DNA of 64,000 nucleotides from Halobacteriovorax sp. HLS (GTDB lineage Bacteria; Bdellovibrionota; Bacteriovoracia; Bacteriovoracales; Bacteriovoracaceae): positions 558,001-622,000 of the forward strand of contig NZ_QOCL01000014.1 of the NCBI RefSeq assembly GCF_004006665.1, written 5' to 3'. The position numbers were made by a program, and so were the translations under genes. Under the pieces are notes generated by a model, which saw only the letters and a list, made by a program, of their open reading frames with translations, made no database searches and was not told the origin of the DNA. Shown here piece after piece: positions 1 to 64,000 of this stretch (positions are counted from its first letter, which is position 1; each line of letters begins with the position of its first letter).

Positions 1-88
1 TCTCATTAAGAGAAACTTCTATAGGTTCTCTGGGATTGCATTCTTTGGAACTTACTTATTCGTTGTTTATAACTGGGTAGCAAAATAA
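1..88 (+). CDS. C-terminal end of an unidentified membrane protein (partial)
   Basis: An open frame enters from the left edge (codons from position 2) and stops at TAA 86-88. The 28 visible residues start with basic residues and continue as a hydrophobic stretch ending in W-V-A-K, consistent with a last transmembrane helix. The family cannot be told from this fragment; a cation exchanger or other polytopic transporter is possible. It converges with the peroxidase gene and shares its terminator. Confidence 0.55.
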   Translation, partial: LIKRNFYRFSGIAFFGTYLFVVYNWVAK

Positions 89-92
89 GAAA

Positions 93-114
93 AAGACCTA
101 CTTTAGTAGGTCTT
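93..114. terminator. Bidirectional terminator hairpin
   Basis: A perfect 10-bp inverted repeat (AAGACCTACT / AGTAGGTCTT) with a two-base centre lies between the convergent partial gene and the peroxidase gene, with A-rich sequence on its left and T-rich sequence on its right. The stop codon of the peroxidase gene falls inside the left arm. Confidence 0.7.
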
Positions 115-577
115 CAATATTTGAACTTAGTTCACTTGGCTTTGTTTGAGGTGCAAACCTTGTGATTGACTGGCCATTCTTTCCGATAAGAAACTTCGTG
201 AAATTCCACTTTATTTTCTTTGATCCAAGTAGTCCTGGAGCACTATTTTTGAGCTCTTCGTAGAATGGGTGAGTACCATCTCCGTTAACATCTATCTTCT
301 CCATTAATGGAAAAGAGATATTAAATTGTAGGTCGCAAAATGATGCGATTTCTTCACTTTCGCCAGGCTCTTGTCCCCCAAATTGGTTACAAGGGAAAGC
401 AAGAATCTCAAGCCCCTCTTCTTTGTACTTTGTATATAACTCTTGAAGACCTGCATACTGAGGTGTAAAGCCACATTTAGAAGCAGTATTTACAACAAGA
501 ACGACCTTATCTTTATAGTCCGATAATGAAACTTCTTTACCTTTATTATCTATAACTTTGTGATCATAAATGGACAT
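98..577 (-). CDS. Glutathione peroxidase-family thiol peroxidase
   Basis: A 159-residue protein of the glutathione peroxidase family, which reduces hydroperoxides. Catalytic Cys35 lies in N-T-A-S-K-C-G-F, the FPCNQF motif is at 62-66 and the catalytic Trp/Asn in W-N-F is at 124-126. This is the Cys rather than selenocysteine form. Cys81 sits where the resolving cysteine of yeast Gpx3 lies, so a thioredoxin-dependent cycle is likely (inference). No signal peptide is visible, so it is probably cytoplasmic. It is preceded by AGGAGAAG and follows smpB by 8 bp as the last gene of a five-gene minus-strand cluster. Confidence 0.95.
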   Translation of the reverse strand: MSIYDHKVIDNKGKEVSLSDYKDKVVLVVNTASKCGFTPQYAGLQELYTKYKEEGLEILAFPCNQFGGQEPGESEEIASFCDLQFNISFPLMEKIDVNGDGTHPFYEELKNSAPGLLGSKKIKWNFTKFLIGKNGQSITRFAPQTKPSELSSNIEDLLK

Positions 578-585
578 ATCTTCTC

Positions 586-1035
586 CTATTCGTAGATACC
601 TTTTTGTAGCTTTCGTTGAACATCTTTTTTCTGATCATCCGCTCTTTTATCATGGAGTTTCTTCCCTCTTCCTAGAGCGATCTCTAATTTAACGATTGAT
701 CCTTTAAAGTATATCATTGTTGGTACAAGAGTAAGCTTTTGTGCACGCATTTTATGAAAGAGCTTAGACGTCTCTTTTGCATTTAGAAGGAGTTTTCTCT
801 TTCTTGTTTCATCGTGATTATTAATATTTCCAAACTCGTATTGAGGAATATTAATATTATGGGCCCAAACTTCAAAGTTACCATCAATAGTAATATGAGA
901 TTCAGCTATGGAAACTTTTCCATTTCTAAGACTCTTTACTTCAGTTCCAACTAAAACCATTCCAGTTTCAATTTTATCTTCAAGAGCGTAGTCAAAATGA
1001 GCTCTCTTATTCTTTGCAATTATTTTAATACCCAT
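586..1035 (-). CDS. smpB: SsrA-binding protein SmpB
   Basis: At 149 residues this has the usual SmpB length. It opens with I-A-K-N-K-R-A-H-F-D-Y, contains the G-T-E-V-K-S-L-R-N-G-K motif and ends with a basic tail (G-R-G-K-K-L-H-D-K-R). SmpB binds the tRNA-like domain of tmRNA and delivers it to stalled ribosomes in trans-translation. Its RNA partner, ssrA, lies about 33.5 kb away in this window. The gene sits 7 bp after the FadL-like gene and 8 bp before the peroxidase gene, so co-transcription is likely. Confidence 0.97.
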   Translation of the reverse strand: MGIKIIAKNKRAHFDYALEDKIETGMVLVGTEVKSLRNGKVSIAESHITIDGNFEVWAHNINIPQYEFGNINNHDETRKRKLLLNAKETSKLFHKMRAQKLTLVPTMIYFKGSIVKLEIALGRGKKLHDKRADDQKKDVQRKLQKGIYE

Positions 1036-1042
1036 AAAAATC

Positions 1043-2365
1043 CTAAAAACTAATATTCATACCTAATGATCCAACCATTACGCTTCCGCCAACCTTATAT
1101 CCTGGTGAGCCGATTTTATTTCCAGCTCCACCACTTTCTAAGTTTGCAGACTTTACAACATTAAGCTCTTCTAGCATATGATATTGGAAAGAAGCGCCTA
1201 GTTTGATCGGAAAATCAAATAGGTTCATATTGTAGAGACCAGCAGTTGTCAGTATTGTTGAATTTGTATCCAAAGTATTTCCGGCCCCCGAAAAGTCACC
1301 TTGAATAGGTGTTGGTCTGTAGATGACACCGAAGTCTAATTCTAACTCTTCAGTTAGATTTAGAGCTAGGCCAAGTTTTGGAACAAAGATGTCTTCAGTT
1401 TTTAAACTTTCGTAGTCGTTACTAGGTTGAATTCCACCACCTCTTTGAATGACTTGAACTATTGGAGACTTATATGATCCCCACATCTGATATTCTAACA
1501 GTCCGTAAAATTTAAACATACTAAACTGGTGCCCAAATCCAAGACGTAGAATATGTGGATCGTAGTAAATCATACTCTTAACATTTAAATCGAGAATATA
1601 GTCTGTTGTTGTTGAGATACTGACTTTACCAAAGGCCGCTGCTTCGAGGTTATTCTTCATTTCTTGCTGATAAGCAAAGTAGGTCTGTGTATTGGCAGAA
1701 GGTCTATAGAGAGCTGACAAGATTACACCAAGGCTTGGTTTAATATCAGACTTTGCAGAACCATATGAACCGAATCCTGATTGAATAGAGACTTGAGTCT
1801 TTACATCTGCTGCGGCCTGAAATCCAAGCTGAGTTCCAATTGAAAAGGCCAGTGTATTGTTTAAAAATGCTTTAGCGTAATTAAAGTAGAATATACTTCT
1901 GCTATAGCGAGAGCGGTACATTACATATTCAGGAAGAGTAGGGTCTCCTGAGTTTACTTTCATAAGACTACCAACAGGAGTATTTACACTTAGGGCAATT
2001 GTTCCTAAATTTTTTGCCAGTGGAAGTGCTATGTGAAGAGTTCCATTATATTGAGGGTCGTAGTCCGTTCCTACGCTTCCTGTCTGCTCAGGAAGAGCTG
2101 GGTCTTGGTAAGCATCGTTCATGATAACAACGCCATTGATGGACTCAAAGTTAGTACTACTCATTGAGGCACTAGCGGCAAAGTTAAACTTTTCAGTTAG
2201 GGCCATAAGAGCAGGAATATAATAATTATTGGCCGGATCATCAGCATCTAGATTGGCCTGATTTCCAATTCCTGATGTTGTTACGTGAGAGCCGAAGAAC
2301 TCAAAATAATTTGCCTGAGTATTTAAACAGAGGCTTAAGAGAATAAACAGTGAGGTTAATTTCAT
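1043..2365 (-). CDS. FadL/OMPP1-type outer-membrane beta-barrel protein
   Basis: A 440-residue exported protein with a signal peptide (MKLTSLFILLSLCLNTQA). After cleavage it begins with a short segment ending G-I-G-N-Q-A-N, followed by alternating polar/hydrophobic strands and a C-terminal Phe typical of BamA-assembled barrels. The layout resembles the FadL/TodX family of transporters for hydrophobic substrates; the substrate cannot be told. It lies between rsmA and smpB with 7-bp gaps on both sides, in an otherwise translation-related cluster. Confidence 0.75.
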   Translation of the reverse strand: MKLTSLFILLSLCLNTQANYFEFFGSHVTTSGIGNQANLDADDPANNYYIPALMALTEKFNFAASASMSSTNFESINGVVIMNDAYQDPALPEQTGSVGTDYDPQYNGTLHIALPLAKNLGTIALSVNTPVGSLMKVNSGDPTLPEYVMYRSRYSRSIFYFNYAKAFLNNTLAFSIGTQLGFQAAADVKTQVSIQSGFGSYGSAKSDIKPSLGVILSALYRPSANTQTYFAYQQEMKNNLEAAAFGKVSISTTTDYILDLNVKSMIYYDPHILRLGFGHQFSMFKFYGLLEYQMWGSYKSPIVQVIQRGGGIQPSNDYESLKTEDIFVPKLGLALNLTEELELDFGVIYRPTPIQGDFSGAGNTLDTNSTILTTAGLYNMNLFDFPIKLGASFQYHMLEELNVVKSANLESGGAGNKIGSPGYKVGGSVMVGSLGMNISF

Positions 2366-2372
2366 AGTAGAC

Positions 2373-3176
2373 CTATTTTTTTAGTACTTTATAAAGATTC
2401 TGTATTACTTCTAAATCAAAAGCTTCAGCTCTGTCGGTTCTTTGGACGCCGACTTCTTCACATGCTTTTTCTAAGACTTCTTTTTCATAATAATTCTTTA
2501 AGATACTTCCAAGCTGCTTTCTTTTGAATTTAAATATCTTGCGAAGAAATTCTTCAAACTCTCTAAACTCTTCAATTGGTATTAGAGGAGACTCTTTTCT
2601 TTTGAAACTAATCACTGTGGAGTCTACTTTTGGTGGAGGTTGAAAGGCTCCAGGAGGCGCTTGGCACAGTACATTTACTTCAAAGTAGTTTTGGGTCAGA
2701 CAAAGTAGTGAGCCCATTGAATTCTTTTTCTTCCCAACAAAATTAACAACCTTATCGGCAACTTCTTTTTGAAACATCAGGGTCATATACTTTATCTGAG
2801 GGGCCTGAATGAAATTAATAAGAAGTGGAACGCTGACGTTGTAAGGAAGGTTTGATACTAGCCAAATATCTTTATCAGCAATATTTTTTTGTGCAAAGAA
2901 AGTTGGAAGATCCACCTTTAGTGCATCACTAAGGGTTATCTGATCTTTAGAAATAAATTGTTCTAAGTATTCTGGAAATCTCTTATCCATTTCTATGACA
3001 TGAAATGGAAGATCATGTTTAGCTAAGAACTCCGTTAGGATACCAGGACCTGGTCCAACTTCTATCATTGCTTGGGCCTCGTCTTTGAAGTCTTCAGTGA
3101 TAGAGTTAATTATACTTTCACTTCTTAGAAAGTGTTGTCCAAGGTTTTTGTCTGCCCAGGGAAGTTTCTTGGTCAC
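2373..3176 (-). CDS. rsmA: 16S rRNA dimethyladenosine transferase RsmA (KsgA)
   Basis: A 267-residue enzyme that dimethylates two adjacent adenines near the 3' end of 16S rRNA. It shows N-L-G-Q-H-F-L at the N-terminus, the SAM-binding E-V-G-P-G-P-G-I-L-T loop, the catalytic N-L-P-Y motif (S-N-L-P-Y-N) and the family's F-Q-P-P-P-K-V-D-S. The start is GTG at 3176, whose G is also the last base of the tsaD stop (TAGTG), implying translational coupling. The length is normal and it is expected to be cytoplasmic. Confidence 0.97.
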   Translation of the reverse strand: MTKKLPWADKNLGQHFLRSESIINSITEDFKDEAQAMIEVGPGPGILTEFLAKHDLPFHVIEMDKRFPEYLEQFISKDQITLSDALKVDLPTFFAQKNIADKDIWLVSNLPYNVSVPLLINFIQAPQIKYMTLMFQKEVADKVVNFVGKKKNSMGSLLCLTQNYFEVNVLCQAPPGAFQPPPKVDSTVISFKRKESPLIPIEEFREFEEFLRKIFKFKRKQLGSILKNYYEKEVLEKACEEVGVQRTDRAEAFDLEVIQNLYKVLKK

Positions 3177-4261
3177 TAAAGATTCCTTTTTTCTTGAAGA
3201 TCTTTTTTAGAGATATATCTTCCTTTAGCATCGAGAGTTAGACACTCTGGAAAGTCAATTGCATCATTGTAGATTCTAGAGGCATAGTTCGCTACCATGG
3301 CCCCATTATCTGTACAGTACTTAGGTGTAACGAAGAAAACGTCACGATATGTTTCAATTAGAACTTTTCTTAAGTAACTATTGCAAGCAACACCACCACC
3401 GACAACGACTTCTAGTTTTTGCGGATGGTCTTCATTAACTTTCTTCATTGCATATTTTAGTTTTAGTTTCAAAGCTCCAACAATTGCATGCTGATAAGAT
3501 GCACAGACATCTTTTATATCTTGTGAGTAAATATCTCCACCTGGGTGAACGACGTGTGGATTTTGCTCCACAAAAAGTCTTAGGGCAGTCTTTACACCAG
3601 AATAACTTAGGCGGCAGTCAGCAGAAGACTTTAGGCCAATTGGGAATTGATACTTTAGCGGATCACCTTCTTTAGCAAGGTCATCAATAATTCGACCGGC
3701 AGGGTAACCGAGTCCTAGTATCTTTCCACCTTTATCAAATGCTTCACCCGCGGCATCATCAATTGTTGAGCCAAGTATTTCAAAATCTCTTTGAGACTTC
3801 ACAAGTAGAAAGAGAGAATGTCCACCTGAAACAAGTAGTCCAATATATGGATAGCGAGTTGTTCTCGTTAGGTGGATGGCCTCTAGGTGTGCAAATAAGT
3901 GGTTTACGGGAATTATAGGTTTCTCAAATATAAGTGAGAGTGTCTTCGCTGTGTTCAGACCTGTTAGCAGTGGTCCTAGTAGTCCTGGCGAAGTCGTAAC
4001 TCCAATAGCATCTATGTCTTTCATGTCCAGATGAATAGAGTCGAGGGTACTTTCTAGCAGAGGCACTAGCTTAGCTAAATGATTTCTCGCAGCAATTTCT
4101 GGAACAACGCCGCCCCATTTACTGAGTAGCTGTTCCTGAGAAAACGATTTCTGCGTTAAAACGGAAGGTGGAGTGTTTAAGTCATGAAAATCACACTCTA
4201 GCACTGCTATAGATGTATCATCACAACTGGTTTCAATTCCTAAAATAAACTTTGTAGTCAT
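3176..4261 (-). CDS. tsaD: tRNA N6-threonylcarbamoyladenosine synthase subunit TsaD
   Basis: A 361-residue ASKHA-fold protein that transfers threonylcarbamoyl to A37 of ANN-decoding tRNAs. The N-terminal G-I-E-T-S-C-D-D-T motif, metal-binding H-x-x-x-H in N-H-L-F-A-H-L-E-A-H, S-G-G-H-S loop and G-G-G-V-A-C-N-S motif are all present. It is the first gene of the minus-strand cluster and overlaps rsmA by one base. The 59 bp up to the divergent hydrolase gene should hold both promoters. Confidence 0.97.
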   Translation of the reverse strand: MTTKFILGIETSCDDTSIAVLECDFHDLNTPPSVLTQKSFSQEQLLSKWGGVVPEIAARNHLAKLVPLLESTLDSIHLDMKDIDAIGVTTSPGLLGPLLTGLNTAKTLSLIFEKPIIPVNHLFAHLEAIHLTRTTRYPYIGLLVSGGHSLFLLVKSQRDFEILGSTIDDAAGEAFDKGGKILGLGYPAGRIIDDLAKEGDPLKYQFPIGLKSSADCRLSYSGVKTALRLFVEQNPHVVHPGGDIYSQDIKDVCASYQHAIVGALKLKLKYAMKKVNEDHPQKLEVVVGGGVACNSYLRKVLIETYRDVFFVTPKYCTDNGAMVANYASRIYNDAIDFPECLTLDAKGRYISKKDLQEKRNL

Positions 4262-4320
4262 AAGCTCAAAATCCTAGCATAATAGATAGCGTTTATTAAA
4301 TCTTTTAAGGTTCTTAGTAC

Positions 4321-5151
4321 ATGAAAAAGCTGATTATTTATACTTTAGCACTGCTATTTTCAAGTTGTTCTAACCTTTTTTACTTTCCCACTGATTACTT
4401 TTACGCAGATCCTAAAACTCAAGATATTGAGTATAGTGATATAGACTTTAAATCCACCGATGATACACAGCTTCATGGGTGGTTAATGACTAGCAATAAA
4501 GTTAAGAAAAAGAAGGGTTTGATTCTTTATTTTCACGGAAATGCCCAAAATTTAACCTCTCATTGGTTGAACTTAGGCTGGCTGACTAAGAAGGGATACG
4601 ATATTTTCATCTTTGATTACAGAGGTTATGGACTATCTAAGGGGCAGGCCAATCAGCAGGGGTTGAATAAGGACTCTATCGCTGCTCTCAATTGGGCCTA
4701 TGAAAAGCAAAGAGATTATCCAAAATTTATTGTTTACGGCCAAAGCCTTGGTGGCGCTGTAAGTATGAGGGCGCTGAAAGATTTTAAACATAGAGATGAG
4801 ATTGATCTCTATATTTTGGACTCAACTTTTATTTCATACCAGTCTATTGCTTTTGATAAGCTAAAAAATGCAGGTGTCTTTGTTGTTCTAAGTCCACTGT
4901 CTTATATTCTTGTTTCTGACGAGTATGCAGCGAGAGACTTTGTCTCGAAAATCGAGATTCCAACGCTAGTGATACATGGTCAGAAGGACCCAATTGTTCC
5001 CTATAAATTTGGACAAGAGATTTACCAAAAGTTATCGACTAAAAAGAAGTGGTGGTGGTCAGTAGAGGATGGGGGCCATACTGATATTTTCTGGCCCAAG
5101 AATTTGAAGTATCGATCAAAGTTTGTGACTTTCTTAGATGAACTTGATTAG
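4321..5151 (+). CDS. Alpha/beta-hydrolase lipoprotein (BEM46/ABHD13-like)
   Basis: A 276-residue alpha/beta hydrolase. The N-terminus has a short signal sequence and a probable lipobox (L-F-S-S-C, Cys16), so it is likely membrane-anchored outside the cytoplasm. The F-H-G-N oxyanion segment is near 71, nucleophile Ser142 lies in G-Q-S-L-G-G, Asp223 in G-Q-K-D-P-I-V-P and His253 in G-G-H-T-D, giving a complete triad. The order and spacing match BEM46/ABHD13-like esterases. The substrate is unknown. Its 3' end overlaps the convergent cytochrome gene by 4 bp. Confidence 0.85.
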   Translation: MKKLIIYTLALLFSSCSNLFYFPTDYFYADPKTQDIEYSDIDFKSTDDTQLHGWLMTSNKVKKKKGLILYFHGNAQNLTSHWLNLGWLTKKGYDIFIFDYRGYGLSKGQANQQGLNKDSIAALNWAYEKQRDYPKFIVYGQSLGGAVSMRALKDFKHRDEIDLYILDSTFISYQSIAFDKLKNAGVFVVLSPLSYILVSDEYAARDFVSKIEIPTLVIHGQKDPIVPYKFGQEIYQKLSTKKKWWWSVEDGGHTDIFWPKNLKYRSKFVTFLDELD

Positions 5152-6740
5152 TGATTACACTGAACTTTCTTCATCATTTGAATAATTTTAATTTCACTGG
5201 CCTTTCCATCTTCATACCACTCTGGAGACTGATCTTGGTTGTGGCAGTTAAGGCATTTGGCCTTCATTTTTTCAAACTTTTGTGAGTCAGGAACTTTCAC
5301 TTCGCTTGTTGAGAAAGGGTGATCTAGATGTTTGTCATGACAATTTAAACATTGAACGTTAGAAAAGTTATGCGACACTCCACTTTGTTCATCAAATTTA
5401 ACCCACTTATTTGATATCTTCTCTATAGTATGAGGAGGTAAGTTTCTAATAGATGTAAAATTTGTAAATTCACTCTTTACATGTTTCCAGTAATTATCTT
5501 TTAACCTTTTTAGCTTTTTTTCATCTGTTTGTTCGAACTGAATAATATCCTGCGCTCGTTGGAATCCATGTGTAGACCCAAGTCCTAGAGAATGACATTT
5601 TACACATGATAAATTATTTTCTTCTTGCGCCTTGATAAGAGTGAGGTAGGCCAGTGCATGTGGGGTTTGTTGCCACTTCTTGGCCTGATCAGTATGACAT
5701 TCAATACATGATGATGAAGTATTATACTTTTGTACTCCTATGCTTTTTACACTCATTGCGTTTTGCTCTTCAAGCTGTATTTTTGCAAGCCTTTGTTTAT
5801 GATCTGTGAGAAAGGCGTGGAATGGATTAGGTTGTAAAACCTTTGCTTTCTCATCTCTTGATTCATGAATAGCATAAGAGTCGGACTTCTTATCAGCAGT
5901 TAGAGAGATCTTAATCTCTCCTAGGTAGTGGTTTCTAGAAAGAACTTGCACCATCTTTGTATTTCCCTCTTCAACAGGAAACTTCGTGAAGCTTTGTGAA
6001 TGGGACCCGATGATCCAATCGATTTCTGGAAAATTCTTTGCGTAAATTTTATCAACATCAATTCCAGAGTTTGTTAAGGCGATTAGTCTATGAAAAGGAT
6101 TCTTTTGTTCGAATCCTGCCTTTTTAAGTTCTTCTTTTATAAAAGGTATCTGAGCAATTGGGCTGATAAATGCACTAGAGAATTGAGGCTTAAAAATATT
6201 TGGATCTGATAATGCAATTAGAAAGACCTTATGGGGTCCTCTTTGATAGATAACAATCTTTTTATGATTAAGTGGAAAAGTTGCAGATGGGTTTGAGACT
6301 AAGTAAGTAAAAGGATTTTCTTCTTCAACGTTTTTTAAAAAGTCCCAACCCATGGCAAGGTCTTGTTCTCCGGGTAGCATATAGGAAAGTTTAAGCTTTC
6401 CTAGACCCCTGGCAAGGTTCTTACCTGTGAAGCTCAAAGAGCTATTAAGGCTGTCTGGAATCGTAGAAGAAGCAAAGAAAGTATCTCCACTGTCTACATA
6501 GAGAGTGTCGCTCTTTTTTTCTATTTCGTGCATTATTCCTGCAATTTGAGGAAGTCCGCCTAGAGGGTGATGTCTGCAACCACAAGGGTGGGTTTCACCA
6601 TTGATATTATGACTAAATAATATGGAAAAGCTATCCTTTGAAATATTCTGTACTGTGTACTCATTATTATCAATTGTCTCAATAAAGTAAGTACAAGAAG
6701 AAATGATAAGTAGAGCGATTATCCATATTTGCTTTTTCAT
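5148..6740 (-). CDS. Lipoprotein fusing a 5'-nucleotidase-like phosphoesterase domain to a tetraheme cytochrome c domain
   Basis: A 530-residue protein with a lipobox-like start (L-I-I-S-S-C). The N-terminal half resembles UshA-type calcineurin phosphoesterases (S-H-N-I-N-G-E, L-Y-V-D-S-G-D-T, and an H-S-Q-S segment). The C-terminal half carries four CxxCH heme motifs (C-I-E-C-H, C-V-K-C-H, C-L-N-C-H twice). An early C-G-C pair lies in the phosphoesterase-like part. It probably faces the periplasm; an electron-transfer role is inferred from the hemes. It follows the pal-DUF4398-cpoB genes in the same direction, 19 bp after the last one. Confidence 0.8.
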   Translation of the reverse strand: MKKQIWIIALLIISSCTYFIETIDNNEYTVQNISKDSFSILFSHNINGETHPCGCRHHPLGGLPQIAGIMHEIEKKSDTLYVDSGDTFFASSTIPDSLNSSLSFTGKNLARGLGKLKLSYMLPGEQDLAMGWDFLKNVEEENPFTYLVSNPSATFPLNHKKIVIYQRGPHKVFLIALSDPNIFKPQFSSAFISPIAQIPFIKEELKKAGFEQKNPFHRLIALTNSGIDVDKIYAKNFPEIDWIIGSHSQSFTKFPVEEGNTKMVQVLSRNHYLGEIKISLTADKKSDSYAIHESRDEKAKVLQPNPFHAFLTDHKQRLAKIQLEEQNAMSVKSIGVQKYNTSSSCIECHTDQAKKWQQTPHALAYLTLIKAQEENNLSCVKCHSLGLGSTHGFQRAQDIIQFEQTDEKKLKRLKDNYWKHVKSEFTNFTSIRNLPPHTIEKISNKWVKFDEQSGVSHNFSNVQCLNCHDKHLDHPFSTSEVKVPDSQKFEKMKAKCLNCHNQDQSPEWYEDGKASEIKIIQMMKKVQCNH

Positions 6741-6759
6741 ATTCGAGCTTCCTTTTACA

Positions 6760-7551
6760 TTACAATTTCTTTAGCATTGCTTTGGCGTCTTTAACTTTCT
6801 TCGATTTTGGAAATCTTTTAATAAGTTCTTCAAGTGTTTGCTTGGCCTGATCATTTTGCTTCATTCTAACCAAACTTTTTGAAAGAAATAGCATTCCGTT
6901 AGCGTTGTAATTTGATTTAGGAAATTCAGTAAAGAGCTTGCTGAAGTATACAACGGCTGCCTTGTCATCTTTTCCGATATAGCTAACCATTCCAAGGTTG
7001 TGTAAAACTCTTGTTCTTTTACTTCCTTTTATTTTAGAACTAGATTCTAGTGCTTCTAGTTTTGGTCTAGCACTACTGTAGTGACCTTTCTTATAATCAA
7101 GCATTGCTGAATCGTAGTCAGATAACTTTTTAGAGCTTTTTTTTGCCGCTGTTGCTCCCGACAGAGTGGCGAGCAATTTCTTTAAATAAGCATCTTGCTT
7201 TACAAGCTGATCTTCAATTTCAGTTAATCTCTTTTGATTCATATCCTGTGTTGTTTGATTAGCTTTTTCTTTTTCTTCTAGGAAAGTTACTTTTTCACGA
7301 AGTGTTTGAACTTCTTTTGATAATTGCTCTTTAGTACTATGGTTTGTTTCTTCAACTTGTCCCGTTAGCATACCGAGTCTCTCTTCAATATTCTGAAGTC
7401 TAACTTTCGAGTCAGCTGTTAGGCTTTGGTTTTCGACCATTTGAATTGAAAGATTGTCGACCATTTGTTCTCTTTGAATTTCTTCTTGAGTTTTACATGA
7501 ACCAAAAATAATTAAAGAACTAAGCGCAAGAAATTTGATTTCTCTTCTCAT
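6760..7551 (-). CDS. Tol-Pal accessory protein CpoB/YbgF-like
   Basis: A 263-residue exported protein with a probable lipobox (L-I-I-F-G-S-C). An extended heptad-like region (about 30-125) predicts a coiled coil, followed by a tetratricopeptide-like C-terminus with repeats around A-V-V-Y-F-S-K-L and Q-T-L-E-E-L-I-K-R-F-P-K-S. This order of coiled coil then TPR is that of YbgF/CpoB, which links the Tol-Pal machine to peptidoglycan synthesis at division. The lipid anchor differs from E. coli CpoB, which is soluble. Its position downstream of pal supports the call. Confidence 0.8.
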   Translation of the reverse strand: MRREIKFLALSSLIIFGSCKTQEEIQREQMVDNLSIQMVENQSLTADSKVRLQNIEERLGMLTGQVEETNHSTKEQLSKEVQTLREKVTFLEEKEKANQTTQDMNQKRLTEIEDQLVKQDAYLKKLLATLSGATAAKKSSKKLSDYDSAMLDYKKGHYSSARPKLEALESSSKIKGSKRTRVLHNLGMVSYIGKDDKAAVVYFSKLFTEFPKSNYNANGMLFLSKSLVRMKQNDQAKQTLEELIKRFPKSKKVKDAKAMLKKL

Positions 7552-7577
7552 TAAAATATCCTCTTTATAGATAAGAA

Positions 7578-7880
7578 TTATAAATTTTCTAAAGTTTGTT
7601 TTCTAATCGCAATAAACTCTGCTTTTTCAGAAAACTTCTTAGATAGAATAGCGTATTGCTTTGCTTTATTGAAATACTTTCTTCGATAAGATGACTTTGC
7701 TTTTAGATAGTAGAACTCTGCTTTTCTAAAAACGCCAGGGGAGAGTGTTTGTGCTTTTGCTTCTTTTGCTGCTAGAAATGCAACTTGTGCCAGGCTCATT
7801 TCAAGTTTGGGGCGGGTGGTCGCTAAACCACATCCCCAAAGTTGAAAAAATAGTGTGAAAAGTACTAACTTCTTTATCAT
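7578..7880 (-). CDS. DUF4398-like lipoprotein
   Basis: A 100-residue lipoprotein (lipobox L-W-G-C) with a helical, Lys/Ala-rich body. Family DUF4398 proteins are often encoded beside OmpA/Pal-type proteins, and this gene starts within the pal stop codon (TAATG). The molecular function is unknown; a role in envelope anchoring together with Pal is inferred from position only. Confidence 0.7.
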   Translation of the reverse strand: MIKKLVLFTLFFQLWGCGLATTRPKLEMSLAQVAFLAAKEAKAQTLSPGVFRKAEFYYLKAKSSYRRKYFNKAKQYAILSKKFSEKAEFIAIRKQTLENL

Positions 7881-8380
7881 TATTTCGCAGTAATAACGAA
7901 GTTTCCTCTTCTATTTTGTCCCCATGCTCCTTCATCGTGTCCAAAAGCAACTGGTCTTTCTTTACCGAATGAAATTGTTGAGATTCTAGAAGAAGCAACA
8001 CCCATTGCTACTAAGTATTCTTTAACTGAAGCAGCTCTTCTTTCACCTAGTGCAAGGTTGAACTGAACTCCACCTCTTTCATCACAGTGTCCTTCAACCT
8101 GAACTTCAACAGAAGGGTTGGCCTTTAGGAATTCTGCGTTAGCATTAAGTGTTTCACGAGTAGCTGTTGTAAGTACCGATGAATTGAATCCAAAAAATAC
8201 TGAAGAGATTGCTCCGGCCTTTCCTGAATCAGAATCAGCGTTTAGCTCAAGTGCTGAGCTATCTGAACCTACAGATGATACTTCTTGGTTACCATCTTGA
8301 ACTTCTTTTTTCTTTGTAGAACCACAACCTACTAAAGAGATCGAAAGTGCAATAACGGCGATTAGTGTAGAAATTTTCAT
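7880..8380 (-). CDS. pal: Peptidoglycan-associated lipoprotein Pal
   Basis: A 166-residue lipoprotein (signal ending S-L-V-G-C-G) with a short Ser/Asp-rich linker and a C-terminal OmpA-like peptidoglycan-binding domain. The motifs V-E-G-H-C-D-E-R-G, L-G-E-R-R-A and S-F-G-K-E-R-P are those of Pal. It tethers the outer membrane to peptidoglycan in the Tol-Pal system. It is the first gene of the cluster pal-DUF4398-cpoB-cytochrome; tolQRAB is not in the window. Confidence 0.95.
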   Translation of the reverse strand: MKISTLIAVIALSISLVGCGSTKKKEVQDGNQEVSSVGSDSSALELNADSDSGKAGAISSVFFGFNSSVLTTATRETLNANAEFLKANPSVEVQVEGHCDERGGVQFNLALGERRAASVKEYLVAMGVASSRISTISFGKERPVAFGHDEGAWGQNRRGNFVITAK

Positions 8381-8470
8381 TTATTAACTCCTTATAGATA
8401 AAATATCTTTTTATATTAATGACTTATTAAGATAGTATAACTAAAAAAAATACTATTAGGTACTGTTAAA

Positions 8471-11185
8471 ATGAAAAAACAATTTTTCCGAGTGTTCTTG
8501 TCGGGTATTCTTCTAAATATTTGTTCACCTTTGCTATTTGCAAGAACAGATTCTCCTATTGATACAACTAAATTTTCTGTTGAGACAAATTATGGACACT
8601 ATCATTATGAGCTTCATTTACCGCTTAAAGACGAGAGTTTCGTCAATCGTGTCGTTAAAATACTGAGACAAGATACGGCTAAGATTGCAAATTACTTTAA
8701 GTATGCCCCGAAGACTACAATTCACTTTAATCTAAGTGAGTACGACCATGAGGCCAATGGCAGTGCGACAGTTTTTCCTATTGATCAAATAATTTTACGT
8801 CAGTTTCCGCCAATTGGCGTTGAGCATCTAACAACTGGCGATGATTATCTGCAAGGCCTAGTGGTACATGAGTTGATTCATATCGTTCATATGGACCAGA
8901 CAAGTGGTTTTCCTGAATTGGTTAGAACCATTTTTGGTTCCATCGGTAAGTTTGGAGGAGTCGCTCCTAGATGGTTCATCGAAGGAGTTGCGACTTGGGG
9001 AGAGAGCGAGTTTACAAACGGTGGTCGTTTAAGAAATAAACTAATGAGAGCTCAGTGGGAGCAGGCCATTGTTAGTAGAGGCTTTTGTCATACTATTGAC
9101 TGTATAGATAGTCCTGGCGTCTACCCATATAGACAGTTTCCATATTGGACAGGGGCCTTCTTTTTAGAGTACTTGGAAAAGCAAAAAAGTGGCTCAGTTC
9201 AATGTCTTGTAAGTGCAAATAATAATAATATTCCTTTCTTTTTAAATTCAGCTTTTAAAGAATGTTTTGGAAAGAGTGCAAATGGTCTTTATACCAATTT
9301 CTTTAATGAAATGAAGTCTAAGGTCCAACAAAGAGAAAAAGAAGCTGATGAGGGCCTAAGCATTATTAGTAATATTGTTGGTCAAAAAGATCTATCGGCC
9401 GGAATTGTATTACTAGAGAATCATTTGATCACTGCTGAAGGTGATAATAAAGTTAGAAAGGTCTTTTCTCAAAATCTAGATACTATGGAGTCTCAAGAGA
9501 TAGATTTTAATGGAAGATTATCCACTCTTTCTCGCTATTCAGATACTTCGTTGTCCATAAAGTCCTTTATTAATACTAGGGATAAAACCCAGAGATCAAC
9601 CAGTATTTGGGCCACCGATTCATTTAAGCTTACTTCACAAAATGGTGACTATTCATTCTTATTCAATGAGGAAGTTGTAGAGTTCAAATTTAAAGACGGA
9701 AGATGGCAGATTAATGGAGATGAAATTATTTTTCCAAGAGGTGTGAATGTATTTTATCCAAAGAAAGCTGAGTCTGGAGTCTTTTTTAAGCTAGTAGATA
9801 TTAATCATGAACGGCCAATGCTTGCTTTTTATTCTATCGAACACAAGAAGGTATCTATTGTTCAGAAATATGCAGAGAATTTCACGCTCCTTGAGAGTTG
9901 TGGGGATAATGTTATTGTTCGAAGCGATGATAAAACGTATATGAACTCGCTCAAGAATCAAGTACTAATTAAAGATCCGACTCTTGATAGGGCCATACTT
10001 TTGAGTTCAACGAATAAGCAATCTGCAGTAGTTATGGAGAATTCAAAATCATCTCTCTATAAGTGGAATAAAGGCTGCGAAGATTTTAAGAAAAAAAGAA
10101 AAACTTTTAAAAGAGTTGAACTTAAAGATTATAATTTTGAAACGTCTGTAGAAAATAATATTGAAGTCTCTAAAGAATCTTATCCCTCCGTTAAACACTT
10201 ACTTCCTCGATATTGGTTTTTCGATTATACAGCTGAGTCAGATAGCTTAAGTGCTTGGGGAATTAGCACTTCTTTATCTGACCCTGATCAAAGACATCTT
10301 CTAAGTTTAAGGGCAGTTCTATACTCTGAATTAGATGAAGTTGCTCCTGATATTTCCTACACATATGAATTTCCTTTTTTTCATTATCTAAGTATTTCAC
10401 ATCGAAAAACTTTTTCTCAAAGTACTCTAAGAAAAGGAAATGACTCTCAGGAACTTACTCTGGCATCATATTCAAAGAAATTTGAATTAAAAAATGCTGA
10501 TCTAATAACCTCTTTTTATGGAGGTCTTCAAAAGGTAGATGACTTTATCTCTATTAGAGATGAAAAAGAATATGGTCTTTTACTCAAAGGATATAAATTA
10601 CGCGCTCAGTTTGATGACTTCTGGCAAGAGGTTTCCTTTAAAGGAAGATTTTTTAAAAAGGATGTTGAGGGTTATGATCCATATAATGGTCTTCAATCTA
10701 TTTTAAAGTTTAATATTAATCCATTTAAAAATTTCTATTTCTATGGAAATGGAAGCTATAGTGTTTTAGATAAGACCACATATCACTCTGGTGTTCTATA
10801 CGGTGGAGGAAGTTACACTGACTTTCATCAATTCTATGGTCTTCCTTATAGTGAGATTTTTGGAAATGAGATAAAGTCCACTCGAGCGGCCATAAAAATT
10901 TCAGCATTGGAAATTTATCGAGGTTCTGGATTTATTCCAATCTTCTTAGAAGAAGTTCATCTTAAGGGGGGGACTGATATCATTGCAGCTGATAGAATTC
11001 TTATTGGAACGCAGGCCCTTTATAATAAGTCGACTCAGTCTTGGTGGGGAGCTGTTCAGGCAGACTTTACTTTAGCCTATGCAATTCCATTTTCATTTGA
11101 AGTGATTAAGAGTTATGTCAATAATAGATATGGTGAAAATGTTAATAGTACGAGTACTATAATAACGAGCAGCTTAAGCTTTTAA
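8471..11185 (+). CDS. Exported gluzincin metallopeptidase with C-terminal barrel-like region
   Basis: A 904-residue protein with a signal peptide. The zinc motif H-E-L-I-H is at 133-137 and the third ligand is probably Glu171 in F-I-E-G, the gluzincin pattern. The middle resembles beta-propeller repeats, and the last third has alternating strands and ends in S-L-S-F, suggesting an outer-membrane barrel. Together this predicts a surface-tethered protease; the substrate is unknown. It is divergent from pal across a 90-bp intergenic region. Confidence 0.7.
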   Translation: MKKQFFRVFLSGILLNICSPLLFARTDSPIDTTKFSVETNYGHYHYELHLPLKDESFVNRVVKILRQDTAKIANYFKYAPKTTIHFNLSEYDHEANGSATVFPIDQIILRQFPPIGVEHLTTGDDYLQGLVVHELIHIVHMDQTSGFPELVRTIFGSIGKFGGVAPRWFIEGVATWGESEFTNGGRLRNKLMRAQWEQAIVSRGFCHTIDCIDSPGVYPYRQFPYWTGAFFLEYLEKQKSGSVQCLVSANNNNIPFFLNSAFKECFGKSANGLYTNFFNEMKSKVQQREKEADEGLSIISNIVGQKDLSAGIVLLENHLITAEGDNKVRKVFSQNLDTMESQEIDFNGRLSTLSRYSDTSLSIKSFINTRDKTQRSTSIWATDSFKLTSQNGDYSFLFNEEVVEFKFKDGRWQINGDEIIFPRGVNVFYPKKAESGVFFKLVDINHERPMLAFYSIEHKKVSIVQKYAENFTLLESCGDNVIVRSDDKTYMNSLKNQVLIKDPTLDRAILLSSTNKQSAVVMENSKSSLYKWNKGCEDFKKKRKTFKRVELKDYNFETSVENNIEVSKESYPSVKHLLPRYWFFDYTAESDSLSAWGISTSLSDPDQRHLLSLRAVLYSELDEVAPDISYTYEFPFFHYLSISHRKTFSQSTLRKGNDSQELTLASYSKKFELKNADLITSFYGGLQKVDDFISIRDEKEYGLLLKGYKLRAQFDDFWQEVSFKGRFFKKDVEGYDPYNGLQSILKFNINPFKNFYFYGNGSYSVLDKTTYHSGVLYGGGSYTDFHQFYGLPYSEIFGNEIKSTRAAIKISALEIYRGSGFIPIFLEEVHLKGGTDIIAADRILIGTQALYNKSTQSWWGAVQADFTLAYAIPFSFEVIKSYVNNRYGENVNSTSTIITSSLSF

Positions 11186-11193
11186 ACTAAAGA

Positions 11194-11221
11194 GAGCTTC
11201 AAGAGAGTGCTTAATTGAAGC
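11194..11221 (+). terminator. Possible weak terminator hairpin
   Basis: An 8-bp inverted repeat (AGCTTCAA / TTGAAGCT) with a 12-base loop follows the metallopeptidase gene by 8 bp and is followed by TTAATTT. The tract is short, so termination is uncertain. Confidence 0.35.
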
Positions 11222-11296
11222 TTAATTTCACAGTATTTGACTTTACTATTTTTCGTTAATGCCGAAAATACTAAATAGGAATTAACGGGAGATATT

Positions 11297-11695
11297 ATGC
11301 AAATCAATATTGTGGCCATTGATGATGAAGAGGATGTTGCCGCTCTCTATAAAGTCTATTTCAAAAAAGAAGTTAAAAAAGAACTAATTACTCTGAACTG
11401 TTTTAACTCGGGAGAGAGTTGCTTAGAGTATCTGAAAAGCAGAGATGGTGAAGATACTCAGCTCATTCTATGCGATATTAATATGCCGGAAATGGACGGC
11501 TTTCAAGTTTTAGAATCCGTAAAGAAAGATTATCCAAATATTCATGTATACATGGTTTCTGCCTATGATAACGATGAATACTTAGGAAAAGCAAAGAGTT
11601 TAGGTGCAAGTGAATATTTCACTAAACCAGTAGACTTTACAGAACTTAAAAAGAAAATATTCGACTACTTTAATGATGAGAAGAACTCCGCCTAA
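11297..11695 (+). CDS. Single-domain response regulator (CheY-like)
   Basis: A 132-residue receiver domain with no output domain. Acidic residues are at 9-11, phosphoacceptor Asp60 is in C-D-I-N-M-P-E-M-D-G, Ser88 is the conserved Ser/Thr and Lys110 lies in T-K-P. The kinase partner is not adjacent and the target is unknown. The start follows GGGAG. Its 3' end overlaps the convergent threonine aldolase gene by 4 bp. Confidence 0.9.
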   Translation: MQINIVAIDDEEDVAALYKVYFKKEVKKELITLNCFNSGESCLEYLKSRDGEDTQLILCDINMPEMDGFQVLESVKKDYPNIHVYMVSAYDNDEYLGKAKSLGASEYFTKPVDFTELKKKIFDYFNDEKNSA

Positions 11696-12711
11696 TAGGT
11701 GTAGTTGTTCAAAATATTTTCAATATCTTTTAAGATATCTTTATCAACATCTAGATGTGTAACAAATCTTATCGCTTGCCCACCAAAAGAAACTGCTAGT
11801 AAATTATTTTCTTTAAGGTAGCTTAGAAAGTGATTAGGGTCTATCTCATTATCTAAGTCAAAAATAACGATATTAGATACTACCTCTCTAGATTTCTCTA
11901 TATAAGTTATATTCTTGATAATCTTTTCAATACTCTTTGCAAGCAAGTGATCTTCTTTTAGTCTTTCAATATTTCTTTCTAAGGCATAGCTTCCTGCTGC
12001 TGCTAAGAAACCTGCTTGGCGCATTCCCCCTCCAAACACTTTTCTAACTCTAAGGGCCTTTTTCAAGAATTCATTTGATCCTAATAGAAGAGAGCCTACT
12101 GGACAGCCAAGACCCTTTGATAGACAAATGGAGATAGAATCAAAGATTTGTCCTATCTCGTTTAGGTCATAGTTTTCAATTATGTGAGCATTGAAAAAGC
12201 GTGCCCCATCTAAGTGGAGTAGAAGATTATTTTCCTTACATACTTTTGAAATCTCTCGAAGTTCTTCGATGGAGTAGGTTGCTCCACCACCTCTATTGGT
12301 TGTATTTTCAAGAGACACTAACTTTGTTGTAGGTCGATGGATGTCAACAGGATTAATGGCCGTTTTAATTTGGTGAGCCGTTATCTTTCCAGCATTACCA
12401 TCTAATAGTTTTACACTTGCTCTTGAGTGATGAAAAATTCCGCCACCCTCATATTGGTAAATATGTGAATCTCTCTCGAGAATAATTTCTTCAAATGCTT
12501 GTACATGGCAGCTGATAGCAATTTGATTTGTCATTGTACCAGATGGACAAAATAGGGAACCATCCATCCCAAAAAGTTTAGCACAATCTTCTTGGAGTTT
12601 ATTTATTGAGGGATCTTCTCCAAAAACATCGTCTCCAACTGGAGCATTCATCATAGCTTCTAACATATCTTTAGATGGCCTTGTTAGTGTATCACTTCTT
12701 AGATCTATCAT
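11692..12711 (-). CDS. ltaE: Low-specificity L-threonine aldolase
   Basis: A 339-residue PLP enzyme that cleaves L-threonine or L-allo-threonine to glycine and acetaldehyde. It opens with the family signature I-D-L-R-S-D-T-L-T-R-P, has G-D-D-V-F-G-E-D-P and H-L-D-G-A-R, and carries the PLP lysine in L-S-K-G-L-G-C-P-V-G. Length and start are normal. The start overlaps the stop of the upstream LysR gene (ATGA), so the two are probably translated together. Confidence 0.93.
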   Translation of the reverse strand: MIDLRSDTLTRPSKDMLEAMMNAPVGDDVFGEDPSINKLQEDCAKLFGMDGSLFCPSGTMTNQIAISCHVQAFEEIILERDSHIYQYEGGGIFHHSRASVKLLDGNAGKITAHQIKTAINPVDIHRPTTKLVSLENTTNRGGGATYSIEELREISKVCKENNLLLHLDGARFFNAHIIENYDLNEIGQIFDSISICLSKGLGCPVGSLLLGSNEFLKKALRVRKVFGGGMRQAGFLAAAGSYALERNIERLKEDHLLAKSIEKIIKNITYIEKSREVVSNIVIFDLDNEIDPNHFLSYLKENNLLAVSFGGQAIRFVTHLDVDKDILKDIENILNNYTY

Positions 12712-13664
12712 GAGAGCTCCTTTGCATCTTTATTAATGAGTCCTTTCTTTCTGAGTGTCGTGACCGATTGAATAATTTTCTTTCTTAGCCACTTGTGAGC
12801 AGGATCGTTATCATTTCTTTTGTGCCACATCATATGCCCCTCTAAGCTTTGAATTTCAACAGGTGGTTCGAAGGACTTTACCGGAAGAATTTTTTGAAAC
12901 TCTAGCCCTAGTGTTTTGGGAATTGTGACAATCAAATTATTATTAAGAAATATCCAAGGCGATAATGAAAATTGAGGAATACTAACTCGTATATTTCTTT
13001 GTACACCTATTTTTGCAAGGGCATTATCTACAATGCCTCGTCTGCCGCCTAAAGGATCAATATTAATATGTTCGAGTTTTAAGTACTCGCCTAAGCTGAT
13101 TTTGTCCTGCACGAGTGGGTTATCTTTTCTAGTAAGACATATATAGTCTTCATCAAATATTTTTTGAATCACTAAATTATTTCTAGGCCTAAGGCCAACC
13201 CCTAGGGCCAGATCGACTTTTGAAGAGTCTAAATCAGAATAGAATGTTTCTAGAGTAGGGTGACGAAAATCAAGAGACATTCCTGGAGAATTTTTTAATA
13301 TACTACTTATTAAATAAGGTATGAAGGTCATACATTCACAATCACTACTAGTTATAGTGAATCTTTTCTTATGTGTGTGCGGATCAAATTGTTCGGCACT
13401 AAAAAGACCTGATTCGAGCTGACCTAGCGAAGAGGCAATAATGTCTTTTATACCCTCTGCTTTTGGGGTCGGAACCATCCCTTTTGGGGTTCTTAAAAAG
13501 AGATCATCATCTAAAATTAGGCGTAATCTATTTAGAGCATGACTCATGGCCGGCTGAGATAAACCTATAAGTTTCGCACCCTTAGAGACTGATTTTGTCT
13601 CTATTAAGGCATTGAAGACGAGTAATAGGTTAAGGTCCATTCCATTAATATTCATATTATGCAT
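12708..13664 (-). CDS. LysR-family transcriptional regulator
   Basis: An N-terminal winged helix-turn-helix (L-L-V-F-N-A-L-I-E-T-K-S-V-S-K-G-A, then L-S-Q-P-A-M-S-H-A-L-N-R-L-R) is followed by a substrate-binding-like effector domain. The true start may be the Met at residue 4 or 9, since none of the candidates has a clear ribosome-binding site. It lies upstream of ltaE in the same direction with a 4-bp overlap, which would make it a direct regulator of its own operon. The AT-rich palindromic sequence around its start could be the operator. Confidence 0.9.
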   Translation of the reverse strand: MHNMNINGMDLNLLLVFNALIETKSVSKGAKLIGLSQPAMSHALNRLRLILDDDLFLRTPKGMVPTPKAEGIKDIIASSLGQLESGLFSAEQFDPHTHKKRFTITSSDCECMTFIPYLISSILKNSPGMSLDFRHPTLETFYSDLDSSKVDLALGVGLRPRNNLVIQKIFDEDYICLTRKDNPLVQDKISLGEYLKLEHINIDPLGGRRGIVDNALAKIGVQRNIRVSIPQFSLSPWIFLNNNLIVTIPKTLGLEFQKILPVKSFEPPVEIQSLEGHMMWHKRNDNDPAHKWLRKKIIQSVTTLRKKGLINKDAKELS

Positions 13665-13753
13665 ATTGTATATGATTAATATTCATTTCACAAATTTTCT
13701 GGTTCGGTTGATAATTATCAAAGTGATAGAGCGAGGGTCGGAGGAATTACCGT

Positions 13754-14587
13754 ATGGAAACAAGAACGATCAAGCTAGTTGATAGAACAAAACTCAAACT
13801 CAATTTTTTCAGATCCATGAGGGGAAACTCCATGGCTCCTGTATTTGTGATTCTGCCGGCCCTAGGAATTAGGGCCGGCTATTACAAAAGCCTAGCAACT
13901 TCATTAACTTTAGATGGAAACCATGTCGTGAGCTTTGATTGGGAAAATCAAGAGGGGAGATCGATGAAGTTCTCCGATCATGGTTATAAAGAAGTTATCG
14001 AATTTGATCTACCTACTGTCTTAACTCAAGTAAAAGAGTTTTTTGGAGATACAAAGGTTTATCTTTTAGGACACAGTATTGGTGTTCAATTCGGTCTACT
14101 CTACAGTGCCCGCAATCCTGACTCGATTGCTGGAATGATTGCCATTGCTGGGGGCAGCTTCTATTACAAGAAGTTAAAGGGATTGAAGAGAACGAAGAGA
14201 AAGATTGATTATCATATCCTAAAAAATATTACGAAGGTGTTAGGTCATTTTCCTGGAGACTATATAGGTCTTTCTAAAGAGCCAGCCAAACTTATGCGAG
14301 ATGTAGCAAAGGAAGGTCTACGTGGAAGTTACTCGCATATTGATGAGTCTCTCGACTTAGAGCTTGAGAAGCTAAATATTCCGATACTCTTTATAACTCT
14401 CAATAACGATAGACATATTCCAATTGAGGGAAGTGAGTTTCTGGCCTCAAAGTTAAAAAGTGCTGATTTAACAAGAATTCATTTAAGAGATGAATATGGA
14501 CTTAGAGATTTTCACCATATCAAATGGGTTAAAACTCCAGAGCCAGTAGTTGAAAGAATTCAAAACTGGCTTTTGAGATCTGCTTGA
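13754..14587 (+). CDS. Alpha/beta hydrolase, serine hydrolase family
   Basis: A 277-residue alpha/beta hydrolase fold protein with the nucleophile elbow G-H-S-I-G and a His in the late F-H-H motif. No signal peptide is visible, so it is probably cytoplasmic. It is preceded by GGAGGAATTACCGT, which fixes the start. Divergent from the LysR gene, it may share that gene's operator region. The substrate is not identifiable. Confidence 0.75.
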   Translation: METRTIKLVDRTKLKLNFFRSMRGNSMAPVFVILPALGIRAGYYKSLATSLTLDGNHVVSFDWENQEGRSMKFSDHGYKEVIEFDLPTVLTQVKEFFGDTKVYLLGHSIGVQFGLLYSARNPDSIAGMIAIAGGSFYYKKLKGLKRTKRKIDYHILKNITKVLGHFPGDYIGLSKEPAKLMRDVAKEGLRGSYSHIDESLDLELEKLNIPILFITLNNDRHIPIEGSEFLASKLKSADLTRIHLRDEYGLRDFHHIKWVKTPEPVVERIQNWLLRSA

Positions 14588-15568
14588 TTATTCTTTAATT
14601 TGAACCTTAACATTTGCTAGGTCTGTAACGAATTCCATAGTTCTATGAAAATCAAAAGTGACCGTTAAGTCCTTCTGTGCTGCCCAGATCGAACCATATG
14701 TATCTTTGCAGTAGACATCCAACCAGTAAGAGATTTCAACAGAATGAAAGTGTCTTGTCGCTGTTGGTCTGCTCCAGTGTCCATTTGAAAGGTAGAAGCC
14801 GTATAAAGATTCACCGTCGTTACACTTTAGTTGCTTAAAGATTTCAGAGTTAAGACTTTTAACTTTTCCATCCAGTTCATAACTTAGTTTTGCACTAATG
14901 AAATTATTTGGAGTAGAAAAGAGTCTGATATCTAAATTTCTCTGTCCTACTTCTTGGGTTGATACTGTCCAGTTTGCATCCCAGTCTCTTCTTACTTTTG
15001 CCGAAATTCTATCAAGGTAGCCGTGGCTTGCAATTCCAACTTGATGTCCAAGCTCGTGAATAAGAATACTAATCATAGCAGGCACATTGTTGGTAATAGA
15101 CTCAGCTCTTTCTAAGTTGATAAAGATTGGGTGCTCATAAGAAAAACCTGTCTTAGCAAGTCTTTGAGTATTGTCATACTCATCTTCAAAGAAATCATTA
15201 GTTTGGCTATTCTTTAAAAATATAAGAATATTCTTCTGTCCTATTTTCTTTATAAATAAATTGTTGATGTCCTTGAGGACTTTCTTTTGGTCAGAATTCG
15301 TATAGCATTGAATATTAGATAAACAGTTTTCTATAGCTGTCTGAACACTATAGTAAGCGTGATAGAAGTTTTGCTCTAAAAGTCCGCCTCCGTTACCAAC
15401 TATATCTCCTGAACCAAAAGCATCTATGAGTGGAGCCGTTTGAATTGAAAACTCTCGGTTAAGTTCAATTCTTCTTTGTGGAGAAAGCATTATTTCTTCA
15501 ATAGCAAAAATATTTGAAGTGAAAACTAAAAGAGATAAAATAATAACATTTTTCATGGCGTCTCTCAT
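14588..15568 (-). CDS. Exported HELGH putative zinc metalloprotein
   Basis: A 326-residue protein with a signal peptide (the Met at residue 5 begins the typical M-K-N-V-I-I-L stretch). A zincin-like motif H-E-L-G-H lies at about 167-171 and is followed by G-I-A-S-H-G. The remainder has no recognised domain. It is probably a periplasmic or secreted peptidase, although the third zinc ligand is not obvious. Its start overlaps the stop of the preceding TIGR02147-type gene (TAATG). Confidence 0.6.
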   Translation of the reverse strand: MRDAMKNVIILSLLVFTSNIFAIEEIMLSPQRRIELNREFSIQTAPLIDAFGSGDIVGNGGGLLEQNFYHAYYSVQTAIENCLSNIQCYTNSDQKKVLKDINNLFIKKIGQKNILIFLKNSQTNDFFEDEYDNTQRLAKTGFSYEHPIFINLERAESITNNVPAMISILIHELGHQVGIASHGYLDRISAKVRRDWDANWTVSTQEVGQRNLDIRLFSTPNNFISAKLSYELDGKVKSLNSEIFKQLKCNDGESLYGFYLSNGHWSRPTATRHFHSVEISYWLDVYCKDTYGSIWAAQKDLTVTFDFHRTMEFVTDLANVKVQIKE

Positions 15569-16434
15569 TATTGGTTAACTATATTCTTAGTATGCTTAAA
15601 AAATTGCATATTCAACTGAAAAAGTTCATTGGCCTCAGTGGTCGAGAACTTTTCGTTAAAATCTTTAATAAATTCAAAAATATACTGCTTGGCTTCGGCC
15701 AAGTCTTCATCTTTAATTTTCATTGTTAATGAAGTTACTTGTCTTTCACTAACATCCTGTTCATTAATGGCCTCAAGAGCTCTGTTGATCATTCCGAAGT
15801 GATGTCTTTTAATTGCTGAGCTAGGAACATCATTTGTAGTTAAAAGACCTTCTTTTAAGACAATTAATTCTCCAGATTCATTACGACCAATAGTTTTCAT
15901 CTCAAGCATAATGTTAATAGCGTTCTTTATCTGAGATGGAGTGGCCTTCTTTCTTAGTTTCTTATAGATCCAGTCTTCATCTTCAATGAATCCTGGTGTG
16001 CTTATGAGCTGCTTGATCGCCAAGAAGTACCATTCACTAATTGCAGAGAACTCTTTAAGACCTAGTGAAATGGCCTTTTTCTCTGAGTTAAGTGAAGAGA
16101 GCTTTAATAGGAGCTCTTTTGGGTCTTTATTTTTCTTGTGAGCTTTTTCTAATTGTATAAGAAGTTGAAAATATTCTTTTTCTTTAATAGTCATCTTCAA
16201 GTCTTCACTAAGTGTTCTAACCATATCCGAACTTGGAGTTCGTTGTCCTTTTAGAACCATTGTAAGTGAGCTTGGAGATTTATAGCCTAGACGAGATGCC
16301 CATGCTTGGAGATTGTTTGAAGTATGCGAGTAGAGACCGTCAGGCATTCCTACCTTAATAAGATAATCTCGATAATCATCGAAATCAAATATTGAAATCT
16401 TTGGTTGTGCTACTTCTATTTGCATATTATCCAT
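15568..16434 (-). CDS. TIGR02147/DUF4423-family protein
   Basis: A 288-residue protein with the family opening I-F-D-F-D-D-Y-R-D-Y-L, followed by an N-terminal helical segment (W-A-S-R-L-G-Y-K-S-P-S-S-L-T-M-V-L-K-G) and a longer helical C-terminal domain. Members are mostly known from Fibrobacter and Bdellovibrio-type genomes and their function is poorly defined; a regulatory role has been suggested from the HTH-like N-terminus. It is directly coupled to the downstream HELGH gene. Confidence 0.75.
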   Translation of the reverse strand: MDNMQIEVAQPKISIFDFDDYRDYLIKVGMPDGLYSHTSNNLQAWASRLGYKSPSSLTMVLKGQRTPSSDMVRTLSEDLKMTIKEKEYFQLLIQLEKAHKKNKDPKELLLKLSSLNSEKKAISLGLKEFSAISEWYFLAIKQLISTPGFIEDEDWIYKKLRKKATPSQIKNAINIMLEMKTIGRNESGELIVLKEGLLTTNDVPSSAIKRHHFGMINRALEAINEQDVSERQVTSLTMKIKDEDLAEAKQYIFEFIKDFNEKFSTTEANELFQLNMQFFKHTKNIVNQ

Positions 16435-16449
16435 TTTTTTAACAGGGAA

Positions 16450-16471
16450 GGCCCTTTCTTAAGAAAGGGCC
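16450..16471 (-). terminator. Palindromic hairpin after the cysteine-rich gene
   Basis: A perfect 22-bp palindrome (GGCCCTTTCTT / AAGAAAGGGCC) lies between two minus-strand genes. It is a strong stem but has no clean T-tract on the minus strand, so it may be a terminator or an mRNA-stabilising hairpin. Confidence 0.5.
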
Positions 16472-16487
16472 CAACCATCACACTATA

Positions 16488-17009
16488 TTATTCGCAATCT
16501 TCGATTGAGAGAGTTTTTGTGAAAAGCTTTCTTCCTCTTCTGTCGTCATTGTCACGTCCGCCTCTTTCAACAGCGTAAACATTAACTTCGTGAGAAAGTG
16601 GTAGAGAGTAGTTGTAGTCTTCGTAAGCAACACAAACTCTTTCATTGTCATCACCACGTCTAACTGTTTTCCACTTAGTACATCTTTCTCTTGTTCCTTC
16701 GATAGCTGCATATCCAAAGTACTTAACTTCTTGTAGACATCTTCTGTTGTCTCTGTCTCTGTTTCCAGTGTTTCTTGACCACTGAACACACTTAGTAAGT
16801 GGCTTTAAAGTTTTAAGAGACTCACCTTCTTTACATACGAAAAAAGCAGAAGTCATTGGACCGTTATCAAGTTTTACAGAAGGCTCTGCAACGATAACTC
16901 TTGAAAAGTGCTTTCTGATTGTTTGCCAAGAATCATTTTCAGTTGGCATGTGTGCCAAAGTTGAAACTGACATTAATAATGTAGCTGCTACGATAAATAG
17001 GTTTTTCAT
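16488..17009 (-). CDS. Exported cysteine-containing protein of unknown function
   Basis: A 173-residue protein with a clear signal peptide ending near S-T-L-A-H. The mature part has six cysteines and is rich in Arg, Asp and Asn (N-R-D-R-D-N-R-R). The even number of cysteines suggests disulfides in an oxidising compartment. No family was recognised. It is preceded by AGGAGAACATA and ends just before a strong palindrome. Confidence 0.7.
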   Translation of the reverse strand: MKNLFIVAATLLMSVSTLAHMPTENDSWQTIRKHFSRVIVAEPSVKLDNGPMTSAFFVCKEGESLKTLKPLTKCVQWSRNTGNRDRDNRRCLQEVKYFGYAAIEGTRERCTKWKTVRRGDDNERVCVAYEDYNYSLPLSHEVNVYAVERGGRDNDDRRGRKLFTKTLSIEDCE

Positions 17010-17285
17010 TATGTTCTCCTAATGAGTTAGTTAAGGCCCTTGAGCCGTGTTTTGTTTTGTCTGAACACAAACTAACTTCACTAAAATAAGTCGTAAATTA
17101 AAATTCACAGATTGTTTATCAAAGATTTCACAACTTGTGAAAGACTAAATTAAGCTTCTTGTGAACCTTGCAATTTCGTATACTTAAGCCGTGTAATTAA
17201 TTTATAGATGGGCTATATCTAATTATTCACGTGGACTATTAAGGACAAATTTCATATTTTTCACAAAACTAATTAGGAATATTTT

Positions 17286-17759
17286 ATGAAATTGAAATCT
17301 TTTTTACTTCTACTTACTACCATCCTTAGCTTTTCTAGTATGGGATACTTCGATAAGGCCGATTTCTTAGACGAGGTTAGAGGAAAGTATATTCTGCAGA
17401 CAGAGTATATTGGAGAGATTGTTTTCTTAGTAAGATCAAGTGGTCAAGTACAGGTGATAGACTCAGACGCTGATGAATTTCTTCCTGTTCAAACTCAAAT
17501 TTCAATTGGTGATAACGGGATGCTAAGAGGACTACCTGTTTTACAAATCTCTTTTAACTCTGGTTCAGATGAACAGGCCGTAGACTCATATGTTTTACTG
17601 ACTGCTGAACATAATTGGGACGCGACAAAGAAGACAACTTTATTAGCAAGCTTTACTGTTGAAAATGATGGTCCTAATAACGTGGCCTCAGTTCTTTCTA
17701 AAAAATTAAAACTTCTGAAGTATAATTCTAGTCTAAAAAAATATGTAGTACTCAGGTAA
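17286..17759 (+). CDS. Exported protein of unknown function
   Basis: A 157-residue protein with a signal peptide (M-K-L-K-S-F-L-L-L-L-T-T-I-L-S-F-S-S) and a predicted beta-rich mature part. It has no cysteine in the mature region and no recognised domain. TAGGAATATTTT precedes the start. The preceding 276 bp contains an AT-rich region that should hold promoters for this gene and the divergent cysteine-rich protein. Confidence 0.65.
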   Translation: MKLKSFLLLLTTILSFSSMGYFDKADFLDEVRGKYILQTEYIGEIVFLVRSSGQVQVIDSDADEFLPVQTQISIGDNGMLRGLPVLQISFNSGSDEQAVDSYVLLTAEHNWDATKKTTLLASFTVENDGPNNVASVLSKKLKLLKYNSSLKKYVVLR

Positions 17760-17833
17760 TAGATTTATATTTTGAGTTTTTTTGAATAATCCTTTAAAGT
17801 TATCTCATGTATTAACTAAAGGGGGATATTTCG

Positions 17834-18427
17834 ATGAATCATAAAGTAGGTTATGCCGCTGCATTCGCACTAGGTGCTATCTTTGCCTTCTCTACAACAT
17901 ACACAATAATGGATAATGCTAATAAACTTGAAAGAGAAGAATTAGTTAGACTTAAGAAGGCCATGTTAGAACAACAGGGTGGGATACATATTCCTAATCC
18001 TTTTGCTGGTATGGGCGCTGGTCTCGATAAATTAAAAAAACAAATGCAAGACATGATGGAAGAAGAACAAAAGAGACAAGAAGAACAAGATACTCTCTTT
18101 GGCTCTATTGCAGACTCGATCGGAAATATTGGTTCGGCCTTTGATGTAGGTAAGGTCGAACGCAGAGAAGATGAAAACTTCTATTACTATGACCTAGAAG
18201 TAGGAAGCTCTGAAAATAATAAGATAAATGTAAATATTGAAGATTCTCAATTAATTTTGTCTGGCACTATCGAAAAAATAAATGATGAGGGGAGTTTTAA
18301 GAGTTCTTTTTCATCTAGCTTTAACAAGTCTTTTCCCGTTCCAGCTGATGGAGATGCACAAAAAATGTCAGTTGATCAAAATGCAAAAGAAGGCTTTCTT
18401 GTAATCAAAATTCCTAAGAAAAAATAA
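17834..18427 (+). CDS. Membrane-anchored Hsp20-like small heat-shock protein
   Basis: A 197-residue protein starting with a hydrophobic segment (about 5-27, A-A-A-F-A-L-G-A-I-F-A-F) and then a charged helical linker rich in Glu/Gln/Lys (40-75). The C-terminus (about 115-195) has the alpha-crystallin pattern: F-Y-Y-Y-D-L-E-V, then I-N-V-N-I-E-D-S-Q-L-I-L-S-G, and finally G-F-L-V-I-K-I-P. Small heat-shock proteins hold unfolded proteins; a membrane-tethered one is unusual. AAAGGGGGATATTTC precedes the start. Confidence 0.7.
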   Translation: MNHKVGYAAAFALGAIFAFSTTYTIMDNANKLEREELVRLKKAMLEQQGGIHIPNPFAGMGAGLDKLKKQMQDMMEEEQKRQEEQDTLFGSIADSIGNIGSAFDVGKVERREDENFYYYDLEVGSSENNKINVNIEDSQLILSGTIEKINDEGSFKSSFSSSFNKSFPVPADGDAQKMSVDQNAKEGFLVIKIPKKK

Positions 18428-18428
18428 A

Positions 18429-18456
18429 GGGGAAGAGGGAGAGAGACCTCTTCCCC
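18429..18456 (-). terminator. Terminator hairpin between convergent genes
   Basis: A 10-bp GC-rich stem (GGGGAAGAGG / CCTCTTCCCC) with an 8-base loop. Read on the minus strand it is followed by TTTATTTTTT, the pattern of an intrinsic terminator for the GST gene; it may also act for the small heat-shock gene. Confidence 0.7.
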
Positions 18457-18466
18457 CCTATAGGCA

Positions 18467-19117
18467 TTATCGAGACAAATAAACTTCTGCATCAAAGAGG
18501 AAGGCAACCATTCTTTGAGAGAAGTCACTTGGGACAGATTCTAGTACGTAAGGTTTTTCCAGATGTTCGAGGCCTATATTTTTCAACTTTGGCTTATCTG
18601 ATAAAAAGCTTGTTTTATAGTGATCATCTAAGAGTTTAGTTCTCTGTATGATCGGGAGTATACAGGTATCGGCGAGAGTGAAACCTGAATCATCGAATGT
18701 TGTATCTCCTGTAATATTCTTTTCAAGTCGATTAAGTTGTCCTTGAAAAATTTCTTTACGCTCATCGTAGTCTTCCTTTGTTTTCGACATAGTCATTGAA
18801 TACCATGAAGAAGTTAGTGTGCTTGTAAATTCAATCCATGCTCTTATTTGAGCTTTTTTCAGAGGATCCTTTGGAAGGAATTCTCCTCCGGTGGTCTCAT
18901 CTAAGTATTCATTAATGACGGAGCTCTCAAAGAGAATATCGTCACCAACTTTTAAGCAGGGTACTTTTCCTAGTGGAGAAATATTTAGAAACCACTGAGG
19001 CTTATTCTTTAAATCAATATTAGTGACCTTGTGATCCACTTGCTTTTTTAATAACGTTATTCTTGAACGTTGAACAAATGGACATAAGTCAAAGCTGATT
19101 AATTCTAAAGTTTTCAT
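18467..19117 (-). CDS. Glutathione S-transferase family protein
   Basis: A 216-residue protein with an N-terminal thioredoxin-like GST domain. The glutathione-binding region S-P-L-G-K-V-P and F-E-S-S-V-I-N-E-Y-L-D-E is clear. The early C-P-F-V-Q-R-S pattern resembles omega/beta-type GSTs that use Cys. It is probably cytoplasmic and its substrate is unknown. It is divergent from the MATE transporter gene across a 119-bp gap. Confidence 0.85.
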   Translation of the reverse strand: MKTLELISFDLCPFVQRSRITLLKKQVDHKVTNIDLKNKPQWFLNISPLGKVPCLKVGDDILFESSVINEYLDETTGGEFLPKDPLKKAQIRAWIEFTSTLTSSWYSMTMSKTKEDYDERKEIFQGQLNRLEKNITGDTTFDDSGFTLADTCILPIIQRTKLLDDHYKTSFLSDKPKLKNIGLEHLEKPYVLESVPSDFSQRMVAFLFDAEVYLSR

Positions 19118-19236
19118 GTGACCTCCAAGTCATTTCCTAAATCCAGTATAGGCGAATCAATTTAAAAGATTGTTATGTCGAAGTGATTCGTTTGTTAAGA
19201 TTGTGCAAAGTTTTTAATCAATGATACAAATAATCT

Positions 19237-20589
19237 ATGAAGGCCCGTTTGACGCAAGGGGATATCTCAAAGCAACTCATAGATTTAGCAATTCCTATGA
19301 TCTTGGGAGTCTTTTCAATCATTATTTTTAATATTGTTGATACTTACTTTATTGGTAAGTTGGGCACGCGCGAACTCGCCGCAATAGCATTCACTTTTCC
19401 TATTCCACTTATTGTTGGTTCTGTAGCATTTGGTATAGGAATCGCTGCTACATCCTTTGTTTCAATGGCCCTTGGGTCAGGAAGAGCGGACCAAGTTGCA
19501 AACTTCGCAACAGATAGCCTCTCGATGGTTGTTATATTAGGAATAATTCTACTTATAATTGGTGAGCTAACAATCAGACCACTATTTCTCTTTATGGGAG
19601 CAAGTGAAGACTTAATACCACTTATCAAAGAATATATGATGATTTGGTACGCTTCTATTCCTCTAATAGTTGTTCCAATGACAGGTAATAGTATTATTAG
19701 AGCAATGGGAAATACTAAATTTCCTGCAATTGTGATGACTGTGGCAGGCGTTGTTAACTTTATCTTTGATCCGCTTTTAATTTTTGGTATCGGACCATTT
19801 CCTGCTCTAGGACTTAAAGGTGCCGCCATTGCAACTGCAATAGCTCGCTTTTTTACTTTCTTAGCAGCAATGTATTTCTTGCACTACAAGTATAAGGTTC
19901 TTGTAAATCCATTTAGAGGTTTCAATAAAGTGATCGGCAACTGGATAAGAATTTCTCAAGTGGCCATACCAGCCTTTTTAAATAATTTGATAAATCCTAT
20001 TGCGATGTTTGTTCTTACTAAGTTAGTGGCAAAGCATGGGGAAAATGTTGTTGCTGGTTTTGGAGTTGGAACTAAGGTTGAGTCTCTCTTTGCAATTGTT
20101 CTTATTGGAATTGCCGCCTCTCTTTCTCCATTTGTAGGGCAAAACTATGGTGCACGAAAATATTCACGTATAACTAAGGCACTATCTCTGGCCAATAAGT
20201 ATTCGACTGCTTGGATTTTTATTTGCTCTGTTATGATGATTTTCTTTGCCGATAATGTCGCGGCGATCTTTAATGATGACCCTACGATAGTTAAGGTCGC
20301 AGGAACTTATTTGAAGATTATGATCTTCTCGATTATGGGGCTGGCCATATTACAAAATACTGTCTCTACACATAATGCCATAGGAAGATCTAAGACTTCT
20401 CTACTATTAAATATTTTAAGAATATTTATTATTCATATTCCTCTGGCCCTCATCTTAGGAGAGTTGTATTCCTACCAAGGAATTTATTGGGCAGGGTTTA
20501 TTGCAAACTTCTTGGGGGGAGCAATTGGATTTTACTTTTTAAGAAAGCTCAATAAGAGCTTCCCTAAAGACGTGGAGAGTTCTTCTTAG
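19237..20589 (+). CDS. MATE-family efflux transporter
   Basis: A 450-residue inner-membrane protein with about 12 hydrophobic segments in two related halves. It shows D-I-S-K-Q-L-I-D-L-A-I-P-M at the start and P-L-L-I-F-G-I-G-P-F-P-A-L-G-L-K-G-A-A-I-A-T near residue 190. MATE transporters export drugs or metabolites using sodium or proton gradients. Its 3' end overlaps the convergent GST-like gene by 26 bp. It lies between two different GST-family genes, which hints at a detoxification role but does not prove it. Confidence 0.93.
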   Translation: MKARLTQGDISKQLIDLAIPMILGVFSIIIFNIVDTYFIGKLGTRELAAIAFTFPIPLIVGSVAFGIGIAATSFVSMALGSGRADQVANFATDSLSMVVILGIILLIIGELTIRPLFLFMGASEDLIPLIKEYMMIWYASIPLIVVPMTGNSIIRAMGNTKFPAIVMTVAGVVNFIFDPLLIFGIGPFPALGLKGAAIATAIARFFTFLAAMYFLHYKYKVLVNPFRGFNKVIGNWIRISQVAIPAFLNNLINPIAMFVLTKLVAKHGENVVAGFGVGTKVESLFAIVLIGIAASLSPFVGQNYGARKYSRITKALSLANKYSTAWIFICSVMMIFFADNVAAIFNDDPTIVKVAGTYLKIMIFSIMGLAILQNTVSTHNAIGRSKTSLLLNILRIFIIHIPLALILGELYSYQGIYWAGFIANFLGGAIGFYFLRKLNKSFPKDVESSS

Positions 20590-21139
20590 TTCTTTCAAAA
20601 CTCGAAAAAGAATTTCTAAAATTTTCTAAATTCTTAAACTCTTCCAGTGAAACCAATTCTCGATATGCAATCCAATCAAGTAGACAGAAAAGACAAACTT
20701 GAACATAATCCGACTCATCTAATTCAAAGAGAGTGATCTCTTTTTCAAAGAACCTTAGAGTGTCTTTGATTCTCTTATATTGATTGCGCATGAAAGTATT
20801 TTGAATATCATTAAAGCCAGATGAATTAAGAAGTCTTACGGAGACAAGAGAGTCGTTTACCTCATCGATGAAGGTAAGTAAGTTCTCTTGATGAATTGTA
20901 AGCGCTTTTAATGAGAGCTTCTTTGCCAGATAATTATAAATCTGTCTTGAGTCATAGATAATTGTGTCTTGGTCTTTTAGAATAGGAATTCTTCTTACTG
21001 GTGAAATCTTTAAGAGTTTCACTTGGTCCTCATTATTCATCAGATCAATAACTTCAAAGTGAAAATCAACGTCATGTAAAAGGATTCGAATTCTTCTTAC
21101 ATAAGGTGAAGGAATCGATCCGTAGAGTGTTAAGCTCAT
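20564..21139 (-). CDS. Glutathione S-transferase-like protein
   Basis: A roughly 191-residue protein with an N-terminal thioredoxin-like GST domain (L-Y-G-S-I-P-S-P-Y-V-R-R-I-R, then I-S-P-V-R-R-I-P-I-L and Y-D-S-R-Q-I-Y-N-Y-L). I start it at the ATG at 21139, which gives the usual GST beginning; an upstream TTG at 21166 would add nine residues. The C-terminal domain is short and helical. It overlaps the end of the MATE gene. Confidence 0.8.
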   Translation of the reverse strand: MSLTLYGSIPSPYVRRIRILLHDVDFHFEVIDLMNNEDQVKLLKISPVRRIPILKDQDTIIYDSRQIYNYLAKKLSLKALTIHQENLLTFIDEVNDSLVSVRLLNSSGFNDIQNTFMRNQYKRIKDTLRFFEKEITLFELDESDYVQVCLFCLLDWIAYRELVSLEEFKNLENFRNSFSSFERTKKNSPRL

Positions 21140-21378
21140 ATAATTTGTCTCGAAAATGTTGCGCAACCTTGTGAACTGTTTAAGAAAACAGCTTTAGAAC
21201 TTACTCATTCGTTGCTTCTAAAAATTCTTTCACGCTCAAAAGCAGATGGCAAATCTCAGAGTAATCTATAAGTGGTTGATTTTAAATATCTATAAATTAT
21301 GTTTTCTATAGAAAAGTTACACTTTTAATGAAGATTTTTTTAAAACTGCTATAACTAGTGCCTTAACAGGGAAAACCT

Positions 21379-23046
21379 TTGAAATTAGTAATATTGCTCA
21401 CATTTATTTTAGTATTAGCTTCTTGTGGATCCAAAAAAGAGGAAACTCATTCGAATGAATTATTTTCTGGTGGAATCTACGGAGGGGTTGAAGTTAGTGC
21501 AAATAAATGGAGCAATGTTATTGGTTTTGCAAAGAAAGACTCTGATGGAAAATTAGAAAGTACTTTCTGTAGTGGTACGCTAATCTCTAAGACACGAGTC
21601 CTCAGTGCTGCTCATTGTTTCAAAAAAAGTCCTTACTACTATATTAATAAAGTTGTTGTTACTAGGGACAGTATTAGCGCAGAAGCGCCACGAGTGAGAA
21701 AGATTAAATCTATTACTAAACACCCTTTCTATAAGGGAGCGGATAGTGGATTTGATTTTGCTGTTGTAGAGCTTGCTGGTGAATTTGATATTGAAGAAGA
21801 TCAATTAGTTCCAAATTCTAAGATGACAAATTTCTCAATTGGTCAGGATGTTGAAATTGTTGGTTTTGGAAAAAGAGAAAATGGTGAATCTGGAATTAAG
21901 TATGAGGCGCTTACTCGAGTGAGAGAGAATCAGAAAATAGAGTTCGTTGCTGGTGGAGAAGGTAAAGATACTTGCTCTGGAGATTCAGGAGGCCCTGTCT
22001 TTACTAAGAATGAAGATGGTCGTTATGAATTTGTCGGTATCACTTCGAGAACTCCAGATGAGGCCACGGCCTATTGTGGAGATAAGACTATTTATGGAAA
22101 AGTTGCTGTTGCAATGAAATGGGTTAAGGCCTACGAGTTAAATCTTAAGGCCAAAGAGTTGAATAACCTTGAGTCCATTGAGATTTTAAAGCAGTCGCAA
22201 TTACTTTTTAGCAATTATTACGATACATATATGTTGATAGGTAAAATATCTTTTGAAAATGATCTCTATGCTGAGGCGAAGAGGGCCTTTCAAACGGCGA
22301 ATCAGTTAAGACCTAAGCTTAATACTCCTTTAGAATATTTGCTAAAGATCGTTCAAGCACAGGGAGATATTGATCATGAAAGACTTGTTCTAGGAAGGCT
22401 ACTTGTTTTAAATCCTGCCCAGTACAAATACTTTGAAAGACTTAGTGAGATAAGCTCTACTGAAAGTGCTCTTTTAAATAGAGGTGTTGGATATTTCAAA
22501 AAGGATAGACTAGCATTTGCTTATCTTGATCTGGAAAACTTAGGGACAACTTCTGCAAAATTTCTTTTAAGTTTTATATCATTAAAAATGGAAAACCCTG
22601 AAGATGCACTTAAGCATATGATGTCTATTACAGATGATAATGTCATTATTGTTGATATAGCCGATAGAAATAATGATACTTACTTAATTGCCGCAATTTA
22701 TAAGGGAAATCTTCAGCTTGTTAAAGAAGTTCTAAGACTGGGGGCCAATAGAAATGTCTTCGATGCTTATAATAATTCTCCAACGGCACTTGCGTGGTGG
22801 TCTCGAAATCTTGAGATCTTAGACTATCTTATTGAGCAGGGATTTGATTTCAAAGTTGAGGACTACTTCGAGCAGTTCCTAAGTCTTGTAAGCTCACAGA
22901 AGATTAAGGAAGTTCGATTTCTTCTTAAGCACGGAATGGACCCAACAATTGTTGGGCCAGATGGTGTTTCCGCAGTTGAACTGGCAAAAGAGACGCGAAA
23001 TCAGGAACTTATAGACCTGATCAGTCTCTATACATCATTGAATTAA
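21379..23046 (+). CDS. Trypsin-like serine protease lipoprotein with TPR and ankyrin-like repeats
   Basis: A 555-residue protein starting at TTG with a lipobox signal (L-V-L-A-S-C-G). Residues 30-240 form a chymotrypsin-fold protease with a complete triad: His79 in S-A-A-H-C, Asp126 in D-F-A-V-V-E-L and Ser203 in C-S-G-D-S-G-G-P. The remainder has TPR-like helices (about 260-400) and ankyrin-like repeats (about 430-550, such as L-I-A-A-I-Y-K-G-N-L-Q-L-V-K-E-V-L). The combination suggests an envelope protease with a built-in protein-binding scaffold. Confidence 0.85.
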   Translation: MKLVILLTFILVLASCGSKKEETHSNELFSGGIYGGVEVSANKWSNVIGFAKKDSDGKLESTFCSGTLISKTRVLSAAHCFKKSPYYYINKVVVTRDSISAEAPRVRKIKSITKHPFYKGADSGFDFAVVELAGEFDIEEDQLVPNSKMTNFSIGQDVEIVGFGKRENGESGIKYEALTRVRENQKIEFVAGGEGKDTCSGDSGGPVFTKNEDGRYEFVGITSRTPDEATAYCGDKTIYGKVAVAMKWVKAYELNLKAKELNNLESIEILKQSQLLFSNYYDTYMLIGKISFENDLYAEAKRAFQTANQLRPKLNTPLEYLLKIVQAQGDIDHERLVLGRLLVLNPAQYKYFERLSEISSTESALLNRGVGYFKKDRLAFAYLDLENLGTTSAKFLLSFISLKMENPEDALKHMMSITDDNVIIVDIADRNNDTYLIAAIYKGNLQLVKEVLRLGANRNVFDAYNNSPTALAWWSRNLEILDYLIEQGFDFKVEDYFEQFLSLVSSQKIKEVRFLLKHGMDPTIVGPDGVSAVELAKETRNQELIDLISLYTSLN

Positions 23047-23092
23047 TTACACTTTTGGCGATATTTATTCTGTATTCACGTATCTTAGTCAT

Positions 23093-24184
23093 ATGTATTT
23101 ATTAAGAATTCTTATTCTATCTTTACTTTGCATAAGTAGCTTCAGTGCTGAAATTGATAGCTATACTTATATCTCCTCTCATAAAAGTAGTGGAGTTAGC
23201 TTCATGAATCGATCGATTAATAAATGGCTAGAAGAAGCGACTAATCAATTAAATGCACAAGAGATCTCATGTCCTGAGAATGTTGAACAAGCACAAGACT
23301 TTTATGAAATTGTTAGAAAGAGTATTTCAAGACCGTTTGTAGGTCATAGTGTTGCTGTCTATTTTGATGAAAACCTAGCTGAAAATCAAATTACGAGAAC
23401 TCCTATGTGGAGGTCTATTTATAATCAAATGACTTGGTATGAGGGCTTCTCTTTAAACTTGAAAGGACTCTTAGGAGTTACTGTAGATCGAGGACGAAAA
23501 ATTGGTGTAGATAAATTAGGACACTTCTTTGTAGAGGGGTGGGGATTTTATAAGAGGGCCTATTTAAAAGGTGAGAGTGGCGAAGTTAATATTGATAATG
23601 CTCTTAGATGGGGAAAGTTTACTGAGAGAACCTATTTTGGAATGACTACTACTGGAGTTTATTCAAATGCAGATCTCGTTGCAAATTATAATGGCATGAG
23701 ATTTTGGAATCAGCTTCTACTCTTTAATCCAGATCCAGTATTTAATCGTGGATCGCAAGAAATCAAAAGCCCTCTTTTTAGTTGTAGGGAAGGTAAGTGG
23801 AAAAGAAATAGATACTTCAGTCTCTATCCTTATTTAGATAATGGTTGGGATGAACAACGAAATTGCAATAGCTATGATTCTTACGAAATAGAAGAGCATG
23901 TTAAAATTCAAGCTGCAATGAAAATGGGATTTCATGAATTATCAAAGAGAGAAGGAAGGATATGCCCTCTTAAAGCAAATGACTGCAGTTATGAAATCAG
24001 AAAGTACGGAAAGTATGCTAAAGATATTCTTCATGAATCGTGTTTTGATGACTCTAAAGCTTATATTGTTGAGGTTCCAGAAATTAATCCTATGCACATT
24101 TTAGGAAATGGCCTTATCGGTAACTCTCAAATTTTATCACTTGAGGAATTTATCCTTCAAGAGTCTTCAAGACCATCTCTATAA
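23093..24184 (+). CDS. Exported protein of unknown function with D-K-L-G-H-F motif
   Basis: A 363-residue protein with a signal peptide. The segment V-D-K-L-G-H-F-F-V-E-G-W-G-F resembles the D-K-x-x-H motif seen in several uncharacterised envelope proteins (DUF2279-like), but I cannot assign a family. It has several cysteines in the C-terminal half. It follows the protease gene by 46 bp, so the two may be co-transcribed, and overlaps the convergent GrpB gene by 35 bp. Confidence 0.65.
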   Translation: MYLLRILILSLLCISSFSAEIDSYTYISSHKSSGVSFMNRSINKWLEEATNQLNAQEISCPENVEQAQDFYEIVRKSISRPFVGHSVAVYFDENLAENQITRTPMWRSIYNQMTWYEGFSLNLKGLLGVTVDRGRKIGVDKLGHFFVEGWGFYKRAYLKGESGEVNIDNALRWGKFTERTYFGMTTTGVYSNADLVANYNGMRFWNQLLLFNPDPVFNRGSQEIKSPLFSCREGKWKRNRYFSLYPYLDNGWDEQRNCNSYDSYEIEEHVKIQAAMKMGFHELSKREGRICPLKANDCSYEIRKYGKYAKDILHESCFDDSKAYIVEVPEINPMHILGNGLIGNSQILSLEEFILQESSRPSL

Positions 24185-24671
24185 AGGAAGATTTCCCTGC
24201 TTGGTAAGCTTTCGGATCATCTTTGAATTTATCTCTTAATTCAATTTTTAACTTTTCATACTCTTTGGCAATTTTAGGTTCTGCTTTTAAGTAATCTCTA
24301 AAATCAAGATGATCGTTTATTCTTTCATTTCCTTTTTCAAAAATATGAATATGGCTTAGGTGAGTGAGCCCGTCTTTAGCCTTTCTTACAAAGTAGAGCC
24401 TTTGGGGAATACCAAATTCTCCCTTCCATTCAAGTCCAAGTCTTTCGAATTCATCTTTAAAATGAGAAATTTCATCTAAGGTATGAACAACGCAGAGAAT
24501 ATCAATTATTGGCTTGGCCATAATTGTAGGAATTGATGTGGAGCCGATATGATAGACTTCAATACAATTTGATCGAAGAACCTTTTCAAGGGCCTTACAT
24601 TCCTTTAAATAGAACTCCTTATACATTGGGGTATAAGGCATCAACTCAATAGTTCTCTTCTGTTCACTCAC
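24150..24671 (-). CDS. GrpB/UPF0157 nucleotidyltransferase-fold protein
   Basis: A 173-residue protein of the GrpB family, which has a nucleotidyltransferase-like fold. The motif Y-H-I-G-S-T-S-I-P-T-I-M-A-K-P-I-I-D-I-L (given in two parts: H-I-G-S-T-S and K-P-I-I-D-I-L) is diagnostic, with the G-S-T-S and D-I-L residues in the expected catalytic positions. H-L-S-H-I-H follows. The substrate is unknown. It overlaps the upstream-lying convergent gene by 35 bp. Confidence 0.88.
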   Translation of the reverse strand: MSEQKRTIELMPYTPMYKEFYLKECKALEKVLRSNCIEVYHIGSTSIPTIMAKPIIDILCVVHTLDEISHFKDEFERLGLEWKGEFGIPQRLYFVRKAKDGLTHLSHIHIFEKGNERINDHLDFRDYLKAEPKIAKEYEKLKIELRDKFKDDPKAYQAGKSSFIEMVLKTLEG

Positions 24672-24678
24672 TCAAGGC

Positions 24679-26013
24679 TCACTTTTTAATACCATTTTTA
24701 CAAGTATCTTTAACTCTATCATCTTCAGGTGGAAAACATACATGAATATGATCATTATGTCCTTTCATATAAGTTGCCTTTGTTGTTTTTCTAATCTTCG
24801 GATCATTAAAGAATAAGTTCTTTCCTCCTGCTTTGCTTAGCAGTTCAATGAAGCGCTTGGTCTTATCTTCGCTATACCTTTCCCATCCATAGCGTAGACC
24901 ATTGATCGTTTCATCATCATTACTTCTCATTGGTCTGATATCAATACATTCTCCGCTACCATGAGAGCTGTGGGCCCTCCAACTGACTGGGTGATAGAGA
25001 TCTCCAAATTGAACTTGGCAGCCAACTTCTTTACATTCTTTTGACCACTGCTCTAGTACTTTGTTGAAAACACAAAGAGGTGTTGCCTTTAAGAACGCAT
25101 CGGAGTGCGCTTTATCATCATTTCTATAGTGAAAGGAATTGAATGGTCCTTTGCCAGTTTCAAGATCAATAGGAACCTTTATCAATTCACTTCGTATAAC
25201 TGTTTTATTAGAACCTCTCCAACTTTGATTTGGAGGAAGTCTTTCGAGATCATCGATATCTAAAGACGGATCATCTCTTTTTAGTGTTTGCAGTATTTCT
25301 GAGACGGCATCAATCGATTCATTAGAAATAGGAGTCAGGGAGCTTGTAAATGAACAGGCATTAATATTTACATAATTTCTATCAATTTCATTTCCATTTT
25401 CATCTTTTAAAATCATCTTATACTTTTCAATACAAATCTCTTCTCCAGGAGTTATATCTTCTGTGCAACAATTAGTTGCTTTGAATTTCTTTCCTTCCAT
25501 ATCGAGACTAATATAGTAATTCTTATCAACATGAACGTTTGGGGAGTCGTAAACCGCAGAGTCTTTTGTCACAGCAAAAGTGTATTTCCCAGCGGACTCA
25601 ATGCTATGCTTATTTAACCAACCGATATCATCCTTCTTCACTCTTGGTTTTCCAGAAATTCCTGAAATAAGTGCTCTTAGTGAGTCTCTACTTCTTGATT
25701 TTGTTTTCTTTAATTGCTGCTCAGTAAGTTCGCTAGGGGTTTTTAATACACGAATAGGAAGTAGGTGATTCGAGGCATCTGATTGTTCATAAAGTTCTTC
25801 ATCAACGAGAACAATAGATCCTCTGGGAATATATTTTTGATTAACATTTGGTTTTTCAAAACTTTTAAAGTTTTCCCATATCTTATCACCTTGGCGGTAT
25901 TCATCACTAATATAAAAAGGAGGTTGGTCTAGGAGTACCTCACGACAGGTTAAATCCTCTGCCATAAGTGTCTGACTCGTTAGAAAAAGGGTTAGTAGTA
26001 ATTTAATCTTCAC
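24679..26013 (-). CDS. LAS-type murein endopeptidase-like exported protein
   Basis: A 444-residue protein with a signal peptide (ending L-M-A). The last 130 residues carry H-x-x-H-G-S-G-E-C-I-D-I-R-P and later G-H-N-D-H-I-H-V-C-F, the H...D...H-x-H zinc pattern of LAS-superfamily (M74/M15-like) peptidoglycan hydrolases. The N-terminal 300 residues are not recognised. It probably cleaves peptidoglycan cross-links in the periplasm or in prey walls (inference). Its start overlaps the end of the upstream small exported gene by 11 bp. Confidence 0.75.
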   Translation of the reverse strand: MKIKLLLTLFLTSQTLMAEDLTCREVLLDQPPFYISDEYRQGDKIWENFKSFEKPNVNQKYIPRGSIVLVDEELYEQSDASNHLLPIRVLKTPSELTEQQLKKTKSRSRDSLRALISGISGKPRVKKDDIGWLNKHSIESAGKYTFAVTKDSAVYDSPNVHVDKNYYISLDMEGKKFKATNCCTEDITPGEEICIEKYKMILKDENGNEIDRNYVNINACSFTSSLTPISNESIDAVSEILQTLKRDDPSLDIDDLERLPPNQSWRGSNKTVIRSELIKVPIDLETGKGPFNSFHYRNDDKAHSDAFLKATPLCVFNKVLEQWSKECKEVGCQVQFGDLYHPVSWRAHSSHGSGECIDIRPMRSNDDETINGLRYGWERYSEDKTKRFIELLSKAGGKNLFFNDPKIRKTTKATYMKGHNDHIHVCFPPEDDRVKDTCKNGIKK

Positions 26014-26437
26014 CTTCTATCTCCATTTTATATTCACAAACTTCAGTATTCTTATTTCGTACTAGTTTTATTAAAAGAGTACCACCTTTAAAGGAATAGA
26101 CCTCATCAAACCACTTCGTGAAATTGATCTTGGCAACACCTTTGTCAGTAAGTGTGGCCGAGATTTTTTGAACACCTTTTTTATCCTTATATATTAATTG
26201 AACCTCATCACTTGCTATGGCCTTTGTGAATTTCAAATTTAGATAATCTCCACTATTTGGAGAAAGCTCTTTAGGCATGACACTCCAGTGCTCAGTACTA
26301 ACGACTAAATTATCAACTCTTTTTTTAGAAAAGCTCTGTGCCAATATATTTTCTAATGAGCACGGACTATCCTGCAAGGCCAGGAGTGAACCTGAGTAAA
26401 GTGTTGCTAGTATAGTCAAAAATAGTATTCTTCTCAC
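26003..26437 (-). CDS. Small exported protein of unknown function
   Basis: A 144-residue protein with a signal peptide (L-T-I-L-A-T-L-Y-S-G-S-L-L-A-L) and a predicted beta-sandwich-like mature part with two cysteines. It overlaps the downstream LAS peptidase gene by 11 bp, which suggests a functional partner of that enzyme, for instance a chaperone or inhibitor (inference). Confidence 0.6.
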   Translation of the reverse strand: MRRILFLTILATLYSGSLLALQDSPCSLENILAQSFSKKRVDNLVVSTEHWSVMPKELSPNSGDYLNLKFTKAIASDEVQLIYKDKKGVQKISATLTDKGVAKINFTKWFDEVYSFKGGTLLIKLVRNKNTEVCEYKMEIEGED

Positions 26438-26564
26438 ATCTGTCTTATCGGCTAGAGGAAGCTAAATACTTAAAAATATCACAATGAAAGTAATTATATC
26501 AAGTACTTATTCTTATAGTTTTATTATATCAACTCATAAACTTATATTTCGAAAAGCCTAGTAG

Positions 26565-29441
26565 ATGATTTATAAAAAAGAGATAGATTTATTGCCAAAG
26601 AGTTTAGTGAGAGTTTTTATGACTCTCTGTCTTATTCCAATATTTACATATCTCATGCCTCTTTCAGACAAGTTTCTTGAGCACTCTTTAACAGAGTTCT
26701 TAATGAATAATCTCTTTGATCTATTTGTCTTAGTCATTGGGGTAAGTACTTTTGTCATCTCAATTCTTAGCTTTATGGTAGAGAAAGACTTTAAGGTTCC
26801 AATCTTTGGTGGAATTATTTTCTTTTGCTCAATTCTTCATTTTACTGAGATTTTTCTGGTTGCCCACTCCAATAGAGATGCTGACTTTTCTCTGGCAATA
26901 GAAATATATTTTTGGACTATCAGTGGGATTTTTTCTTGTCTTACACTGAACTCCTTTCTATGTATTGAGTTCTTTGTTCGAGCTGAAAAGAGGGCTAAAA
27001 GAGCTATTCAACTTGGTGTGTTTTCTCTATTTGTCTTGGCCTTTCTTATTATTGGAGTTATTAATTTAGACACAGATAATATTCCTACCTTTATTACATG
27101 GAATGAATTAATTCTAAGACCATGGGATCTTGGTATATCAATGGTCTATTTACTATGTGCCACTGTTGCTGGATTTCTCTTTCAAAGAAAAAAATCTCCC
27201 TTTGTTCAGGGTGTAATCTTATATTGCCTTCCAAATATTTGCATGCACTTCTACTTGGCCATCAGTCTAGAAAGAGAGCTCTTTGTTCTTTTTGATATCG
27301 TCCTATTGCAGGTAAGCAGTTATTCAATTGCATTAATTTCTGTATCGTGGAGCTTTTTTAAAAACTATGGACTGTGGAATACCTATTATGGTGAACTAAA
27401 TATTATTCAAGATGCTGTAAATGTCTCAGCATTAGTATCTGAAACAGATATTGATGGAAATATCATTTTTGCCAATGATCAATTTTGTAAGGTTTCACAA
27501 TATACTAAAGAAGAGCTTATTGGAGAAAACCATCGCATCATTGCCTCTGGCGTTCACCCTAAGGGTGTCTTTGAAGGGATGTGGAAGACGATTAGTGCTG
27601 GACATATTTGGAAGGGCGAAATCTGTAATAAGGCCAAAGATGGGAGCTTCTATTGGGTGTCTTCGACAATATATCCAAGTCGAAATTCAGATGGTGAGAT
27701 TTCAAAGTACGTCTCAATTCGATTTGATATTACAAAGCAAAAAGAACTGCAGGAAAAAGTAAAATCAGAAAAGAGAGTTTTTGAACTTGAGAGTATTTTC
27801 TTTAGAATTCTAGATCGTATTTCAAATGACTCTCTTTCTAATAATGAATTCTATCAAAAGTTCTTAGAAGAGTTTAAAATGACCTTTGGCTGGGATCTTG
27901 GCCATGTTCACTATGTTAATAGCGAAAAAGGTTATCTCTATTCATCTAGAGTGTTTCACTGTGAAGATGAGAATATTCTAGGGCAATTTAAAAAACTTCA
28001 CTCTAATAGAGTTATCAAAAAAGGTGAGTCGATCAGTGGAAAGTATTACTTAGACCACCGAGTGAGGTGGATGGAAGATGTGAAGCTAGATAGGGAAGCT
28101 TGCCTAGATGATCTCCCATTTCAATCCTCTCTTTGTTTTGGAGCAAAAAACTCAAGCGATATTCTACTTGTTTTTGAGTTCTTCAGTGTGAAGAAGAAGA
28201 CTGAAGATAAAGAATTTATGAGTGTTATTAAATTTCTAGAAGATAACCTTGGAAAGGTGATAGAAAAGAAGAAGCTCATAGCAGAAGTTATGAAAGAAAA
28301 AGACAAGGCCGAAAGACTCGCTGTCGTAAAGTCTGAATTCTTTGCCAATATGAGCCACGAAATACGTACGCCAATGAATGGAATCTTAGGAATGGTAAAT
28401 CTTATTGGTGAGACACAGCTTAATATTGATCAAAAGAATATGCTTGAAACTGTTAAGGCATGCGGTGATAGCTTACTTACGATCATTAATGATATTTTAG
28501 ATTTTTCTAAAATTGACTCTGGAAATTTCATTATAGAAAATCACGACTTCAATGTAAGAGAGATGATCTCTGCCGTTGTTAGTATCGCTGGAAGTTGTGC
28601 TGATAGTCGTGAAATTAAAATTGACCATGAAGTCGATAAGTTTATTCCAGAGCTTCTCAATGGAGATGATACTCGTATAAAGCAGATTCTTATTAATTTC
28701 ATCTCTAATGCTCTTAAATTTACAGAAAAAGGTGGTATTAAAATTAATGTTCATCTAATGGGCATGGAAGAAGAAAATGACTTTAAGATTCTCTTTTCAA
28801 TTAAAGATACAGGTATTGGTATAAGTGAAAAGAATCAATCAAAACTTTTTCAGGCATTCTCTCAAGCAGATACATCTATTACAAGAAGATTTGGTGGAAC
28901 AGGTCTAGGACTTGCTATTTCTTCTAAGATCGCCGAGTTATTACAAGGAAGAGTGTGGTTTGAAAGTAAGTTAGGACAGGGCTCAACTTTCTTCTTAGAG
29001 GTTCCTCTTAAGAAGGCCCAGGAAGAGGAGCTTCCAGAGAAGACAAATGTCATCGAGTTTTCACAAAAAATTGATACTAGTGCTAGAGTACTTGTAGTTG
29101 AAGATAATAAGATTAATCAAAAAATTGCCAAAATGATGCTCAAGAAATTAGGGATTCAATGTGATATCGCAGAAAATGGTGTTGAGTGCTTAAATAAATT
29201 AGAACAAAGTCGCTATGATCTTATCTTTATGGATATGCAAATGCCTATTATGGATGGTGTTACTGCAACTATAGAGATCGTTAAAAAGTATGGAAAAGAT
29301 CGTCCTAAGATAGTCGCGATGACTGCCAATGTCTTTGAAGAAGATAGAAAGAAGTGTCACAATGCAGGAATGGATGACTTTGTTGCAAAACCTATTTCAA
29401 TCGAAGAAGTTAGCCGAGTATTCTATGATCTGGCCGCCTAA
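26565..29441 (+). CDS. Membrane-bound hybrid histidine kinase with PAS and receiver domains
   Basis: A 958-residue protein. The N-terminal ~270 residues contain seven or so hydrophobic helices. A PAS domain follows (about 285-395, with F-A-N-D-Q-F-C-K-V-S and G-E-N-H-R-I-I), then a GAF-like stretch, then the HisKA domain with phospho-acceptor His598 in N-M-S-H-E-I-R-T-P-M-N-G, and an HATPase with N-x-x-N-A-L-K-F and D-T-G-I-G. The C-terminal receiver has Asp890 in M-D-M-Q-M-P. No cognate output protein is adjacent. Two TTATATCAA direct repeats lie in the promoter region (about 26495-26535). Confidence 0.92.
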   Translation: MIYKKEIDLLPKSLVRVFMTLCLIPIFTYLMPLSDKFLEHSLTEFLMNNLFDLFVLVIGVSTFVISILSFMVEKDFKVPIFGGIIFFCSILHFTEIFLVAHSNRDADFSLAIEIYFWTISGIFSCLTLNSFLCIEFFVRAEKRAKRAIQLGVFSLFVLAFLIIGVINLDTDNIPTFITWNELILRPWDLGISMVYLLCATVAGFLFQRKKSPFVQGVILYCLPNICMHFYLAISLERELFVLFDIVLLQVSSYSIALISVSWSFFKNYGLWNTYYGELNIIQDAVNVSALVSETDIDGNIIFANDQFCKVSQYTKEELIGENHRIIASGVHPKGVFEGMWKTISAGHIWKGEICNKAKDGSFYWVSSTIYPSRNSDGEISKYVSIRFDITKQKELQEKVKSEKRVFELESIFFRILDRISNDSLSNNEFYQKFLEEFKMTFGWDLGHVHYVNSEKGYLYSSRVFHCEDENILGQFKKLHSNRVIKKGESISGKYYLDHRVRWMEDVKLDREACLDDLPFQSSLCFGAKNSSDILLVFEFFSVKKKTEDKEFMSVIKFLEDNLGKVIEKKKLIAEVMKEKDKAERLAVVKSEFFANMSHEIRTPMNGILGMVNLIGETQLNIDQKNMLETVKACGDSLLTIINDILDFSKIDSGNFIIENHDFNVREMISAVVSIAGSCADSREIKIDHEVDKFIPELLNGDDTRIKQILINFISNALKFTEKGGIKINVHLMGMEEENDFKILFSIKDTGIGISEKNQSKLFQAFSQADTSITRRFGGTGLGLAISSKIAELLQGRVWFESKLGQGSTFFLEVPLKKAQEEELPEKTNVIEFSQKIDTSARVLVVEDNKINQKIAKMMLKKLGIQCDIAENGVECLNKLEQSRYDLIFMDMQMPIMDGVTATIEIVKKYGKDRPKIVAMTANVFEEDRKKCHNAGMDDFVAKPISIEEVSRVFYDLAA

Positions 29442-30160
29442 AAGGCCTTATCTTTAAATCCAACTCTACCAAAGAATGGAAGCTTCAGAGCTGGAGTCCA
29501 AAAATCTACCCCAAAGTGAAGACCTAATAAATTTATTTCAACGCCCTCTGCTGCACCTAGAGTAAGACCTAGGGCTCCAAATAGACTTAAGGTAAAACCA
29601 GTATTTGAAGCAGTGTTTGAGATGAATTTGGTCTTTCCAAAATAATCTTTTCCTATTCCATGGGCCGGAAGTTCAATATCGAGCTCATCAATATTTCTTA
29701 TAAGATGAGAAACAAAAGTATTTGAGTTAGGGCCAGGCCATAGTGTGTAATTGTCTTTGTAAGGATAATCTTTTATTAGAGCTTTAAGCTTTTTTATAAT
29801 CTTGGACGCCTTCTGTCCTCTTGCCTCAAAGAGTTGAGTAGGATCATTGTCATACCACTTACGATCTGGAAGATCTCTTTTTACACTAACCGTTGTGCCC
29901 TCTCTTCTTAGATTCCAAGAAGTCACTTGAGCTACAGTGTACTGGGAGTCTTCTTTTTTCTTCCAAGCAACCCATGGATGGATTCCAAAGTTTCCTCTCC
30001 AAGAAAAGGCGCGGGCATAATAGATAAGTACAATATCTTCTTTTAGATCGGCGGCAAGTGGAGCAATTCCAACACTCTGTCTCGAGGCCTCACGCCAACT
30101 CTTTGATGAGCACGAAAACAGAAGAAGACATAGTAGCAGAGCTAAGTATTTATTTATCAT
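29438..30160 (-). CDS. DUF3750-like lipoprotein
   Basis: A 240-residue lipoprotein (lipobox L-L-L-F-S-C). The body matches the DUF3750 pattern: G-I-H-P-W-V-A-W-K, N-L-R-R-E-G-T-T-V and W-P-G-P-N-S-N-T-F-V. The C-terminus is rich in small hydrophobic residues. The function is unknown. It overlaps the kinase gene tail by 4 bp in convergent orientation. Confidence 0.75.
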   Translation of the reverse strand: MINKYLALLLCLLLFSCSSKSWREASRQSVGIAPLAADLKEDIVLIYYARAFSWRGNFGIHPWVAWKKKEDSQYTVAQVTSWNLRREGTTVSVKRDLPDRKWYDNDPTQLFEARGQKASKIIKKLKALIKDYPYKDNYTLWPGPNSNTFVSHLIRNIDELDIELPAHGIGKDYFGKTKFISNTASNTGFTLSLFGALGLTLGAAEGVEINLLGLHFGVDFWTPALKLPFFGRVGFKDKAF

Positions 30161-30358
30161 GGGTCTATTCTATAACAAGAGATATTGGTTTCGTAATAAT
30201 TTTACTTAGACAATAAGCTCTAATAGATTGAGAGAAAATACTTAAATTTCAATGAGTTAGAGGGGTGTTCTATGTTTTGACATAGCTTGTAGGATTTACG
30301 GCCAAAGCATAAACCTTTTAAAAATAATTTATAATGAATGGATAATTTAGGAGTTTTT

Positions 30359-30985
30359 ATGAAAAAAATGATCTTTCTGTTATTGATGAGTTCAATTTCG
30401 GCCAATGCAGATACTAACTTTATTAATCATGTTCTAAGTGGATATGAAGTAGGACAAAAATTTATATCAATTGAAAATGGAAAGACCACTAAAGATGGTG
30501 CCTTTGTCTGTGACTATAAGAGCGTTGAAGAGAAGTCTCTTCTTAGTATTATTGATGGAGTTTATACTTTCCATGTTAAGGAAACTTCTAATAGATACTG
30601 TGCTCATGAGGTTCGTGAATATATTGAAATTTCCACTCATGATATCTACACCAAAGACTTAGTTAAGTTCTTTGAGACTATGGAGTCCGAAGGCATTGAT
30701 GTCTCTTTTGATAATTCAACTAAGTTTTTTACAATGAAAAATGATCAAGAGACTTTTGAAGTTGATTTTACGAAGGGAACAACTTTAGAAGCGGCTAACG
30801 CTCTAATGACTGTCTCTGGCGAGTCTTCTAATGGAGAGTTTGTTACAACTCATGGGAATATTGAATTTAGTAAACTAGAGAACACTGAATTACCTCTCAT
30901 TAGAGATGATATTCAAGTTTGTGATGATAGACGAGATAGCGACCCAAATGATTCAACAACTTATTTTGATGAGATTTGTCACTAA
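30359..30985 (+). CDS. Exported protein of unknown function
   Basis: A 208-residue protein starting at the ATG preceded by AGGAGTTTTT; an upstream Met at 30338 lacks such a site. A signal peptide ends near S-A-N-A, and the mature part has four cysteines. No family is recognised. The next gene, also exported, begins 16 bp downstream and is probably in the same operon. Confidence 0.65.
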   Translation: MKKMIFLLLMSSISANADTNFINHVLSGYEVGQKFISIENGKTTKDGAFVCDYKSVEEKSLLSIIDGVYTFHVKETSNRYCAHEVREYIEISTHDIYTKDLVKFFETMESEGIDVSFDNSTKFFTMKNDQETFEVDFTKGTTLEAANALMTVSGESSNGEFVTTHGNIEFSKLENTELPLIRDDIQVCDDRRDSDPNDSTTYFDEICH

Positions 30986-31001
30986 AAGTTGAGGAGAATT
31001 T

Positions 31002-31373
31002 ATGAAAAAAATAATACTATTTTTACTTTTATGCTTAGGCAGCTACGCCAATGCTTCTTTTGATGGACTATACTATTGCAAAGAAGATAAGAGGGAGTTT
31101 CACCTTAGTCTTGAACTTAGTGAGAGTTCTACACCTGCTGCGACTTTAGAAATTCTAGCTAAGGATAAAATGCTTAGACTAGTAGATGTCATTCTTTTTG
31201 ATTACAAAGAGAGTGAATCTTTCTTTATTAAAATTTATAGAAATAATGAACTATTGATAAGTCGTTTTACTTTAAGTAATGATAACTTACTCATTACTGA
31301 AGATAATGGAGAGAACGACACAACTATTTGTAAAAGAGTTATTACGAGGGAGCAGGAAAGTTCTCGCAATTAA
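31002..31373 (+). CDS. Small exported protein of unknown function
   Basis: A 123-residue protein with a signal peptide (L-F-L-L-L-C-L-G-S-Y-A-N-A) and two mature-part cysteines. The start is preceded by GAGGAGAATTT. The mature part is probably beta-rich. No homologous family was recognised. It follows another exported protein and ends 1 bp before the convergent DUF1304 gene. Confidence 0.6.
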   Translation: MKKIILFLLLCLGSYANASFDGLYYCKEDKREFHLSLELSESSTPAATLEILAKDKMLRLVDVILFDYKESESFFIKIYRNNELLISRFTLSNDNLLITEDNGENDTTICKRVITREQESSRN

Positions 31374-31374
31374 T

Positions 31375-31731
31375 TTATAGAAATGTCAACACAATGCCTA
31401 AGATCGCTGGAATTGATTGAATAATGAAGATTCTCTTATTTACAGAGTATCCTCCATAGATTCCAGCAACGATCACACACCCGAGAAAGAAGGCACGAAA
31501 GTGTAAACCAACTTCTCCACCTAGAAGTATTCCGTAAATAAGTCCTGCTGCAAGAAATCCATTGTAGAGACCTTGATTGGCAGCAAGAACCTTCGTTTGC
31601 TTCGCCTTTTCTAGCGTATTATTGAAGACTTTAAGCCCCTTAGGTTTATCCCAAAGAAACATCTCTAGCACTAGAAAGTAGATATGAAGAAGGGCAACGA
31701 TGGCACAGAGAATGATAGATGCAATTTGCAT
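31375..31731 (-). CDS. DUF1304-family small membrane protein
   Basis: A 118-residue integral membrane protein with four hydrophobic helices. The first segment contains H-I-Y-F-L-V-L-E-M-F-L-W, and N-Q-G-L-Y-N-G-F-L-A-A-G follows; both are DUF1304 hallmarks. I start it at 31731 because this ATG follows AGGACTCCC; an upstream TTG-type extension adds 18 residues. The function is unknown. Confidence 0.85.
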   Translation of the reverse strand: MQIASIILCAIVALLHIYFLVLEMFLWDKPKGLKVFNNTLEKAKQTKVLAANQGLYNGFLAAGLIYGILLGGEVGLHFRAFFLGCVIVAGIYGGYSVNKRIFIIQSIPAILGIVLTFL

Positions 31732-31880
31732 GGGAGTCCTTATTAAAACTTTATTATTCTCTCTATTATAGATCATGTTAAACAAAAATATAGTAAATTC
31801 TTTGTGGCAAAATTATAGACGGCCCTAAGAACTTCTTACATTGGCATTTATTGGGATATGGCCTTGGGGTATAAGTATTT

Positions 31881-33488
31881 ATGAAAAAAATTCTACTTAC
31901 TTTGATGGTTCCCTCTATCGCCTTTGCACTTCCTTGTCCTGAAATTAAGGTTCAATTTGATGATCTCAATTATAAGAAAGTCTTCACTTGTCTAGATGAT
32001 TCACTCTTTGAACATAGAGAGTATAGTCCAAAGACGAAGAAGTTAGTTTCCTATGGTAAGTATGGCGAATATGGCCAGATCGAGCAGAAGTCCTGGAACT
32101 CTGAAGGTGTACATACTTACTATGCTCAGTTTCACTATCTTAATGAAGGGAGCTATATAAAAGAAGTTTTAGATATAGAGACAAAGAAGATTAAATCTAA
32201 GGAGCAGCACGATCTTATTGATGGTGAATTCACTCTTTCAAAAGAGTGGAAAATACATAGAGAGTCCCTTACTCAGCAAGCTATTTATCACTTTAGGCCC
32301 AATGAATATAATCCCTTTAAAGTCGATCATCTCGCAAAAGATGGAAGTATTATAAAGAGTTTTCTTGTTAAATTTAAAGAGGGCCTGGAGTTTGCAAAAT
32401 ATGTAACTTCTTTCACTACACTTTCACCAAGTAATGAAGTTCTTGGAAATTATGATGAATCTAAAAGCTTCGATATTGAAGAAATTCTATCCTCAAGAGG
32501 GGAGCTTTCTTTTTATAAGAAACAAAGAAGTCCTGTTGTTATTATTGATACAGGTTTTGATATCTTTCATAAGTCTCTTACTAAGTATCTATATAATTCC
32601 CCTTATGACATCCCTGAAGATGGGATCGATAACGATGGTAATGGACGAGTAGATGATTCTTACGGGTGGCATATTCAAGAGGATTCAGGGTTAGATCTTG
32701 ATCGTGATGATAATAATATCAGAGAGACTCACTTTCTTTCTCACACGCCTTTTCCTGTTTCTCATGGGACTCATGTTGCAGCTAAGGCGCTGGAAGGGAC
32801 TGAGGATTTTGGACTGGTTGGTTTTGCCGGTGACGTTGCTATTGCAAGACATCTTGCAGGAGCAAATCGATTTATTAAAGAGAAGAATGTGAAATTTGTT
32901 AATATGAGTTTTGCTATTGGTGCTCCTGGAATGCCAATGTCTGCTCCAAGATATTCTTTTACAGTTTTAGAACAAATCTTTAGAGATAATCCAAGTACTC
33001 TCTTCACTGTTGCCGCAGGTAATGGAAGAGTAGGACTCAATCTTGATTATCCTGGAAATTTTAGTTTTCCTGCTTCTCACTCATTTGAAAATATGCTCGT
33101 TGTTGGTGCACTTAATACAAGTGACTATGAAGTAGATAAAATGGGAACTTATAAGAGGGCCTCATTTTCAAAGTATGGAGTCACTAAGGTTGATATTTTT
33201 GCTCCAGGTACAGGAGTCATATCGGCGCATTCTGGAGGGGGAGAGCTTGCTCTAAATGGTACATCTATGGCCTCTCCATTTGCTTTAAATATAATTCTTA
33301 AGGCCTCACAAATTAATCCTAAACTTAGTCCACTTGAGTTAAAGAAAATTGTTATGGACACGGCATTTATTCCTACTCCAAGGCTTCCTTGTCTTTCTGG
33401 AGGAATGATTGACCCACTAAGAGTTTATAAAGCAGTAGAACTCTCAAAGAGTATGACTATTGAAGAGGCAATACTGAATTCTAAGTAA
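31881..33488 (+). CDS. Subtilisin-like (S8) exported serine protease
   Basis: A 535-residue protein with a signal peptide (ending A-L-P-C). Residues 25-195 form a pro-like or MORN-like region, followed by an S8 catalytic domain. The triad is Asp223 in I-I-D-T-G-F-D, His295 in S-H-G-T-H-V and Ser462 in N-G-T-S-M-A-S-P, with Asn381 in A-A-G-N-G as the oxyanion residue. A D-N-D-G-N-G-R-V-D-D stretch at about 250-259 looks like a calcium-binding loop. It is followed 63 bp later by a second protease gene. Confidence 0.88.
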   Translation: MKKILLTLMVPSIAFALPCPEIKVQFDDLNYKKVFTCLDDSLFEHREYSPKTKKLVSYGKYGEYGQIEQKSWNSEGVHTYYAQFHYLNEGSYIKEVLDIETKKIKSKEQHDLIDGEFTLSKEWKIHRESLTQQAIYHFRPNEYNPFKVDHLAKDGSIIKSFLVKFKEGLEFAKYVTSFTTLSPSNEVLGNYDESKSFDIEEILSSRGELSFYKKQRSPVVIIDTGFDIFHKSLTKYLYNSPYDIPEDGIDNDGNGRVDDSYGWHIQEDSGLDLDRDDNNIRETHFLSHTPFPVSHGTHVAAKALEGTEDFGLVGFAGDVAIARHLAGANRFIKEKNVKFVNMSFAIGAPGMPMSAPRYSFTVLEQIFRDNPSTLFTVAAGNGRVGLNLDYPGNFSFPASHSFENMLVVGALNTSDYEVDKMGTYKRASFSKYGVTKVDIFAPGTGVISAHSGGGELALNGTSMASPFALNIILKASQINPKLSPLELKKIVMDTAFIPTPRLPCLSGGMIDPLRVYKAVELSKSMTIEEAILNSK

Positions 33489-33493
33489 CTAGT

Positions 33494-33521
33494 CTGGGAA
33501 AAACTTACAAGTCCCAGGCCT
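33494..33521 (+). terminator. Hairpin between the two protease genes
   Basis: A 6-bp stem (CTGGGA / TCCCAG) with a 12-base loop is followed by GCCTTTT. It is positioned to end the subtilisin transcript just before the ribosome-binding site of the V8-like gene. Confidence 0.5.
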
Positions 33522-33551
33522 TTTATAACGGACTATTATATATAGGGAGCT

Positions 33552-34430
33552 ATGATAAAGATTCTAATTCCACTCATATTTCAAATGATGAGCTTTGCTG
33601 CTAGTAGTACCAAAGTGATCTACGGACAAGATAATAGAATAAGCTATTCTCATGCCAGTTCTCACTATCAGGCGCTAGCAGATTCAACTGCTGGAATGGT
33701 TCATGATAGGCATATAAAGTTATCTGGTTCTAGCTATACTTTTAAGGCGTCTCGCTTTGGTGGAAGACTTATTGGAAACATGTTTGATAATGGCCCAATT
33801 TGTATGGATGAGAACTTTGCTGATGAGAAAACTCTTCCTGATTGTTCAGGCTTTCTTGTGGCCAAGGATATTCTTGTCACCGCAGGCCATTGCGTGAGAG
33901 ATCAGAGTACATGTAACTCAATTAAGTGGGTCTTTGGATATACAAAAGAGATCGCGCAAAGAGGAAGAATCTCTAAAGAGAATGTATACTCATGTAAGAA
34001 AATTCTAAGTAGAGCAAATGCACCAAAGGACTTTACAATCTTAAAGCTTGATAGAAAAGTTGTGAATCGCTCTGCTTTAAGAGTATCTACTCAAAAAGTT
34101 AGAGTAGGTGATGAGGTTGTGGCCATTGGACACCCTTCAGGTCTTCCAACAAAGATCTCCGCTGGAGCTAGGGTTTTTAAGACAACTCAAAATACTTTTA
34201 AGACAAATCTAGACACTTTTAGCGGGAGTTCTGGCTCTGCCGTAATAGATGAGCGCACCTCACAGGTTGTGGGAATTTTGGTTAAAGGAGCTGAGGACTT
34301 TGTCAGAGATGGCCCAGGCGGATGCTTTAGGGTGAATCGCTGTAGCGAGGAGCTAGAGGGCAGTGGTTGTTCTGGGGAGAGTGTTTCTCGGATTTCAGAA
34401 ATTGGACTGGGCAAGTACCTAAATAATTAA
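33552..34430 (+). CDS. V8-like exported serine protease
   Basis: A 292-residue chymotrypsin-fold protease with a signal peptide. The probable triad is His113 in T-A-G-H-C, Asp160 in P-K-D-F-T-I-L and Ser227 in F-S-G-S-S-G-S-A, which fits the V8/glutamyl endopeptidase type. Six or more cysteines near residues 84-150 and in the C-terminus suggest disulfides. AGGGAGCT precedes the start. It is the last chromosomal protein gene before ssrA. Confidence 0.87.
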   Translation: MIKILIPLIFQMMSFAASSTKVIYGQDNRISYSHASSHYQALADSTAGMVHDRHIKLSGSSYTFKASRFGGRLIGNMFDNGPICMDENFADEKTLPDCSGFLVAKDILVTAGHCVRDQSTCNSIKWVFGYTKEIAQRGRISKENVYSCKKILSRANAPKDFTILKLDRKVVNRSALRVSTQKVRVGDEVVAIGHPSGLPTKISAGARVFKTTQNTFKTNLDTFSGSSGSAVIDERTSQVVGILVKGAEDFVRDGPGGCFRVNRCSEELEGSGCSGESVSRISEIGLGKYLNN

Positions 34431-34510
34431 TCTAAAATAAGTAAATGACGCAAGAAGCCTTATAGACTTTGTATCCACAAGCATGTTAAATTACATAATC
34501 AAAATTTTGT

Positions 34511-34888
34511 GGGGGTGCCCTGGTTTCGACGGGTTTCTGGAAGTTTTGTGGGCGTGCCCAGGTTGGTCTCCATGGTCCTGGTAAAAAGGAGTCCAAAACA
34601 TAATTGCAAAATCTAACGATTACGCTATGCCAATGGCTGCTTAATTAGCAAAACCATAAAGCATGAGGGTCTTGCACCGATAACAAAAAGCAAGAAACCT
34701 TGTTAAGTCGGCAAATAAAAACGGGCTTGATGGAACTGCCATGCAAACCATCTTAAAAAACAATTGGGGTTTGCTGAGGTCGCGTATTTCAGACAGTCTT
34801 GTCTACTGACGATAACCGTAGACTACGCACGTAGTCCGCTCTATAGAAAGGAATTCGGACGCGGGTTCGATTCCCGCCACCTCCACCA
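34511..34888 (+). ncRNA. ssrA: Transfer-messenger RNA (tmRNA)
   Basis: The 5' end GGGGGUG pairs with CACCUCC near the 3' end to form a 7-bp acceptor stem followed by ACCA (34885-34888). The early segment T-G-G-T-T-T-C-G-A-C-G-G-G and the late T-loop GGTTCGATTCC are typical of tmRNA. The resume codon is GCA at 34606 and the tag reads A-K-S-N-D-Y-A-M-P-M-A-A before TAA (34642-34644). It rescues stalled ribosomes together with SmpB encoded at 586-1035. Confidence 0.96.
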
Positions 34889-36606
34889 ATCGAAATGCTA
34901 GACGAACTCTCGTCCATAAAGAGTTCGGGACTAGCATTTTTTTTTGCCTTTTTTTCAGACCTACCACCACCAGACGCATTGGCCACGCCTAGTGTCCTTC
35001 CACTTCTATAAAAAGGGAGCACAACCCCCTTTTCTCCACCAGAATTCCTCTGATCTTTATTCCCATTTTCTTTTGTCCACACGTTAATTTGAATCAAATT
35101 GTCAGGGCCGATATGGATACTTTTCATGACGCTCTTGGCAATCATTCTCTTCTTTTGCAGTTTGAATTTTCTAAATTTCTCAGAGCTGAGTTTCTTAAGG
35201 TTCTCCAAAACAAACTCTGGGTGAATTGTTTCAGGCTCTTCATTAGCAGCTTTGATCTCAAGTTCAGCTATCTGCTCCTGAACTCTCTCAAGCTCTTTTT
35301 CAGAGTCTTTAAGGCGATTTACAATAGCATCAACACTTCCGGCCAAATCACTGCTAGAGATAACATCTATTAATTTGTTGATTTGTCCTTGGAGGCTTTT
35401 CTCTTCTCGCTTTTTAGCCTTTAGCTGCCCCTTGTATTCAGGGGAGGTATGCACAGAAAGCTCTTTAAGAATTTCAATGAAGTCATCTTTAAGTGCTTGA
35501 TTGTTTAGGATACTAAAAAGATGTTTTTTGATCCTTTGTTCAAGCTCAATAGCGGGGTAGCGCTTTATCTGACACTCAGATTTCTTACTATGGCCATAAT
35601 AATAGTGCTTGTTGGTTTTTCCAGTAGCTGACTGACCAAATAGAGGCTGACCACACTCATCACAAGTTAATAGACCTGAAAGAATGAAGTCATGAGTTGC
35701 CTCATGTCTTACAGCTTTATTTGAGTCTAGGATTTTAGCAGCTTTGTTAAAATCAACTTCGCTTACTATTTTTTCCCATGAGGCATCTACAAAGTGATAC
35801 TTTTCAACGGTTTTTAGCTGACTTTGATCTAGCTCTTTATTTTCTTTATTGATTTCTCTTTTCCCCATATAAAATGGGTTCGTAAGAAGTCTATATAAAG
35901 ATGAGTGAGTAAATGGTTTTCCACCGTAGTTGATCCCATTTTTAGAAGTCCATGCCTTGTTATTAATATTGTTATTTTTCAAATACTTCAAAACCTCAGA
36001 GACTTGAGCCGTCTCTAAAAACACCTTGAACATTTTTTTTACAATTCGAGCTTCATCTTTATTAATAACTAATGAACCTGATTGAGTAGGGTGCTTGTCA
36101 AAACCTAAAATGGGAATGCCACCATTTAAAAGTCCCCTCAATGCTCTTGCATGGAAATTGTTTTTAATTCTTTCAGCAGTTAGCTCTCTTTCAAATTGTG
36201 CCAACGCCATAATGATTGTCATAAAGACTTTTCCGGCAGGGCTTGTAGTATCAAAGTCATATTGCAAACAAATAAAATCTGCTCCTAAATCTTCAAGCTC
36301 TTGAACAAAACTAAGAAAATCGGTAACTGATCTACTTAATCTTGAAAGCTCTGTGACAATGACAGTATCAATTTTATTACGTCTTACATCATCCAATAGC
36401 TTTTGATATTCAGGACGATCAGTATTTTTACCAGAAAAAGCTTCGTCTTTATAAATGCCAACAAGCTTCCCCCATTTGTTATTTTCATACCTATTTTTTT
36501 CTTCAATTTTTAGTTTGAGTCGTTGCAACTGAGAAGTAATAGAGCCTTCTTTATTTTTGGCTTGCTCTTCTGTACTTACACGACAATATATTCCAACTTT
36601 TCTCAT
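34789..36606 (-). CDS. Large serine recombinase / integrase
   Basis: A 605-codon open frame. It has an N-terminal resolvase domain with catalytic Ser11 in C-R-V-S-T-E-E-Q and L-S-R-L-S-R near 106, a recombinase domain with a C-D-E-C-G zinc ribbon (about 320-345) and a coiled-coil (about 395-450). It is the likely integrase of the element. The last ~100 nt run antisense through the tmRNA 3' end and the preceding ~50 nt through its terminator, so the true end before integration is uncertain. AGGATTAAGAT precedes the start. Confidence 0.88.
   Translation of the reverse strand: MRKVGIYCRVSTEEQAKNKEGSITSQLQRLKLKIEEKNRYENNKWGKLVGIYKDEAFSGKNTDRPEYQKLLDDVRRNKIDTVIVTELSRLSRSVTDFLSFVQELEDLGADFICLQYDFDTTSPAGKVFMTIIMALAQFERELTAERIKNNFHARALRGLLNGGIPILGFDKHPTQSGSLVINKDEARIVKKMFKVFLETAQVSEVLKYLKNNNINNKAWTSKNGINYGGKPFTHSSLYRLLTNPFYMGKREINKENKELDQSQLKTVEKYHFVDASWEKIVSEVDFNKAAKILDSNKAVRHEATHDFILSGLLTCDECGQPLFGQSATGKTNKHYYYGHSKKSECQIKRYPAIELEQRIKKHLFSILNNQALKDDFIEILKELSVHTSPEYKGQLKAKKREEKSLQGQINKLIDVISSSDLAGSVDAIVNRLKDSEKELERVQEQIAELEIKAANEEPETIHPEFVLENLKKLSSEKFRKFKLQKKRMIAKSVMKSIHIGPDNLIQINVWTKENGNKDQRNSGGEKGVVLPFYRSGRTLGVANASGGGRSEKKAKKNASPELFMDESSSSISIGGGGGNRTRVRIPFYRADYVRSLRLSSVDKTV
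34893..34945 (+). terminator. Terminator of ssrA
   Basis: A long interrupted stem, AAATGCTAG then CGAACTC on the left, pairs with GAGTTCG then CTAGCATTT on the right, followed by a run of T residues (34937-34945). It begins 4 bp after the tmRNA 3' end. It shows that the chromosomal ssrA terminator survived next to the element. Confidence 0.85.
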
Positions 36607-36615
36607 ATCTTAATC

Positions 36616-36864
36616 CTATTTTTTTCTTTTAATAATCATATCAACTTTAAGTCCAATCCCGTTTGCAATTCTCACAAGCTGATTAATTGAAACACCTCTT
36701 TCTGTTCCCCGAAGGGTTTTATTGACATTTTTTCTATCCATACCGATTAAGCGTCCAACTTCTCCTTGAGAGAGGCCTTGCTTTTCCATTTCTGCAAGTA
36801 TCTTTGTAGTAAGCTGCTCCTTTAATTTAGGAACTTCTGTTTCTTCCCAATCTACCACTGTCAT
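36616..36864 (-). CDS. HigA/XRE-type helix-turn-helix regulator
   Basis: An 82-residue DNA-binding protein. The HTH spans about L-S-Q-G-E-V-G-R-L-I-G-M-D-R-K-N-V-N-K-T-L-R, followed by S-I-N-Q-L-V-R-I-A-N-G-I-G, the HigA-like pattern. No toxin gene is adjacent, so it is more likely a regulator of the integrase (9 bp downstream) than an antitoxin. AAGGAGTT precedes the start, and an 11-bp inverted repeat 24 bp upstream is its likely operator. Confidence 0.85.
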   Translation of the reverse strand: MTVVDWEETEVPKLKEQLTTKILAEMEKQGLSQGEVGRLIGMDRKNVNKTLRGTERGVSINQLVRIANGIGLKVDMIIKRKK

Positions 36865-36887
36865 AACTCCTTATCGGTATATTAAGA

Positions 36888-36913
36888 GACTAGCGTGAAT
36901 TATCACGCTAGTC
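36888..36913. promoter_or_regulatory. Inverted repeat, probable operator of the XRE gene
   Basis: A perfect 11-bp inverted repeat (GACTAGCGTGA, four bases, TCACGCTAGTC) lies upstream of the XRE/integrase genes. An XRE dimer commonly binds such sites for autoregulation; the link is inferred from position. Confidence 0.6.
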
Positions 36914-36946
36914 AATGGGTAATAAATAACAAGTAATTATAGTGGG

Positions 36947-37084
36947 TTATGAGGCTTGTGCAGAAAAATTGGGAAAAATTAACTGGCAAAGGTGTTTTAT
37001 TCGCTCTTTGTTTTGATACTCAGAAATTTCAGCTTCCTTAATGATAATTTCAAACTCCTTTATCTTAATTTGTCTCTTCCGCAT
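36947..37084 (-). CDS. Small basic protein of unknown function
   Basis: A 45-codon open frame (stop at 36947) whose Met at 37084 is preceded by AAGAAGG at good spacing. An upstream in-frame Met at 37117 would overlap the end of the preceding gene. It encodes a lysine- and isoleucine-rich peptide (M-R-K-R-Q-I-K-I-K-E-F-E-I-I). No family recognised; it could be chance. Confidence 0.35.
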   Translation of the reverse strand: MRKRQIKIKEFEIIIKEAEISEYQNKERIKHLCQLIFPNFSAQAS

Positions 37085-37097
37085 TTGTGTTGCCTTC

Positions 37098-37424
37098 TTA
37101 GCTTTCTTCTTTTGCATTTAAATCTTTATTTTTCCTAGACTTTAATTCGATCAGTGTTGTTTTTAAGATTTCTTCAATGCTGTCATGATCATTCATTTGA
37201 GATACAACCTTTTTAAGGTATTCCTTAGAATTAAAATGCTCCTTGGCAATTTTGCTTTTATATTGCTTATAGTAGCTTTGATGAAACTTTTGGATGATCC
37301 ACGATGAAAGCTTGGCAGGAGTTATCTTTATACATGTTTCTTTTTTCAATTCATCATACATAGATGAAAGGGCCGTACTGGCCCCCTCATCTAATATAAT
37401 TCTTCCTGATTTTAATTTACTCAT
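37098..37424 (-). CDS. Small helical protein of unknown function
   Basis: A 108-residue, lysine-rich, probably helical protein preceded by GAGGTTAA. The start K-S-G-R-I-I-L-D-E-G-A-S-T-A-L looks like a ribbon-helix-helix-type beginning, which could suit a relaxosome or regulator protein, but the match is weak. It follows the element lipoprotein gene by 6 bp in the same direction. Confidence 0.55.
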   Translation of the reverse strand: MSKLKSGRIILDEGASTALSSMYDELKKETCIKITPAKLSSWIIQKFHQSYYKQYKSKIAKEHFNSKEYLKKVVSQMNDHDSIEEILKTTLIELKSRKNKDLNAKEES

Positions 37425-37430
37425 TTAACC

Positions 37431-38174
37431 TCACTTGATTTTTTTGAAACTAACGTTAACCTTATAGGCTCGGCTTGCTTGGTTTTTACGGCTGCTACTT
37501 GCTGTTGATCCACCGTGATAAAATTTTCTTTTACCGTGGCCAAAACATGAGCCATAACCTAAAAATCCGATCCTGACATCACCGTGGTTGGTATCGGGGA
37601 CAATGGAAAGATAAGCCTCGCTTGATTCCTGAATCATCTCTTCTGAGACCTTAAACTCTGTAGTCATCGAAATTGCAGAATAGTCTATGATTTTTCCTAA
37701 TGGATATAGATTACCTCCAATTTTTACCCGTAGCTTAGTTTCATTCAGGTTATCGGAAAAAATAATGTCGTTCTCGTTCATGCCATCAAAATTTCTGTAT
37801 TTTAAATTACAGCTTCCTGATCGCCTTCGATCCCAGCAAATCCGTCTTTTTAAAAAATCACAATGCCTACAAATCGGGCCGCGTATCTCACACTCTCTAT
37901 CAGTCCAACCTGACGGGTAACTTCGTTGGTAAATGGGACTAAATAATTGAGTTGATACCTTTCCTGTAAAAGTGATGATCAGTGTCTCATTTGCCTTAAG
38001 TTCGGCAATATATTTATCTGATGTTACTAGCTCATTTTCTAATACTGGTTCGTAATAGACTGTAGGTGCCGGTTGTGGATTCTCAACAACCTCATCAGAT
38101 TCTTTATCCCAGTTCTCACCACAGGAAACCAATAGACCAAGGCAGCCGACTATAAGTAATGACTTAAAGAGCAT
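37431..38174 (-). CDS. Lipoprotein of unknown function in the element
   Basis: A 247-residue protein with a lipobox (G-L-L-V-S-C-G). The middle has a cysteine-rich stretch (about 87-122; C-E-I-R, I-C-R-H-C, R-I-C-W, G-S-C-N) that could bind a metal or form disulfides. No family recognised. It follows the glycine-zipper lipoprotein by one base and both probably belong to the conjugation apparatus, for example as pilus or mating-pair accessory proteins (inference). Confidence 0.6.
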   Translation of the reverse strand: MLFKSLLIVGCLGLLVSCGENWDKESDEVVENPQPAPTVYYEPVLENELVTSDKYIAELKANETLIITFTGKVSTQLFSPIYQRSYPSGWTDRECEIRGPICRHCDFLKRRICWDRRRSGSCNLKYRNFDGMNENDIIFSDNLNETKLRVKIGGNLYPLGKIIDYSAISMTTEFKVSEEMIQESSEAYLSIVPDTNHGDVRIGFLGYGSCFGHGKRKFYHGGSTASSSRKNQASRAYKVNVSFKKIK

Positions 38175-38175
38175 A

Positions 38176-38634
38176 TTATTTTTTCTCCTTTTTCAATTCA
38201 CTGTTTGGAATCCATTGGGGTTCTTCTGAAATAATCCAGACTCGATGACCTTCAACAAGCTTTTTGCCTTTGACCTGAGTATCCACCCACTCTGATTCAA
38301 CTACCGGCATAGAAAGGCCCGGCCCATTACCTGTAGAATAATTTTTAGGATAATCAATTCCAAACTTATCAAGATTAAAAAGTGTTTCTCTTCTGGTCTT
38401 TTGATCTCGCTTCTTTAACCCCTTGTGGATGAAGTAGGACGCAATCCCACTTATAGCTCCACCGACGAGTGCTCCTTGTAGGGCACCTTTCCCGCTATTC
38501 TTGTTTAATGATGCTCCTGCTACTGCTCCGGTTGCTGCACCTGTTGATATTCCTAGTGTTAGTGATTCTCTCATTGTTGAACAGCCTGTAGTCATTATGG
38601 CGATGACCATAACTAAAATTGGTACTCTATGCAT
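38176..38634 (-). CDS. Glycine-zipper lipoprotein
   Basis: A 152-residue lipoprotein (lipobox M-T-T-G-C-S). A glycine zipper (about 30-70: G-A-A-T-G-A-V-A-G-A-S and G-A-L-V-G-G-A-I-S-G-I) is characteristic of outer-membrane glycine-zipper proteins. A VirB7-like role is possible because the element has VirB9/VirB10 but no other clear VirB7. AGGAGCATTT precedes the start. Confidence 0.65.
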   Translation of the reverse strand: MHRVPILVMVIAIMTTGCSTMRESLTLGISTGAATGAVAGASLNKNSGKGALQGALVGGAISGIASYFIHKGLKKRDQKTRRETLFNLDKFGIDYPKNYSTGNGPGLSMPVVESEWVDTQVKGKKLVEGHRVWIISEEPQWIPNSELKKEKK

Positions 38635-38708
38635 AAATGCTCCTATCTCTGATTGAGTCTCATTATTGAGTTCGTAAACTAAATAATTTCGACAAGTTGT
38701 AAGGATTT

Positions 38709-38742
38709 GCTTTACCTGTTGTAGGTAACAAACAGGTAAGGC
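38709..38742. repeat. Inverted repeat beside the replication-relaxation gene; oriT candidate
   Basis: GCTTTACCTGTT and AACAGGTAAGGC form a 12-bp inverted repeat with one mismatch around a 10-base loop. It lies 13 bp from the stop of the replication-relaxation-type gene. No T-tract follows on the minus strand, so it does not look like a terminator. A relaxase hairpin at oriT or an operator is possible. Confidence 0.45.
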
Positions 38743-38754
38743 AGAAGATGGCCA

Positions 38755-39498
38755 TTAAAACTCTAGTTTTTGGCCCTTTCTGTTTTTGAAGATGATCTTA
38801 TCTATCAATTTTAGTTCACTTTCTAATTTCAGAAAGTAAAACTTTGGTTCAAGATTTTGATAGTGAAGTTCTTCAAAATGTTTAATTTGTTTGATGATTG
38901 AATCGGTTTTACTGAAGTATAAAACCACATCAACTGCTGAGCTGATGTAATAATCAATCACTAATTGTTCATACCTTGTGGACTTTTTTTCACTCCGTTC
39001 AAATTCAATAGCCCCGTGATAGCGTTCATCGTCGAATTTTATCAGTGCATAACCATCACTATGAAGCTTTACGAACTGACTAGTTAAATCATCGTCAGTG
39101 AAATCTTCAAGACATTGAATTTGATTCTCAGAATAATACTGAAGCACATTTTTAGACTGCTTGAGGGACTCCCCAATATATATGAGGGGGAGATCATGCT
39201 CAATACTGTCACTTTTAAGTTGCTTGCGTATCAAGTCAAGTGGTCTTGATTCCCTTAATTTCTCAATGCCTTTGTCAGTTAAGTGAAAAATCTTTTGAAA
39301 ACGCTTTCCATGATAGAAAGAAGAGAAATCTATAAAGTGATTATTTTCCAACTTTTTTAATCTTTTTCTTAGATTGCACTCTTCACTTGTGGGATAACAA
39401 AACTGTTTGATCTGGGTAACACTTGCGGCCTTATATTTAAATAAAAACAAAAATAGGCAGAAATCCCTATCCGTTAGTTTTATCTTCGCTACTGCCAT
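38755..39498 (-). CDS. Replication-relaxation family-like protein (candidate relaxase-related)
   Basis: A 247-residue protein with a winged-helix-like N-terminus (L-T-D-R-D-F-C-L-F-L-F-L, then S-V-T-Q-I-K-Q-F-C, K-R-L-K-K-L and F-H-L-T-D-K-G) and a C-terminal nuclease-like part. The pattern resembles the replication-relaxation proteins of mobile elements. No classical MOB relaxase motif (three-histidine) is seen, so it is the best candidate for DNA processing. It overlaps the coupling ATPase gene by 32 bp. Confidence 0.6.
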   Translation of the reverse strand: MAVAKIKLTDRDFCLFLFLFKYKAASVTQIKQFCYPTSEECNLRKRLKKLENNHFIDFSSFYHGKRFQKIFHLTDKGIEKLRESRPLDLIRKQLKSDSIEHDLPLIYIGESLKQSKNVLQYYSENQIQCLEDFTDDDLTSQFVKLHSDGYALIKFDDERYHGAIEFERSEKKSTRYEQLVIDYYISSAVDVVLYFSKTDSIIKQIKHFEELHYQNLEPKFYFLKLESELKLIDKIIFKNRKGQKLEF

Positions 39499-40990
39499 TC
39501 TTTTTTTCTTTTTCGTTTTCAGATGCCTTCGTGATCACTTTCTTTTTTTCTCCTTCAACCTTTTCAAGGGCCACCATTGGGCCAAAAAAGGTTTTGGTTT
39601 TACTTTCGTACTCTTTTCCAAGCAGGGCCAATTCAGTTTCTAGTTCATCTTCTGATAAAAATGGTGCCTGAATTTCAGTAAATTTATTGCCACTGGCCCA
39701 GATGCCCCGGCCTTTAATATCAGGTAGATTTAGTGCCATTTTGTTTCCGAGTACTGTCATTGACCCCTGTAGGGTATTCATTTGAAAGCACATTCTCCCA
39801 CCAATGTTTTCTTGAACTTTGGTATCAATTGTTTCCTTGGTAACTTTTTGTGTTGCTAAAATAAGATGTATTCCGGCAGCACGGGATAATTTTGAAAGTT
39901 CATCAGTTAGTTCTCGGGCCTCTGTAATGTATTTCTTCTTAGCAGAGTCTGACTTTACCTTTGTATAAAGAACAGATGCTTCATCAACTCCAATGATAAT
40001 TTTATCCATCTTATCTCGTTTAGGGCTAATCTCTTTCAGTTTATTCTCTTCTAAGTAGTCAAAACGTCTGTCCATTTCATTCCTAAGATTTTTTAAAACA
40101 TTAACGGCGTCCTTTTCCGTTTTGATGACTTTCACGTTGGGTAGGTCTTCAAAAGGCCTCATTTCAACACCTTTTTTTAAATCCAAAAGGTAAAGCTGAA
40201 TGTTATTACTGCCCTTTAAAAGAGAGACCAGTGTTTGCTTGAAGAAAACACTTTTACCGCCACCTGTCGTTCCAGCAATCAACATGTGCGGCAAAGTTGA
40301 AATATCCTGAGTTAAAAAACCTCCTAGTGATTCACCAATTGAAAATGTGTAAGGACTATTTTTACTTTCAGGCATTTCATAGTAGCTGACTTTTTCAGCT
40401 AGTGATTTCTTTGTAAGGCTGAACTCTACAAACTTTGGGTTCTTGCAGGGTCTAATATCTTCTACAATTTGCCCAAGAGCGGTCGTGAGGTCGCTAACTT
40501 TAGATTGATAGCGATCAATTCCGATGCCTTCAGATTTTAAGAAGACCTTGGTTTTATAATCGTCAACCTCAATAACTCGAATAACTTTTGGAGCCGTTCC
40601 GTTGCCTGCTTTTAGCGAAAGAAAGTTAAAATCATTTTGATAAGATTTAATCTTTTTATACTCTCTTGCACCAATCAGAGGAAACGACAAAAACAATGCT
40701 CCTAATGAAAATAGGAGAAAGTATTTTACCCACGATAATTTTACAAAAAATTCTATTACTGTATCAGTAAAGGCAAACGGTAGTATCTTATTAAGAATTA
40801 CCAAAAAATCATAATTGTAGGTTAAAGAGAAAATTATCATTAATGCCAATGTGATATAAAACCATGTCATGGCAGATTTAACTTTTATTTTCTTTATTCC
40901 ATAATATGAAATATCAAAATAGATCATAAATAATTTTCCCAATGCGTCAAACAGCTTTCCGGCCGCTTCGTTACTTTTATCCTTCTTCAT
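39467..40990 (-). CDS. FtsK/SpoIIIE-like coupling ATPase
   Basis: A 507-residue protein with two N-terminal transmembrane helices (about 42-58 and 90-106) and a C-terminal FtsK-like motor. Walker A is at 239-247 (A-G-T-T-G-G-G-K-S) and Walker B near 331-337 (I-I-I-G-V-D-E), followed by A-R-E-L-T-D-E-L and A-T-Q-K. It probably replaces VirD4 as the coupling protein that feeds DNA to the secretion channel. It starts by ATGA overlap with the VirB10 gene. Confidence 0.8.
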   Translation of the reverse strand: MKKDKSNEAAGKLFDALGKLFMIYFDISYYGIKKIKVKSAMTWFYITLALMIIFSLTYNYDFLVILNKILPFAFTDTVIEFFVKLSWVKYFLLFSLGALFLSFPLIGAREYKKIKSYQNDFNFLSLKAGNGTAPKVIRVIEVDDYKTKVFLKSEGIGIDRYQSKVSDLTTALGQIVEDIRPCKNPKFVEFSLTKKSLAEKVSYYEMPESKNSPYTFSIGESLGGFLTQDISTLPHMLIAGTTGGGKSVFFKQTLVSLLKGSNNIQLYLLDLKKGVEMRPFEDLPNVKVIKTEKDAVNVLKNLRNEMDRRFDYLEENKLKEISPKRDKMDKIIIGVDEASVLYTKVKSDSAKKKYITEARELTDELSKLSRAAGIHLILATQKVTKETIDTKVQENIGGRMCFQMNTLQGSMTVLGNKMALNLPDIKGRGIWASGNKFTEIQAPFLSEDELETELALLGKEYESKTKTFFGPMVALEKVEGEKKKVITKASENEKEKKNGSSEDKTNG

Positions 40991-41931
40991 AAGTCTCCTT
41001 TTTTCATGTTGAGAGGTGCCATCAGTGAAATAATAAGATCAACTCCGGCATCTATTGTGACGTAGGGTTTTTCTGCTGATAGCTCCTGTGCTTGTCTAGC
41101 AGCCTCCATATCAGTTACTTTAGAAACCCCGTGGTAAAGTGCATTTTTCATTGTTGCCTTGGGTGTTACAGCACCACTTTCACCAAGGGCCTTCTTTTCG
41201 GTCAAGACCTCTGTCATTCCTGAAACCATACTCAATCCAAGGGTGGTGGCTATTCTGACTCCTGCCGTCCCGTGATAATCACCAAGTATTCCAGAGGAAT
41301 AATCATCAGGATTGAGGGCCTGAGCGTTAATTTCAACTTCCATGCCTGTTGGCAGAATCGCTTTAGCAAACTGGACAAATACTTTTTTACCATGTCCTGA
41401 GTATTTTGCAGTTCCTAGAAGAATAGTGTCGTTTGGCAATTTGCTTCGGCCTTTAAATGAACCACCATAGGGGAGCAAAACTTTAATAAACTGGTTTTGT
41501 TCACGGGTATCAATTCTACTAATTAATTTTCCAATGAAGTTTGTCCCTGTAGGGATTGCGTCTTGATAAGTTGCCAAGTCGGAACGAGATATAATTTGTT
41601 TTGCCATAAGTTTAATATTTGGCATTCTTTTTATACTTCTCGTTTTAACTTTTGATCTACTTTGATCACCAGCCTTTATGCCGCCGCCAATCTTTTTACT
41701 GCCAGTGACTATCTGTTCTGCTTCTTGAAACCTATCCGTATTGATTAGAGATTTATCCACCTTCTTTACAATTGCAGTATTTTCAACCTTACCAAACACT
41801 TGAGCCAAGATAATTGCCGTAATTATAAAGAAAATACTAATAAAGCTTATATTCCTCTTGTTTAGAGTGGACTTACCATCAGATTCAATAATAAAGACAG
41901 ACTTTAAACCTTCTTTTGCTTTTTTAATTAT
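40987..41931 (-). CDS. VirB10-like secretion channel protein, probable ATA start
   Basis: The C-terminal TrbI/VirB10 domain (about G-K-L-I-S-R-I-D onward, with I-L-L-G-T-A and A-K-A-I-L-P-T-G-M) is recognisable. From a TTG at 41808 the protein would lack its inner-membrane anchor. In frame upstream lies a basic segment and a helix S-F-I-S-I-F-F-I-I-T-A-I-I, and the frame is open to ATA at 41931, eight bases after GAGG; no ATG, GTG or TTG lies between. The ATA overlaps the VirB9 stop as ATAA. The start is my inference; at minimum the gene is 40987-41808. Confidence 0.75.
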   Translation of the reverse strand: MIKKAKEGLKSVFIIESDGKSTLNKRNISFISIFFIITAIILAQVFGKVENTAIVKKVDKSLINTDRFQEAEQIVTGSKKIGGGIKAGDQSRSKVKTRSIKRMPNIKLMAKQIISRSDLATYQDAIPTGTNFIGKLISRIDTREQNQFIKVLLPYGGSFKGRSKLPNDTILLGTAKYSGHGKKVFVQFAKAILPTGMEVEINAQALNPDDYSSGILGDYHGTAGVRIATTLGLSMVSGMTEVLTEKKALGESGAVTPKATMKNALYHGVSKVTDMEAARQAQELSAEKPYVTIDAGVDLIISLMAPLNMKKGDL

Positions 41932-42638
41932 AAGAACTGCCTCGAAATGATTAATCTATTTACATCGTCCTTATTGAAAAATTGCAGGGTAAAACCTTCC
42001 TTTTTCTTTAGGTTAAAAAATATGCGCCCCTTTATCCCAAGATTCTTTTCAATCCTTTGGCCAGAAAAAATCAATCTTTGCTCTGGAAGTTTGATCTTCG
42101 AGCGAGTAAGAAACAGGTCAACGTCTTTTATGTTGATTGCGTTCTTGCTATTGTTGAAAAGGCTGAAATCAAGAACATAAAAATTGGGCTTGAGTTCCGT
42201 TACTTTCTCAAGAGAGCAGTTAAGCTTTGATTTTAGCTTAAGACTCTTATTGAGGGTTTTCGCTGACAGCTTAATTTTCTTAGGCTTACTCATCCTCGGT
42301 GATTTCCAAGATACGTTCACAAGATCGTCATAACCGGAGAAATTACCAGCATTTAAAATGAATCCAAAAGTATGGTATTCACCATAAACAAAGAGATTTG
42401 TTTTAACTGGCCCTTGAGGCTGTATGGTAATATCGTTTCCAATAAATTCCACATTGAAGTAATTTTGATTTCCAACCACAACCTTTTTGGGTGTTTCCTT
42501 AAATCTTAATACTGTTGACTGTCCCAACTTCAAATAGATTGTTCTCATCTCCTTTGAAGAAACTTGTATTGTTCTAATATTTCCTGCTAATGCAATTTCT
42601 ACAGTAAAGAGCAAACCTAATAATAAGAATAGTTTCAT
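41928..42638 (-). CDS. VirB9-like secretion channel protein
   Basis: A 236-residue exported protein with a signal peptide (ending E-I-A-L-A-G). The N-terminus resembles VirB9 or secretin-like beta-rich domains (Y-L-K-L-G-Q-S-T-V-L-R-F and I-T-I-Q-P-Q-G-P). A second beta-rich half follows (D-V-D-L-F-L-T-R-S-K-I). It sits between VirB8 and VirB10, the canonical order. GAGGTAAAATAA precedes the start. Confidence 0.7.
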   Translation of the reverse strand: MKLFLLLGLLFTVEIALAGNIRTIQVSSKEMRTIYLKLGQSTVLRFKETPKKVVVGNQNYFNVEFIGNDITIQPQGPVKTNLFVYGEYHTFGFILNAGNFSGYDDLVNVSWKSPRMSKPKKIKLSAKTLNKSLKLKSKLNCSLEKVTELKPNFYVLDFSLFNNSKNAINIKDVDLFLTRSKIKLPEQRLIFSGQRIEKNLGIKGRIFFNLKKKEGFTLQFFNKDDVNRLIISRQFL

Positions 42639-43211
42639 TTATTTTACCTCGTGTTCTATAAGTCCATTGACGTAAAGCCCCAGTGGATTCCACTTGTTGG
42701 GTGAGTCCTTTATTATTTGCAATGAAATTTGGGTCACTGATATAAAAGGGACACCCTTTAGTCGAATAATCCTGTCAAATTGAGATACGACCTCTTTATC
42801 TGTTATTGACACCTTAATGTTGCCAACATATTGGCGATACTCAGGAGTTGGCTTTGAATCCTTCTTTGTTTTGCTTTTTATTAGATTTAAAAAATCAGCA
42901 GTTACAAAGGGGTGGATATTATTCATCATGATATCTTTATCTAGCTTTTCCCATTCGTAATTGGCTTTAATAAAAGCGATTACAAATTTTTCAATCTCAT
43001 TTTTTCCAATATCGGTACTTTTTCTCGTTGAAGAGTACCTTTCAGTATTTTCACCACTCTTTTCTATGACCACAGGTGGAAGTGTTGCTACATAGGCCAA
43101 GATAGAAAGAGTTAAAAGAAGGCATCCAGCTAATGAAAAACATATTACTCTGTAGCTGTGTGTAATCCTATTGAGAGCAAGCCATTGTCCTCTTGCATTT
43201 AAATTACTCAT
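42639..43211 (-). CDS. VirB8-like inner-membrane protein
   Basis: A 190-residue bitopic protein with one transmembrane helix (about 20-45, V-I-C-F-S-L-A-G-C-L-L-L-T-L-S) and a periplasmic domain ending D-S-P-N-K-W-N-P-L-G-L-Y-V-N, which fits VirB8. The ATG at 43211 follows GGAGTAAAAAAG and overlaps the end of the VirB6 gene; an upstream start at 43250 lacks such a site. Confidence 0.78.
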   Translation of the reverse strand: MSNLNARGQWLALNRITHSYRVICFSLAGCLLLTLSILAYVATLPPVVIEKSGENTERYSSTRKSTDIGKNEIEKFVIAFIKANYEWEKLDKDIMMNNIHPFVTADFLNLIKSKTKKDSKPTPEYRQYVGNIKVSITDKEVVSQFDRIIRLKGVPFISVTQISLQIIKDSPNKWNPLGLYVNGLIEHEVK

Positions 43212-44160
43212 CTTTTTTACTCCTATTTTTAAAATCAACTTTGACGACATTTTTTGGAAGCACAGTTGGTTTAGTATTCATTTTTTTTGAGAAATGTTCT
43301 CTTGCCCCAGTTAATCCAGATTTCATACCTGTTCCCATGCGATTAAATCCACTCGCAGTTCCCTGCATGGCACCTTTGCCAAGTTTTTTACCTTGTCTTT
43401 TAGAAAACTCGGTAACGACTTTTCCGGTTGCTAATGTCGGTGCTGCTGCAAGTGCAGATGCCGCACTAGACATTCCATCATTGATTAATGATTTAGTTGT
43501 AAAAGGAATAAAGAGCATTGAAAGACCAATGCAGAGATTTACAAGAATACTTGTAAGAAAATTATCCCAATCACCAACTGCAGGGCTGGTTGCAAGTTTA
43601 AGTAGCATTACACCTAAAATCGACCATAGTATTTTCCATGTAACCACATTAATAAGTCCTTTATAAAGATTGGACGTTACAAATGACGTTCTTCCAGAAA
43701 TATACATAAGAATCATAAGTGGTGAGCAGACATATAGAACTGACCACACAAAATGAACTAGCACATTGGCCACAAATACACCGACATAGGCAATGATATA
43801 AGAGAGGAGATTTAAAATAAAAATCACGGCCTCTCTAAACTTTAACCAACTAACTTCTGATTCGTTGTAGTTTTGTTCCAAGTGTTTCATTAAATCACTA
43901 AGCTGAGTTAGCCCATTTATTTTGTTTGCCACCCCATCACCAACCATTGCAATTGCATTGATACATTGATCAAATGAAATCAATAGAATAATGGATATGA
44001 CCACTCTTTTTAAAATAACTGAAACATTCGGATTTCCCTCTGGGAGCTTAAAAAACTCAAATATGATCGTTAAAAGCGTAAAGGGTACGATGAGTATCCA
44101 GTACAGCTCTTGCATATTTGTATTTAGCTCCTTACACACCTCGGGTAAGTATTCAAACAT
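43204..44160 (-). CDS. VirB6/TrbL-like polytopic inner-membrane protein
   Basis: A 318-residue protein with about six hydrophobic helices in residues 1-220 (W-I-L-I-V-P-F-T-L-L-T-I, V-V-I-S-I-I-L-L-I-S, A-V-I-F-I-L-N-L-L-S-Y-I, W-S-V-L-Y-V-C-S-P-L) and a basic cytoplasmic tail with a Gly-rich stretch. Order, topology and neighbours fit VirB6/TrbL. It overlaps VirB5-like by one base and VirB8-like by 8 bp. Confidence 0.75.
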   Translation of the reverse strand: MFEYLPEVCKELNTNMQELYWILIVPFTLLTIIFEFFKLPEGNPNVSVILKRVVISIILLISFDQCINAIAMVGDGVANKINGLTQLSDLMKHLEQNYNESEVSWLKFREAVIFILNLLSYIIAYVGVFVANVLVHFVWSVLYVCSPLMILMYISGRTSFVTSNLYKGLINVVTWKILWSILGVMLLKLATSPAVGDWDNFLTSILVNLCIGLSMLFIPFTTKSLINDGMSSAASALAAAPTLATGKVVTEFSKRQGKKLGKGAMQGTASGFNRMGTGMKSGLTGAREHFSKKMNTKPTVLPKNVVKVDFKNRSKKDE

Positions 44161-44858
44161 CAGAATTTCTGTAGTTTCATACTTCCGTCAAAATTTTTAA
44201 GGTTGCTTTTAATATCACTATTAATTTTATTAAAATGACCTACGCTATCTTTTCCTGCCTTATTATTCATAGCTAAGCTCTCACTTTGAAGCTTCAAAAT
44301 CTGCCCATTGATACGGAGCAATTGATTTAGAGTATGAAGAATTTTAGAGTTTGTTTCAGCAGTCATTCTTGCAGCTCCTTTAGGAGAAGCACGTCTACTT
44401 TGTATTGAAATCTTGTTGGCATTTTCCTCCTGATTTTTTGCATACTTTTTGATATTGCTGGCCATTTTTATACTTTCAGCAACACTTTGGTCATGTAGCA
44501 TTTGTAATGCGGCTTCATCAGATTTTGGAATGGCCCCATAAACCTCTTGAATAGTATTGAAAGCCTTTTGAAAATTATGAAGCTCTGATAAAATTCTCTC
44601 GTCCTTTATAGGAAGTGAGTTTAATAGACCCAGTGAATTTTCAAGACCTGAGTTAATAAGTCTTATATATTGATCTCTATTTCTTGCCGTATCCACCATT
44701 GATTTTAATTGCTGATAACGTTTGATATTTTCAGCTAATATTTTAACCAAATAGGGGATTTGTGCCCATCCCGCACCACCATCACCCCAAAAGGCATAAG
44801 AAGATGGGGCCTGAAGTATCAAGAGTGAGCTTACAATTAGTACTTTTAGTTTTTTTAT
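44160..44858 (-). CDS. VirB5/TrbJ-like exported protein, probable ATA start
   Basis: A VirB5/TrbJ-like helical protein. The nearest standard start is TTG at 44822, which would lack the beginning of a signal peptide. The frame is open upstream to ATA at 44858, four bases after AAGGAGG, and the 12 extra codons complete a typical signal peptide (M-K-K-L-K-V-L-I-V-S-S-L-L-I-L-Q-A-P-S-S). The ATA overlaps the VirB4 TAA stop as ATAA. Mature helices follow. TrbJ-type proteins are minor pilus components or mating-pair adhesins. The ATA start is inferred. Confidence 0.72.
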   Translation of the reverse strand: MKKLKVLIVSSLLILQAPSSYAFWGDGGAGWAQIPYLVKILAENIKRYQQLKSMVDTARNRDQYIRLINSGLENSLGLLNSLPIKDERILSELHNFQKAFNTIQEVYGAIPKSDEAALQMLHDQSVAESIKMASNIKKYAKNQEENANKISIQSRRASPKGAARMTAETNSKILHTLNQLLRINGQILKLQSESLAMNNKAGKDSVGHFNKINSDIKSNLKNFDGSMKLQKF

Positions 44859-47269
44859 GCTGCCTCCTTGTCGTTATAGGCAAGTTTTTTAAGAATTTCT
44901 ATTGTCTTCAACTTTGGAAACTTCTTTTTCATTTCTTCGATTTGGGCCTTGTCGAAACCATCTGTTGTACAGACCCAATAGCTCAAGGGATCAGGTATAA
45001 GTCTAAGAACAATTTTTCTTTCATCTTGCATGTAGAGAAATTCAGAATATTCCCCTTTGACCAGTTCAAGGCTTTTAACTACTGCCGTTTCATCCCCCGT
45101 GAAATCCATAGTCTTTTGAAAATCTTCCCAATCGATCTTTCTTTGTCTTAAAATGAAGACACTACTTGTATTTGGGAAAACGGCATTTTTAATTTCTTGA
45201 TTACTCAAAAAATCTTTGTAGTTTTGGCTTATGCACCAGATGCCCCCATTAAACTTTCTAAAGGTTCGATAAGCTTCCATTGTGAAACTCAACCCACTTT
45301 TTGTTTCAAAAAGCTTCCATGCTTCATCAATGATAAGAAGATAAGGTTTTGAAGTATCTTTAGCCGCTTCATTTTTAATGAAGTCAGTAAAGAGAAGAAG
45401 AAAAACATTTTGGAGATCCGAATAAGTATCAAGTCCTTTCATTTCAATAGTAATCAAATCTTTTGAAAGGGTGACATTACTTTGACCATCAAGCATCCTT
45501 CCGTAGGCCGTATTACCTGTCCATGAGTAAAGTATTTCGGCGTACTTATTTATTTCAGGATTACGATGCTTTTCTAAGACTTCTTTATAATCACTGAGAG
45601 TCGGCGTTTTCCCATACAACTTATCATAAGTCATAAAAATTGCTTCTTCTAGCAGCGCCTTATCTCTCTTGGGTAGGCCATTTGAATCTTCATCTTTTAG
45701 AATTGATTCCAGTGCAGCTAAAATAAGTTTTACCTTTGATGTTGACGGCGTTTTTTCACCATTAAGATCAAACATATTAAGACAAATTTTAGAATCAATA
45801 TTTAGATCAATGAATTCACCACCAAGAACCTCTAATAATCTTTGAGAGGAAGCACCATTATCAATCCAAACAATTTTAGGAGTTGGGTTTTGTCCATAAA
45901 ATTGGAGCATCAACTGACAGATCGTAAAACTTTTCCCAGCACCAGACCCACCAAATATTAAACCGTTCCAATTCGGTAGTTCCTTCGCAAAGGGATCAAG
46001 GGCAAATAGTGAATAGTCCCGAGAAGGTATTAAGCATACAGGCGTACTGTTGCCTTGCCAGTTTCCATATACTGGGCAAAGATGGCTTGCGTTAGAGCTT
46101 TTGACCTTTTTATCTCTAAGTCCTCTACAGATTCCTGGGGCTGAACCAATAAAGGCATCAAGAGAAGGAAAACTCTCAATAAGGCCTTCGCTCTGGTTTA
46201 ATGCTTTAAATGCTTTCAAAAGGGTATCTGTCTTATTATCTAGCTCCTCAATGCTTTCGTCCCAAATGACTACACTTATATTCATAGAGACAAGTTTTTC
46301 CGAACCATCAAGGAGTTCCCTAATTAGCTCTTCGATTTGACCTAATTTGCTTTCAGATTCAAGATCGGACACGTTTTTACTACCAGATGCCATTGAATGG
46401 GCAATTCTTCTCTGAAGTTGCAGCCTCTCTAATTCTTTTTTCTGATCTTCAATTTTAATTCCTTGTGATAACCAGAAATGAAATGGAAGTTTCGTGAACT
46501 CATGAATCATAGCAGAATAGGTTACCCCTTCTGGAAGAATACCAAGAGTGATCACTCGAAATTTCTTATCCCCAATTTCAATGTATTGCTTTGAATATGA
46601 AGCATCAGTTAAAGCAATTTGTTCGCTAAAGTTTGGTGCCAAGTATAAAGATTCATCCCTATACTTAGGTACTCCTAACTTTTCCATGCGATCCAGATTA
46701 AAGTATTCAAAACATAAAGTGTGCCATTCTGATGATGCGAGAGTCGTGGGACTCAATGAACAGTGGTTAAGTGCATTCTCAATCTGACGACTTGATCTCA
46801 AAAACTTCTTTTTAAATGCATCATATTCAGTTTTTAATATTGGTTCATACTTTTTTAGTGATTCCCAAAACTTTTGCTTTGAATATTTATGCTTGCTACT
46901 TCTTACGAAGAGATAGACCTCGCTTTTAAAGTAATTCTGATATTCAATATTACTTTTGAAAAACTCTGTTCTTGCTTCTTGAATATCAAAATACACGCTG
47001 GGTGCTGATTTACTCACAGCTCTATGCGCATCAGTTTTTTCTCGGTAGTTTGAATTAACCTTATAAAAGAACTGTAAATTTAAACCCTCATCAATTCCGG
47101 TTAAAAGATGTTCAAGGCTTATGGAAAGCTGATTGATTTTTTCAGAATCGGTACAGTTGATGTCAAAACCTTCAAGCTTATAACCTTTGCCGAGGCTTCC
47201 ATCCTCAAAGACCATAATTTCATTATCAAAATGCCAATAGGGCATCTTATCTTTTAAACTTAGACTCAT
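44855..47269 (-). CDS. VirB4/TrbE-type secretion ATPase
   Basis: An 804-residue ATPase of the VirB4 family, with Walker A near 439-447 (G-G-S-G-A-G-K-S), Walker B near 645-650 (L-L-I-I-D-E-A-W) and R-K-F-N-G-G-I-W-C-I-S-Q-N motif downstream. The N-terminal domain has the family's G-L-N-L-Q-F-F-Y region. It energises pilus assembly and transfer. The stop is also the overlap site of the VirB5-like start. It overlaps VirB3 by 23 bp. Confidence 0.93.
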   Translation of the reverse strand: MSLSLKDKMPYWHFDNEIMVFEDGSLGKGYKLEGFDINCTDSEKINQLSISLEHLLTGIDEGLNLQFFYKVNSNYREKTDAHRAVSKSAPSVYFDIQEARTEFFKSNIEYQNYFKSEVYLFVRSSKHKYSKQKFWESLKKYEPILKTEYDAFKKKFLRSSRQIENALNHCSLSPTTLASSEWHTLCFEYFNLDRMEKLGVPKYRDESLYLAPNFSEQIALTDASYSKQYIEIGDKKFRVITLGILPEGVTYSAMIHEFTKLPFHFWLSQGIKIEDQKKELERLQLQRRIAHSMASGSKNVSDLESESKLGQIEELIRELLDGSEKLVSMNISVVIWDESIEELDNKTDTLLKAFKALNQSEGLIESFPSLDAFIGSAPGICRGLRDKKVKSSNASHLCPVYGNWQGNSTPVCLIPSRDYSLFALDPFAKELPNWNGLIFGGSGAGKSFTICQLMLQFYGQNPTPKIVWIDNGASSQRLLEVLGGEFIDLNIDSKICLNMFDLNGEKTPSTSKVKLILAALESILKDEDSNGLPKRDKALLEEAIFMTYDKLYGKTPTLSDYKEVLEKHRNPEINKYAEILYSWTGNTAYGRMLDGQSNVTLSKDLITIEMKGLDTYSDLQNVFLLLFTDFIKNEAAKDTSKPYLLIIDEAWKLFETKSGLSFTMEAYRTFRKFNGGIWCISQNYKDFLSNQEIKNAVFPNTSSVFILRQRKIDWEDFQKTMDFTGDETAVVKSLELVKGEYSEFLYMQDERKIVLRLIPDPLSYWVCTTDGFDKAQIEEMKKKFPKLKTIEILKKLAYNDKEAA

Positions 47270-47576
47270 TGATCCTCACTTGTTTTAAGGTTGAATGCTT
47301 CCCGTCCTCTCCTGCTGAAAATGCACCTGAACTGCTGAAATATTTAATGGCATGGACTAGAAAACCATCTGGTTTATTTCTTTTGGTAATAAATAGGATC
47401 GTTGCCATTATGGATGGAACCACAAAGACTAAATAAAACCCAATTGCTGTTTGGCCAAAAATTAAGTTCATGATTGCAGCAAAAAGAAGGACAAAAAGAA
47501 GATCGTGGACTTCTAGGCCCACGATCTTTAGTTTTGAATCTAATTTTCTATGCACGATAGATTGATTCAATTTCAA
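47247..47576 (-). CDS. VirB3-like membrane protein
   Basis: A 109-residue protein with two hydrophobic helices (V-H-D-L-L-F-V-L-L-F-A-A-I and F-Y-L-V-F-V-V-P-S-I) and a hydrophilic tail. It starts at TTG 47576, two bases past the VirB2 stop, with AGGA at a suitable distance; the longer in-frame extension runs antisense to sense within VirB2 and is not expected to be used. Position between VirB2 and VirB4 fits VirB3. Confidence 0.75.
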   Translation of the reverse strand: MKLNQSIVHRKLDSKLKIVGLEVHDLLFVLLFAAIMNLIFGQTAIGFYLVFVVPSIMATILFITKRNKPDGFLVHAIKYFSSSGAFSAGEDGKHSTLKQVRINESKFKR

Positions 47577-47577
47577 T

Positions 47578-47892
47578 TTATTGTCCTGCTGCTGATTGAA
47601 ACCAGCCGATAATATGTGGTGCCATAAAGCCAACGATACTACATACAATGACCATGATGATTCGCCCTTTTGCTGCGCCATCTCCAGTTAGTGCCAAGAT
47701 AACGGCATAAACTAAACCAAGCACACTGACTAAAGGCAGAATAACGGTGATCAGCTTTGTTGTTAGCCCTTGCATTTTGGATTCAAATCCACCGCCAATT
47801 ACTTGAGCGAATGCTGAATCTGGATAGAACGCCAATAACGTAATAAGCCCAACCATTAAACCAAGTGATAAAAGATTTGATTTATTAATCAT
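47578..47892 (-). CDS. VirB2/TrbC-type pilin
   Basis: A 104-residue protein with a long signal peptide and two hydrophobic helices (L-I-T-V-I-L-P-L-V-S-V-L-G-L-V-Y-A and I-I-M-V-I-V-C-S-I-V-G-F-M), the pattern of VirB2/TrbC major pilins. It is followed directly by VirB3 and VirB4. It overlaps the upstream small gene by 8 bp. Confidence 0.82.
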   Translation of the reverse strand: MINKSNLLSLGLMVGLITLLAFYPDSAFAQVIGGGFESKMQGLTTKLITVILPLVSVLGLVYAVILALTGDGAAKGRIIMVIVCSIVGFMAPHIIGWFQSAAGQ

Positions 47893-48229
47893 GTTTTACT
47901 CCCAATAGTAATTTTTTAGTGTAAGGCCCAAGCGTCATAATGATGTCTCCATTAGTCTCAGTATTACTAATGCCTTCTCCTATAAGTTTGCGTTGATGGA
48001 ACTTTCCATTTCTTTTGATGACGACTTCAACTCTAAAGTTGATTTGATCATCAGTAGAATTTAGAGGCCTTAGGTAGTATTGATTTTCTGGATGCATATC
48101 AATCTTAAGGCGATATTCACCATATTTTTCATCGTGAAAGGCCACTCCTGCCGGAAAGTATTTATTTGTTTGCTGATCTAGCCACCAGAGCTGCAAAGTT
48201 TCATTCTTCTGTTCATTATTTTTATTCAT
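47885..48229 (-). CDS. Small soluble protein of unknown function in the secretion operon
   Basis: A 114-residue protein without signal peptide. Residues such as L-Q-L-W-W-L-D-Q-Q and I-T-M-H-P-like stretches give no family call; a beta-rich fold is likely. I start it at 48229, where GGAGATTAAT precedes an ATG. The gene lies in the secretion operon immediately before virB2 and may regulate or assist it. Confidence 0.6.
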   Translation of the reverse strand: MNKNNEQKNETLQLWWLDQQTNKYFPAGVAFHDEKYGEYRLKIDMHPENQYYLRPLNSTDDQINFRVEVVIKRNGKFHQRKLIGEGISNTETNGDIIMTLGPYTKKLLLGVKHD

Positions 48230-48288
48230 ATTAATCTCCAAAAATTAATCTTATATTTTCACCACCCAAGTTCATTCCAAATATTTTT

Positions 48289-48627
48289 CTATGCTATACA
48301 AAGCTCCTGTTTTTGATCTGTCTTCATTAACTCCCTTAGATGTATAAGGGCAGATTCTTTTACTTTTAATACTCGTGCTGCTGTTGAGCAGATTGATTTT
48401 GCGATTTCGTACTCACAGAGGTTTTCCCAGAATGATAAATAAATAACCACGAGTTCCTCTGAGGGAAGTTGAGTTACTTTTTCTCTAACCAAGTCTTGTT
48501 CTTCCACACTGTATTTTCTAAAGGCGGAAGGGACAGAGTTCATCTTTTCTAGGTATTCCTTTTCTTGTCTCACGTCTGATAGCTTTTCTAATCTTCTTGG
48601 TTCCATTGTTATTTCTTTAACGTACAC
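48289..48627 (-). CDS. Sigma factor region 4-like small protein
   Basis: A 112-residue protein. Residues about 55-105 (L-P-S-E-E-L-V-V-I-Y-L-S-F-W-E-N, then E-I-A-K-S-I-C-S-T-A-A-R-V-L-K-V-K-E) resemble the sigma-70 region-4 helix-turn-helix; no region 2 is present, so it is not a complete sigma factor. It starts at GTG 48627 because AAGGAG precedes it; an in-frame start at 48732 would overlap the preceding gene. It may act as an anti-sigma-like or activator protein for the element. Confidence 0.55.
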   Translation of the reverse strand: MYVKEITMEPRRLEKLSDVRQEKEYLEKMNSVPSAFRKYSVEEQDLVREKVTQLPSEELVVIYLSFWENLCEYEIAKSICSTAARVLKVKESALIHLRELMKTDQKQELCIA

Positions 48628-48637
48628 GGCAATCTCC

Positions 48638-48820
48638 TTATTTAATGAATGGATAGTGGTAGTGAAGCTTTGCTTTTTCTGCTTCAATTTCTTTAAGTCG
48701 TTCTGTGTTGACCGGCCGATTAAGAAAATCAATGAATCGCTTTGCTTTAGTTTTTAAAAATGATTTCTTGCGACCTTTTTTTCTTTTGAACTTTTCAATT
48801 TTGCTTTTTGATAAAACCAT
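48638..48820 (-). CDS. Small basic protein heading the secretion operon
   Basis: A 60-residue, lysine/arginine-rich protein (K-S-K-I-E-K-F-K-R-K-K-G-R-K-K). GGGGGAAAT precedes the ATG at the right distance and the next gene follows 10 bp later with its own ribosome-binding site, so it is probably real. It may bind nucleic acid, and is the first gene after the sigma-54-type promoter at 48863-48878. Confidence 0.6.
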   Translation of the reverse strand: MVLSKSKIEKFKRKKGRKKSFLKTKAKRFIDFLNRPVNTERLKEIEAEKAKLHYHYPFIK

Positions 48821-48862
48821 ATTTCCCCCTGAGTTTCTCAGTTAGTTTCTGGTTTTATGTAT

Positions 48863-48878
48863 TGCTGGTGTTGTGCCA
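48863..48878 (-). promoter_or_regulatory. Sigma-54-type promoter (-24/-12) of the secretion operon
   Basis: Read on the minus strand the site is TGGCACAACACCAGCA: the GG and GC doublets are at the exact sigma-54 spacing and TGGCAC matches the consensus. It predicts a start about 33 nt before the 60-residue gene. The upstream half-site cluster is 67 bp away. Confidence 0.65.
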
Positions 48879-48945
48879 ACTTTAAGAAAAAGATTTTTTC
48901 TTAAGAAAATAGACACTTAGAGGATTAAAGATAATTATTGAGTGC

Positions 48946-49006
48946 AGAAAAATATCGCATAAAAATGTCGCGCGATATTTAAGTGTCGCAGTTGTGCGAT
49001 ATTAAA
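48946..49006. promoter_or_regulatory. ATATCGC half-site cluster, candidate activator binding region
   Basis: Several copies of the 7-base half-site ATATCGC and relatives (GTCGCGCGATAT, GTCGCA-N4-TGCGATAT type pairs) are packed into 61 bp. The reverse complement aligns closely with the cluster at 57033-57097. It lies 67 bp from the sigma-54-type promoter of the secretion operon and overlaps the end of the 49002 gene. Confidence 0.65.
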
Positions 49007-49697
49007 TTTCAGGAAAAAACATTTTCATTGTGAAATCATGAAAATTAGAATCGTAATATTCTCTACAGGTACATTCGCTATGACATGATCTTTTTATTAT
49101 TGGAGCGTCTATTTTACCCTCTGTCATTGCCATTTTAAGAGCACCATAGGCAGTGCTATATAGGTCAACTTTTTCATCAGATAGATTTATAAACGGATCA
49201 TCTAAGATTATTTTATTAATGTGGTTTTTAATGTCCAATGCGCCGCCGCAATGTCTGAAAATTATCATCTGGTCAAAGCGACCCCTTAGAAAGTGTTCTT
49301 TGACATCATCTTTCCCAGTAAACCATCTTTCAGAATACGATTTCCCTGCCCATTTTGTAGGGTTTAGTTTTGAAACCCATACTTTTCCAGTATTCTTGCT
49401 TTTTAAAATTTTTAAATCAATATCAAATAGTACTGGGCCATAGTTGTTTATTCTTTTAGCTCTCTTATGAATATCTACGGAGTCAGTAAAGACATCGAAC
49501 CAGACATCATATCTTTTGTCATCAGAGTCTGAATATTGTGAAGTTTGTATTCCATTGTCTCTCTCTAGAGTTCCTCTTGAGATCAACTGGGCACTTCGTA
49601 AAAATGAGCAGGAGGTCACCACTGAGTTAGCGTGATGTAATGAAGTAATTCCTTTCTCGCTTAATATGTCATATAGAGCTTTAGGTGAAATGTGCAT
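49002..49697 (-). CDS. Unidentified protein next to the TIR gene (possible ADP-ribosyltransferase-like)
   Basis: A 231-residue soluble protein preceded by GGGAGTTATAA. The N-terminal stretch L-H-H-A-N-S-V-V-T-S, then F-L-R-S-A-Q-L-I-S-R-G, is reminiscent of the H...N...L-x-S-R-G arrangement of ADP-ribosyltransferase folds such as DarT, but this is weak. A cysteine-rich motif C-H-S-E-C-T-C near the end might bind metal. It is 37 bp after the TIR gene, so the two may form a defence pair. Confidence 0.5.
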   Translation of the reverse strand: MHISPKALYDILSEKGITSLHHANSVVTSCSFLRSAQLISRGTLERDNGIQTSQYSDSDDKRYDVWFDVFTDSVDIHKRAKRINNYGPVLFDIDLKILKSKNTGKVWVSKLNPTKWAGKSYSERWFTGKDDVKEHFLRGRFDQMIIFRHCGGALDIKNHINKIILDDPFINLSDEKVDLYSTAYGALKMAMTEGKIDAPIIKRSCHSECTCREYYDSNFHDFTMKMFFPEI

Positions 49698-49734
49698 TTA
49701 TAACTCCCTGTACACCAGTTGTATTAAGGTTAAA

Positions 49735-50760
49735 TTAAAAGAAGTATCCGTCCCAAAAATCTTGGTCACTAGGATCAAATGCGTCATCATACTCTTTTTC
49801 ATACCAATCACAGAACTTTTCATCTTCTTCTAATTTACCTAGAGAAGCGAGTGATTCCTCTAATTCTCTATTGTCTTTCTTGCTTCCTGATTCCCAATCT
49901 TCTGTTAAGTACTTTCTTGAAATAGCATCATTTATTTCATCTTCTTCACCAAACTGTAGTTTTGGATGTGGATGATCGTAAAAGTTTCTAAGAAGCATTC
50001 TTTTAACAAGATTAGAAAATACCCCAAGGTTATGTTTTACATCTTTGACTTTTTCATCAAGAAGCTGTTGGTATGTTGCTACACCTGTTGCTTTCTTTGC
50101 TTCCTGAACATCTATTTTATCTTTTTTGCTTTCAAGCTCATTTATGTATTTGTCTTTTTTATCAATTTCATCCACCATTTCATTTATTTCGTCTTGAAGG
50201 CTCTCTTTTTCATTTGTGAGAGAATTAAACTTTTCAAAAGGAACGGTGTTTATATCTGGCTGCTTAATTTTAATTTTTTTGGCAGTTTCAATATATTTTT
50301 CTACAATACTTTTCCATCTGCCATCGCCAGTGGGGTTAATTGTACTTTTTTCTTTTATTGTTTTTCTAATATTGTATATGGAGTTATCATCTAAGATTTT
50401 CTCACAATGATTTTGAACATTAAGTGGACCTACTGATTGAAATGAAACAGGTTCAATTAAAATGGGAATAACATGACAATCAGCTAACCAAGATGCACCC
50501 ATTTCATTTAAGCAAATTTCACTACATTTATAATTTTCTGAAATCATTAGAAAGGAAATTTCAGCAGGCTTAAGTGCATTTTTTATTTCTGTTACAAAAT
50601 TATCGCCTGACAGGTTTCCAAGCCCCTGCATGGAAGAACAGTATATTTCATCATCGTTTATTCTAAGTCCTTTAACCAAAATATCATCAACAAAGAGTGA
50701 TACAATTTTTTCATCTAATGACGAATGGCTGACGAAAAACCGCTTTTGAGTTTTTGACAT
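49735..50760 (-). CDS. TIR-domain protein with coiled coil
   Basis: A 341-residue protein. The N-terminal TIR domain (about 5-150) has F-F-V-S-H-S-S-L-D and the motif C-L-N-E-M-G-A-S-W with Glu86 in the position of the NAD-hydrolysing glutamate of bacterial TIR proteins. A coiled coil (about 175-235) and an acidic C-terminus follow. Many TIR proteins act in anti-phage abortive responses; that role here is inferred. AGAGGTAAATT precedes the start. Confidence 0.85.
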   Translation of the reverse strand: MSKTQKRFFVSHSSLDEKIVSLFVDDILVKGLRINDDEIYCSSMQGLGNLSGDNFVTEIKNALKPAEISFLMISENYKCSEICLNEMGASWLADCHVIPILIEPVSFQSVGPLNVQNHCEKILDDNSIYNIRKTIKEKSTINPTGDGRWKSIVEKYIETAKKIKIKQPDINTVPFEKFNSLTNEKESLQDEINEMVDEIDKKDKYINELESKKDKIDVQEAKKATGVATYQQLLDEKVKDVKHNLGVFSNLVKRMLLRNFYDHPHPKLQFGEEDEINDAISRKYLTEDWESGSKKDNRELEESLASLGKLEEDEKFCDWYEKEYDDAFDPSDQDFWDGYFF

Positions 50761-50824
50761 AATTTACCTCTGAAATTGAATTGTGTGCTTTTCGTATTAT
50801 CGGATAAATGGAGGGAAATATTAG

Positions 50825-51397
50825 TTATTTATGGTGTGGACTCGATTGGTCTAGTATTCTATTTTCATCTTTAGCTCTTAAGATGAACAACAATATCGAA
50901 ATAAGGTAGATATTAATATTAAATTTATTAACCAGTAACCATCCTAGTTGTGCAATACCATAGCCTAGGTACATAGGGTGATTGAAAAAGCGGTACATTC
51001 CTTGTGTTTGTTTTTCGCCACGCTTTGCGGGGGAAACTCCTAGCTTCGTTCCTAAGTCAATAGTGGCCCAAGTGACGATCAGGAAACCTATTATTGTTAA
51101 AAGATCAGCTCCAAGCCTGTATATTCTTAACTCTAGTCCGTAAGGTGCTGATAAATAAATGAGAGGAAGACCACTAGAGATATAAGCAATCATTGACATC
51201 ATTTTGGTAGATTTTATTTCTGCACTCTCTCTTTTCGCTAAAAAGTAGGAAGCGATCAAATCCCTAAATGAGAGGACTAGAAAAAATAATTCACCTGATT
51301 GTGTCCATCTTGTAATAGAAATAGAAGCAAAGCCAAACATTATAAGGCTTCCTATATATTTTTTGTAATCAGGTTTGATCGCTTCAGTTGTTTGCAT
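50825..51397 (-). CDS. ICMT-like membrane methyltransferase
   Basis: A 190-residue polytopic membrane protein with about five helices. F-F-N-H-P-M-Y-L-G-Y-G near residues 135-145 and the following A-Q-L-G-W-L-L match the isoprenylcysteine carboxyl methyltransferase/phospholipid methyltransferase family. It lies 1 bp after the small exported gene in the same operon. It may methylate a lipid or a small signal (speculative). Confidence 0.75.
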   Translation of the reverse strand: MQTTEAIKPDYKKYIGSLIMFGFASISITRWTQSGELFFLVLSFRDLIASYFLAKRESAEIKSTKMMSMIAYISSGLPLIYLSAPYGLELRIYRLGADLLTIIGFLIVTWATIDLGTKLGVSPAKRGEKQTQGMYRFFNHPMYLGYGIAQLGWLLVNKFNINIYLISILLFILRAKDENRILDQSSPHHK

Positions 51398-51398
51398 A

Positions 51399-51746
51399 TT
51401 AGATTCCAGGGTTTTGTCTTCCCTCTAAAATTCCTCTAATGTCTAGGTCAGGAAACTGCTGTCTTTGCAATTCTTCTAGCATGATTTCCTTTCCTTCGAT
51501 TAATCTTATGTAGTGGATCATATTTTTGATTATTAATTCCTTTTTTTCTTCTTCAGTTAAAATTACTTGTGGCTCGTTTTCTTCTCTTATTTCTGCTTTG
51601 GAATTATATAGAAGATTCACTAGTACGGCCTCTTGTTCAGAAATTAATTCTGGTAAACTAGCAACATCATCGGCATAGCTTTTAATAGTTTGTGCTGATG
51701 CACTAATCGCAAGCATAATTGCAATGGCTTTCAAAGTCGTTTTCAT
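51399..51746 (-). CDS. Small exported protein of unknown function
   Basis: A 115-residue protein with a signal peptide (L-K-A-I-A-I-M-L-A-I-S-A-S-A) and a short, charged, helical mature part. GAGGGAGTGACCAA precedes the ATG, which overlaps the hydrolase stop (ATGA). Its place between a hydrolase and a methyltransferase in a sensor operon makes it a candidate secreted partner or signal precursor, but nothing in its sequence proves that. Confidence 0.55.
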   Translation of the reverse strand: MKTTLKAIAIMLAISASAQTIKSYADDVASLPELISEQEAVLVNLLYNSKAEIREENEPQVILTEEEKKELIIKNMIHYIRLIEGKEIMLEELQRQQFPDLDIRGILEGRQNPGI

Positions 51747-52534
51747 TTGGTCACTCCCTCTTTGGATAGAAAATTGATTATTGTTTGAATTGTTTCGTTT
51801 GGACATTCGTAATGTGCAAAATGTCCTGCACTTTTTATAATTTCAAGGTCAAATCCTCCCGTTTCGGCTTCATGTTTTGCAGAATGTGGTGGTAGCACTT
51901 GATCAAGTTCACCAGTGATAAAAAGTTTTGGAATATTTAATGCTTTTAAAGATTCTAGGCAATGTTCTTTTGTGGAGCTTTCGGTAATTGCGAGGCTGTA
52001 GCTTTTGACACATACTCTATCATCAGTAATTACTTTGATTCCATCGCTTGAAGTTTCTGGATTAAAATAAAAATCCCTGTAAGCATAAAACCATTCTTTG
52101 TAAATTTCATCAGTCGGCGATATTTCAAGTTTTTTTGAAATATCAATGTGCTTTTGTGATAAATCAAGATCAAAGTTTTGATTCATTACTCTAAATGCAT
52201 TTGCCGTAACAGGTGAACCAATGACAATTAATCCTACAATATTCGGCTTCTTGTCGCTTGTAATATCTATTGCTTGTATTCCGCCAAAAGAGTGACCACA
52301 GAGGACAACATTCGGAATATCATTAATATATTCTTCAATTTCTTTAAGTAGATTTGAATAAGTTGGCTCTATGTTCAGTTTAGAAGTCGTTCCCATAGGG
52401 TCTAAAAAATGTAAATTAAATCTTTCGCTCAGCTCTAACAACGGTTTGAAGGATAGGGAACTAAGACCTGGCCCACCCGAGACAAATACCAAGTTGATAC
52501 TTGAGTTACTATTCTTAATTATGTTCGCCTCCAT
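51743..52534 (-). CDS. S33-like alpha/beta hydrolase
   Basis: A 263-residue protein with V-S-G-G-P-G (about 18-23) of proline-iminopeptidase-like S33 hydrolases, nucleophile Ser82 in G-H-S-F-G-G, Asp211 in G-E-L-D-Q-V and His238 in S-A-G-H-F. No signal peptide. It may hydrolyse a peptide or ester linked to the neighbouring sensing module (inference). It starts by TAATG overlap with the response regulator. Confidence 0.78.
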   Translation of the reverse strand: MEANIIKNSNSSINLVFVSGGPGLSSLSFKPLLELSERFNLHFLDPMGTTSKLNIEPTYSNLLKEIEEYINDIPNVVLCGHSFGGIQAIDITSDKKPNIVGLIVIGSPVTANAFRVMNQNFDLDLSQKHIDISKKLEISPTDEIYKEWFYAYRDFYFNPETSSDGIKVITDDRVCVKSYSLAITESSTKEHCLESLKALNIPKLFITGELDQVLPPHSAKHEAETGGFDLEIIKSAGHFAHYECPNETIQTIINFLSKEGVTK

Positions 52535-53916
52535 TATATACCCACCTGATTTGATGACGGCCTACCTCTACTGATATGCGGAATTAACTCTTCAAGATCA
52601 TATCTTTTTATCCATCTGTGAAGTGTTGAAATATGAACTCCTAATACTTTTGCTCCTTCGACTTTATTACCTTTTACTGTATTCAGAGCATCAATGATGT
52701 TTGATTTTATTTCTGCTTCTTTAAGTTTTTCATAGTGAAATTTTGGCTTTATCTCTTCGAGCATTTTAGGTGCAGATATATTCAGAGCCTTATATACTAT
52801 GACATCATCAATTGTTCGCCTATCTGTAAATACAAGAGCACGCTCAATAATATTTCTAAGCTCCCTTACATTTCCCGGCCAGTGATACTCTTTAAGCGCA
52901 CGGTATGCTGAAGGTACTACGTTGTAGTAATCGCCATTTGAAAGTTCATTTATAAACATCGTGGCATAATAATCGATATCCTCATGTCTATTCCTCAAGG
53001 CTGGAAGTTTAAATATGAATGTATTTAATCTTTGTTGTAGGTCGAGGCGAAACTCGCCCTCAGCTACAAGATTGTCTAGGTCGTGGTGAGTTGCCGCTAT
53101 AAACCTGAGATTAACCTTTCTGGGGACAGTTGAACCAACAGGCATGACTTCCTTCTCTTGAATCGCTCTAAGAAGTTTAGATTGAATTTCTGGTGAGCAA
53201 TCCCCAATTTCATCTAAGAAGAAAACGCCATTATGGGCCTGCTCAAGTAAACCTATTTTGTTAGATGTAGCGCCAGTAAAAGCACCTTTTGTATGCCCAA
53301 ATAATTCTGATTCAGCAGTCTCTTTCGGAATACTCGCCATGTTGGCAGCGACAAGACGCTTTCCAAGGAAGTTAGAAATATATTTTGCCATATATTCTTT
53401 GCCTGTCCCAGACTCACCATTTATTAATATGGATGCATTACTATTACTCTGAAGAAGTTTATCAATGCTTCTGAAAATTTTCTTGATTTCTTTAGATTTC
53501 GTTTTGAATTGAAAGCCTTTAATTTTTTGTGCCTCCAATTCTTTTCTCTTTAAAATTCCTTTTCTGATAGCAATCCTAAGAGTTTCATCATGATCACCAT
53601 CTTTTGTTACAAATTCAACCAAAGGTCTTTTCGTTGCTTCTACAACTCTTTTTGTATCTTTATCACCACTTAATACAATGAAAGGGATCTGATGGTGCTC
53701 TTTGGTCATGTGATCTATGAGAGATAATCCGTCCTGTTCGTGACCTTCAAAATTAAGATCAACGACTGCAATTTGTATATTATCTTCTTTGAGGCGATTT
53801 TTTGCTTCTGATACGCTTGATGCTGTACAGATTTCAAACTCATCAGAAAGAAGGATTTCACTGCTTTCTAAAATGCCTCTGTCATCATCGACTAGTAAAA
53901 TTAGTTCTTTTTCCAT
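52534..53916 (-). CDS. NtrC-type sigma-54 response regulator
   Basis: A 460-residue regulator with a receiver domain (Asp53 in V-V-D-L-N), a central AAA+ sigma-54 activation domain (Walker A G-E-S-G-T-G-K-E at 167-174, GAFTGA at 211-216, F-F-L-D-E-I-G at 232-238) and a C-terminal Fis-like HTH (V-H-I-S-T-L-H-R-W-I-K). It should bind upstream sites and open sigma-54 promoters; three candidate sites are described here. Its cognate kinase is the next gene upstream. Confidence 0.9.
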   Translation of the reverse strand: MEKELILLVDDDRGILESSEILLSDEFEICTASSVSEAKNRLKEDNIQIAVVDLNFEGHEQDGLSLIDHMTKEHHQIPFIVLSGDKDTKRVVEATKRPLVEFVTKDGDHDETLRIAIRKGILKRKELEAQKIKGFQFKTKSKEIKKIFRSIDKLLQSNSNASILINGESGTGKEYMAKYISNFLGKRLVAANMASIPKETAESELFGHTKGAFTGATSNKIGLLEQAHNGVFFLDEIGDCSPEIQSKLLRAIQEKEVMPVGSTVPRKVNLRFIAATHHDLDNLVAEGEFRLDLQQRLNTFIFKLPALRNRHEDIDYYATMFINELSNGDYYNVVPSAYRALKEYHWPGNVRELRNIIERALVFTDRRTIDDVIVYKALNISAPKMLEEIKPKFHYEKLKEAEIKSNIIDALNTVKGNKVEGAKVLGVHISTLHRWIKRYDLEELIPHISRGRPSSNQVGI

Positions 53917-53918
53917 GT

Positions 53919-55295
53919 TTACCCCTGTAGTCTTATATCAAAGCAAGCGCCACCTAAATGTGATTTTCTATATATGATTTTTCCACCATGAAGTCTCACA
54001 ATGTGATTAGCACTTGATAATCCGATACCTAGACCGTTTTTCTTTTTTGATTTTCCTCTGCCCTGTAAAAAAAGTGAGACCATTTCTTCTTGGATACCAT
54101 CACCATCATCTGATACAGAAATAGAAATTTCCTTTTCAAGTTTTTGGACAGCAACTTCAACAATGTTTTTGCTCGCTTCAATTGCATTAACAACTAGATT
54201 ACTTATTGCTCTTCCAAGCATCATATTGTCATGAGCAACATTTGTTAAAATGGACTCATATCGCTCTACTATTTCAATGTTTTCGTAGTCGGCCATTGCC
54301 ATTTGAGCTTGGCCAGCCGCTTTTTTAACAGATTCATTTATATTTAAATCGTTTGGATTGATTTCAACCTTGAGATTTCCTTTTGAAGCTTTGACCTGAA
54401 AAAGAATTTGCTCCGCGATCTCTGCGACCCTGTGCTTGGCAAAATCTTTTTTATCTTCAGATATGCCGTCCTTATTTATCACCTTGATCATTTGTTTTAA
54501 AGCAGCAACGGGAGTGTGCAAATCGTGAATAAGTTTTTTATATGCTTCAACAGCAAGCTCTCTACCTTTGGACTCAGCAAGATGATTATTACTTATTTTA
54601 AGCTGCGAATTTGTTGTCAGAATAGCATTATAAATATTTTCTAGTTCTTCAATTCTTAAGTATCCTTCAAGGTTTACTTCACCAAACTTCTTGAGGTCAT
54701 ATATGCTTTTCTCTAAGTCTTTTATTGGTTCAATTGACTTCTGTGCAGTGGATATGATTTTTGTAGCTAAAACATTTAACAAAATAAAACTAAGTAAAAA
54801 TACAATAATTGCGACACCAAGAACCATTGAGAATAAATCGAGAGTAGGATTTAAAAGGTAAATTGTTCCCTTTGATGTTAACGGGCCTCCATCTCTTTTT
54901 ATCTCCGTTTTAGAAACAATATATTGTGTTGATAATCCGCTTTCAATTCCCAAAACCTTAATCCCATCTAAATGATAGGGTTTACCGATTAGTGTATTAT
55001 CAGAACTAGACGCAATGATCTCTTTGTTTTTTGTAATATTTAAAATGACATTTTTTTCTTCAGCAACTGAGGTGATAAATCTTTGTAGCTCTGGGCCATC
55101 TTGAGTTTCAACCAGCGTTGAAATATGTGGAGCAATGGCTCTAACGAATGATCTATCATTTTCAGAGTAAAAGACTAGTATGGCATAGGCAGCGAATAAT
55201 GCAGTCAATATTGATAAAGATATTGGTAATGCTATTTTATACGGCAAAAGTTTTTTAGATAAATATTCCTTGAAGGTTAAAGTTTTATTTGTCAC
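53919..55295 (-). CDS. Membrane sensor histidine kinase
   Basis: A 458-residue kinase starting at GTG by a 4-bp overlap (GTGA) with the binding-protein gene. Two transmembrane helices (about 22-43 and 155-178) flank a periplasmic sensor of about 110 residues. Phospho-acceptor His257 lies in I-H-D-L-H-T-P; the N-box (N-L-V-V-N-A), D-D-G-D-G-I and G-L-G-I-G-L are present. It is the probable partner of the NtrC-type regulator. Confidence 0.9.
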   Translation of the reverse strand: MTNKTLTFKEYLSKKLLPYKIALPISLSILTALFAAYAILVFYSENDRSFVRAIAPHISTLVETQDGPELQRFITSVAEEKNVILNITKNKEIIASSSDNTLIGKPYHLDGIKVLGIESGLSTQYIVSKTEIKRDGGPLTSKGTIYLLNPTLDLFSMVLGVAIIVFLLSFILLNVLATKIISTAQKSIEPIKDLEKSIYDLKKFGEVNLEGYLRIEELENIYNAILTTNSQLKISNNHLAESKGRELAVEAYKKLIHDLHTPVAALKQMIKVINKDGISEDKKDFAKHRVAEIAEQILFQVKASKGNLKVEINPNDLNINESVKKAAGQAQMAMADYENIEIVERYESILTNVAHDNMMLGRAISNLVVNAIEASKNIVEVAVQKLEKEISISVSDDGDGIQEEMVSLFLQGRGKSKKKNGLGIGLSSANHIVRLHGGKIIYRKSHLGGACFDIRLQG

Positions 55296-56833
55296 TTTTC
55301 ACCTCCAAGTATGCATTGAACGTCAAAGCCAACCTTTCTATAATCGATATAAGCAACAGCTAATAAATTTGGCTGGAAATTCTTAACACATTTATGAATC
55401 CAGTAATGAGGTCTTGAATGAAACAAATTTGCTGATAGTGAAAGTTCATTAACTCTTTTGGCTAATTTTTCATAAACTTTATAACGCTTAATACGATCTT
55501 GAAGACTTCTTGCTTTAACAAGAAGACTATCAATTAGTGTGTCCTTAACGCCACTATAGTTATCGGGATTATTAGAAGCGAAATTATTTAATAGGAACTC
55601 TGTATCAGGATAATCAACAATCATTGAAACAAGAAAAGTCTGAAGAGTTTTATTTTCATATTTCTTCATCATTTCAGACCATTTCAAAATTTCAGTTTTT
55701 ATATTCCAACCTTTATTTCTTAGATCATCTTCAAAAAACTTTGCAATTTCCTCACTTTTTTCAAGTCCAAAAGGAATGGTAATTTTAATTTGTGAATGTG
55801 GTGGGATGAAAATCTTCTCATTTAATTTTGTCTTTTCTTGAACGTGGCCCGGAAATCCTTGTGGTACATAGCCAAAAGCAGGAGCCGCACTTGGATAGAA
55901 TTTATGTCTAAATTTTTCATTATCAATACTTGTTTTAAGTGCCTTTCTTACTTTTAGATCATTAAGTGGTGGAATCCTAGAATTAAACCCAATAATCCAA
56001 GTATCGGCCACAACTGTGCTAATATCTTGTCCGTGTTCAAAGACATCTTCCATACCACTAAGTGGCCAACTTGATAAATCATGAACCTTTCCTAATTTTG
56101 CTTCCTTCATTGCAGTATCTTGATCTACGGCCCTGAGTATTAGTGTTTTTAATTTAGGAGTCGCTCCATGATATTTTTCAAATCTCTCTAATATAATGTC
56201 ATTTTCGCTTTGTGATATTAATTTGAAAGGCCCTGATCCGATTGGAGCCTTGAAAAACCCTTTCTCATTTACTTGATTAGCTGGAAGAATTTTTGCTGTT
56301 CCCCCTGCGAGGACATAAAGAATTGGTGGAAATGGACTTTTAAGTTCTATCTTAACGATATTACTACCAACGGTTTTTATACCCTGAAGTTCTTTTGATT
56401 TTGCTGAATGATATTCATCAGCACCTTTAATCATATCGTAATATTTAAAGACCTTGCTTTCAGGGGCAAGCATTCGACTTAAAGAGACAACGACGTCATT
56501 TGAGGTGATTTTCTCTCCATTATGAAATGTTGCTTTTGAGTTAATTTTGAAAGTAATAGTTTTCCCGTCTTCGCTGGTTTCCCAAGATTCAGCAATGCCG
56601 GCCTGAACTCCATAATTTTCTGTAAAGCGGAGCAATCCTTCGTAAACAAGTTCTGAAAAAATTAGTGATGCGCCATCATTCATCTGTGCCGGATCATAAG
56701 TCACAGGTTTAGAATACACTGCCTTGATGTAGGGAATTTCTACATGCTTGGTATTCGACTTATTTTGAAAGTGGTATGTTCCTCCAATCAAAATTAGTGC
56801 TGTGAATGTTGTTCCAAGAACAATCTTTTTCAA
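55292..56833 (-). CDS. Family-5 substrate-binding protein (DppA/OppA-like), orphan
   Basis: A 513-residue extracytoplasmic solute-binding protein starting at TTG (after GAGGGGGATTAG), with an N-terminal hydrophobic segment but no lipobox Cys. Y-D-P-A-Q-M-N-D, F-H-N-G-E-K-I-T-S-N-D-V and G-S-G-P-F-K-L are typical of SBP_bac_5. No permease or ATPase genes are nearby, so it may serve signalling rather than uptake, as CBP does for the ChiS kinase in Vibrio. It leads the kinase/regulator operon. Confidence 0.85.
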   Translation of the reverse strand: MKKIVLGTTFTALILIGGTYHFQNKSNTKHVEIPYIKAVYSKPVTYDPAQMNDGASLIFSELVYEGLLRFTENYGVQAGIAESWETSEDGKTITFKINSKATFHNGEKITSNDVVVSLSRMLAPESKVFKYYDMIKGADEYHSAKSKELQGIKTVGSNIVKIELKSPFPPILYVLAGGTAKILPANQVNEKGFFKAPIGSGPFKLISQSENDIILERFEKYHGATPKLKTLILRAVDQDTAMKEAKLGKVHDLSSWPLSGMEDVFEHGQDISTVVADTWIIGFNSRIPPLNDLKVRKALKTSIDNEKFRHKFYPSAAPAFGYVPQGFPGHVQEKTKLNEKIFIPPHSQIKITIPFGLEKSEEIAKFFEDDLRNKGWNIKTEILKWSEMMKKYENKTLQTFLVSMIVDYPDTEFLLNNFASNNPDNYSGVKDTLIDSLLVKARSLQDRIKRYKVYEKLAKRVNELSLSANLFHSRPHYWIHKCVKNFQPNLLAVAYIDYRKVGFDVQCILGGEK

Positions 56834-56875
56834 CTAATCCCCCCTCGTGGATTTAAAAGTTCTGCACATTCCTAA

Positions 56876-56891
56876 GGCAAAGGTCGTGCCA
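56876..56891 (-). promoter_or_regulatory. Sigma-54-type promoter of the sensor operon
   Basis: On the minus strand the site reads TGGCACGACCTTTGCC, an almost perfect sigma-54 -24/-12 element with GG and GC at the right spacing. It predicts a start about 33 nt before the binding-protein TTG codon. The half-site cluster at 57033-57097 is 141 bp upstream of it. Confidence 0.8.
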
Positions 56892-57032
56892 AAGTCTGAA
56901 GACGTGACTCGGCAGGTTATACAAGCGTTATTTAGGTGGATAGACAATTAGCTCTGTAATAATTTCAGGCTTTTGATGCACATAAGGTCAAAACGATACT
57001 GTTTTGCTAAGTAGCCAGTCCCAAATTTGAGA

Positions 57033-57097
57033 AATAAATATCGCACGACTGCTATATTTAAAAATATCGCGTGCGATATTTTATGCGATATTTTTCT
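57033..57097. promoter_or_regulatory. ATATCGC half-site cluster, candidate activator binding region
   Basis: Contains AATATCGCACGACTGC, an almost ideal palindrome AATATCGCGTGCGATATT and ATGCGATATTTTT. It matches the reverse complement of the cluster at 48946-49006 over most of its length. It lies between the two divergent sigma-54-type promoters and could serve both. Confidence 0.7.
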
Positions 57098-57163
57098 CAC
57101 CAATTCTTTTGCGAAATTTTCTTAACTCTCTAAAATTTCTAGCTCAATTGGAAATGCCAAAGT

Positions 57164-57179
57164 TGGTATTGTGATTGCG
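57164..57179 (+). promoter_or_regulatory. Sigma-54-type promoter pointing at the restriction operon
   Basis: TGGTATTGTGATTGCG has the GG and GC doublets at exact sigma-54 spacing and the TTGC of the -12 box; the -24 box (TGGTAT) is imperfect. It is 66 bp after the half-site cluster and preceded by AAAGT, as is the left copy. It predicts a long leader (about 115 nt) to the HTH gene. Confidence 0.55.
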
Positions 57180-57207
57180 TAGCTCATAAGTGGGAGAAGA
57201 CTAAAGT

Positions 57208-57255
57208 ATAGCTTATCACTCTTGTTTATATTGGTAATAGCTTGTCATAGCTTAT
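57208..57255. repeat. Three direct repeats upstream of the restriction operon
   Basis: ATAGCTTAT at 57208, ATAGCTTGT at 57237 and ATAGCTTAT at 57247. The last two are one helical turn apart. They precede the HTH gene by about 54 bp and may be its binding sites. Confidence 0.45.
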
Positions 57256-57308
57256 TATAACTGGTTGAATATATGTATTAAATTATTGCATTTATTAAGG
57301 GGTTAAAG

Positions 57309-57503
57309 GTGACTGAACCTGAACGATGGTACTCCGTCGAGGAAATCGCATTACATTTAGGAGTTTCTAAAGAAACGATCTATCGCTGGGTAGAAAAGGA
57401 AAAGATTCCTGCTCATAAGGTTGGTCGACAATGGAAATTTAAGGTCAGTGAAGTTGATGAGTGGGTTACTTCTGGTGGAGCAAAGGAAAAGGGGAAAATA
57501 TGA
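57309..57503 (+). CDS. Excisionase-type helix-turn-helix protein of the restriction operon
   Basis: A 64-residue MerR-like/excisionase-family HTH (W-Y-S-V-E-E-I-A-L-H-L-G-V-S-K-E-T-I-Y-R-W, then I-P-A-H-K-V-G-R-Q-W-K-F). Starts at GTG 57309. It overlaps hsdM by 4 bp (ATGA), a common arrangement for regulators of type I restriction operons; it is probably not an excisionase in function. Confidence 0.8.
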   Translation: MTEPERWYSVEEIALHLGVSKETIYRWVEKEKIPAHKVGRQWKFKVSEVDEWVTSGGAKEKGKI

Positions 57504-59236
57504 GTGAGAAAATAACTTTAGGTCAATTAGAACAATTCTTATGGGGTGCCGCTGATATTCTTCGTGGAAGTATGGATGCTTCTGAATATAAAGATTATGT
57601 TTTTGGATTTTTGTTTTTAAAAAGACTGTCGGATCAATTTGATGAAGAACGTGAATCAATAGCTGCTTCGTGGAAGAAAAAGGGTAAAACTCAAGGGCAA
57701 ATTGATAAACTTCTTGAAGAAGAAGATGAATATGACTCTTTTTTTATTCCACCACGGGCGCGTTGGGAAAATATTAAGGATTTGAAAAAAGATATTGGTT
57801 CGGAATTAAACAAAGCATCTGAAGCAATAGAAGAATACAATGAAGCAATTGAAGGGGTTCTTCAGGCCATTGACTTTAATAATAAAAACAAACTTTCAGA
57901 TAAAAAACTTCGTGATTTACTATCTCATTTTTCAAAGCATCGACTCAGGAATATTGATTTTGAAAGTTCCGATCTACTAGGGTCAGCTTACGAGTATTTG
58001 ATAAAACAGTTTGCTGACTCAGCGGGGAAAAAGGGTGGAGAATTTTATACACCATCAGAAGTCGTACGTTTAATTGTAGAATTAATTAAACCAAAAGCTG
58101 GAATGAAGATATACGATCCAACTTGCGGCTCAGGAGGAATGCTTCTTCAAGCTCGGCATTATTTAGAAGAGCATGGGGAAGACCCTGAAAATATGGTACT
58201 TGCTGGACAGGAACTAAATTTATCAACATGGGCCATTTGTAAAATGAATATGTTTTTACATGGTGTTTATAGTGCAGATATTAGAAAAGGAGATACCCTA
58301 TCTACGCCACAACATACAGAAAATGGAGAGCTTAAAACATATGATCGTGTTGTCGCCAATCCACCTTTCTCTTGGGCATGGGACCCAAACTCTGTTGAAG
58401 ATGATACTTATGGGCGATTTCCATTTGGGATACCAAGTAAGTCTGCGGCTGACTTGGCGTTTGTTCAACATATGCTAGCCTCTTTGAATGGCGAAGGGAT
58501 GATGGGGGTGGTAATGCCTCATGGAGTATTGTTTAGAGGTTCAAAAGAAAGAGACATTCGAAAAGGTATCATTGAAGCTGAACGATTGGAAGCGGTTATC
58601 GGACTACCTTCAGGGCTTTTTTATGGAACAGGGATTCCTGCATCAATTTTAATTTTAAATAAAAAGAAACCTGAAGATAGAATAGGCAAAGTTTTATTTA
58701 TAAATGCTGAATTGGACTATGAGTTAGGAAAGAATCAAAATAAGTTAAGAGACCAAGATATTTCAAAAATAGTAAAGGCATTTACTGATTTTAAAACTTA
58801 CAGCTTGTACAATCATGATGAAAAACATTTTAGTAGAGTTGTTACGGTTAAAGAAATTGAAGGAAATGATTTTAATCTAAATATTCGACGTTATGCTGAT
58901 ACTTCTGCGCCTCCAGAAATATTTGACGTTAAAGCTATATTAAGTGGGGGAATTCCAAAGTATGAAGTCGAAGATGGATATATACAAGATATCCTCAATG
59001 GTTTTGATATTATTACTGTCTTTGATGAAAGAGATACAGATTACTATATTTTTAAGAGAGAAATAGATTCAAAAGAGAAAATTCGAGAAGTCACAGGTGA
59101 CATTGATCAAAATATAATTTTTCAGCTTGAAAGATGGTGGGATAAATATTCGTTTTCTTTAAGAGAGATAGAAAGTCAATGTATTGAAGTTGAAAAAGAG
59201 ATGAATCTATTTCTTAAGGAATTGAGCTATGAGTAA
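57500..59236 (+). CDS. hsdM: Type I restriction-modification methyltransferase HsdM
   Basis: A 578-residue N6-adenine methyltransferase subunit. I start it at 57500 (AAGGGGAAAAT before ATG); an earlier in-frame Met at 57461 lacks a site. It shows the N-terminal HsdM domain, G-S-A-Y-E-Y-L-I, D-P-T-C-G-S-G-G-M-L (SAM binding) and N-P-P-F-S (catalytic). With HsdS it methylates the recognition site in host DNA. Confidence 0.95.
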   Translation: MSEKITLGQLEQFLWGAADILRGSMDASEYKDYVFGFLFLKRLSDQFDEERESIAASWKKKGKTQGQIDKLLEEEDEYDSFFIPPRARWENIKDLKKDIGSELNKASEAIEEYNEAIEGVLQAIDFNNKNKLSDKKLRDLLSHFSKHRLRNIDFESSDLLGSAYEYLIKQFADSAGKKGGEFYTPSEVVRLIVELIKPKAGMKIYDPTCGSGGMLLQARHYLEEHGEDPENMVLAGQELNLSTWAICKMNMFLHGVYSADIRKGDTLSTPQHTENGELKTYDRVVANPPFSWAWDPNSVEDDTYGRFPFGIPSKSAADLAFVQHMLASLNGEGMMGVVMPHGVLFRGSKERDIRKGIIEAERLEAVIGLPSGLFYGTGIPASILILNKKKPEDRIGKVLFINAELDYELGKNQNKLRDQDISKIVKAFTDFKTYSLYNHDEKHFSRVVTVKEIEGNDFNLNIRRYADTSAPPEIFDVKAILSGGIPKYEVEDGYIQDILNGFDIITVFDERDTDYYIFKREIDSKEKIREVTGDIDQNIIFQLERWWDKYSFSLREIESQCIEVEKEMNLFLKELSYE

Positions 59237-60479
59237 GTTTCCGGCGGATTGGAATCAAGAGAGTTTAAAGAATTTTACAACTGAAAGAACAACGGGGGCA
59301 AATTTTAAGCCATCTGAATTTACAGAAAGTGGTAAAGAGGTAATTCCGAAGAAGGGAATAAATGAAAATGGGATATTGTTCATTCCTAATGGAAACAAGG
59401 CTTATGTCTCAAATGAAATAGCTAAAAGTTATAAAAAAGCTAATATTGATGGATCATTCTTGGTGACTGTTTTTAGGGATTTGGTACCGACTGGTCCCTC
59501 TCTTGGAAGAATAGTAAAAATAAATAGCGACAAGAAATACATTTTGGCTCAAGGAACTGGGGCTTTTAAAACTAACAGTGCGATAGATACAGATTATTTA
59601 ATTCAATTCTCTAATAGTGATTATTTCCGTAGAGAAATGGGACTCATTACGGTTGGTAGCACACAAGTATTTGTTAAAGGTGAAGATTATTATTCGGTCC
59701 CAATATTCTATCCCTCGATAAGCGAACAGAAAAAAATAGGAAAAATTCTAACAACAGTAGATAGGGCTATCTTATTAGCCGAAAATGAAATTGATAAACT
59801 TAAAAACTTGAAAAAAGGGATGATGCAAGACCTTTTTACCAAAGGCATTGGGCATACTCAGTTTAAGAATAGCCCAATAGGTAAGATTCCTGCAACATGG
59901 GATGCACACATTGGAAAAAAATTTTTAATTTTAGGAGGAGGACCTTCTCCTTCGAGCGTGAACTTTAAGAATCATGGCGACACGCTTTATATAAAAGTTG
60001 ATGACTTTAATTCTGATGGTAACGAAGACTTTATTGAAAAATCTTTTCTGTCTTTTGATCGTAATGAAAATGATTCTATAAATATTTATGACAAGGGAAC
60101 GTTAGTAATTGCGAAGCGTGGCGCAGCCATATTAAAAAACAGAGTAAGGCAATTAACTAGAAAAACATCAATCGATACTAACCTTATGGCAATAACTTGT
60201 AAGAAGTATATGTCAGAAAGGTTTTTAAAATATTATTTGGAGTTGAGTCGACTTGATAAACTTGCAGATACTACCTCTATTCCACAGATAAATAACCCAC
60301 ATTTAAATGAAATCTTTTATCCTTGCCCACCTAAAGTGGAACAAGAGAAAATTATAAGAATCCTTGATTCCGCTGGAGTTATAATAAAAGAAAAGTTGTT
60401 AAGGATAAGGAAATTAAAAAATTTAAAAAAAGGCTTAATGCAAGACCTCCTCACTGGAAGAGTCAGAGTCAGGGTTTAA
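59229..60479 (+). CDS. hsdS: Type I restriction-modification specificity subunit HsdS
   Basis: A 416-residue protein with two variable target-recognition domains, each followed by a conserved repeat (L-K-N-L-K-K-G-M-M-Q-D-L-F and L-K-N-L-K-K-G-L-M-Q-D-L-L). It overlaps hsdM by 8 bp. The DNA sequence recognised cannot be predicted here. Confidence 0.94.
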   Translation: MSKFPADWNQESLKNFTTERTTGANFKPSEFTESGKEVIPKKGINENGILFIPNGNKAYVSNEIAKSYKKANIDGSFLVTVFRDLVPTGPSLGRIVKINSDKKYILAQGTGAFKTNSAIDTDYLIQFSNSDYFRREMGLITVGSTQVFVKGEDYYSVPIFYPSISEQKKIGKILTTVDRAILLAENEIDKLKNLKKGMMQDLFTKGIGHTQFKNSPIGKIPATWDAHIGKKFLILGGGPSPSSVNFKNHGDTLYIKVDDFNSDGNEDFIEKSFLSFDRNENDSINIYDKGTLVIAKRGAAILKNRVRQLTRKTSIDTNLMAITCKKYMSERFLKYYLELSRLDKLADTTSIPQINNPHLNEIFYPCPPKVEQEKIIRILDSAGVIIKEKLLRIRKLKNLKKGLMQDLLTGRVRVRV

Positions 60480-60486
60480 CAAATAT

Positions 60487-61731
60487 ATGAAATCATTTGA
60501 GGAATATATTCATGAAAGGATAAGTATCGAGATAGTAGATTCATTCTTTTCCATTAATGATTTTTATTTTTATCCAAGTGAAATTTTAAAGTCTATAGCT
60601 CCAAAAGAGTTCGAATCAATATGCTACGACTTAGACATCAATCTCGATTCGAATAACATTGAGTTAAGAGAAAATCTTGATCCTGAGTTATCATTAAACT
60701 TTTCAAAGGATCATATTGATATTTCAGGTAATAGATTTTCAATATTGGAGGTAATAAAAGAAGGCTATCCAGAGATGCTTGATGTCCTTAAAGCAGGATT
60801 TGAAGATTATAAGAAAGAAGAGCTAGGGAAAAATGAACAAACTTTAAAAGTTATCAAAGAAGAGAAGGCCTCAGGTATCCATGCATTAAAAAGTGAGATC
60901 GTTCTGTCTTATCCTTCGCCAATCTCCTTTTCATTTCACAATTATCTGTATGCCTCATCTAGTGAAAGTGAAAGATACTCATATTTGAAAGATTGCTGGG
61001 AATCAATCATCTATGTATTGTTCTCGATTGTATTGTCTGAATATCTTCAAAATAAAGTCTGGCGCGCTTTTAAAGATATAAAAATAAGTGATATTTATGA
61101 CTTTAGCATCAGTAAGAAATTGGGAGTGATGAAAAAGTTGATTGAGTTTCAAGACCCATTGACAACAGACTTTATTTCCAATGAGGTTTTGTCCCTAACG
61201 ATTATTGAAAAATTGATTAAATTAAATAAAGACAGGAATAATGCATTTCACAATCAAACACAGTCAGAGGCTATCCTAAAAAGAAGAAATAGTGAGAATT
61301 TAAATAAGATAATAGATATTGTTAGAGAATTAACTTTTTTGAAGGATCTTAAATATTCTCTTTTTCAAGGAGTTGATAAACTTTTTAGTAATAAAATATT
61401 TTTTGATGAGTTCGTAGGTCACTCGTGGAACAAAAAGATAATAAAAAAGCAATTTAAGAAAAAAGTCACACCTCCTCTCGTTGGATGTAATGTTTTGCTG
61501 CGCTACAAACAGCAAGTATTATGCGTTTCACCATTCCTACACTTTAAACTAAGGGAAGGTTTCAATGAACATCGCTTGGCTTATTTAAAATCCAAAAAAA
61601 ATGGAATTCTATCATTTGAAATAGTTGGAGCTTCTGGTGAAAGTGCTCAGTTTAATGAGAAATCATCTTCTTTTTCAATTATAGAAAAACTAGAGCGTGA
61701 AAAAAATAGAATATCGACAGGGAAGGTATAG
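60487..61731 (+). CDS. HEPN-like protein inserted between hsdS and hsdR
   Basis: A 414-residue protein of unknown family. The motif R250-N-N-A-F-H255 is an Rx4H HEPN ribonuclease signature, set in a helical region (about 165-300). The N- and C-terminal parts are not recognised. It starts 7 bp after hsdS and ends 2 bp before hsdR, so it is co-transcribed. By analogy with PrrC/RloC-type nucleases encoded in type I loci it may be a back-up RNase triggered when restriction fails; this is inference. Confidence 0.7.
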   Translation: MKSFEEYIHERISIEIVDSFFSINDFYFYPSEILKSIAPKEFESICYDLDINLDSNNIELRENLDPELSLNFSKDHIDISGNRFSILEVIKEGYPEMLDVLKAGFEDYKKEELGKNEQTLKVIKEEKASGIHALKSEIVLSYPSPISFSFHNYLYASSSESERYSYLKDCWESIIYVLFSIVLSEYLQNKVWRAFKDIKISDIYDFSISKKLGVMKKLIEFQDPLTTDFISNEVLSLTIIEKLIKLNKDRNNAFHNQTQSEAILKRRNSENLNKIIDIVRELTFLKDLKYSLFQGVDKLFSNKIFFDEFVGHSWNKKIIKKQFKKKVTPPLVGCNVLLRYKQQVLCVSPFLHFKLREGFNEHRLAYLKSKKNGILSFEIVGASGESAQFNEKSSSFSIIEKLEREKNRISTGKV

Positions 61732-61733
61732 TT

Positions 61734-64000
61734 ATGGCACAGGAAGCCTATAATGAAAAAAATATTGTTCAAGACCCATCAATAGAAGAGCTTGTAAAAC
61801 TTGGTTATACACATATAGATGGATCAACGATTTCTACGAATATAGATGATGGAGATAGGAAAACTGAAAGAGATGTTATTCTTCATAAAGTATTGTCAGA
61901 GTCTATAAGAAGAATAAACCCTTGGATTACCGATGAAAATCAGGAAAAAGTTGTCAGAGAAATCAGTAACATTCAAAAGCCTACATTAATAGAAGCGAAC
62001 GAGCTATTTTGGAAAATGCTTGTTCGCTATATTTCAGTTGATCAAGACCTAGGACAAGGTCGAAAAGGGCAAACTGTTAAGGTTGTTGATTTTGAGAATC
62101 TAAATAATAATGTTTTTCATGTGGTTGATGAGTTAGCAATCCGAGGTGATGGGCCACGTCCGATAAGAACGGATATATTACTTTATGTAAACGGAATACC
62201 CCTTGTAGTCATTGAGTGTAAATCACCAACAATCTCGGACCCGATAGATGAGGCGATAGATCAACTAAGGTATTATGCAAATACACGTGGATCAGCAGAG
62301 CCAGAAGGCGCTCAAAAGTTATTTTTTTATAATGCTATCATGATTGCTGACTGTCGAGATCATTGTTATCTGGGGACGATTACCAGCTCACCTAAATACT
62401 TTTTACCATGGAAGGATACTTTTCCTTATTATAAAAATGAACTTGGAAATGATCCTAAAGCTCAAAAAATTGTTAATCATTGTGTGTTAAGGCCAGAGGC
62501 TTTACTAGACATTATTCAAAATTTTACTGTTTTTGATCGAGAAGATGGAACAATCATTAAAAAGATTCCGCGCTATCAGCAATATCGTGCAGTAATGAAA
62601 TCTGTTGATAGAGTTTTGACAGGCGAGGACCGTTTAGCTAAAGGTGGTGTGGTCTGGCATACTCAAGGTTCTGGAAAATCCTTAACAATGGTATTTCTTG
62701 CTCAAAAATTTAGATCACATAAAGAACTACAAAAATATAAGATGGTTTTTATCACTGATAGAACTTCACTTGATGATCAACTCTCAGGGACAATGGAGCG
62801 GTGTCAGGACGAAACAGTACTTAGAGCAAAATCGGTTAAAGACTTAAAAGAACTTCTGAAAAAGGATGCGAGTGATTTAATTACTGGTATGCTTCAGAAG
62901 TTTCAAGAAAATGATTTTGAAGAGATGCAAGAGTTAAATACATCGGATAAAATTTTAATTTTAGTTGATGAAGCACACCGTGGACAATTCAAATCTCTAG
63001 CTTCAAATATGAGAGTAGCACTTCCAAATGCTCCTATTATTGGATTCACAGGAACACCTCTTGTTAAAGATGATAAACAACGAAATATAATGGGGGAATA
63101 CATAGATGTTTATACAATCGAACAGGCTGTTGGGGATGGGGCAACTGTTCAAATAATATATGAAGGACGAGAATCTAAAACGAAAGTAACTGGCGATAAT
63201 TTAGAAACATTATTTGAAATGCATTTTTCAGATCGAACGCCTGAAGAACGTGATGCTATAGTAAAAAAATATGGCAGAGAGCAAGCTGTACTAGAGGCAC
63301 CTTCTCGTATTGAAGAGATATGCAAAGATATTATTGAACACTATAATTCAAAAATTAAACCTGATGGTTTTAAGGCACAACTTGTTGTTGGTTCACGTCG
63401 AGCAGCCGTTCTATATCATCAAGCGATGAACAGATTAAAAGGCCCTGAGTCAGCAGTTATAATTTCTGGAAATCACAAGGATGATGCTTTTTATACTCCT
63501 TATACCGATAGTGTGAAGCAAAAAGAGCAAATTAGAAAATTTAAAGAACCATTAGATAAAGATACATTAAGCTTTCTAATTGTGAAAGATAAGCTGTTGA
63601 CAGGATTTGATGCCCCTATTGAACAAGTTATGTATATAGATCGTAAGCTTAGAGAGCATAGTTTGTTGCAGGCAATTGCAAGGGTTAATCGAACAAGAAA
63701 AGGGAAACATTGCGGTTACATTGTAGATTATTATGGCCTCACTGATTACTTGGAAGATGCCTTGAGAATGTTTTCTAGTGAAGATATCCGAGGAGCACTA
63801 GTTCCTTTAAAAGAAGAGATTCCTAAGCTAGAAACTCGCCATCGTAGAGTATTGTCATATTTCAATGATACTGATTTGGCAGATATAGATGGATGTGTTT
63901 TACGATTAAAAGACGAGAAAATAAGGGCAGAGTTTGAAAGGGACTTTAAAAAGTTCTTATCAAGTATGAATATTATCTTGCCTGATCCATCTGCAAGTTC
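61734..64000 (+). CDS. hsdR: Type I restriction endonuclease HsdR (3' end outside window)
   Basis: 755 residues are visible with no stop. A PD-(D/E)xK nuclease region has Asp147 and E161-x-K163 (V-V-I-E-C-K-S). The helicase motor follows, with Walker A at 310-316 (T-Q-G-S-G-K-S) and DEAH at 412-415. R-V-N-R-T-R lies further on. It starts 2 bp after the HEPN-like gene. It cleaves unmethylated DNA together with HsdM and HsdS. Confidence 0.95.
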   Translation, partial: MAQEAYNEKNIVQDPSIEELVKLGYTHIDGSTISTNIDDGDRKTERDVILHKVLSESIRRINPWITDENQEKVVREISNIQKPTLIEANELFWKMLVRYISVDQDLGQGRKGQTVKVVDFENLNNNVFHVVDELAIRGDGPRPIRTDILLYVNGIPLVVIECKSPTISDPIDEAIDQLRYYANTRGSAEPEGAQKLFFYNAIMIADCRDHCYLGTITSSPKYFLPWKDTFPYYKNELGNDPKAQKIVNHCVLRPEALLDIIQNFTVFDREDGTIIKKIPRYQQYRAVMKSVDRVLTGEDRLAKGGVVWHTQGSGKSLTMVFLAQKFRSHKELQKYKMVFITDRTSLDDQLSGTMERCQDETVLRAKSVKDLKELLKKDASDLITGMLQKFQENDFEEMQELNTSDKILILVDEAHRGQFKSLASNMRVALPNAPIIGFTGTPLVKDDKQRNIMGEYIDVYTIEQAVGDGATVQIIYEGRESKTKVTGDNLETLFEMHFSDRTPEERDAIVKKYGREQAVLEAPSRIEEICKDIIEHYNSKIKPDGFKAQLVVGSRRAAVLYHQAMNRLKGPESAVIISGNHKDDAFYTPYTDSVKQKEQIRKFKEPLDKDTLSFLIVKDKLLTGFDAPIEQVMYIDRKLREHSLLQAIARVNRTRKGKHCGYIVDYYGLTDYLEDALRMFSSEDIRGALVPLKEEIPKLETRHRRVLSYFNDTDLADIDGCVLRLKDEKIRAEFERDFKKFLSSMNIILPDPSAS

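Follow-up and report, generated by a model that had tools for sequence, protein, structure and literature searches.

The virB5-like and virB10 genes of a type IV secretion system (T4SS) operon of the marine predatory bacterium Halobacteriovorax sp. HLS very probably both start at an ATA codon, as judged from their sequence context and from comparison with homologous loci. AUA is a very rare start codon. Start codons of the same class, AUH (AUA, AUU or AUC), occur repeatedly in these two genes across the phylum, and this recurrence suggests selection for weak translation. It is likely that the AUH codons act as weak starts which are discriminated by initiation factor IF3 and rescued by a Shine-Dalgarno (SD) site or by coupling to the upstream gene, and that they keep the amounts of VirB5 and VirB10 low.

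The operon is chromosomal and lies on the minus strand of the window (the whole analysed stretch of 64,000 nucleotides); the nearest named relative of the locus is found in Halobacteriovorax sp. SP2999. The genes follow each other in the order virB2-like (47892), virB3-like (47681), virB4/TraC ATPase (44855..47269; Pfam TraG P-loop 7e-31, TIGR02746 1e-86), virB5-like (44160..44858), virB6-like (43204..44160; TrbL/VirB6 2e-4), virB8-like (42639..43205; weak VirB8 match), virB9-like (41928..42638; CagX 2e-5, TIGR02781 1e-5), virB10 (40987..41931) and FtsK-like coupling ATPase (39467..40990; PF01580 5e-24). The junctions are tight, with overlaps of the ATGA and TGATG types. The virB6-like, virB8-like and virB9-like genes and the coupling ATPase have canonical ATG starts, which overlap the virB5 stop as TGATG (virB6), lie near the virB6 stop (virB8) or overlap the virB10 stop as ATGA (coupling ATPase). 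Read from ATA, VirB10 has 314 residues and consists of a cytoplasmic tail, a predicted membrane anchor (residues ~28–46) and a TrbI/VirB10 domain scoring above the curated cut-off (PF03743, 7.8e-13, 49.1 bits vs 35). The product of the virB5-position gene has 232 residues and carries the predicted signal peptide MKKLKVLIVSSLLILQAPSSYA. It gave no matches in Pfam, NCBIfam or PDB, and no recognisable VirB5 domain was found; its position, its secretion signal and a low-confidence all-helix model make it a putative VirB5-like protein. Identification through the predicted structure was rejected, as the model was too poor (pLDDT 49).

The context of the virB5-like start on the minus strand (44858) is GACAAGGAGGCAGC ATA AAA AAA CTA, or AAGGAGGCAGC ATA A in its short form, and that of the virB10 start (41931) is TTTCGAGGCAGTTCTT ATA ATT AAA AAA, in short GAGGCAGTTCTT ATA A. 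Direct reading of the sequence bears out the initial annotation, which had claimed that neither place offers ATG, GTG or TTG and that ATA (44856..44858 and 41929..41931) overlaps the preceding TAA as ATAA. The stops involved are those of the upstream neighbours virB4 (44857-44855) and virB9 (41930-41928), so that both starts have the geometry of coupled gene pairs. The SD sites it had named were found as well: a strong AAGGAGG (44863..44869) 4 nt before the virB5 ATA and a weak GAGG (41940..41943) 8 nt before the virB10 ATA, the virB10 genes of other clades having strong sites. No canonical start is present upstream of either ATA within the open frame. The earliest in-frame canonical codons are TTG 44822, within the VirB5-like signal peptide, and TTG 41808, beyond the VirB10 membrane anchor; as had been stated, the extension from ATA restores both elements. 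The second codon of virB10 is ATT (TAATT overlap), and it is a possible alternative near-cognate start in the window; the relatives have ATA (or ATT-ATA) in common and not this ATT.

It is very improbable that downstream canonical codons are the real starts and the open region before them is untranslated. Gene callers usually accept ATG, GTG and TTG only, which speaks for such starts, as do some virB5 copies (G126, G037, G008, G104 and G279) where an in-frame ATG or TTG is located 4–6 codons past the ATA; these codons have no good SD site and could be used in place of ATA. In the window such starts would leave the VirB5-like protein without its signal peptide and VirB10 without its membrane anchor. 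Among relatives the positions of the downstream codons differ and the SD site stays at the AUH codon, and at least 14 AUH copies have no canonical codon for at least 27 codons and none upstream.

The homologous junctions were compared, as the initial annotation had proposed. The four nearest relatives found belong to different genera and have 62–91% identity in the VirB5 and VirB10 proteins. In all four virB5 has ATA, not ATG, after GGAGGCAGC or GGAGGCATC, and the string GGAGGCA(G/T)CATAA is common to the five genomes (the window and these relatives). ATA is also present at virB5 in G104, G167 and G279, so that seven relatives in total keep it. For virB10, four of the five genomes, the window's among them, have ATA overlapping TAA or TAG, and the fifth has ATT-ATA; the stop at this junction is never TGA, which would yield ATG. 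Four-fold silent sites are 28–46% identical among the five genomes, close to saturation. Every genome of the five has a wobble A in only 4 of the 138 virB4 columns and in none of the 34 of virB9, yet the wobble A of ATA is kept at both junctions, so the start codons are conserved between species beyond the neutral expectation. Chance and sequencing error are excluded because the codons are conserved in relatives and the control genes described below are canonical. A sequencing error, a pseudogene or a programmed frameshift fusing VirB4 to VirB5 and VirB9 to VirB10 is hardly conceivable as the explanation, the one point in its favor being the canonical start missing from both frames. Identical codons are present in independent assemblies of several genera, the VirB5 and VirB10 frames are intact and the proteins conserved, the sequence ahead of the stops shows no evident slippery site, and a fusion would bury the signal peptide.

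The initial annotation had described the ATA starts in one element; they are not peculiar to it, since AUH starts recur across the phylum in both virB5 and virB10. Profile searches covered 369 genomes of the phylum for virB5 and 129 genomes of the family for virB10, and the inspection took in 63 distinct copies of virB5 and 45 good copies of virB10. A start was called AUH when an AUH codon occupied the position determined by the SD site and no usable canonical start was present; in distant relatives some starts were assigned by hand or by eye. With the window included, a usable canonical start is missing from 19 of the 63 distinct virB5 copies (10 ATA, 8 ATT, 1 ATC) and from about 18 of the 45 virB10 copies (11 ATA, 7 ATT). 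The genes virB2, B3, B4, B6, B8 and B9 of the same loci served as controls. At strong SD sites a codon-blind test gave 26 AUH to 15 canonical codons in virB5 and virB10 vs 2 to 41 in the controls (Fisher 5e-9, an optimistic value as related loci were counted as independent). A cruder test, the absence of any canonical codon between −25 and +10, gave 22/107 vs 0/199 and counted related loci in the same way. No convincing AUH start was seen among 342 ORFs of 400 kb of the host chromosome. The identity of the codons, their conservation, the placement of the SD sites and the near-restriction of AUH starts to virB5 and virB10 are thus read directly from the DNA. A search for relatives on plasmids and viral contigs found none.

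On the virB5 tree the AUH state is clustered. One clade of 44 members contains six changes of state, at least four of them through well-supported branches, a clade of 19 members is wholly canonical, and within one supported clade AUA and AUU interchange. Several relatives have an ordinary ATG, GTG or TTG in virB5, virB10 or both, which means that weak starts are not obligatory. The coupling ATPase of the G028/G129 clade (L043, L044, L045, L170) has ATT after a strong SD site. The virB5 of G035 (L046/L047, C12/C13) reads GGAGGTTAACTTT, and the SD window ahead of its signal peptide contains no NTG and no ATH codon; this virB5 is preceded by a DNA methyltransferase-like gene.

The position of the start relative to the preceding stop is not uniform. 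Among the 37 AUH starts, 17 form the 4-nt overlap ATAA or ATAG, five share one base with the stop (ATTAA or ATTAG), six overlap in other ways, seven lie after the preceding stop (27 nt after it in virB5 of G078) and two were left without an assigned geometry. The overlap register fixes the third base of the start: it is A (with TAA or TAG) or G (with TGA) in the 4-nt overlap and T in the 1-nt overlap. Judged from these sequences, the conserved trait is the class of AUH start, presumably a weak one, after an SD site and not the ATAA overlap.

This distribution bears on termination-reinitiation proper, in which only ribosomes fresh from termination at the overlapping UAA would initiate at AUA, tying VirB5 and VirB10 to the translation of VirB4 and VirB9 at a low ratio. 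The 22 starts that form the 4-nt overlap or share one base with the stop are in line with it, and the weak SD site of virB10 in the window suggests that coupling may matter most at this gene. Since AUH starts also occur after the previous stop, it cannot be the general mechanism; several SD sites are very strong and would allow de novo initiation, and no conserved RNA hairpin (no covarying pairs) was detected at the virB5 junction. As the sole route to these starts it is therefore rather doubtful, and it may be helpful where genes overlap. The earlier proposal that the element limits expression by termination-reinitiation survives in part: low expression is still the natural purpose of such starts, but the route to it is not general, as seven of the 37 show.

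A different origin of the ATAA form would be an ancestral ATGA turned into ATAA by selection or drift towards TAA, with the ATA start as a tolerated side effect bringing no benefit. A single G-to-A change is sufficient for this, TAA is the commonest stop of the host (201 TAA, 90 TAG and 51 TGA in the 342 ORFs), and ATGA and TTGA are present at the same junctions in distant relatives. This origin is nevertheless quite unlikely, for it leaves unexplained both the ATT and ATC starts without stop overlap and the canonical starts of virB6, virB8 and virB9.

The preferred explanation is that of weak, IF3-discriminated starts. In this mechanism virB5 and virB10 would be initiated by fMet-tRNA at AUA (AUU or AUC in relatives), and IF3 would discriminate against this class of start codons. 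The SD site directly upstream would rescue initiation, and at overlapping genes the ribosomes terminating on the upstream gene would contribute to the rescue. Synthesis of VirB5 and VirB10 would then be low in comparison with their operon neighbours and would probably depend on the level of IF3, so that the amounts of both proteins may follow the state of the translation machinery. Initiation at AUH, low expression and IF3 control are all three what we infer from the comparison of loci. The reason for limiting VirB10 is not obvious, because VirB9 and VirB10 normally occur in stoichiometric amounts. A genetic code in which AUA means Met was considered and rejected: of 167 aligned residues facing internal ATA codons, 121 are Ile and 4 are Met. 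No initiator tRNA gene was found in the window, where the search yielded only a tmRNA.

Conserved AUA and AUU starts with strong SD sites are already known elsewhere, namely in infC and ccpN. The classic example of a start controlled by IF3 is the AUU of infC in other bacteria (PMC5472188). In the host, infC starts as GGAGGTGATTT ATT, a layout equal to that of several virB5 and virB10 starts, e.g. CAGGAGGTGCTTT ATT. The infC genes of the window genome and its genus (L156, L150, L152, L153, L159, L162) have TGGAGGTGATTT followed by ATT, and that of G009, from the same family, has ATA. With infC, virB5 and virB10 share an AUH codon a few nucleotides past the SD site, a conserved codon class and an interchangeable third base, and an IF3-sensitive start of the infC type would fit all AUH cases. 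In contrast to infC, they are secretion genes and do not encode IF3, they often overlap the upstream stop, and their dependence on IF3 is presumed by analogy. In reporters in S. aureus, starts of this kind gave about 10–30% of the AUG expression, AUA and AUU giving about 10% (PMC13009471). The same study describes ccpN/cvfC1 of Staphylococcus and Bacillus, whose conserved non-canonical starts, AUA included, and extended SD sites resemble the present ones; these genes do not encode secretion subunits, they belong to another phylum, and an ATAA overlap is not described for them in the section consulted (PMC13009471). IF3 also represses the non-canonical GTC start of Streptomyces sigR, which keeps the output of one operon gene lower than that of its partner (PMC5472188). 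This effect is similar to the one proposed here, but the codon is GTC and not AUH, the ATGA overlap there is on the partner gene, and the start does not recur as a feature of a multiprotein machine (PMC5472188). The geometry of translational coupling by ATGA or TAATG is shared by the present genes, ATAA being a one-base variant of it, with the difference that here the start codon is itself non-canonical. No relevant paper on non-canonical starts or translational coupling in T4SS or conjugation came up in a literature search.

On a broader level it is conceivable, with confidence slightly short of even, that AUH starts discriminated against by IF3 serve a phylum-wide T4SS lineage as a built-in translational control, placed specifically at virB5 and virB10 and in one clade also at the coupling ATPase. 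The building of the machine for DNA transfer would thereby be tied to the state of IF3 and the ribosome, or subunit ratios would be set. If true, this would be systematic non-AUG initiation within a multiprotein machine. Two subunits of this machine have kept or regained AUH starts several times across the phylum. To our knowledge, only a handful of bacterial genes keep AUU, AUA or AUC starts. The occurrence of ATA, ATT, ATC and ATG at the same genes provides a natural comparative series for selection on weak starts, and it also bears on IF3 control beyond its own gene. Standard gene callers are blind to AUH starts and will trim away the signal peptides and membrane anchors that follow them; we suggest that they accept such starts after strong SD sites.

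Two further features of the window were noted. A tmRNA gene (34511-34888) and the gene of a large serine recombinase (34789-36606) lie on opposite strands, and the 3' part of the former overlaps the end of the latter. This arrangement resembles a site where a mobile element has integrated, but the window yielded no second copy of the 3' end of the tmRNA. Near the T4SS operon, ORF translations read by eye point to a TIR-domain-like protein and a type I restriction-modification cluster (49735-50760, 57461-61731).
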